Virus record (IMG/VR): IMGVR_UViG_3300025132_000243
Span: 1 to 26,446 of that record
DNA length: 26,446 nt
Reading direction: 5' to 3' (one strand)
Origin: a virus
Part shown: one piece after another, positions 1 to 26,446 of the stretch
How positions within the stretch are numbered: position 1 is the stretch's first letter
How the letters are laid out: each line of letters begins with the position of its first letter
Translations under genes and position numbers: made by a program
The notes under the pieces: model-generated
Database searches by the model: none
What the model was told of the DNA's origin: nothing
Seen by the model: the letters and a program-made list of their open reading frames with translations, nothing else

Positions 1-826
1 AAATGGTTTTACTTTAGGAGATTATAGTGGTACTAATGGAAATACTGTTAATCATGTAGCTTGGAATTGGAAAGCTGGAACATCATTTACAAATGATGCA
101 AGTTCTACAAGTATTGGTGATATTGATAGTGCTGGACGTGTAAGCACTGATGCTGGGATTAGTCTTTGTACTTGGACAGGAAATGGCTCAAACTCACAAA
201 CAGTTAAACATGGTTTGTCAACAGCACCAGAACTAATAATATTAAAAGCAAGAGGTCAAGGTACTTATGGATGGGTAACTTATGATGCTATTAATGGAGC
301 TGGAAAATATTTGACATTAAATAATACTCATGGAGCTGTATCGGATACAGGAATGTGGTCAAACACAGCACCGACTTCATCTGTGTTTTCATTATCTAAT
401 GGTGGTAATACAGTAGCTACAAATCCAAATACTATTACAATGATGGCTTGGTGTTTTCATAGTGTCAAAGGTTACAGTAAAATAGGAAGTTTTACTGGCA
501 ACGGTTCAGCAAGTGATGGTCCGTATGTTCATCTGGGTTTTAGACCAGCTTGGGTTATGATTAAAAGAAGTGGTGGTACAGGCGGTTGGGAAATTTATGA
601 TTCAAAAAGAGATGGTTTTAATCCTCAAGTTCATGGTTTAACTGCAAATACAAATAATGCAGAAGATAATACAGATGATTTAGTAGACATACTTTCAAAT
701 GGTTTTAAAATTAGACACGACGGCTCTGGTCTAAATGCTAGTAATGGAACATACATCTACGCAGCATTTGCAGAAGAACCTTTAGTAGCTAACGTAGGAA
801 ACGGTATACCGGCAACAGCAAGATAA
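1..826 (+). CDS. DUF7483-like tail fibre/adhesin protein (5' end missing)
   Basis: The frame is open from base 2 to the TAA at 824-826, so this is the C-terminal ~274 residues of a gene that begins outside the window. An in-frame TTG at 215 is not a credible start because homologous sequence continues upstream of it. The product is homologous over its visible length to the 346-residue protein at 3323-4363. Shared blocks include the WNWKA motif, a GYSK(I/F)GS(F/Y)TGN motif, G(F)(R/K)PAW followed by a basic residue, and a C-terminal AxNGTYIYxxFAEEPLV-type end. I recognise this as the DUF7483-like repeat family found in marine phage tail fibre loci; the fibre or host-adhesion role is inferred from location and family. 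It is Gly, Asn, Ser and Thr rich with no signal peptide. The next gene starts two bases after the stop. Confidence 0.8.
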   Translation, partial: NGFTLGDYSGTNGNTVNHVAWNWKAGTSFTNDASSTSIGDIDSAGRVSTDAGISLCTWTGNGSNSQTVKHGLSTAPELIILKARGQGTYGWVTYDAINGAGKYLTLNNTHGAVSDTGMWSNTAPTSSVFSLSNGGNTVATNPNTITMMAWCFHSVKGYSKIGSFTGNGSASDGPYVHLGFRPAWVMIKRSGGTGGWEIYDSKRDGFNPQVHGLTANTNNAEDNTDDLVDILSNGFKIRHDGSGLNASNGTYIYAAFAEEPLVANVGNGIPATAR

Positions 827-828
827 TT

Positions 829-2004
829 ATGAGTAGTATATTAAAAGTAGACACGATACAGGACCAAAACGGTAATCTGATCATCAGTAAAGATTCTGGT
901 GGTGGAGGATTTCTTAGTCCGTATGCATCATCATCTGCTCCAATAGTATATACAGTTACTGTAGCTAGTAAAACTGCAGCTCACCCTTACAATGGTGTTG
1001 GTAGTTCTAATGCATATTTTATAAATGGTATTGAAGCACCGATTATAGAATTAAAAGGTAATGACACAGCAAAACCTTATTACTATAAGTTTGATCAATC
1101 AGATGCAACCAACTCTGGACACCCAATAAGATTTTATGTTGATGCTGCTAAGACAACAGAATTTACGACTGGAGTAACTAACACAGGTAGTTCACCTGCA
1201 CCAGGAAACTCAGGTGCACACACAACTATTGCTGTAGATAAGGATACACCTAGTATTTTATATTATCAGTGTTCATCACACGCACACATGGGTAATCACA
1301 CAATACATAATTCACCAACAATCAACACAGGTGTGTTTTTAAAATTACCTGTATCTGATGGTACAAGTGGTCAGGTAATCTCTACCAATGGATCTGGCAC
1401 ACTATCTTTTTCTAATAGTGTCACGTTTCCAACAATCTCATCTATTAGTCCAGGTGTTATAGAAAACACACAAACAGCTGTAACAATTACAGGTACAAAT
1501 TTTAAAGATAGTTCTACACCACCTTTCGTTGATGCGATCAATGCATCTACTGGTGCAATTATAACAGCAGACTCAGTATCATTTACAAATGCAACAACTG
1601 TTGTTGCAACATTTACTATATCTGTAGATGGTACATATTTTTTAAGACTAGAAAATAATGATGGTATCGCAACCAGATCAGGAACGGCTTTACTTACTGT
1701 ATCTGATGCACCTGCGTGGACAACATCTGCAGGAAGTTTAGGAACAATACAAAATGGCGGATCTATCAGCTTTACAGTAGCAGCTACAAATGCTACAAGT
1801 TTTGCAGTACAATCTGGATCACTTCCAGGTGGTGCAAGTTTGAATACAAGCACTGGTGCAATCACTGGAACTGAGTCAGGGTCAACACAGACTACCACGT
1901 ATACGTTTACCGTTAGGGCAACGGATGCGCAGGGCCAGACGGCAGACCGACAGTTTACTATCACTATAAACCATGGTGCAACAGGTTCAGGAGGATTTAA
2001 TTAA
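829..2004 (+). CDS. Tail fibre-like protein with cupredoxin-like domain and two Ig-like domains
   Basis: 391 residues. The N-terminus (MSSILKVDTIQDQNGN) is a recurring start of marine phage fibre proteins and is probably the virion-attachment end. Residues ~38-165 look like a small beta-sandwich with type-1 copper ligands in order: His98 (SGHPIRF), Cys148, His151 and Met154 (YYQCSSHAHMG). The C-x2-H-x2-M spacing matches the amicyanin metal loop. Residues ~200-290 resemble an IPT/TIG Ig-like domain (PTISSISPGVIENTQTAVTI start). Residues ~292-385 resemble a putative-Ig (He_PIG) domain with the SLPGGASLNTSTGAITG signature. No enzyme activity is claimed: the copper site is an inference from ligand spacing, and the fibre role comes from context. 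The gene ends in TAATG, overlapping the next start by one base. Codon choice in the last Ig-like domain (1890-1960) is more GC-rich than its surroundings. Confidence 0.8.
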   Translation: MSSILKVDTIQDQNGNLIISKDSGGGGFLSPYASSSAPIVYTVTVASKTAAHPYNGVGSSNAYFINGIEAPIIELKGNDTAKPYYYKFDQSDATNSGHPIRFYVDAAKTTEFTTGVTNTGSSPAPGNSGAHTTIAVDKDTPSILYYQCSSHAHMGNHTIHNSPTINTGVFLKLPVSDGTSGQVISTNGSGTLSFSNSVTFPTISSISPGVIENTQTAVTITGTNFKDSSTPPFVDAINASTGAIITADSVSFTNATTVVATFTISVDGTYFLRLENNDGIATRSGTALLTVSDAPAWTTSAGSLGTIQNGGSISFTVAATNATSFAVQSGSLPGGASLNTSTGAITGTESGSTQTTTYTFTVRATDAQGQTADRQFTITINHGATGSGGFN

Positions 2005-3323
2005 TGGCTAATACTTACGCATCTTTAACTTTACCAAATACACATGGTTCAGTGTATAAATGGACATACTCTTTTTGGGTAAAGAGGGGTACTTTGGGAT
2101 CAAACCAATGCATGGCGGCAGCAAGATATAGTGGCACTTATAGTAGCCAGATTAGATTTACTAGTAATGATAGTTTAGAGATACATGATTACAGAACCTC
2201 TTATTTTTTACAGAAAATAACTACTAGAAAATTTAGGGACACCTCGAATTGGTATCACATAGTTATAGCAAATGATAATAGTGTTTCTTCCCCAGATTGT
2301 AAAATCTATGTTAATGGAGTTGAGGAAACTGATTTTTCTACTGATAATGAATATTCACAAAATCAAACTACCTCATTTAATAATGCTTATCCTAATTACA
2401 TTGGTCAAAAAGGTTCAGGTGCCGATTATTTTGATGGCTACCTGTCACATTTTCATTTTATAGATGGCACAGCTTATACTGCTTCAACTTTTGGTTCTAC
2501 AGATAGTACAACTGGAGAATGGAGAATAAATGTTTCTCCTAGTGTAACTTATGGAAGTAATGGTTTCTTTTTATTAAAAGATGGAAATTCACTAACAGAC
2601 CAATCTCCTAATACAAATAACTTTACTTTAGGCGGTGGTACAATTACAGATGTAAAAGATAATCCATCAATGGTAATGGCCACAATGAACCCTTTATACA
2701 AGTATTCAGCTTCAATGACTTATTCAAATGGTAATTTAAGTTTGACAGGAACTGGTTCTAGTTGGCAAGGTGCAAATGCTACTTTAGGTATAACAAGTGG
2801 AAAATATTATTTTGAAACTAAATTTACAGGCTCAAATAATAATAATTGGTATATAGGTTTTGGTGGTCTTGACGACTATGCTTTAGCATATCCATATAGA
2901 AATGGTGTTTTATTTTATAATAATGATGGTGGAGAAATTAGGGTAGCAGAAACAGGTTCAGATGGAACAATGACTACTGCTGACTATGGGGTATTTACTC
3001 AAAACGATATTGGTGGTTTTGCAGTAGATTATGATAACTCATTGTTTTCTGTTTATAAAAATAATTCAGCTATTGTTACTAATTTTGATTTTGGTGCTGT
3101 CGGAACTTCATCAACCATAAAGAATGGTAAAACTATAGTACCAATTATTACACATTATGGAACAAGCACTATTGATGTAAATTTTGGCAATGGATATTTC
3201 GGAACAACAGCTATAACTGGAAATTCTGGTAATGGTTATGCAGGTGCAGACGGAAGTTCTAAATTTAATTATCAACCCCCAACAGGCTATAGAGCTTTAT
3301 CAACAAAAGGATTAAATTTATAA
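2004..3323 (+). CDS. LamG-like plus SPRY-like lectin-fold fibre protein
   Basis: 439 residues. Residues ~1-225 read as a concanavalin A/LamG-type jelly roll: YSFWVKRG near the start, then WYHIVIANDNS, KIYVNGVEE, YIGQKG and YFDGYLSHFHFIDG, the usual strand order of Laminin_G_3 domains. Residues ~240-400 look like a SPRY/B30.2-type sandwich, with GKYYFETKF, WYIGFGG, GFAVDYDNSLFSVYKNN and VNFGN blocks. Both folds commonly bind glycans or surface proteins, so a host-surface adhesin role is likely. It sits in a run of fibre-type genes, starts by one-base overlap with the upstream stop, and ends the same way (TAATG at 3321-3325). No Shine-Dalgarno sequence precedes it, which fits coupled translation. 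Domain calls come from motif reading only; the boundaries are approximate. Confidence 0.8.
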   Translation: MANTYASLTLPNTHGSVYKWTYSFWVKRGTLGSNQCMAAARYSGTYSSQIRFTSNDSLEIHDYRTSYFLQKITTRKFRDTSNWYHIVIANDNSVSSPDCKIYVNGVEETDFSTDNEYSQNQTTSFNNAYPNYIGQKGSGADYFDGYLSHFHFIDGTAYTASTFGSTDSTTGEWRINVSPSVTYGSNGFFLLKDGNSLTDQSPNTNNFTLGGGTITDVKDNPSMVMATMNPLYKYSASMTYSNGNLSLTGTGSSWQGANATLGITSGKYYFETKFTGSNNNNWYIGFGGLDDYALAYPYRNGVLFYNNDGGEIRVAETGSDGTMTTADYGVFTQNDIGGFAVDYDNSLFSVYKNNSAIVTNFDFGAVGTSSTIKNGKTIVPIITHYGTSTIDVNFGNGYFGTTAITGNSGNGYAGADGSSKFNYQPPTGYRALSTKGLNL

Positions 3324-4363
3324 TGGCTTATACAACAATTAATAAATCTAACTTACACTTTAATACAATAACATGGTCAGGAACAGGAAGCGGTAAATCA
3401 GAAACAGGTGTAGGATTTCAACCTGATTGGGTTTGGGCTAAAGGAAGAACTGTAGCAGGATATAATCATTATTTAGTAGATTCAGTTAGAGGAAGTACCA
3501 AAGTTATATATTCTAATTTAAATAATGCTGAAGATACAGATAGTAATGGTATATCGTCTTTTGATTCAGATGGTTATACTTTTGGTACAAGTAATGGTTA
3601 TAATAATAGTTCACAAACTTATGTAGGTTGGAACTGGAAAGCAAATGGCTCTGGTTCATCAAACTCTGATGGAAGCATAACATCAACTGTGTCTGCAAAC
3701 ACAACAGCAGGATTTAGTATTGTTAAATGGACAGGTGATGGAAATACAGGAGCAACTATTGGTCATGGTTTAGGTGTTAAACCTAACATGATAATTGCAA
3801 AATCTCATACTCAATCAGGAACAAGTTGGCCAGTATATCATTCTGGTATAGGTGCAACTAAATATTTATCACTTAATAGTACAACATCTGCAACTACATC
3901 AAATACAAGATGGAATAATGCAGAACCAACTAATCAAGTATTTACAGTTGGTAGTTCTGGAGATATCAAAACTAATGGCTATGGTTTTGTAGCTTATTGC
4001 TTTGCAGAAAAAACTGGTTACAGCAAGTTTGGTTCTTATACTGGTAATGCTAGTACAGATGGAACATTTATTTACACTGGATTTAAACCAGCTTGGTTTA
4101 TGTTTAAAAGAACTGATACAGCAGATGGTTGGATGATAATGGATAAACACAGAAATCCTACTAATGTTGTAGATAAAAGACTTGAAGCAGATTCTAATGG
4201 TACTGAATATACTGGTGCTGATTGGTTTGATTTTGTATCAAATGGAGTAAAAATTAGAAACAGTAGTGGTGGAATTAATGCATCTGGTGGTACATATATC
4301 TACATGACATTTGCAGAAGCACCTTTAGTAGGAACTAATAACGTACCATGTAACGCGAAGTAA
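3323..4363 (+). CDS. DUF7483-like tail fibre/adhesin protein
   Basis: 346 residues, full length. It contains three internal units with the same skeleton: a 'GF/GL-x-P-x-W/M-(V/I)-x-A/F-K' strand (GFQPDWVWAKG, GLGVKPNMIIAKS, GFKPAWFMFKR) followed by a D-x-x-R or equivalent and a later NG-(Y/V/F) strand. This suggests a protein built of repeated beta-sandwich modules. It is paralogous to the truncated protein at the left window edge, sharing WNWKA, TGYSKFGSYTGNAS and the C-terminal GTYIY-x-FAEAPLV motif. The DUF7483-like name is my recognition of the family and its function is unknown; fibre or adhesin is inferred from the flanking lectin-like genes. The start codon overlaps the preceding TAA by one base. 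There is no signal peptide and no transmembrane segment. Confidence 0.8.
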   Translation: MAYTTINKSNLHFNTITWSGTGSGKSETGVGFQPDWVWAKGRTVAGYNHYLVDSVRGSTKVIYSNLNNAEDTDSNGISSFDSDGYTFGTSNGYNNSSQTYVGWNWKANGSGSSNSDGSITSTVSANTTAGFSIVKWTGDGNTGATIGHGLGVKPNMIIAKSHTQSGTSWPVYHSGIGATKYLSLNSTTSATTSNTRWNNAEPTNQVFTVGSSGDIKTNGYGFVAYCFAEKTGYSKFGSYTGNASTDGTFIYTGFKPAWFMFKRTDTADGWMIMDKHRNPTNVVDKRLEADSNGTEYTGADWFDFVSNGVKIRNSSGGINASGGTYIYMTFAEAPLVGTNNVPCNAK

Positions 4364-4369
4364 CCTCGC

Positions 4370-5032
4370 ATGTACTTCGGTGCTACACCTTTTTCAACCT
4401 CAGCCTTTGCAGACGTAGGATTTAATCCTAATGCTACTGTAGCGGCTCAAGGTATACAGCTCAATATAGGTGTTGGTAATTCAACAATAAAAGCAAAAGG
4501 TAATGTATCAGTTACCGGAAATAGTCTCAGTATAAGCACGGGTAATCCTACTATAATAGCAAAAGCTTTAGTGGTATTACAGGGTAACAACATAACTTTT
4601 TCTAACGGAAACGTAGCAGTATCCATACCTAAAAATGTTCCTGTAACAGGTAATGCATTCGGAGTATCTCTGGGTAATGTTACAGCTAAGGGTAGCTCTG
4701 CACCACCTATCACGGGTAATGTTCTACCATTAAATACTGGAAACGTAACAGTAATCGGTAAATGTAATCTATCGGTAACAGGTAATATTGTTAATGTAAC
4801 GATAGGAAATGCGGTAGCTAAAGCTAATGCAACAGCAATAGTTACAGGTAATAATTTCACAGTTACAACCACCGAAATGGGTCAAGGAAGTCCTGTTAAA
4901 TTAGATGTATTTGCAAAAGCAAAAGTTCTTCCAACTGGTATACAATCTAATATAACTACAAATGATGTAACTTTAAGAATGTGGGAGGCAGTGCCTACAA
5001 ACGCAACACAAACCTGGGTGGAGATACCGTAA
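4370..5032 (+). CDS. Virion-associated repeat protein with 22-residue VTGN repeats
   Basis: 220 residues. The N-terminus (MYFGATPFSTSAFADVGFNP) is a short hydrophobic/Phe-rich start. From residue 26 to about 168 the protein is a tandem repeat with an exact 22-residue period. (V/I/L)TGN sits at residues 48, 70, 92, 114, 136 and 158, with a GN pair 10 residues after each repeat start. The C-terminus ends in W-x(5)-NATQTWVEIP. The regular period suggests a beta-solenoid or an elongated fibre shaft; that is inference. The next gene is a small paralogue with the same N- and C-terminal caps but only about two repeats. It belongs to no family I can name with confidence. It lies among fibre genes, so a tail or virion role is likely. 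No Shine-Dalgarno sequence is visible before the ATG, which lies seven bases after the previous stop. Confidence 0.75.
   Translation: MYFGATPFSTSAFADVGFNPNATVAAQGIQLNIGVGNSTIKAKGNVSVTGNSLSISTGNPTIIAKALVVLQGNNITFSNGNVAVSIPKNVPVTGNAFGVSLGNVTAKGSSAPPITGNVLPLNTGNVTVIGKCNLSVTGNIVNVTIGNAVAKANATAIVTGNNFTVTTTEMGQGSPVKLDVFAKAKVLPTGIQSNITTNDVTLRMWEAVPTNATQTWVEIP
4445..4873 (+). repeat. In-frame tandem repeat, 66-bp (22-codon) period
   Basis: Six full units and part of a seventh start at residues 26, 48, 70, 92, 114, 136 and 158 of the 4370 protein. Each unit has the pattern (V/I/L)-T-G-N followed by seven residues and then G-N or equivalent. The first unit is degenerate (AQGI in place of VTGN). The DNA copies have diverged while the protein spacing is kept exactly, so selection acts on the protein and this is not a recent expansion. 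It is not a CRISPR array because there are no conserved direct DNA repeats with unique spacers. Confidence 0.85.
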
Positions 5033-5277
5033 TGTTTTTTGGAGCAACGTCTTTTTCGGCAACAACTTTTTCTGGAGTAGGTATTCAGAATGTAGTAGTA
5101 TTGACTACCGGTAACGGATTTACCGTTTCTGTAGGAAATAGCACTGTTGGTTTTGGAACAGCTGTAACAGGCAATAGATTAACACTTGCCAATGGTACTG
5201 TTAGTGTGGTATCTTGGAATGATATAAATCCGAACGCTACAGGGGTATGGGTCCCAATAGATCCATTAAACCCATAG
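5032..5277 (+). CDS. Mini-paralogue of the VTGN-repeat protein
   Basis: 81 residues from the ATG at 5032, which overlaps the upstream TAA by one base. An in-frame GTG at 4981 would extend it into the preceding gene and is less likely. The N-terminus MFFGATSFSATTFSGVG aligns with MYFGATPFSTSAFADVG of the upstream 220-residue protein. The C-terminus (W..INPNATGVWVPIDP) aligns with that protein's W..VPTNATQTWVEIP. Between these caps there are only two TGN units (TTGN at 25-28, VTGN at 45-48). It is therefore the same architecture with most repeats missing, either a contracted duplicate or the ancestral short form. The function is unknown. The pair may form parts of one fibre or cap structure. 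Confidence 0.7.
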   Translation: MFFGATSFSATTFSGVGIQNVVVLTTGNGFTVSVGNSTVGFGTAVTGNRLTLANGTVSVVSWNDINPNATGVWVPIDPLNP

Positions 5278-5284
5278 GAGAATT

Positions 5285-6004
5285 ATGGCATCGAGTTTTT
5301 CGACGAATTTAAAACTAGAGTTAATGACAACCGGTGAAAAGTCCGGCACATGGGGTACGATAACCAATACTAATCTACAACAATTAGAACAAGCAGCATC
5401 TGGATACATATCTATAGACGTTGCATCTAGTGATGTAGCATTAGCTATTAGTAATGGAGCTGTATCTAATGGTAAAAATCTATATATAAAACTTACAGGC
5501 ACATTAGCCGCTAACAGAACAGTCACATTACCAGACTCTGCAGAGAGAGTTGTTATAGTAGAAGATGCAACTACTAGGGGATCTAATAATCGTACATTAA
5601 CATTTAAAACTGCATCAGGGAACGGGGTAACTCTACCTGTTGGATCTAAGTCTTTATTATATTCTGATGGTACAAATGTTAGTAAAGGTTTAATCAGTAA
5701 AGGTTACTACACAGTTCCGGGTGCATATACAGCAGTAGACGGAGATCAGTTGCTTATAGATACATCGGGTGGTGGTATAAGTAGCTCTGTAACTGTAACA
5801 TTACCGGCGTCACCATCTATAGGTAACGAGGTGCATTTTATAGATAGCGGTAATAATGTTAATTCCAATAACCTAACTATTGCTAGAAATGGTTCAAATA
5901 TATTAGGGGCAGCATCTAATCTAGTTGTTAATGTAAATGGTTCAGCTTTCACTTTAGTATATGTAAACGCTACAAGAGGCTGGGCATACAAAGATAAAAT
6001 ATAG
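5285..6004 (+). CDS. Tail fibre-like virion protein
   Basis: 239 residues. The N-terminal block LKLELMTTGEKSGTWGTITN is a very common start in marine phage fibre-locus proteins. The rest is beta-rich with repeated strand patterns, for example NRTVTLPDSAERVVIVEDAT and VTVTLPASPSIGNEVHFIDSG. The two halves each contain a TVTLP strand followed by a hydrophobic (V/N)EVHF or RVVIV strand, suggesting an internal duplication of a small beta domain. A good AGGAG Shine-Dalgarno sequence lies at 5276-5280, just before the ATG, unlike the coupled neighbours, so this gene can initiate independently. The role as a distal tail or fibre component is inferred from the family signature and position. No catalytic motif is seen. 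Confidence 0.75.
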   Translation: MASSFSTNLKLELMTTGEKSGTWGTITNTNLQQLEQAASGYISIDVASSDVALAISNGAVSNGKNLYIKLTGTLAANRTVTLPDSAERVVIVEDATTRGSNNRTLTFKTASGNGVTLPVGSKSLLYSDGTNVSKGLISKGYYTVPGAYTAVDGDQLLIDTSGGGISSSVTVTLPASPSIGNEVHFIDSGNNVNSNNLTIARNGSNILGAASNLVVNVNGSAFTLVYVNATRGWAYKDKI

Positions 6005-6014
6005 GAGCTGACAA

Positions 6015-7958
6015 ATGGCTCTAACTGAATATAGCTTTCTTCCCGGAATAGACAAACAATCATCTGATGCAGGTGCAGAAAACAGATGGGTAGATTCTGA
6101 TAATGTGAGATTTAGATACGGTCTACCAGAAAAAGTTGGCGGATGGTCATCACTAGTTACAGATACAGTTGTAGGTGTAGCAAGAGCAATGCATGCTTTT
6201 ACTGATCTATCGGGTAACAGATATGTTGCTATAGGAACAGATAAATTTTTACTTATATATTTTGAGGGTCAGCTTTATGACATCACCCCTTTAAAAACAA
6301 CTCTAACCTCTGCAACAATAGCCACAACAAATGGATCACCAACATGTACAATTACAAAAGCTGCACATGGATTATCTGTTGGAGATATCATACAGTTAGA
6401 TTCAGTTACATTACCAGGTGGTACAGGTTTTCAAAATGCTGACTTTGAAGATAAAAATTTTCAAGTAATAACCGTTCCAACAACAGGAACATTTACAATC
6501 ACACAATCTAGTAATGCTACAGGAACTGTATCGACTGGTGGTAGTCTAAGCATTAAACCATACGAGCCAGTTGGACCAAGAGCACAGACATATGGTTATG
6601 GTTGGGGTGTAGCTAGTTATGGAGGAGGAGGCTGGGGCCAAGCGGCAGCAGCGTCTACGGTATCACTAGAACCAGGACTGTGGTCATTGGATAATTTTGG
6701 TGAGGTGTTGATTGCAACGATTGCAAACGGCAAAACATTTACATGGAATGGAGGAGCAGCGTCACCACTTACAACAAGATCTTCTACAACAACTACAAAT
6801 TTTCAAACAACGGATAACCCCACAGCAAGTAGAGTTACATTGGTTTCACCTACAACTAGGCACTTAATACATCTTGCAACAGAGACTACTATAGGAACAA
6901 CTACAACACAGGACGATATGTTTATAAGATTCTCTAATCAAGAAGGAATTAATACATATGCACCTACTGCCATTAATACTGCAGGCACACAAAGACTACA
7001 GGATGGAACAAAAATTGTTGGAGCGTTAAAAGCTAAAGAAACAATCTTGATATGGACTGATAATGCATTGTATACAATGAAGTTTATTGGATCACCTTTT
7101 ACATTTGGTTTTGAACAGGTGGGTACCAACTGTGGATTGATTGGTAAGAATGCAGCTGTAGAGATAGATGGTGTAGCATTCTGGATGAGTCCAAAAGGAT
7201 TTTTTGCATTTGATGGTACAGTAAGATCTTTACCCTGCACTGTTGAAGATCATGTATTTCAAAACATTGATACTACAAAAGGTCAACAGATAACGGCAGG
7301 TCTAAATAATCTATTTACAGAAGTTGTATGGTATTATCCAAGCGCTAGTTCTGAATACAATGACAAGTATGTTATATATAATTATGGTGAATCTTCTTTT
7401 ACAAAAATACCTGGAGGTGTTTGGTACTCAGGAACTGAATCAAGAACCAGTTGGGTAGATGCAACTATTTATCCAAAACCTTTTGCAACTAAATATAATT
7501 CTAATGCCACAGGAACTTTTCCTGTTATTGTAGGTCAGAGTGGTTTAGGACAAACAACATTGTTTGAACATGAGATAGGTACAGATCAGGTAAATCCAAA
7601 CGGAACAACTACAACTGTAACATCTTTTATAAAATCATATGATATAGATCTAGAACAAAAACAAAGAGGTTCACCTACCAAACTTGCTGGTGAGGTATTT
7701 CTTGCCATGAGAAGATTTGTACCTGATTTTAAAACATTAAATGGAAATGCAAAGGTAACTCTTGGTGTTAAAAGATATCCGCAAGATACTCAAGTTAGTA
7801 CGGCTTTAAGTCCATTTACAATTACATCTTCTACTCTTAAAAAAGATACAAGAGCTAGAGGTAGATTTGTAAATCTAAAAATAGAAAATGCCTCTGCTAG
7901 TGAGTCTTGGAGATTTGGTACTTTTAGATTAGACTTACAACCGGATGGTAGAAGATAA
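6015..7958 (+). CDS. Large phage structural protein (stabilisation/tail-hub type candidate)
   Basis: 647 residues. The start MALTEYSFLPGIDKQSSDAG with WVDSDNVRFRYGLPEKVGGW soon after is typical of large podovirus-type structural proteins, possibly of the P22 gp10-like head-to-tail stabilisation family; I am not certain of the family. Residues ~95-185 look like an inserted beta domain (ITKAAHGLSVGDIIQLDS), followed by a Gly/Tyr-rich segment (YGYGWGVASYGGGGWG). The centre has propeller-like strands such as TILIWTDNALYTMKF, AAVEIDGVAFWMSPKGFFAFDG and WYYPSASSEYNDKYVIYNY. The C-terminus (WRFGTFRLDLQPDGRR) is a common ending. An AGGAG site at 6003-6007 precedes the ATG. The gene ends in TAATG, coupled to a 55-residue gene. 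It probably acts in the virion at the tail or portal interface. Confidence 0.75.
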   Translation: MALTEYSFLPGIDKQSSDAGAENRWVDSDNVRFRYGLPEKVGGWSSLVTDTVVGVARAMHAFTDLSGNRYVAIGTDKFLLIYFEGQLYDITPLKTTLTSATIATTNGSPTCTITKAAHGLSVGDIIQLDSVTLPGGTGFQNADFEDKNFQVITVPTTGTFTITQSSNATGTVSTGGSLSIKPYEPVGPRAQTYGYGWGVASYGGGGWGQAAAASTVSLEPGLWSLDNFGEVLIATIANGKTFTWNGGAASPLTTRSSTTTTNFQTTDNPTASRVTLVSPTTRHLIHLATETTIGTTTTQDDMFIRFSNQEGINTYAPTAINTAGTQRLQDGTKIVGALKAKETILIWTDNALYTMKFIGSPFTFGFEQVGTNCGLIGKNAAVEIDGVAFWMSPKGFFAFDGTVRSLPCTVEDHVFQNIDTTKGQQITAGLNNLFTEVVWYYPSASSEYNDKYVIYNYGESSFTKIPGGVWYSGTESRTSWVDATIYPKPFATKYNSNATGTFPVIVGQSGLGQTTLFEHEIGTDQVNPNGTTTTVTSFIKSYDIDLEQKQRGSPTKLAGEVFLAMRRFVPDFKTLNGNAKVTLGVKRYPQDTQVSTALSPFTITSSTLKKDTRARGRFVNLKIENASASESWRFGTFRLDLQPDGRR

Positions 7959-8125
7959 TGACAAAGATAGTAGTAAGAATACCTGAACCAAAAGAAGAGT
8001 ATGATGTTTCAACACAGAAACAGATAAACAGATCTTTAGCAGGTGTGATAGAACAATTAAATTCAACATATCTAAATGAAGTAAAACAGGAGCAAGAAAG
8101 ATTTTCTTGGTTTATAAGTGGCTAA
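7958..8125 (+). CDS. Small (55 aa) conserved-type virion-locus protein
   Basis: The ATG overlaps the upstream TAA by one base, and the frame runs 55 codons to TAA at 8123-8125. The product starts MTKIVVRIPEPKEEYDVSTQ and continues with QINRSLAGVIEQLNSTYLNE, ending in QERFSWFISG. It is charged and mostly helical in appearance, with no membrane segment. The position directly after the large structural protein, the coupled start and the coupled GTG start of the next gene inside its end all support it as a real gene. I recognise no named family. Small proteins ending in an ERFSWF-type motif are, as far as I recall, seen at this place in marine phages. It could be a tail accessory or chaperone. 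Confidence 0.7.
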   Translation: MTKIVVRIPEPKEEYDVSTQKQINRSLAGVIEQLNSTYLNEVKQEQERFSWFISG

Positions 8126-8447
8126 TATATATACAAATGTAAAAGTAGATCTGACTACAAATAATAACACTAGTATCTTTACGGTACCATCAGCTACGAC
8201 TGCTATTGTTAAGTCTTTTGTAGTGTCAAATGACTCATCTTCTAACGATAATATAGAAATACAGATAGTTAGCACCTCTGATGCAACGTTTAACTTGTTT
8301 AAAAGTCAACAAATTACGGCAAATTCTACGATTGACTTACTTACAAATCCGTTAATATTGACAGAAAATGAGCAAATAAAAGTACAAGCAACCACAGCAG
8401 ATAGATTGCATGTTATTCTATCTATGTTACAAATGAATAGGGAATAA
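8118..8447 (+). CDS. Small beta-rich structural protein
   Basis: 109 residues starting at GTG 8118, which overlaps the last eight bases of the upstream gene. The GTG start is favoured because MANIYTNVKVDLTTNNNTSI reads as a natural N-terminus and no ATG occurs early in the frame. The sequence alternates short strands (TAIVKSFVVSND, NIEIQIVSTSDATF, HVILSMLQMN) typical of a single beta-sandwich. No catalytic motif, signal peptide or transmembrane segment is seen. It lies between structural genes, so a minor virion protein is likely, but the exact role is unknown. Confidence 0.7.
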   Translation: MANIYTNVKVDLTTNNNTSIFTVPSATTAIVKSFVVSNDSSSNDNIEIQIVSTSDATFNLFKSQQITANSTIDLLTNPLILTENEQIKVQATTADRLHVILSMLQMNRE

Positions 8448-8450
8448 TTT

Positions 8451-8702
8451 ATGGCGTTTAAAGAAGACGGATCAATAAAATATGTTACAGTAGATGGAAA
8501 ACAGGTTCCTGTTGTAGAATGTGAAGCTGAAATAGTTTTAAGAAATAAAGAAACAGGTCAAGAATATAACTCTGATAAAGAAGCGGAGGATGATATTAAT
8601 CATCCTGACACTGACACAAAAAGAGAACACGTTACTAGATCTGTAAAAATAAAAGTTGCAAAAATGCCTGCGCTAAATGCAGAATCAGATAAGGAAGAGT
8701 AA
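8451..8702 (+). CDS. Small acidic protein of unknown function
   Basis: 83 residues. It is rich in Glu, Asp and Lys, with a short beta-like N-terminus (GSIKYVTVDGKQVPVVECEA), a strand EIVLRNKETGQEYNSDKEAE and an acidic tail ending ESDKEE. It begins three bases after the previous stop and ends with TAATG coupling to the next gene. I do not recognise a family. Its acidic composition and position between virion genes would fit a small assembly factor or minor virion protein, but nothing in the sequence proves either. Confidence 0.65.
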   Translation: MAFKEDGSIKYVTVDGKQVPVVECEAEIVLRNKETGQEYNSDKEAEDDINHPDTDTKREHVTRSVKIKVAKMPALNAESDKEE

Positions 8703-9898
8703 TGGTAGCACCTAGTTTTTATAATCAAGCCGATCAAAATATTTATAATCAGGGTTACAGTTTTATACCTCAAGAAATGTATAGAGGTGCATTTACTCCT
8801 AAAAATTTAAGTTTTGATGAGGACAGCGGTATAGCTTCTTTAAATATAGCGTCTCCTAGAACTACTGGTAGACAAGGTGAAGGAGGAATAACAAATATTG
8901 GAGGAAATGCTTTTGGATATGGTTCAGCTGTAAGTCCTGTGTCTTATGGTCAGTATGGAGCTCCTGGTTATATGGGTGGACTTCCAGGGGGTGTGCAAGC
9001 TGTTGGAATAGGAAGACAGTTTGTAGGAGATGAGTTAGCAATGAGTCCAACTGGATATAACTATAGTTATAAAAAAGAGGTACCGGGTGTTGCTAGAATT
9101 GCAGCTAGTCTTATTCCATTTGGAAATCTGGCAATAAATGCTATAGAAAAAAAAATGAATGATGGCAGTAGACCAAGTTATGGTATTGCTGGTTTAAATG
9201 ATATGCAAAAAGGTGCATACAATCAATTAGCAGGACAGGGTTTGTTGTTCTCAGGACCATCGGGTATGAAAACAGCAACAGGTTTAAATTTTGGAGCTAA
9301 AGGATACTTTGACGGACAAGCAGATATATTTAATGATTTAACAGATAAAGGTTTTTCACTTAATGATGAAGACGATGTTGTTGATGGTTTTGGTAATATA
9401 GTAACTGGTTTTAGAGCTCTTCAATATAGAGAAGCTTTAGCAAATCAAAACTATCAAAAAGATCTAGCAGATAAAAAAGCAGCCGCAGCAGCTGCACAAG
9501 CAGCCGCAGATAAAAAAGCAGCTGGAGAATTTATGAAAAATAATCCTAATTATGGTAATCAATATGATAAAAGTAAAGATCATTCTGGAGATGGTGGTTA
9601 CGGTGGGAGTAGTAAACGATCCGCAGACAATAGAAGTTCGGATCTAGGTTTCAGTGATATTAGATTAAAAGAAAACGTAGAGTTGATAGGTAAATCACCA
9701 TCTAATATAAATATCTACAGCTTTAATTATTTAAATAACCCTACTAAATATCAAGGTGTTATGGCTCATGAAGTGCCTTGGGCTAGCCAGAAACATGACA
9801 GTGGGTACCTAATGGTAGATTATAATAAGGTAGACGTAGACTTTAAAAAGGACATTGATTATAACCGTAAAACACTATACAAAGAGAATTTAGGCTAA
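8702..9898 (+). CDS. Virion protein with C-terminal S74 intramolecular chaperone/self-cleavage domain
   Basis: 398 residues. The N-terminus is Gly, Tyr and Asn rich (FYNQADQNIYNQGYSFIPQE). Residues ~255-280 form an Ala/Lys helix. The C-terminal ~81 residues match Peptidase_S74, the trimerising chaperone of phage tailspikes that cleaves itself off. The sequence reads SDIRLKENVELIG, then INIYSFNYLN, YQGVMAHEVP and MVDYNKVDV. Ser318 and Lys323 are spaced (S-x4-K) as in the endosialidase Ser-Lys dyad, so cleavage just before Ser318 is predicted from the family. An S74 domain normally serves a homotrimeric fibre or spike, so this protein may be a trimeric tail or head-fibre component. No sialidase or lyase domain is visible in the N-terminal part. 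The start is coupled by TAATG to the acidic protein gene. Confidence 0.85.
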   Translation: MVAPSFYNQADQNIYNQGYSFIPQEMYRGAFTPKNLSFDEDSGIASLNIASPRTTGRQGEGGITNIGGNAFGYGSAVSPVSYGQYGAPGYMGGLPGGVQAVGIGRQFVGDELAMSPTGYNYSYKKEVPGVARIAASLIPFGNLAINAIEKKMNDGSRPSYGIAGLNDMQKGAYNQLAGQGLLFSGPSGMKTATGLNFGAKGYFDGQADIFNDLTDKGFSLNDEDDVVDGFGNIVTGFRALQYREALANQNYQKDLADKKAAAAAAQAAADKKAAGEFMKNNPNYGNQYDKSKDHSGDGGYGGSSKRSADNRSSDLGFSDIRLKENVELIGKSPSNINIYSFNYLNNPTKYQGVMAHEVPWASQKHDSGYLMVDYNKVDVDFKKDIDYNRKTLYKENLG

Positions 9899-9901
9899 AT
9901 T

Positions 9902-11062
9902 ATGACAATATCTAGAATGCAGCAACCAAGACAATTAAAAGAAAATGGTGGTATTTTAACATTAGAAGACGCTAAAAGAATGGCGCCTCCTGGTGAATCT
10001 TTAGCATATATCAATAAAGATGAAGCTAAACTATTAAAATCTAGGGGTGGTGCTGGTGAAGATATTAATGGCACTGGTATTAAATCATATTTTATAAAAA
10101 GAATTTTTAAAAAGGCCAAACGTGCTGTAAAGAAAGTAGTTAAATCACCAATAGGTAAAGCTGCTTTATTGGGAGCAGGAGCTATGTATGCTGGAGGACT
10201 TGGTCCTTTTGCTTCGGGTAGTAAGCTCTTTGGTGGTGCACTATCTAGAATACCAGGAGCTGGTTTTGGAAGTGGTATTCTCTCAGGATTAAAAGCTGGA
10301 GACCAAAGTTTTTTAGGTCAAATAGGAAATGTATTTAGAGTAGGTGGAGACAAAGATAATCCATTTAGTGCACTAAGATTATTAGGTGGTGGACTTGGAG
10401 CTGCTGCAATTGCTGCACCATTCTTAATGGGTGGTGATGAAGAGGAGGAAGTTCCAGAAACATCATTTACAGAAACACCAGGTAGTATCGCAAGTATAGT
10501 ACAACAAGCTAGAAACCAAGATCCGAGTCTAAGATTCTTACCTAAACCAAAATTTGTAGATAACTTTTATGCAGCTGATGGTGGACTGGCTAGTTTAAGA
10601 CCAGGGTATAGTCAAGGTGAAATGGTTTTATCAGAAGAACAGATGTCTATGATTAAAAATATGAAAAACCAAGGTGCAGATATGAGCACTATAGAATCTA
10701 TTACAGGTGCTACAGCTAATCAAATAACTAATTACCTATCTTCATTAAATCAAAAACAAGAAGGCGGAATCATGGACCTAGGTGGTCTAGAAAAAGATTA
10801 TAGAGAGGGTGGTTTTGTACCACTAGGAGAGGAAGAGAGAGCAGACGATGTACCGGCTAGACTCAGCAAGAATGAATTTGTATTTACAGCAGACGCTGTA
10901 AGAAATGCAGGCGGAGGCGACATAGACAAAGGCGCTGAGGTTATGCAAAATATGATGGACAATCTAGAGGCAGGTGGTATGATATCTGAAGAGTCTCAGG
11001 GTATGAATCCTGCACAGGAAATGTTTGATCAATCACAAATGTTGGAGAGTAGAATAGCATAA
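9902..11062 (+). CDS. Gly-rich internal virion protein candidate with basic amphipathic segment
   Basis: 386 residues. The N-terminus (NGGILTLEDAKRMAPPGESL) is a conserved-looking cap. Residues ~61-81 are strongly basic and amphipathic (KSYFIKRIFKKAKRAVKKVV), followed by Gly/Ala-rich hydrophobic stretches at ~86-102 and ~160-177 (LLGGGLGAAAIAAPFLMGG) and then an acidic EEEE run. The C-terminal block at 315-359 (DDVPARLSKNEFVFTADAVR, then NAGGGDIDKGAEVMQNMMDN) is a motif I have seen in many marine phage structural proteins. No enzyme motif is present. The composition fits a membrane-interacting internal or ejection protein; this is inference. It starts a few bases after the S74 gene and ends with TAATG coupling. 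Confidence 0.7.
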   Translation: MTISRMQQPRQLKENGGILTLEDAKRMAPPGESLAYINKDEAKLLKSRGGAGEDINGTGIKSYFIKRIFKKAKRAVKKVVKSPIGKAALLGAGAMYAGGLGPFASGSKLFGGALSRIPGAGFGSGILSGLKAGDQSFLGQIGNVFRVGGDKDNPFSALRLLGGGLGAAAIAAPFLMGGDEEEEVPETSFTETPGSIASIVQQARNQDPSLRFLPKPKFVDNFYAADGGLASLRPGYSQGEMVLSEEQMSMIKNMKNQGADMSTIESITGATANQITNYLSSLNQKQEGGIMDLGGLEKDYREGGFVPLGEEERADDVPARLSKNEFVFTADAVRNAGGGDIDKGAEVMQNMMDNLEAGGMISEESQGMNPAQEMFDQSQMLESRIA

Positions 11063-11889
11063 TGGCATTACCAGATTATTTAAAAGATACATCAAAAGAT
11101 TTTGCTAAACAGTTAACGGCAGCAACTTCAGTACCTATAAAAACAAGTACATTTACCGGTAGACAGTTTGTTGCTGGTGAGGATCCATTACAGACACAGG
11201 CGGTAAATCTTGCAAGATCGGGTGTTGGTTCATATCAACCATTCTTAACGGCAGCACAGGGTGCTATTGGTCAACAAGCAGCATCAGCTGGACCACAGGC
11301 ATTTCAACAGTTCATGTCTCCGTTTCAACAACAGGTCATCAACACAACTCTATCTGATTTTGATAGACAGGCCGCTATGGGTAGACAAGGAATCAGGGAC
11401 CAGGCAGCGATCTCAGGAGCTTTCGGTGGTGGTAGAGAGGGTGTACAGATGTCAGAATTTGATGCAAATAATTTAAGAAACAGAGCTAGTCTTCTTGCAC
11501 AATTACAACAACAGGGTTTCACACAAGCATCAAATCTAGCACAACAGAATTTTCAAAATCAAGGTAATCTAGCTGCACAACAAATGGGTCTGTCTAATTT
11601 CCAAAGAGGATCTATGGGTCAGGATGTTTCTGCACTTGGTAACCTCGGTGCATTCAGACAGGGTCTTACACAGTCACAATTAACAGCCGATCAACAGGCA
11701 GCAAGAACAGGTGCTTATGAACCTTTACAGAGACTAGATCAATATGGTGCCGGTCTTGGTAAACTTGCAGGATTTGGATCACAAGCAGCTCCATTAGATG
11801 GAGGAGCAGCTAGTCCATTTGCTACTGCATTGAGCACAGCTACAGGTATTGCAGGTCTGTTTGGAAAAATGTACGGAAGTAAAGGTTAA
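11062..11889 (+). CDS. Gln/Ala-rich structural or internal virion protein
   Basis: 275 residues, starting by one-base overlap with the upstream stop. The middle (~residues 70-185) is rich in Gln, Ala and Asn with heptad-like patterns (FQQFMSPFQQQVINTTLSDF, ASLLAQLQQQGFTQASNLAQ), suggesting long helices or a coiled coil. The C-terminus is Gly/Ala rich and hydrophobic (ATALSTATGIAGLFGKMYGS), possibly membrane-associating. I recognise no catalytic motif. Similar Gln-rich proteins sit before large ejection proteins in marine podoviruses, so an internal core or ejection role is plausible but unproven. Codon use is shifted toward CAG and CAA by its composition. Confidence 0.7.
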   Translation: MALPDYLKDTSKDFAKQLTAATSVPIKTSTFTGRQFVAGEDPLQTQAVNLARSGVGSYQPFLTAAQGAIGQQAASAGPQAFQQFMSPFQQQVINTTLSDFDRQAAMGRQGIRDQAAISGAFGGGREGVQMSEFDANNLRNRASLLAQLQQQGFTQASNLAQQNFQNQGNLAAQQMGLSNFQRGSMGQDVSALGNLGAFRQGLTQSQLTADQQAARTGAYEPLQRLDQYGAGLGKLAGFGSQAAPLDGGAASPFATALSTATGIAGLFGKMYGSKG

Positions 11890-11890
11890 C

Positions 11891-13144
11891 ATGAGACCAT
11901 TAAATAGACCAATGTTTAAAAATGGTGGTCCTATTAAAGAAGGGATCATGTCTGGTATGAAAGAACCACAAGCTATTAATACTGTTGGTAGTCCTTTTGC
12001 ACCACAAGATGCTAGTGGTCGTCAAAAATATGCTGTTCAATTTGCACCATTATTACTTGCTGCAGGTAGAGCTTTAGCAAGACCTTTGGGTAAATTTGCA
12101 ACTAGAGCAGTTCAAAGAACTTTTGCGGGACCTAATAAAAGATTTTATGAGCCTGCAGGGTTTTCAAAAAATGTAAAAGAATCAGTTTTTCAACCAAATG
12201 TTGTAGGTAAATATTTAATGGGGTCTCCTGAGTTTAAAGCTGGTCAAGCTATTGTTCAAGGTAGTGGTAAATTTGGTGCACCTATAAAAAAAGTTGCGAA
12301 AGGAATAGCTTCATCTCCGTTAACTGCTGGATCTATTCTTTATTATGGTGGTGGTGCATTATTACCTGATGGTACGCCGGACCCTGAAGATCCAAAAAAT
12401 TATAAACCAGCTGGTGAAGGCGGTAAATCTGGAGCACCAGGAGGTGGAGATCCAGGAATGTTTTTAACACCAAAAGAAAAAAAATTAAGCACAGAACAAA
12501 AAGATAAATTAGTTTCTGATAGAATAGAAGCAAACAGAAAAAGATATTATAAACTTATGGGTATAGATAAGATGAATAAAAATGCTGCTTACGATTCATT
12601 AATAGATGCTAGTAAAATTATACAAGAAGAAGGTGGAGATCTTAAAGGATCTATTAAATCGGGTAATTTACAAAATAGAATTATACAAGCTATCTCAGGT
12701 AACTTAGATAAATCTGCAGATCTTAAAAAACAAATTGATGCTGCAATACTTAAAGGTGAGATTACAAAAGATATAAATTTATCTGACCCTACAAAACAAG
12801 CTGATCTTGCTTATAAAAAAGTAGCGACAGAAAAAATACAAAAAGATTTAAGTGGTGGTAGTTTAATTGATAATATATTGGTAGGAGCAAAAGCTGCAGG
12901 TGGTTCTAATTCTACATCAAATGTTTACAACTCTGTTTTAAAAACATATAAAACTCAACCTATAGTATTAGCAGACACAGCTGAGACTATTAAATTAAGA
13001 AAAGGTGATGATTATACAAATGATACTGCTCTTGTTAAAGAAATAGTTGATGCTCAAAACAAAGGTCCGGGTATATATATTATAGATAAGACTGCAGTTT
13101 ATATAGACGAACAAGGAAACGCATCAACATTATTCCAGGGGTAA
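11891..13144 (+). CDS. Structural/internal protein of unknown function
   Basis: 417 residues from the ATG at 11891, directly after the upstream stop; a TTG at 11849 inside the preceding gene is in frame but less likely. The N-terminal motif MRPLNRPMFKNGGPIKEGIM resembles caps of other marine phage virion proteins and shares the short NGG-(I/P) feature with the 9902 protein. A hydrophobic/basic region with many Ala and Gly residues lies at ~45-130 (FAPLLLAAGRALARPLGKFA, ASSPLTAGSILYYGGGALLP). The C-terminal two thirds are Lys-rich and helical with no enzyme signature. It may be an internal virion protein that travels with the 1280-residue protein downstream, which starts three bases after its stop. 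Confidence 0.7.
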   Translation: MRPLNRPMFKNGGPIKEGIMSGMKEPQAINTVGSPFAPQDASGRQKYAVQFAPLLLAAGRALARPLGKFATRAVQRTFAGPNKRFYEPAGFSKNVKESVFQPNVVGKYLMGSPEFKAGQAIVQGSGKFGAPIKKVAKGIASSPLTAGSILYYGGGALLPDGTPDPEDPKNYKPAGEGGKSGAPGGGDPGMFLTPKEKKLSTEQKDKLVSDRIEANRKRYYKLMGIDKMNKNAAYDSLIDASKIIQEEGGDLKGSIKSGNLQNRIIQAISGNLDKSADLKKQIDAAILKGEITKDINLSDPTKQADLAYKKVATEKIQKDLSGGSLIDNILVGAKAAGGSNSTSNVYNSVLKTYKTQPIVLADTAETIKLRKGDDYTNDTALVKEIVDAQNKGPGIYIIDKTAVYIDEQGNASTLFQG

Positions 13145-13147
13145 TCC

Positions 13148-16100
13148 ATGGCTACCATACAGGAAATACTAGCTGGTCAATCATCTAGTAATGAAAATAA
13201 AGTAGGCACAATAGAATCAGTATTATCTGGTGTTGCATCGGGTCTAATTGCAATACCAAAAGGATTTTTTTCTTTAGGTGGTACATTACTTGACCTTGGT
13301 GTAGATAAAAATAGAGCAGCAAGAGTCGAACAATTTTTTGATGATCTTACAGAATTTGATGAGAAAGCAGAAGCAACAGCAGCTGGTAAAATAACAGAAG
13401 CATTAGTTAACATTGGTATACCTGCAGTAAGAGGTATGAAAATTGGTGCTCAACTAGCAGATGATGCTATGCGTGCTGGCCGTAATGGTAAATATTTTAA
13501 AACTACAAATCCAAATCTTAAAAAAGGTGTTGATGAAGCACTAGAATTAAATGCTCGTGGTAAAACAAATAAATTTATTGCAGGTGCATTAGGTGGCGGT
13601 GTTGCTGAAGCAGTATTTGTTGGTGACGTAGAACAGTTAGGTACATTTGGTGATCTTATAGGTGGACCAACAAAGATAGATAGATCGACAGATGATGATC
13701 CAACAAGAGAATTATTAAACAGAGTTAAGTTTGGTACGGAAGGTGCTTTGTTTACCGGTATTATAGGTGGTACAGGTAAGGTAATTAAAAGACTTACAGA
13801 TAGAAACAAACAACTTGATGTAGCAAACTCTAAGCTTGATGCATTTATAGATAAGATTGCATCAGGGTTCAGGGCACGTAGTGGTAAGACAGAAGAATTT
13901 TTTGGTATAGAAAGAACATCAGTTGGTGAAAGAGCTGCAGATGCAGCAGGTGCTAGAAATATATCTAGAGAATTAGACCAAGCAATTGACAAAGTATTTC
14001 CACCGATGCGTACAGTATTGAATCAGGCAGAGGCTGCAAAAAGAAAACAAATGCTAACAAAGATAAATGACCTGTTGTTATCTGGTAAGGCAGAACTAGA
14101 TGACACCGGTGTTGCAACATTTGGTAAATTAGATGAAGCAAAAAAAGCTGGATTAGTAAAAGAATTAAAAGACATGAATGTAGATGACCAAGTTGTTACG
14201 GACATACTCGCTAGTCTTTCTACAATAAGAGGAAGATGGTCTGATCTGTTTTCTAAACTAGGAAGATCTTTAGGTCAAAATGAAATTAAAGAATTTAAAT
14301 CTTTATTTGGTAACAAGTTTAAAAATTATATTGGGTCTACGTATGACATATTTCAAAATCAAAGTATATTTCCGTGGGTTAGATACAAGCCTACAAAAGA
14401 AGCAATAGATGAGGCTAAAGAAGTATTTAAATCTAGTGCACGAGAGGCAGGTGAAGAACTTACAGATCTTCAAGCAGAACAAGCTGTAACAAGAGTTTTA
14501 AGAACAGCAAGATTACCAAAAGGTATTAGAATGGATAAACCATCTGATGCTATATTTGAAGTACCTAGTTTTTTTGTAAATAGAACTACATTAGACGATG
14601 TTGTAACATCAAGAGGATCTGCTCTTGTATCTGCAGGTGCAATTAAAGAAGCAGATAAAAAAGTATTTGAAAAACTCCTAGGTAAACAACAAAATCCTAT
14701 GCAAACAATACTAGGTGGTACAGCTAAACTGTCTATGATCACAAGAAGAAATCTTTTTTTTCAGGACCTACTTACTAAAAATAAAGAACTTGTTGCAGCC
14801 GGTAAGAAACCTATGTTTGTTGAAACTGCTGATGAAGCAAGATTAGTTTTTGGTGATGACTTTCAACAAATAAGAGTGGACCAAGCTAAGACACTTAGTG
14901 TTGCAGCTAAAGGTGGGTCTGTAAATCCTCTTAATGAATTATATACAACTAAAGGTATGGCAGAAGCATTAGAAGGTACATCACTTTCTTTTGATAAAGC
15001 TGGTATGTTAGGACAGTTGTATCAAAGTTTAATTTTATATCCAAAAGGTTTATCACAAATTGCAAAAACAATTTTATCACCGGTAACACACGTTAGAAAC
15101 TTTGTATCTGCTGGTGCGTTTGCTACAGCAAATGGTATTATACCAGACTCTGCAGCAATTAAACAAGCGTACCAAGCTTTACAGACACCACTTAAAGGAA
15201 CAAGGCAACAAAATGATTTGTATGAAGAACTATTAAAACTAGGTGTTGTAAACTCTAACGTAAGACTTGGAGATCTAACTAGACTACTTGAAGATGTAAA
15301 TTTTGGTGAGACTATGACATCAGATAAAGGTCTTAGAATGTTACTTAAACCATTATCAAAATTAAAATCTGTGTCACAAGATTTATACACAGCTGAAGAT
15401 GATTTCTGGAAAATAGCAACATGGGCTACAGAAAAAACAAGATTAGAAAAAGCTCTTGCAGATAAAGGTGTTACAAGAGGTATGACTGTAAAAAGAAATG
15501 GTATCGATATAACAGTTGATGATCAATTTTTTAAACAAGAAGCAGCAGATATTGTTAAAAATAATATACCAAATTACGATTATGTATCTGATTTTGTTAA
15601 AGGTCTAAGAAAATTACCTATAGGTAACTTTGTATCATTTCCTGCAGAGATAGTTAGAACAGGAACTAATATTGTAAGACGTGGTCTTAGAGAGATAAAT
15701 GAGGTAATAGAATTACCTGATGGTACTACAATAAAACCTTTTGAAAGTATTGGATACACTAGATTATTTGGTTTTGGTACAACAGTTGCAGCTGTGCCTT
15801 ACGCAACACAAAAAGCTTTTCAAGCTATCTACGATGTAACAGATGAAGAGAGAGAAGCATTAAGAAGATATGTTGCAGACTGGTCTAAAAACTCTACACT
15901 TTTACCAATAAAAGATGAAGAAGGTAATTTTAAATATATAGATTTTAGTCATGCAAATGCATACGACACATTATTAAGACCAGTTCAAACTGTATTAAAT
16001 TCTGTGGCTGATGGTAGAACAGATGAAGATGGTTTAATGGATGATTTTATAGCAGGTACTTTTTCATCTATGAAAGAGTTTGCATCTCCATTTATTTCTG

Positions 16101-16990
16101 AATCTATTTGGACAGAAGCAGTAGCAGACTTACTAGCTAGGGGCGGTAGAACTAGAGAAGGTTTTCAAGTATTTAATCCACAAGATTTACCTGGAGACAA
16201 GGCTCAAAAGATTATGGGCCATTTAGTTAAAGCACAAATGCCTTTTTCATTTGAACAATTAAAAAGATTAGACAGATCTATAGAATCTGTTGATGTTTTA
16301 ACAAAAGGCAAGTTTGATAAATATGGTCAAACGTTTGAGTTTGGTGACGAGTTTGCAGGACTGTTTGGTTTTAGATCTGTAAATGTAAATCCAGGAAGAA
16401 GTATAAATTTTAAAATTGCAGATTATCAAAGAGGTGTTAGACAATCTAGACAACTATTTACAAGAGAAGCTTTACGTGGTGGACCAATAGAACCAAGAGA
16501 TATTGTTGATGCATATATAAATGCAAACAGATCTTTGTTTGGTGTTCGTCAAGGTTTTAAAAAAGATATAGATGCTGCAAGAGTATTAGGTATAGGTGAA
16601 GATGAATTTAGAACTGCAGTTGGTAGACTTTCTGGTATAGAAGTTAACACAATTGATAATAATGTTTTTAGACCAATTAACATATCACCTGATATTAGAA
16701 ATGCGTTTGCTGAAAATGCTGCAGCAATTGGAGAAGCAAGTCCATTAGAAATAGCAGAAAGTGTAATAGCAGATATTCAAAACGAAATGAGAAATGTTTC
16801 TTTACAAGAACCAAACTTTCCATTCATAGAAAACCCACTACTACCTAGTGCACAAGAAACACCTGTGACACCAAACACATTAAACCTACCTAGTGTTGAC
16901 AGTAATTTATTATCAAATACGGTAAATAACAATCAGTATAACAACTTGAGTACGGCACAGAAACTTGCTATACTTTTTGGACGAGATTAA
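13148..16990 (+). CDS. Giant (1280 aa) internal virion / DNA-ejection protein candidate
   Basis: 1280 residues, the longest gene in the window. Hydrophobic Gly-rich segments lie at ~22-51 (SGVASGLIAIPKGFFSLGGT), ~143-160 (FIAGALGGGVAEAVFVGD) and ~196-213 (GTEGALFTGIIGGTGKVI). The remainder is largely helical and charged. A motif AKTILSPVTHVRNFVSAGAF at ~639-658 resembles blocks I recall from very large phage internal proteins. No lysozyme or transglycosylase catalytic motif could be recognised. By size, position just before the lysis genes and membrane-active-looking segments, it is a candidate for the inner-core or ejection protein that crosses the cell envelope during infection. This role is inferred. 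The ATG follows a weak AGGGG and lies three bases after the previous stop. The C-terminal ~80 residues are Asn, Pro and Leu rich and look unstructured. Confidence 0.75.
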   Translation: MATIQEILAGQSSSNENKVGTIESVLSGVASGLIAIPKGFFSLGGTLLDLGVDKNRAARVEQFFDDLTEFDEKAEATAAGKITEALVNIGIPAVRGMKIGAQLADDAMRAGRNGKYFKTTNPNLKKGVDEALELNARGKTNKFIAGALGGGVAEAVFVGDVEQLGTFGDLIGGPTKIDRSTDDDPTRELLNRVKFGTEGALFTGIIGGTGKVIKRLTDRNKQLDVANSKLDAFIDKIASGFRARSGKTEEFFGIERTSVGERAADAAGARNISRELDQAIDKVFPPMRTVLNQAEAAKRKQMLTKINDLLLSGKAELDDTGVATFGKLDEAKKAGLVKELKDMNVDDQVVTDILASLSTIRGRWSDLFSKLGRSLGQNEIKEFKSLFGNKFKNYIGSTYDIFQNQSIFPWVRYKPTKEAIDEAKEVFKSSAREAGEELTDLQAEQAVTRVLRTARLPKGIRMDKPSDAIFEVPSFFVNRTTLDDVVTSRGSALVSAGAIKEADKKVFEKLLGKQQNPMQTILGGTAKLSMITRRNLFFQDLLTKNKELVAAGKKPMFVETADEARLVFGDDFQQIRVDQAKTLSVAAKGGSVNPLNELYTTKGMAEALEGTSLSFDKAGMLGQLYQSLILYPKGLSQIAKTILSPVTHVRNFVSAGAFATANGIIPDSAAIKQAYQALQTPLKGTRQQNDLYEELLKLGVVNSNVRLGDLTRLLEDVNFGETMTSDKGLRMLLKPLSKLKSVSQDLYTAEDDFWKIATWATEKTRLEKALADKGVTRGMTVKRNGIDITVDDQFFKQEAADIVKNNIPNYDYVSDFVKGLRKLPIGNFVSFPAEIVRTGTNIVRRGLREINEVIELPDGTTIKPFESIGYTRLFGFGTTVAAVPYATQKAFQAIYDVTDEEREALRRYVADWSKNSTLLPIKDEEGNFKYIDFSHANAYDTLLRPVQTVLNSVADGRTDEDGLMDDFIAGTFSSMKEFASPFISESIWTEAVADLLARGGRTREGFQVFNPQDLPGDKAQKIMGHLVKAQMPFSFEQLKRLDRSIESVDVLTKGKFDKYGQTFEFGDEFAGLFGFRSVNVNPGRSINFKIADYQRGVRQSRQLFTREALRGGPIEPRDIVDAYINANRSLFGVRQGFKKDIDAARVLGIGEDEFRTAVGRLSGIEVNTIDNNVFRPINISPDIRNAFAENAAAIGEASPLEIAESVIADIQNEMRNVSLQEPNFPFIENPLLPSAQETPVTPNTLNLPSVDSNLLSNTVNNNQYNNLSTAQKLAILFGRD

Positions 16991-16993
16991 ATT

Positions 16994-17074
16994 ATGATAA
17001 ACAAGATTAAAAGTTTGGGCGGTGTGATAGGTCTATCCTATCGGGTTTCTATTGTAGCGGGGGTTACAATATAA
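16994..17074 (+). CDS. 26-codon micro-ORF (possible leader peptide) before holin
   Basis: ATG at 16994, 26 codons, TAA at 17072-17074. The last A is the first base of the holin ATG, the same UAAUG coupling seen across the late operon. The peptide is MINKIKSLGGVIGLSYRVSI followed by VAGVTI, basic at the N-terminus and hydrophobic afterward. It fills nearly the whole gap between the giant protein and the holin. A hairpin (17026-17042) lies inside it. It could be a leader peptide that gates holin translation, a tiny lysis peptide, or chance. Conservation would decide. Confidence 0.4.
   Translation: MINKIKSLGGVIGLSYRVSIVAGVTI
17026..17042 (+). other. Hairpin upstream of holin start
   Basis: GATAGG (17026-17031) pairs perfectly with CCTATC (17037-17042) around a five-base TCTAT loop. 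No T-run follows, so it is not a normal intrinsic terminator. It lies inside the micro-ORF, 31 bases before the holin ATG, where it could affect ribosome passage or message stability. Confidence 0.45.
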
Positions 17075-17253
17075 TGGCTAAAAGATCTGCATTACAGAAA
17101 ATAGAAGAGCATGAAAAGCTTTGTCGTATTATGCAGAAACAAACTTTTGAACAAATAAAAGAAATGAAGGAACGTATTAAAAGAATTGAATATATGATTG
17201 TAGCAGGAATGGGATCTCTTGTTCTCGCTTTAATCATGAACTACATGAAATAA
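17074..17253 (+). CDS. XhlA-like holin candidate
   Basis: 59 residues. Residues ~5-40 form a charged helix with a coiled-coil pattern (FEQIKEMKERIKRIEYM). Residues ~41-58 are a single C-terminal membrane segment (MIVAGMGSLVLALIMNYM). A coiled coil followed by one C-terminal membrane span is the layout of haemolysin XhlA-type holin partners. The gene lies immediately before the peptidase M15 gene and overlaps it by one base (TAATG), a classic holin-endolysin arrangement. Its start overlaps the micro-ORF stop in the same way. The holin role is inferred from topology and neighbour. It could instead be a spanin-like or regulatory membrane protein. Confidence 0.65.
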   Translation: MAKRSALQKIEEHEKLCRIMQKQTFEQIKEMKERIKRIEYMIVAGMGSLVLALIMNYMK

Positions 17254-17729
17254 TGCAACTATCTCGTAATTTTAGCTTACAAGAGCTTATCAAATCAGAC
17301 ACTGCAATACGTAAAGGTATTGATAATAATCCTAATGCAGATCAGATTGAAAAATTAAAAGCATTGTGTGAAAATATTTTACAGCCGGTACGTGATCACT
17401 TTGGTAGAGTTAAAATTACCAGCGGATTTCGTAGCGTAGCATTGTGTGAAGCCATCGGCAGCTCGGCCAGATCGCAGCATGCAAAAGCTGAGGCGGCAGA
17501 TTTTGAATGTATTGGTGTGGACAATGCTGAATTATTTGATTGGATTAAAAATAATCTTTCACCAGATCAATTGATACTCGAGTTCTATACTCCAGGTGAG
17601 CCCAACTCGGGATGGATACACTGCTCGTGGATAGAAGGAACACCAAGAGCTAGTTTCTTACATGCATACAAATCAGAGGGTAAAACTAAATACAAACCTA
17701 TTTTAGGTAAAGCAAAAGATCTAGTTTAA
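17253..17729 (+). CDS. Peptidase M15 endolysin (zinc D-Ala/L-Ala peptidase type)
   Basis: 158 residues, close to the usual length of M15_3-type enzymes. The order of motifs fits: SGFRS at 57-61, SQHAKAEAADFE around 75-86 with His76 and Asp83 (H-x6-D), and WIHCSW with His123. His76, Asp83 and His123 are the expected zinc ligands. The family cleaves peptide cross-bridges or stems in peptidoglycan. With the membrane protein just upstream it makes a lysis cassette. The usual Gly in H-x-x-G-x-A-x-D is replaced (H-A-K-A-E-A-A-D). There is no signal peptide, so release would depend on a holin. A locally GC-rich patch covers the active-site region (17451-17520). It is the last gene of the rightward late block. 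Confidence 0.9.
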   Translation: MQLSRNFSLQELIKSDTAIRKGIDNNPNADQIEKLKALCENILQPVRDHFGRVKITSGFRSVALCEAIGSSARSQHAKAEAADFECIGVDNAELFDWIKNNLSPDQLILEFYTPGEPNSGWIHCSWIEGTPRASFLHAYKSEGKTKYKPILGKAKDLV

Positions 17730-17801
17730 TACCCAAAGCAGACACATAACAAGACTAATCCATAATCCCATTCTTATAACTACACCTGGTCTTAGATCCA
17801 T
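17721..17801 (-). CDS. 26-residue membrane micropeptide candidate
   Basis: On the reverse strand an ATG at 17801 overlaps the last codons of the helicase gene in another frame. The frame runs 26 codons to TAG at 17723-17721, crossing the tail of the M15 gene antisense. The peptide is MDLRPGVVIRMGLWISLVMC followed by LLWVLN: a basic N-terminus and one long hydrophobic span. It accounts for the whole gap between the two convergent genes. A single-span shape and start overlap with the helicase suggest a real coupled small gene, but chance cannot be excluded. No Shine-Dalgarno match beyond GAGGAG about 13 bases upstream. Confidence 0.35.
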   Translation of the reverse strand: MDLRPGVVIRMGLWISLVMCLLWVLN

Positions 17802-19225
17802 TCTTTTAACTCCTCTCCCATTATCTGCGTTGCGATATTAACTTTTTTACGTAAGGCTTTTACTATTCTAGTATCAACAGTATTCTCACATATTATATCT
17901 ATATATGTCATAGGTCTTTCTTGGCCTATACGATCTATCCTAGCCTCTGATTGCTGTCTTTTCTCAAGATCATAACCGTTAGAATAATATATCATGGTAC
18001 TAGCAGCTGTAAGTGTAATACCATAGCCACCAGTCTGGGTGGTTCCTATAAAAAATCTTACCGAAGAATCAGGGTCCTGGAACTTTTGTATATTCTTTTG
18101 TCTATCTTCTTGTGGTGTCAGACCATAATAATCTACAAAAGAATCTGCACCATACTCTTTGCTTATGGCCTCGATTATCTTATGAACATCTCTTTGAAAG
18201 TGGGCCCAGATAACAACCTTACCCTCTATCTCATCTAGTAGATTCATCAATTCTGGCAATCTATTTGTGGGTATCTCCTGTATAACACCGTCATCTGCAG
18301 TAAAATTACCACAAGTTATCTGCTGTAATCTCATAAGTTGGGTCAATACAGTGGCTGTGGTCATCATTTTACCACCAAAACTAGCGAGAGCTAGTCTGCT
18401 CATCTCTTTATATACTTTTGTTTGATCTGGTGTAAGGGTTACTGTACGTTTCATAAACGTTTTCTTAGGTAGATCAAGACACTCATCTTTCAATACCCTA
18501 TAAGAAAATGCTTTTAGTTTTTGTGATAGTTCATCTAGATTCTTATAACCTACAACTATCTGTACAGATCTACCGCTAAAGTTTGCTGTTCTCATCACAG
18601 CATACCTGGTTCTAAATGTGTAGTAAGACTCATGACCCAATAGACCAGGCATCAGGAACTCACATTGTTTGTATAAATCTAGTGGTGATTTGGTTACAGG
18701 TGATCCAGTTAATATTCTATTATATTTGGTAGCCAAACCTAACTGACAAATATTTTTTGTACGTTTAGCCTCTGGGTTTTTTATTGTAGTAGACTCATCA
18801 ATAGCCATTAATGCTCTATGAGAAAATAAAAATTTTTGTGCAAAGTCATAACCCTTCTGCGTAGACAATGCTTCTACATTCATAATTAATATATGTAGGT
18901 CTTCACCTGTTTCAAACAAACCATTTAATGAAGCAGTTTGTTTTTTTGTAATTAGTGGTTGCCATAAAACAGATTTGTAATCTATGTGATCAACAATGTG
19001 TGTAGGTATCTCACCTTCATACCAGTTTTTTACAACACCTTTCGGTGCCACAATTAGAACACCATTAATCTTACCATTATCATAAAGCATAGATATGTTA
19101 TCTATCAATACTTTAGATTTACCTGTACCCATCTCCATAAAATATGCAAAGTATGGTTTATCCCATGACATCTCTAATGCTTTGATCTGATGATCATATG
19201 GCTTAGTCTTAAATTTATAATCCAT
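17792..19225 (-). CDS. SNF2-type superfamily 2 DNA helicase/translocase
   Basis: 477 residues on the reverse strand, the only sizeable leftward gene. Motifs appear in order: a Q-type motif near residue 10 (YDHQIKAL), Walker A EMGTGKSK (31-38), motif Ia (VLIVAPKGVVKNW), motif II DEST (143-146) in ALMAIDESTTIKN, motif III LTGSPV (172-177), motif V around 395-409 (TTQTGGYGITLTAAS) and motif VI QSEARIDRIGQ (425-435). SNF2-like phage proteins are ATP-driven DNA translocases involved in replication, recombination or fork handling; the exact role here is not known. It is convergent with the M15 gene and divergent from the replication operon. Its promoter probably lies in the shared 57-bp gap. A purine-rich stretch (AGAAAGAAGA) just upstream of the ATG may act as the ribosome site. 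Confidence 0.92.
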   Translation of the reverse strand: MDYKFKTKPYDHQIKALEMSWDKPYFAYFMEMGTGKSKVLIDNISMLYDNGKINGVLIVAPKGVVKNWYEGEIPTHIVDHIDYKSVLWQPLITKKQTASLNGLFETGEDLHILIMNVEALSTQKGYDFAQKFLFSHRALMAIDESTTIKNPEAKRTKNICQLGLATKYNRILTGSPVTKSPLDLYKQCEFLMPGLLGHESYYTFRTRYAVMRTANFSGRSVQIVVGYKNLDELSQKLKAFSYRVLKDECLDLPKKTFMKRTVTLTPDQTKVYKEMSRLALASFGGKMMTTATVLTQLMRLQQITCGNFTADDGVIQEIPTNRLPELMNLLDEIEGKVVIWAHFQRDVHKIIEAISKEYGADSFVDYYGLTPQEDRQKNIQKFQDPDSSVRFFIGTTQTGGYGITLTAASTMIYYSNGYDLEKRQQSEARIDRIGQERPMTYIDIICENTVDTRIVKALRKKVNIATQIMGEELKEWI

Positions 19226-19243
19226 AATTTTTCTTCTTTCTAG

Positions 19244-19280
19244 TTGACAACTATATAAACATAATTATATTGTTTGTCAA
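19244..19280. promoter_or_regulatory. Overlapping face-to-face promoter pair in an inverted repeat
   Basis: TTGACAA (19244-19250) and its reverse complement TTGTCAA (19274-19280) border a 37-bp AT-rich element between the divergent helicase and replication operon. Rightward: -35 TTGACA at 19244-19249, 16-bp spacer, -10 TATATT at 19266-19271, start expected near 19278. Leftward: -35 TTGACA at 19280-19275, 17-bp spacer, -10 TATATA at 19257-19252, start expected near 19245. Each -10 lies between the two -35 elements, so the promoters occupy the same DNA. The heptamer dyad could alternatively be a repressor operator. Confidence 0.65.
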
Positions 19281-19282
19281 TA

Positions 19283-19642
19283 ATGTCAGAAAGAAAAGTT
19301 TATTTAGTACAAGAAGTACCTGGTACAAAAGCTGGAACACCTAAAATAAATATTGTAGGTGCTACAAAGTACGGTGATGTAATACCGTTGTTACCAGAAC
19401 TTTCACAAATAATTTTTTCACCGGGTCCATTAATTTTTAAATTAAGAAAATTATTAAAAAATTTTAGACCTGATGATTATTTATTATTAACAGGTGATCC
19501 TGCAATCATTGGTGTTGCATGTTCTATTGTATCTGATATTACAAACGGCAAATACAATTTGTTAAAATGGGATAAGCAAGAAAGAAAATATTATCCTATA
19601 TCAATTAACTTATACGAGAAAGGAGAAGTGAATGACAATTGA
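19283..19642 (+). CDS. Conserved-type phage protein of unknown function, first gene of replication operon
   Basis: 119 residues from the ATG at 19283; an in-frame TTG at 19274 lies inside the promoter repeat and is rejected. Features: N-terminal strand KVYLVQEVPGT, a central LLPELSQIIFSPGPLIFKLRK region, then FRPDDYLLLTGDPAIIGVAC and YNLLKWDKQERKYYPISINL. I recall similar small proteins (DDYLLL-GDP-x-x-IG and LLKWDKQ) in marine phage replication loci, with no assigned function. There is no membrane segment. If the predicted rightward promoter is used, the transcript would start only ~5 bases before the ATG, making this a leaderless or near-leaderless message with no Shine-Dalgarno site. It overlaps the next gene by 11 bases. 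Confidence 0.75.
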   Translation: MSERKVYLVQEVPGTKAGTPKINIVGATKYGDVIPLLPELSQIIFSPGPLIFKLRKLLKNFRPDDYLLLTGDPAIIGVACSIVSDITNGKYNLLKWDKQERKYYPISINLYEKGEVNDN

Positions 19643-20183
19643 TTTTGAACAAGACCAACGAGAAGATTTAAATTCTGTTAACGATGCTAAATCATTATCT
19701 GATCAAGTCGTAAAACTAAAAACATTAGAGGACGAGTTGATAGAAAAAGAAAACGAATTAAAAAAACTGAAACAACATATCGAGATAGTTTCTGGTGAGG
19801 TGATACCTACCATGATGCAAGAGATGAATATCTCTACATTAAAACTAGCTGATGGTTCTTCAGTTGAAGTAAAACCAGTTTATGGTGCTTCTATATCTAT
19901 AAGTAAGAGAGAAGAAGCATACACATGGCTTCGAGAGAACGGCCTAGGTGATCTTATTAAAAATGAGATTACAGTTTCCTTTGGTCGAAACGAAGATAAC
20001 AAGGCGAGCGAATACGCAAACCTTGCGCAAGGTCAAGGGTACGAACCTGTCCAGAAACTTAAGGTCGAACCTATGACACTTAAAGCATTGGTCAGAGAGC
20101 GTCTAGAGTCTGGACAAGAGATGCCCTCTGATCTTTTTAATGTGTTCACAGGAAACAGAACAAAAGTAACAAGGAGTAAATAA
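19632..20183 (+). CDS. Coiled-coil replication-module protein of unknown function
   Basis: 183 residues. Residues ~20-55 form a strongly charged coiled coil (LKTLEDELIEKENELKKLKQ). A compact domain follows: EVIPTMMQEMNISTLKLADG, SVEVKPVYGASISISKREEA, YTWLRENGLGDLIKNEITVS. The C-terminus includes LKALVRERLESG and a basic tail TGNRTKVTRSK. An AGGAG site (19621-19625) lies seven bases before the ATG. It lies just before the candidate ssDNA-binding protein and may act with it in replication, but no family function is known to me. The DNA contains a 14-bp perfect palindrome at 20020-20033 and a locally GC-richer stretch around it. Confidence 0.75.
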   Translation: MTIDFEQDQREDLNSVNDAKSLSDQVVKLKTLEDELIEKENELKKLKQHIEIVSGEVIPTMMQEMNISTLKLADGSSVEVKPVYGASISISKREEAYTWLRENGLGDLIKNEITVSFGRNEDNKASEYANLAQGQGYEPVQKLKVEPMTLKALVRERLESGQEMPSDLFNVFTGNRTKVTRSK

Positions 20184-20185
20184 AC

Positions 20186-20941
20186 ATGAACCAAGTAGCA
20201 GAAAAAAAGACTGCACCACTTCCAACAAATATGTTTGAAGAAGATGCAGCAAAAGGTTTAGGTGCAATAGGTCAAGAAGATCTAGCCTTACCTTTTCTTA
20301 AAATCCTAGGACAACTTTCACCAGAGGTTAACAAACGTGATGGTAAGTATGTTGAAGGTGCAGAACCCGGAATGATTTTTAATTCCGTGACTGGAGATTT
20401 ATACGATGGAGTAAAAGGCATAGATGTAGTTCCATGTTTTTACAAACTCGAATACATCGAATGGAAGGATAGAGGAGATGGACCAGGTGCACCAGTTGCA
20501 ATCTATGATTCTTCTTCTGATATCATGTCCAAAACAAAAGCTGATGCAAACTACAAAGATAGATTGCCTAACGGTAATTATATTGAGAAGACTGCGTCTC
20601 ACTTTGTTATTATCATGGGAGATAGTCCATCAACAGCATTGATATCTATGAAATCTACTCAATTAAAAATTAGTAGAAAATGGAATTCAATGATGTCTGG
20701 AATAAAGTTGAACGGTAAAAACGGAATGTTTACACCGGCATCTTTCAGCCACATTTACAAACTAAAGACTACCCAAATGTCTAACGATAAAGGCACATGG
20801 TTTGGTTGGGAAGTTAGTAAAGTTGGCCCTGTAACTGATCAATCCTTATATGGTCAAGCTAAATCGTTTAGTGAGAATATTTCTAAAGGAAATGTAAAAG
20901 CTAAACATGGCGAGGACAAACCAAAGGAAAGCATTATCTAA
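20186..20941 (+). CDS. Candidate single-stranded DNA-binding protein
   Basis: 251 residues. The N-terminus is a flexible Lys/Ala/Pro segment. The core contains DLALPFLKILGQLSPEVNK, GDLYDGVKGIDVVPCFYKLE, YIEWKDRGDGPGAPVAIYDS, then SMKSTQLKISRKWNSMMSGI and a final beta-rich WFGWEVSKVGPVTDQSLYGQ. The C-terminus is Lys, Glu and Asp rich. Proteins of this type precede the primase and polymerase in many marine phage replication loci, and I suspect an ssDNA-binding role (OB-like sandwich plus charged tail). This is inference; no known SSB signature is decisive. A strong AAGGAG lies upstream of the ATG, which is two bases after the prior stop. A hairpin begins at the last base of its stop codon. Confidence 0.65.
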   Translation: MNQVAEKKTAPLPTNMFEEDAAKGLGAIGQEDLALPFLKILGQLSPEVNKRDGKYVEGAEPGMIFNSVTGDLYDGVKGIDVVPCFYKLEYIEWKDRGDGPGAPVAIYDSSSDIMSKTKADANYKDRLPNGNYIEKTASHFVIIMGDSPSTALISMKSTQLKISRKWNSMMSGIKLNGKNGMFTPASFSHIYKLKTTQMSNDKGTWFGWEVSKVGPVTDQSLYGQAKSFSENISKGNVKAKHGEDKPKESII

Positions 20942-20997
20942 TTCTCTAAGAGAATGAGTGCACAGTGTGGGCCGATTGGGAGACTGAAAGGCCCGCA
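20941..20997 (+). other. Two consecutive RNA hairpins between ssDNA-binding candidate and primase
   Basis: Hairpin 1: ATTCTC (20941-20946) pairs with GAGAAT (20950-20955) around a TAA loop, at the stop codon of the upstream gene. Hairpin 2: TGTGGGCC (20966-20973) pairs with GGCCCGCA (20990-20997), eight pairs with one G-U, loop of 16 bases. Hairpin 2 is GC-rich in an AT-rich genome, and no T-run follows, so it is not an ordinary terminator. It could be a processing or translation-control element, or partly coding if the primase starts at the GTG at 20965. Confidence 0.55.
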
Positions 20998-21006
20998 GCT
21001 ACAGTT

Positions 21007-22644
21007 ATGGAAAAAAGATATATAGAATTTTTTAATGGATATAGGCAGGCCTATGGAGTCGCTGACTTCGAACATCCTGATGCTTATATAGATCATGATA
21101 CAGGTAAAAAGAAACCTGTATACAGATGGAATTACGAAGACCTTACAGATGATATATATCAAGCACATCTTGAGGGTAAACTATCTATAGGTATACAACC
21201 ATGTAATGAAAACTCTGAGGTTAAGTTTGGTGTCATAGATATAGATCCAAAAGACTACGACAATTTTGATAAAAAATTTTACATAGATACAATACAAGAA
21301 TACAAATTACCACTGATACCTGTATCATCTAAAAGTGGTGGACTACATTTATTTTTATTTATGAAAGCTTTTACGAGCGCATCTCTTGTAAAATCTTTTC
21401 TAACAAATCTACTACCAACATTTAAATTAAAACAAGACACAGAAATATTTCCAAAACAAACACAACTAACCAAGGATAATGAGACCGGACAACTGCGTCC
21501 AGGTCAATTTATAAATCTGCCATACCTGGGTGGCAATCATAGGAGAGCCATTAACTCTGATGGCACACAGTTTACACTGGATGAGTTTATGCAGGTAATT
21601 GAAGCAAACCTGACAGACAAAGAAAGACTTACAGATATAACAGACTCAATAGAAAACAAAGACCTTGAAGGTGTGGACGAAGATTTTAAAGATGGTCCAC
21701 CATGTCTAGCAGTATTATCAAAACTCGCAAAAGACCCTAACTTTGATGGCAAAGATAGATTTATGTACAACTACCACGTATTTATGAAGATGAAATTTAC
21801 AGACAACTGGCAACAGAAAGTAAAAAATGCACCAGTCAAATATTTTTCTGGTGATCATGCAAATGCATGGGATGACAAAGTATTGAATGCAAAAGTAAAA
21901 TCTTGGAATAGAAGTACAAAAGGTTATACATGCACACAGAGTCCAATCAGTGATTTCTGTAAAAAAGGTATTTGTGTAAAGAAAAAATATGGAGTCTTGG
22001 CAGGATCAAAAGGTTCTTATCCTGTGCTTACAAATCTTAAGAAGATAGACCTAGATCCAGAACCAGAATATGAATTTGATGTAACAAAACCAGATGGTAT
22101 TGGTACAGCGACAGTACATTGTAGATCTGTAGAACATCTAAATGATCAACGTAAAAGACGTAACTCTATATCAAAAGCTGCAGGATTCCTACCACCATTA
22201 ATTAAAGGTGACCAGGAACAAGCAGTTATGGATACACTGTATGCAACACAAAAGATAGTACATCCACCTATTGGCACATCACCAAAAGAAAAATTACATG
22301 ATGTGTTACACGCAAAAATAAATGGACCTAGAGCTACAAGTGATGCAGCATTCAAAACAGGTTCTGTATTGATAGAGAATGATTATGCATATTTTAAATT
22401 TGATAAATTTTTTGACAAACTTAGGTCTAAGAATTGGAAATACACTGAAGATAAGACTGGTCGTATAATGCAGGTTACATACAAGGATTGTGAGATAGAG
22501 TTTTTAGAACAGAAAAGATATCCGTCAAAAGAAACCGGTAAATATAATTCGTCTACAAAAAATGTTGTGCAGATAAATATTAAATCGTTTGAAGAGGTAC
22601 CTATACATCATACAAAAATAAAACATAAAACGGAGATAATGTGA
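21007..22644 (+). CDS. Archaeo-eukaryotic-type primase (TOTE/PrimPol-like) with Cys-rich C-terminal region
   Basis: 545 residues from ATG 21007; a GTG at 20965 would add 14 residues but puts the start inside a hairpin, so ATG is slightly favoured. No Shine-Dalgarno sequence is clear for either. Numbering here is from ATG. The catalytic half has RYIEFFNGYRQAYG, then FGVIDIDP with the metal-binding Asp78-x-Asp80, SKSGGLHLFLF with His114 (the conserved sGGxH), a TEIFPKQ block at ~145-151 and GQFINLPYLGG at ~166-176. This is the archaeo-eukaryotic primase layout. It makes primers for the polymerase encoded downstream. The C-terminal region has four cysteines at ~233 (GPPC), 309, 318 and 323 (YTC-x8-C-x4-C), reminiscent of the iron-sulphur region of primase large subunit; this is speculative. 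Its end overlaps the UvrD gene by four bases (GTGA). Confidence 0.8.
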   Translation: MEKRYIEFFNGYRQAYGVADFEHPDAYIDHDTGKKKPVYRWNYEDLTDDIYQAHLEGKLSIGIQPCNENSEVKFGVIDIDPKDYDNFDKKFYIDTIQEYKLPLIPVSSKSGGLHLFLFMKAFTSASLVKSFLTNLLPTFKLKQDTEIFPKQTQLTKDNETGQLRPGQFINLPYLGGNHRRAINSDGTQFTLDEFMQVIEANLTDKERLTDITDSIENKDLEGVDEDFKDGPPCLAVLSKLAKDPNFDGKDRFMYNYHVFMKMKFTDNWQQKVKNAPVKYFSGDHANAWDDKVLNAKVKSWNRSTKGYTCTQSPISDFCKKGICVKKKYGVLAGSKGSYPVLTNLKKIDLDPEPEYEFDVTKPDGIGTATVHCRSVEHLNDQRKRRNSISKAAGFLPPLIKGDQEQAVMDTLYATQKIVHPPIGTSPKEKLHDVLHAKINGPRATSDAAFKTGSVLIENDYAYFKFDKFFDKLRSKNWKYTEDKTGRIMQVTYKDCEIEFLEQKRYPSKETGKYNSSTKNVVQINIKSFEEVPIHHTKIKHKTEIM

Positions 22645-24134
22645 TCAGTAGAAAATTATTCGGGCCTCCGGGAACAGGGAAGACAACCAAACTATTAAGT
22701 TATGTAAAAACATTTCTTAAACTTGGTACACCTATTGATAAGATAGGGTACTTTGCATTTACAACCAAAGCAGCTAATGAAGCTATTGATAGAATGTTAG
22801 ATTATCACACAGCTTTTAGTAGAAAAGATTTGAAATATTTTAGGACCCTACATTCTCTGGCATTCACAAGGCTTGGACTTAAAAAATCTGAGGTTATGCA
22901 GGACGAACACTATGAAGACATAGGTAGACAGTTAGGCATAGAGATGACAGTATATTCTAATGGACAGGAGACAACAGGATTTGTAGATTCTAATAGTGAA
23001 TACTTCAACCTTATCAATGCAGCAAGGATCAAGGAAATAGAAATTAAAGATGAATACAATACAGATATGTATTCACAGGAGATGAATAGACAATTGTTAC
23101 AGATTATTTCAGATGAATTAGACAACTACAAAGACTCATACAAACTGGTAGATTTTACAGATATGATTGAGAAATTTAATGTGTCCGAATTGTGTCCAAA
23201 ATTTGACGTAGCTTTTATTGATGAAGCCCAGGATCTATCACCGATACAGTGGAAAATGGTAGATATAATCAAGAAAAATACCAAATATGTTATACTAGCT
23301 GGTGATGACGATCAAGCTATTTATGGCTGGGCAGGCGCAGATGTTAAAAAATTTCAGCAAGAAAAATGTAAAAAAGTCATAATTTTGCCACAATCTTACA
23401 GGGTTCCAAGGTCTGTTCAGAGCATAGCAGATAAGATATTAGACAGAATATCTGACTTAAATAAGGTGCGTAAACAATGGAAAGCAAGAGATGAGGAGGG
23501 AAAAGTAGAATATATTACAGACATTGATGGTCTACCACTACACGAAGGAACCTGGCTGATCCTGGCAAGGTACAATGATAGGCTGACCAAGCTTATGCCA
23601 TCACTAAAAAACAGGGGTGTATACTTTCAATACAAGAATCGTAAGAGTTACAAGGTGTCATTGTTTAGAACTATTCTAAACTACATTAGATGGCAAAAAG
23701 GTGAATTGTTATCTCTATCAGAAGTAAAAGATATTTTAGAATGTGCAAATAGTAATCTCAAACCAACAGAGGAAAAAATGTATGACTTATCAGAGTTTAC
23801 ATTTTCAAAAGATGTAGAATGGTTTGATGAGTTTCAATTGGATTATGAAGAGTGTCTATACATACGTGAGATGTTACGCATGGGTGAAAAATTATCAAAA
23901 GATGCTAGAGTAAAGTTATCTACAATACATGCAGCAAAAGGTGGTGAGGCTGAGAATGTATTATTAATTTTAGATAATACAAAAACAATAAGAGAGTCAG
24001 CAGAAAAAAATGAAGACAAAGCTGATGAAGAAAATAGAGTCTGGTATGTTGGTGTAACAAGAACAAAACAAAATCTATACATCATGTCAGCAAAAAAGGA
24101 GGAACACGGTTATGACATCGAAAGTTTGGGATAA
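22641..24134 (+). CDS. UvrD/PcrA-like superfamily 1 DNA helicase
   Basis: 497 residues from the GTG at 22641, which overlaps the primase stop; a GGAGA site lies six bases before. Motifs: Walker A GPPGTGKTT (8-16), Ia FAFTTKAANEA (38-48), TLHSLAF (69-75), II DEAQD (194-198), III LAGDDDQAIYGWAGAD (219-234), IV QSYR (251-254), V STIHAAKGGEAENV (427-440) and VI VGVTRTK (470-476). All are intact. At 497 residues it is shorter than bacterial UvrD (~720), a usual size in phages. It is a 3'-5' ssDNA translocase family and likely the replicative or repair helicase working with the DNA polymerase. It overlaps DUF3310 by 23 bases, and the strong AAGGAGG site for that gene lies within its coding end. Confidence 0.93.
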   Translation: MISRKLFGPPGTGKTTKLLSYVKTFLKLGTPIDKIGYFAFTTKAANEAIDRMLDYHTAFSRKDLKYFRTLHSLAFTRLGLKKSEVMQDEHYEDIGRQLGIEMTVYSNGQETTGFVDSNSEYFNLINAARIKEIEIKDEYNTDMYSQEMNRQLLQIISDELDNYKDSYKLVDFTDMIEKFNVSELCPKFDVAFIDEAQDLSPIQWKMVDIIKKNTKYVILAGDDDQAIYGWAGADVKKFQQEKCKKVIILPQSYRVPRSVQSIADKILDRISDLNKVRKQWKARDEEGKVEYITDIDGLPLHEGTWLILARYNDRLTKLMPSLKNRGVYFQYKNRKSYKVSLFRTILNYIRWQKGELLSLSEVKDILECANSNLKPTEEKMYDLSEFTFSKDVEWFDEFQLDYEECLYIREMLRMGEKLSKDARVKLSTIHAAKGGEAENVLLILDNTKTIRESAEKNEDKADEENRVWYVGVTRTKQNLYIMSAKKEEHGYDIESLG

Positions 24135-24333
24135 GCAGCACGGCGGGAGTCACTATCAAAAGTATAAAATTCAACCTAGCAAGTTTGTAGTTGAGAATGA
24201 ATTGCTATATCCTGAGGGTTGTGCTATAAAATACATAATACGTCATCGAGACAAAGGAAAGAAGCAAGATTTATTGAAAGCAATACACTTTATAGAAATG
24301 ATTATCGAAAGGGATTATAATGAAAATTCCTAA
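24112..24333 (+). CDS. DUF3310 protein (T7 gp1.7-like nucleotide kinase family)
   Basis: 73 residues. The signature HGGSHYQKYKIQPSKFV at ~10-26, the central CAIKYIIRHRDKGKKQDLLK and the C-terminal AIHFIEMIIERDY helix match DUF3310. T7 gp1.7, which has nucleotide kinase activity, carries this domain; whether this short form is active is unknown. It is at the minimal length for the family. A strong AAGGAGG (24096-24102) precedes the ATG. It overlaps the UvrD gene on its left and the polymerase gene on its right, so it is firmly part of the replication operon, consistent with a role in dNTP supply. Confidence 0.85.
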   Translation: MTSKVWDKQHGGSHYQKYKIQPSKFVVENELLYPEGCAIKYIIRHRDKGKKQDLLKAIHFIEMIIERDYNENS

Positions 24334-26176
24334 GTTCGAAGCACAAACGGAATGGAATATTCCTACAGAGTTTCCAGACCTACGTCAAGTAGATGAGATA
24401 GCAATTGACCTGGAGACAAGAGATCCTGATCTTATAAAGAGAGGATCTGGTTCTGTTATTGGTAATGGTGAGGTCATAGGTATTGCTGTTGCAACAAAAC
24501 ATTACAAAGGATATTTTCCTATCGCACACGAAGGTGGTGGTAACATGGATAAAAAAAGAGTTTTGTCCTGGTTAAAAGATATACTTGAGTCACCATCAAC
24601 AAAAGTTTTTCACAATGCTATCTATGATGTCTGTTGGTTAAAAGCAATGGGTTTCAAAATAAATGGTGACATTGCATGCACAATGATAGCTGCAGCTGTG
24701 ACTGATGAAAATAGATTTAGATATGATCTTAATAGTTTATCATGGAATTATCTTGGTTATGGTAAGAACGAAGCTGCACTTGCAGAAGCTGCAGAGTCTT
24801 GGGGTATAGATCCTAAATCGGAAATGTATAAATTACCATCAATGCATGTTGGTGCATATGCAGAACGTGATGCGGAGGTTACATTGGGACTTTGGCAGGA
24901 GATGAAAAAAGAAATTATTAATCAGGACCTAGAAGATATATTTGATCTAGAGTCTGATCTGTTTCATTGTTTGGTTGATATGAGATTCAAGGGTGTACGT
25001 GTAGATATTGAACGTGCACATCAGATGAAAAAAGAAATGAAAAAATCTGAACAAGAATTATTACACAAAATAAAAGGTGAAACAAATATTGATACACAGA
25101 TCTGGGCAGCTAGATCTATAGCAAATGTATTTGATATGTTGAGACTAGAATATCCAAGAACAGAAAAAACTGCGGCACCTAGTTTTACAAAAAACTTTTT
25201 ACAGGAACACAAACATCCTGTTGTAAGAATGATTGCACAGGCAAGAGAGATTAACAAAGCACACACAACATTTATAGATTCTATCTTACGTCACGAACAC
25301 AAGGGTAGAATACATGCAGAAATAAATCAATTACGTAATGCTGGGGGTGGCACGGTCACTGGTAGGTTCTCCTATCAGAACCCAAATCTACAGCAGATAC
25401 CTGCAAGAAATAAGGATCTTGGACCTAAGATAAGGTCATTATTTATACCTGAGGAGGGCCATACATGGGGTGTATTTGACTATTCTCAGCAAGAGCCTAG
25501 GTTGGTAGTGCATTATGCTTCTTTGTACAAATTACCCTCTGTTTATGATGTAGTAGATTCTTATCAAACAGATGCTAACTCAGACTTTCACCAGACCGTA
25601 GCAGATATGGCAGACATACCTAGATCACAGGCAAAAACAATTAATCTTGGATTATTTTATGGTATGGGTAAAGCTAAACTACAGGCAGAGCTAGGAGTAA
25701 CTAAAGAAAAAGCTGCTGATCTGTTTAATCAGTATCATGCTAAGGTTCCTTTTGTTAAACAGCTTATGGACAAAGCATCTAACAGAGCTCAGGACAGAGG
25801 ACAGATACGTACCCTGTTGGGTAGACTGTGCAGGTTTCATCTATGGGAACCTAATAGTTTTGGTATGCATAAAGCCATGACACACGAGGATGCACTCAGA
25901 GAACATGGACCAGGGATTAAAAGAGCTTACACATACAAAGCATTAAACAAATTAATTCAAGGTAGTGCAGCTGACATGACAAAAAAAGCAATGTTAGAAT
26001 TATACAAAGAAGGTATCATACCCCACATACAGATTCATGATGAACTTGATCTATCTATTGAAAATGAAGATCAGGCAAAAAAGGTAATTGAAATTATGGA
26101 AAACGCTGTTAGTCTTGAGGTTCCCAATAAAGTTGATTATGAATCAGGGAATAATTGGGGTGAGATAAATGGATAA
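24320..26176 (+). CDS. polA: Family A DNA polymerase (Pol I type) with 3'-5' exonuclease
   Basis: 618 residues. It carries an intact DEDDy exonuclease domain: Exo I Asp30-Leu-Glu32, Exo II HNAIYD (98-103), Exo III YAERD with Tyr180 and Asp184. No 5'-3' exonuclease domain is present. The polymerase domain shows motif A DYSQQEPR starting at Asp387 (Glu392 as in E. coli Glu710), motif B RSQAKTINLGLFYG with Arg435, Lys439 and Tyr447, and motif C HDE at 573-575. Leu443 occupies the place of E. coli Phe762; this substitution is known to slow synthesis and raise fidelity in other polymerases and has been linked to temperate or slow-replicating phages. It is the replicative polymerase, acting with the adjacent primase and UvrD helicase. 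An AAAGGG site (24308-24313) precedes the ATG, which lies inside the end of DUF3310. Confidence 0.95.
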   Translation: MKIPKFEAQTEWNIPTEFPDLRQVDEIAIDLETRDPDLIKRGSGSVIGNGEVIGIAVATKHYKGYFPIAHEGGGNMDKKRVLSWLKDILESPSTKVFHNAIYDVCWLKAMGFKINGDIACTMIAAAVTDENRFRYDLNSLSWNYLGYGKNEAALAEAAESWGIDPKSEMYKLPSMHVGAYAERDAEVTLGLWQEMKKEIINQDLEDIFDLESDLFHCLVDMRFKGVRVDIERAHQMKKEMKKSEQELLHKIKGETNIDTQIWAARSIANVFDMLRLEYPRTEKTAAPSFTKNFLQEHKHPVVRMIAQAREINKAHTTFIDSILRHEHKGRIHAEINQLRNAGGGTVTGRFSYQNPNLQQIPARNKDLGPKIRSLFIPEEGHTWGVFDYSQQEPRLVVHYASLYKLPSVYDVVDSYQTDANSDFHQTVADMADIPRSQAKTINLGLFYGMGKAKLQAELGVTKEKAADLFNQYHAKVPFVKQLMDKASNRAQDRGQIRTLLGRLCRFHLWEPNSFGMHKAMTHEDALREHGPGIKRAYTYKALNKLIQGSAADMTKKAMLELYKEGIIPHIQIHDELDLSIENEDQAKKVIEIMENAVSLEVPNKVDYESGNNWGEING

Positions 26177-26178
26177 CT

Positions 26179-26446
26179 ATGGCTTACTTGAATGCAAACA
26201 TACCAGTTACTTATGCCCAAATAAGGAGAGAATATTTATATGACTTACAAAAACATCATGGAGAAGTTGAAGACTGTATCATTTTTGGTCTTTCAGCTGT
26301 TACTGGACGCTCTATTTTATGGCATGCGATTATGGAGAATGGCGCTATCTTTTATCGTCTCCCGATATCTGCCTTCATACAGAGAGGTTTTAGATCGGAA
26401 GATGTTCCTAAACGTAGACTTGATGAACTTCAGTTATGGAATTGTT
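26179..26446 (+). CDS. Conserved-type phage protein, 3' end missing
   Basis: An ATG two bases after the polymerase stop opens a frame that runs without a stop for 89 codons to the window edge. It starts MAYLNANIPVTYAQIRREYL, continues DCIIFGLSAVTGRSILWHAI and MENGAIFYRLPISAFIQRGF, and the visible end reads RRLDELQLWNC. The 'RREYLYD...HHGE' and 'LDELQLW' features resemble a conserved small phage protein of unknown function that I recall from marine phage replication or packaging loci. No enzyme motif is visible. It is evidently part of the same operon as the polymerase. Its full length cannot be judged. Confidence 0.65.
   Translation, partial: MAYLNANIPVTYAQIRREYLYDLQKHHGEVEDCIIFGLSAVTGRSILWHAIMENGAIFYRLPISAFIQRGFRSEDVPKRRLDELQLWNC

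Follow-up and report, generated by a model that had tools for sequence, protein, structure and literature searches.

Type-1 copper sites combine a His-Cys-His set with a Met inside a cupredoxin fold, and electron transfer is the typical role of those with a Met ligand. The plastocyanin/azurin family (PF00127) consists of small soluble electron carriers that share the ligand order His...Cys-x2-His-x(2-4)-Met. In amicyanin the ligand loop is C-x2-H-x2-M and the N-terminal ligand is followed by Asn. Rusticyanin has a longer ligand loop, with H143 and M148 as ligands according to entry titles. Metal on phage adsorption fibres is known from the iron-binding HxH sites of the T4 gp37 type, which have also been proposed for Alteromonas phage R22Y, and from the Ferrojan Horse idea (PMC11705849).

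Here we analyse a fibre-type protein encoded in a 26,446-nucleotide stretch of viral DNA (IMG/VR record IMGVR_UViG_3300025132_000243), which we call the window. The protein probably carries a real type-1 copper cupredoxin module within a phage adsorption fibre, with His98, Cys148 and His151 as ligands and Met154 in the axial position. The domain shares the ligand order of PF00127, and all four ligands fall into profile register with that family. However, it stays below the family cut-off, has no Asn after the first His and has longer loops. It is also part of a phage fibre instead of a soluble carrier. With amicyanin it shares the C-x2-H-x2-M loop but not the His-Asn pair, which is H98-P99 here. 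Like the T4 and Ferrojan Horse systems it would place a metal on the adsorption fibre, but metal, ligands and fold differ, since the predicted site is formed by Cys, His, His and Met of a single chain.

The fold and the site type are already known. Their location on phage fibres appears to be undescribed in the open-licence literature, where we found no description of a cupredoxin or blue copper protein on phage fibres. The same genes or the same domain occur in PHROG 30742 and PHROG 18673, which are described merely as tail fiber, with no metal site.

The fibre gene and its candidate ligands

The fibre-type protein of 391 amino acids is encoded at 829..2004; this gene, its parts and its named neighbours lie on the + strand. 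Its match to PHROG 30742 (tail fiber, E=3e-27) and its place among fibre genes identify it as a phage tail fibre protein. The neighbours belong to LamG_3, DUF7483 and tail-fibre families or are further fibre-type genes. Upstream lies a fibre-like ORF of 203 amino acids that starts from TTG (215..826). Its reading frame may extend upstream past the edge of the window, and by eye it resembles the DUF7483 protein at 3323-4363. Downstream (2004..4363) are a LamG_3 lectin-like protein (PF13385, E=3e-14) and the DUF7483 tail-fibre protein (PF24299, E=1e-124), in a stretch that matches PHROG 27411, 19943 and 24898. Judged by the DNA polymerase and a 1280-residue structural protein, the nearest isolates are Pelagibacter phage HTVC027P and phage 023Pt_psg01. 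Elsewhere in the window, a protein with an AEP-TOTE primase domain (20965-22644; PF22548, E=1e-14) is encoded among phage replication genes. A SNF2-type helicase gene (17792-19225) lies on the - strand, opposite to all other genes that can be recognised in the window.

The protein is modular. Its N-terminal region (829..921) starts with MSSILKVDTIQDQNGNLIISK, is kept in full-length relatives, which exist for the whole 391-residue protein, and has low pLDDT in the monomer model. It is a probable virion attachment segment. The cupredoxin-like domain follows at 940..1308 (residues ~38-160). Behind it, the full-length model shows the strands of a first Ig-like beta-domain (1432..1701, residues ~202-291), whose TIG/IPT type we infer by eye. 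A second Ig domain is a match to He_PIG (PF05345; 1735..1971, residues 303-381; E=2.2e-13, 50.9 bits against a cut-off of 24), and a conserved GG(Q)FN motif ends the protein. The full-length model (pLDDT 78.6) again gives the same strands for the cupredoxin-like domain, with two more beta-domains behind it. The module would be an insertion between the N-terminal region of the fibre and the two Ig domains.

All four candidate ligands lie where the preliminary description of this DNA placed them in the ORF. H98, the candidate N-terminal ligand (1120..1122), is part of SGHPIRFYV. The other three lie in the loop LYYQCSSHAHMGNH: C148, the candidate thiolate ligand (1270..1272), H151, the candidate C-terminal His ligand (1279..1281), and M154, the candidate axial ligand (1288..1290). 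C148 is the only Cys of the protein, and M154 is the only Met besides the start. Shuffling the fibre protein yields C-x2-H-x2-M in 0.015% of cases, and translating the whole window in all six frames gives no occurrence other than the one at 1270. Its spacing, C148-SS-H151-AH-M154, does equal that of the amicyanin ligand loop, as had been proposed. The G-H-P-x-x-F context of H98 had also been presented as the one expected of a cupredoxin. This part does not hold: the plastocyanins that we examined have Asn after the His, where most homologues of the fibre domain have Pro (P99 here).

Predicted fold and ligand register

Residues ~38-160 very probably adopt a cupredoxin fold, as judged from structure prediction and profile comparison. 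We modelled residues 30-175 with AlphaFold2 together with 37 aligned relatives. The model is a greek-key β-sandwich spanning residues ~38-160 (mean pLDDT 90.6, pTM 0.86). A strand begins just after H98, another strand ends at C148, as it does in cupredoxins, and the loop that leads to the following strand contains H151 and M154. Cupredoxins show this same arrangement.

The structural neighbours agree with such a fold, which the preliminary description had suggested comparing with cupredoxins. Among the PDB matches listed by Foldseek, essentially all are cupredoxin-fold proteins: rusticyanin, copper nitrite reductases (CuNIR), laccases, CueO and nitrosocyanin, as well as the related SufI and factors V/VIII. 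None of the PDB matches to the domain model has E<=0.001. The best VIA-align result (99 residues, rmsd 2.7) is to residues 26-136 of 6tfd_A, the N-terminal domain of a Hyphomicrobium nitrite reductase, and its Z of 8.1 is at the level where the tool warns of a mere common arrangement. The purple cupredoxin of Nitrosopumilus follows with Z 6.7 (93 residues, rmsd 2.8). The alignment to rusticyanin (2cal) ends with model position 132 paired to residue 155, an offset that would put M154 on Met148 provided that no gap follows. Sequence identity to the best fold matches, which are rusticyanin, the Hyphomicrobium CuNIR N-terminal domain and two-domain laccases, is low (about 7-17%). The label amicyanin-like, used in the preliminary description, suits the ligand loop but not the fold, for which these three are closer.

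The domain also resembles BFVD models of proteins from giant viruses, namely small 'beta-sandwich proteins' of the pithovirus-like and marseillevirus-like kinds (A0A481Z6J5, A0A481Z7Q7 and A0A481YWX9; Foldseek E ~1e-8 to 1e-6).

Profile comparison places the type-1 ligand order on homologous positions, as far as sequence alignment can tell. We compared profiles of the domain with an alignment of plastocyanins from cyanobacterial genomes using hhalign. The diverse profile A3 pairs H98 with the first His, C148 with the Cys, H151 with the second His and M154 with the Met. The wider profile A5 also aligns all four ligands, with a score of 30.94 and a probability of 53%. In a control with 200 column-shuffled plastocyanin alignments, scores averaged 10.6 and reached at most 21.9. 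The full-length register needs the diverse profiles A3 or A5; profiles of near relatives (A2, m2) align with plastocyanin in the loop alone. Just the loop also aligns with three amicyanin-like sequences (probability 7.6%), which are too few for a profile.

Database searches point the same way at low scores. A search of PDB sequences with A5 gives eight weak matches, all with E>0.01, six of which are CuNIR, multicopper oxidase or pseudoazurin. The A2 profile finds a weak pseudoazurin match, and a search of PDB sequences with the single fibre protein finds no cupredoxins. On the domain, no Pfam family and no curated cupredoxin family exceeds its cut-off. PF00127, which includes amicyanin, is not listed for the fibre protein; among 37 relatives it is found once, at E=0.033. 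The closest Pfam family is the plant-named PF25489 (At5g54830-like domain), which covers most of the domain at E=4e-4 and scores 20.8 bits where the cut-off is 27; weak matches to it also occur in 28 of the 37 relatives. A search of 150 genomes for PF25489 gave no signal, and its controls gave none either. The lines of evidence for the ligand register are individually weak and consistent with each other.

Conservation and loss of the ligands

If the four residues form one site, they should be kept together and lost together. In alignment A3, whose 31 sequences reach down to 33% identity, invariance is confined to Y86, F88, H98, Y146, C148, H151 and M154. The Y86-x-F88 strand (1084..1092) is invariant in A5 too, and invariant or nearly so across the family; H98, H151 and M154 are likewise invariant in both alignments, and H98 and M154 also in the collected sets. 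The codons of H98, C148 and H151 vary synonymously while the amino acid stays constant. Hence selection acts on the protein.

Motif-driven retrieval could create such a pattern by itself. We therefore retrieved homologues with N-terminal stretches only, to avoid selecting for the motif: the queries from the window and from Bellamy end before H98, and the query from S-B68 takes in the first His and leaves out the loop. All four ligands are kept in 63 of 63, 56 of 59 and 77 of 77 homologues, respectively, which is 196 of 199 distinct sequences. C148 and H151 do not vary freely; free variation would have spoken against a site. The profile used to collect the domains includes the ligands, and degenerate copies may therefore be underrepresented.

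The three exceptions (L329, L340 and L347) have lost C148 and H151 jointly, as C148S and H151D in the sequence YQSDNDVLMG. H98 and M154 are still present in these copies (the domain lies near 2480-2830 of L340). They are probably metal-less domains and useful natural controls.

Such copies bear on the main rival to a copper site, a metal-free structural role. The domain could be a spacer with a cupredoxin fold that has lost its metal binding, in which the conservation reflects a frozen fold core. Besides the three joint losses, homologues L146-L148 carry C148S alone, and the tandem copies of cyanophages P-HM2 (gp7) and S-MbCM7 place a Cys-less copy beside an intact one, with D where the Cys is expected in the degenerate copy of P-HM2 gp7. 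Because some copies are without the Cys, or without Cys and His, the fold can serve without metal. Yet in the great majority of distinct copies the ligands belong to the positions that change least, and elsewhere identity drops to ~33%. Cys and Met, which are rare in these fibres, are retained precisely at the ligand positions, and the joint loss of Cys and His is what is expected of a joint site. Thus, for the domain at large, we regard the metal-free spacer as unlikely. The tandem pairs of a Cys-less and an intact copy were seen in the giant baseplate protein gp7 at 4704-5441 of L084 (P-HM2 gp7) and at 2674-3441 of L260 (MED4-213).

The conservation pattern also bears on which metal would be bound. 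The window sequence contains H151-A152-H153, and marine phage fibres have been proposed to carry HxH iron sites (PMC11705849). The H-A-H of SHAHM could accordingly resemble the T4 gp37 tip, with one iron held by three chains. However, homologues have N, Y, H, L, G, Q or other residues at position 153, whereas C148 and M154, which lie outside the HxH, are invariant or nearly so. This disfavours a T4-type iron site to the point of being scarcely credible.

A mononuclear site of the same Cys, His, His and Met could instead hold Zn, or Ni or Fe, in the native virion. Zn can occupy cupredoxin sites in vitro. Met is a poor Zn ligand, though, and the ligand set in this fold is that of type-1 copper, which makes another native metal very doubtful. 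Native copper binding by the domain is the likely alternative, as predicted from the sequences and the model.

Distribution and possible role

The domain is not confined to the window. It occurs in 31 phage records, which are phages of Prochlorococcus, Synechococcus, Methylophilales and Pelagibacter and marine single-cell viruses. In IMG/VR, at least 548 stretches encode it. The genes that carry it are tail fibre genes and, in P-HM2, the gene of gp7, a giant baseplate protein, and it is also found in a protein of S-TIM66 and S-TIM5 annotated as virion structural. In distinct complete ORFs, the start of the domain can lie at any point of the first four fifths and is most often in the first half. 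Proteins with a single Cys form the largest class (88 of 220 distinct complete ORFs). Sequence data and prediction together are the evidence for the fold, the ligand register, the joint conservation and the occurrence in many fibre and virion genes.

What would a copper site do on a fibre? Free copper is very scarce in the cytoplasm. Hence the fibre would be made there in its apo form, assembled free of metal and filled outside. Each chain could take up one copper ion outside the cytoplasm, either in seawater once the cell has lysed or at the host envelope. The metal would then lock the loop, and the domain would stiffen or tune the fibre for adsorption, possibly touching components of the host surface. 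We lean slightly towards such a structural or adsorption role and away from electron transfer.

Redox activity would fit the usual function of type-1 copper with a Met ligand and the photosynthetic cyanobacteria among the hosts. The copper could exchange electrons at the host envelope, with periplasmic redox proteins or surface thiols, and act as a trigger or as a sensor of the environment. However, the window contains no partner or redox gene beside the fibre gene, and one domain serves very different hosts in varied fibre architectures. A redox role is improbable.

If the domain binds copper, a redox metal centre belongs to the host-contact machinery of phages that infect some of the most abundant bacteria in the ocean (SAR11, Methylophilales, Prochlorococcus and Synechococcus). 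These viruses may bear copper on the very part that touches the host. The idea of metal on fibres would gain a defined, mutable single-chain site, and seawater an extra biological carrier of copper. A name could also be given to a widespread fibre domain whose present annotations read just 'tail fiber' or 'hypothetical'. A broader proposal is speculative: several marine phage families would share an unrecognised family of virion cupredoxins that obtain copper from the host envelope or from seawater, and the copper state would control adsorption or host recognition. Phages would then belong to the marine copper-ligand pool, in what would be the copper equivalent of the Ferrojan Horse idea.

Bacterial examples are few and are found in repeat-rich proteins of surface type. 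Two large ones, encoded in marine alphaproteobacterial MAGs (L168, 3700-11073, and L169), each contain two copies of the domain with intact ligands. The module may have come from such cellular proteins or been passed on to them. A match in a SAR11 genome (L165) was rejected as a host gene, as it lies next to phage tail genes and a ferrochelatase of a phage family; the region is probably a phage segment. The ferrochelatase-like gene (8001-8579 of L165; PHROG 2954, E=2e-50) adjoins the fibre genes there.
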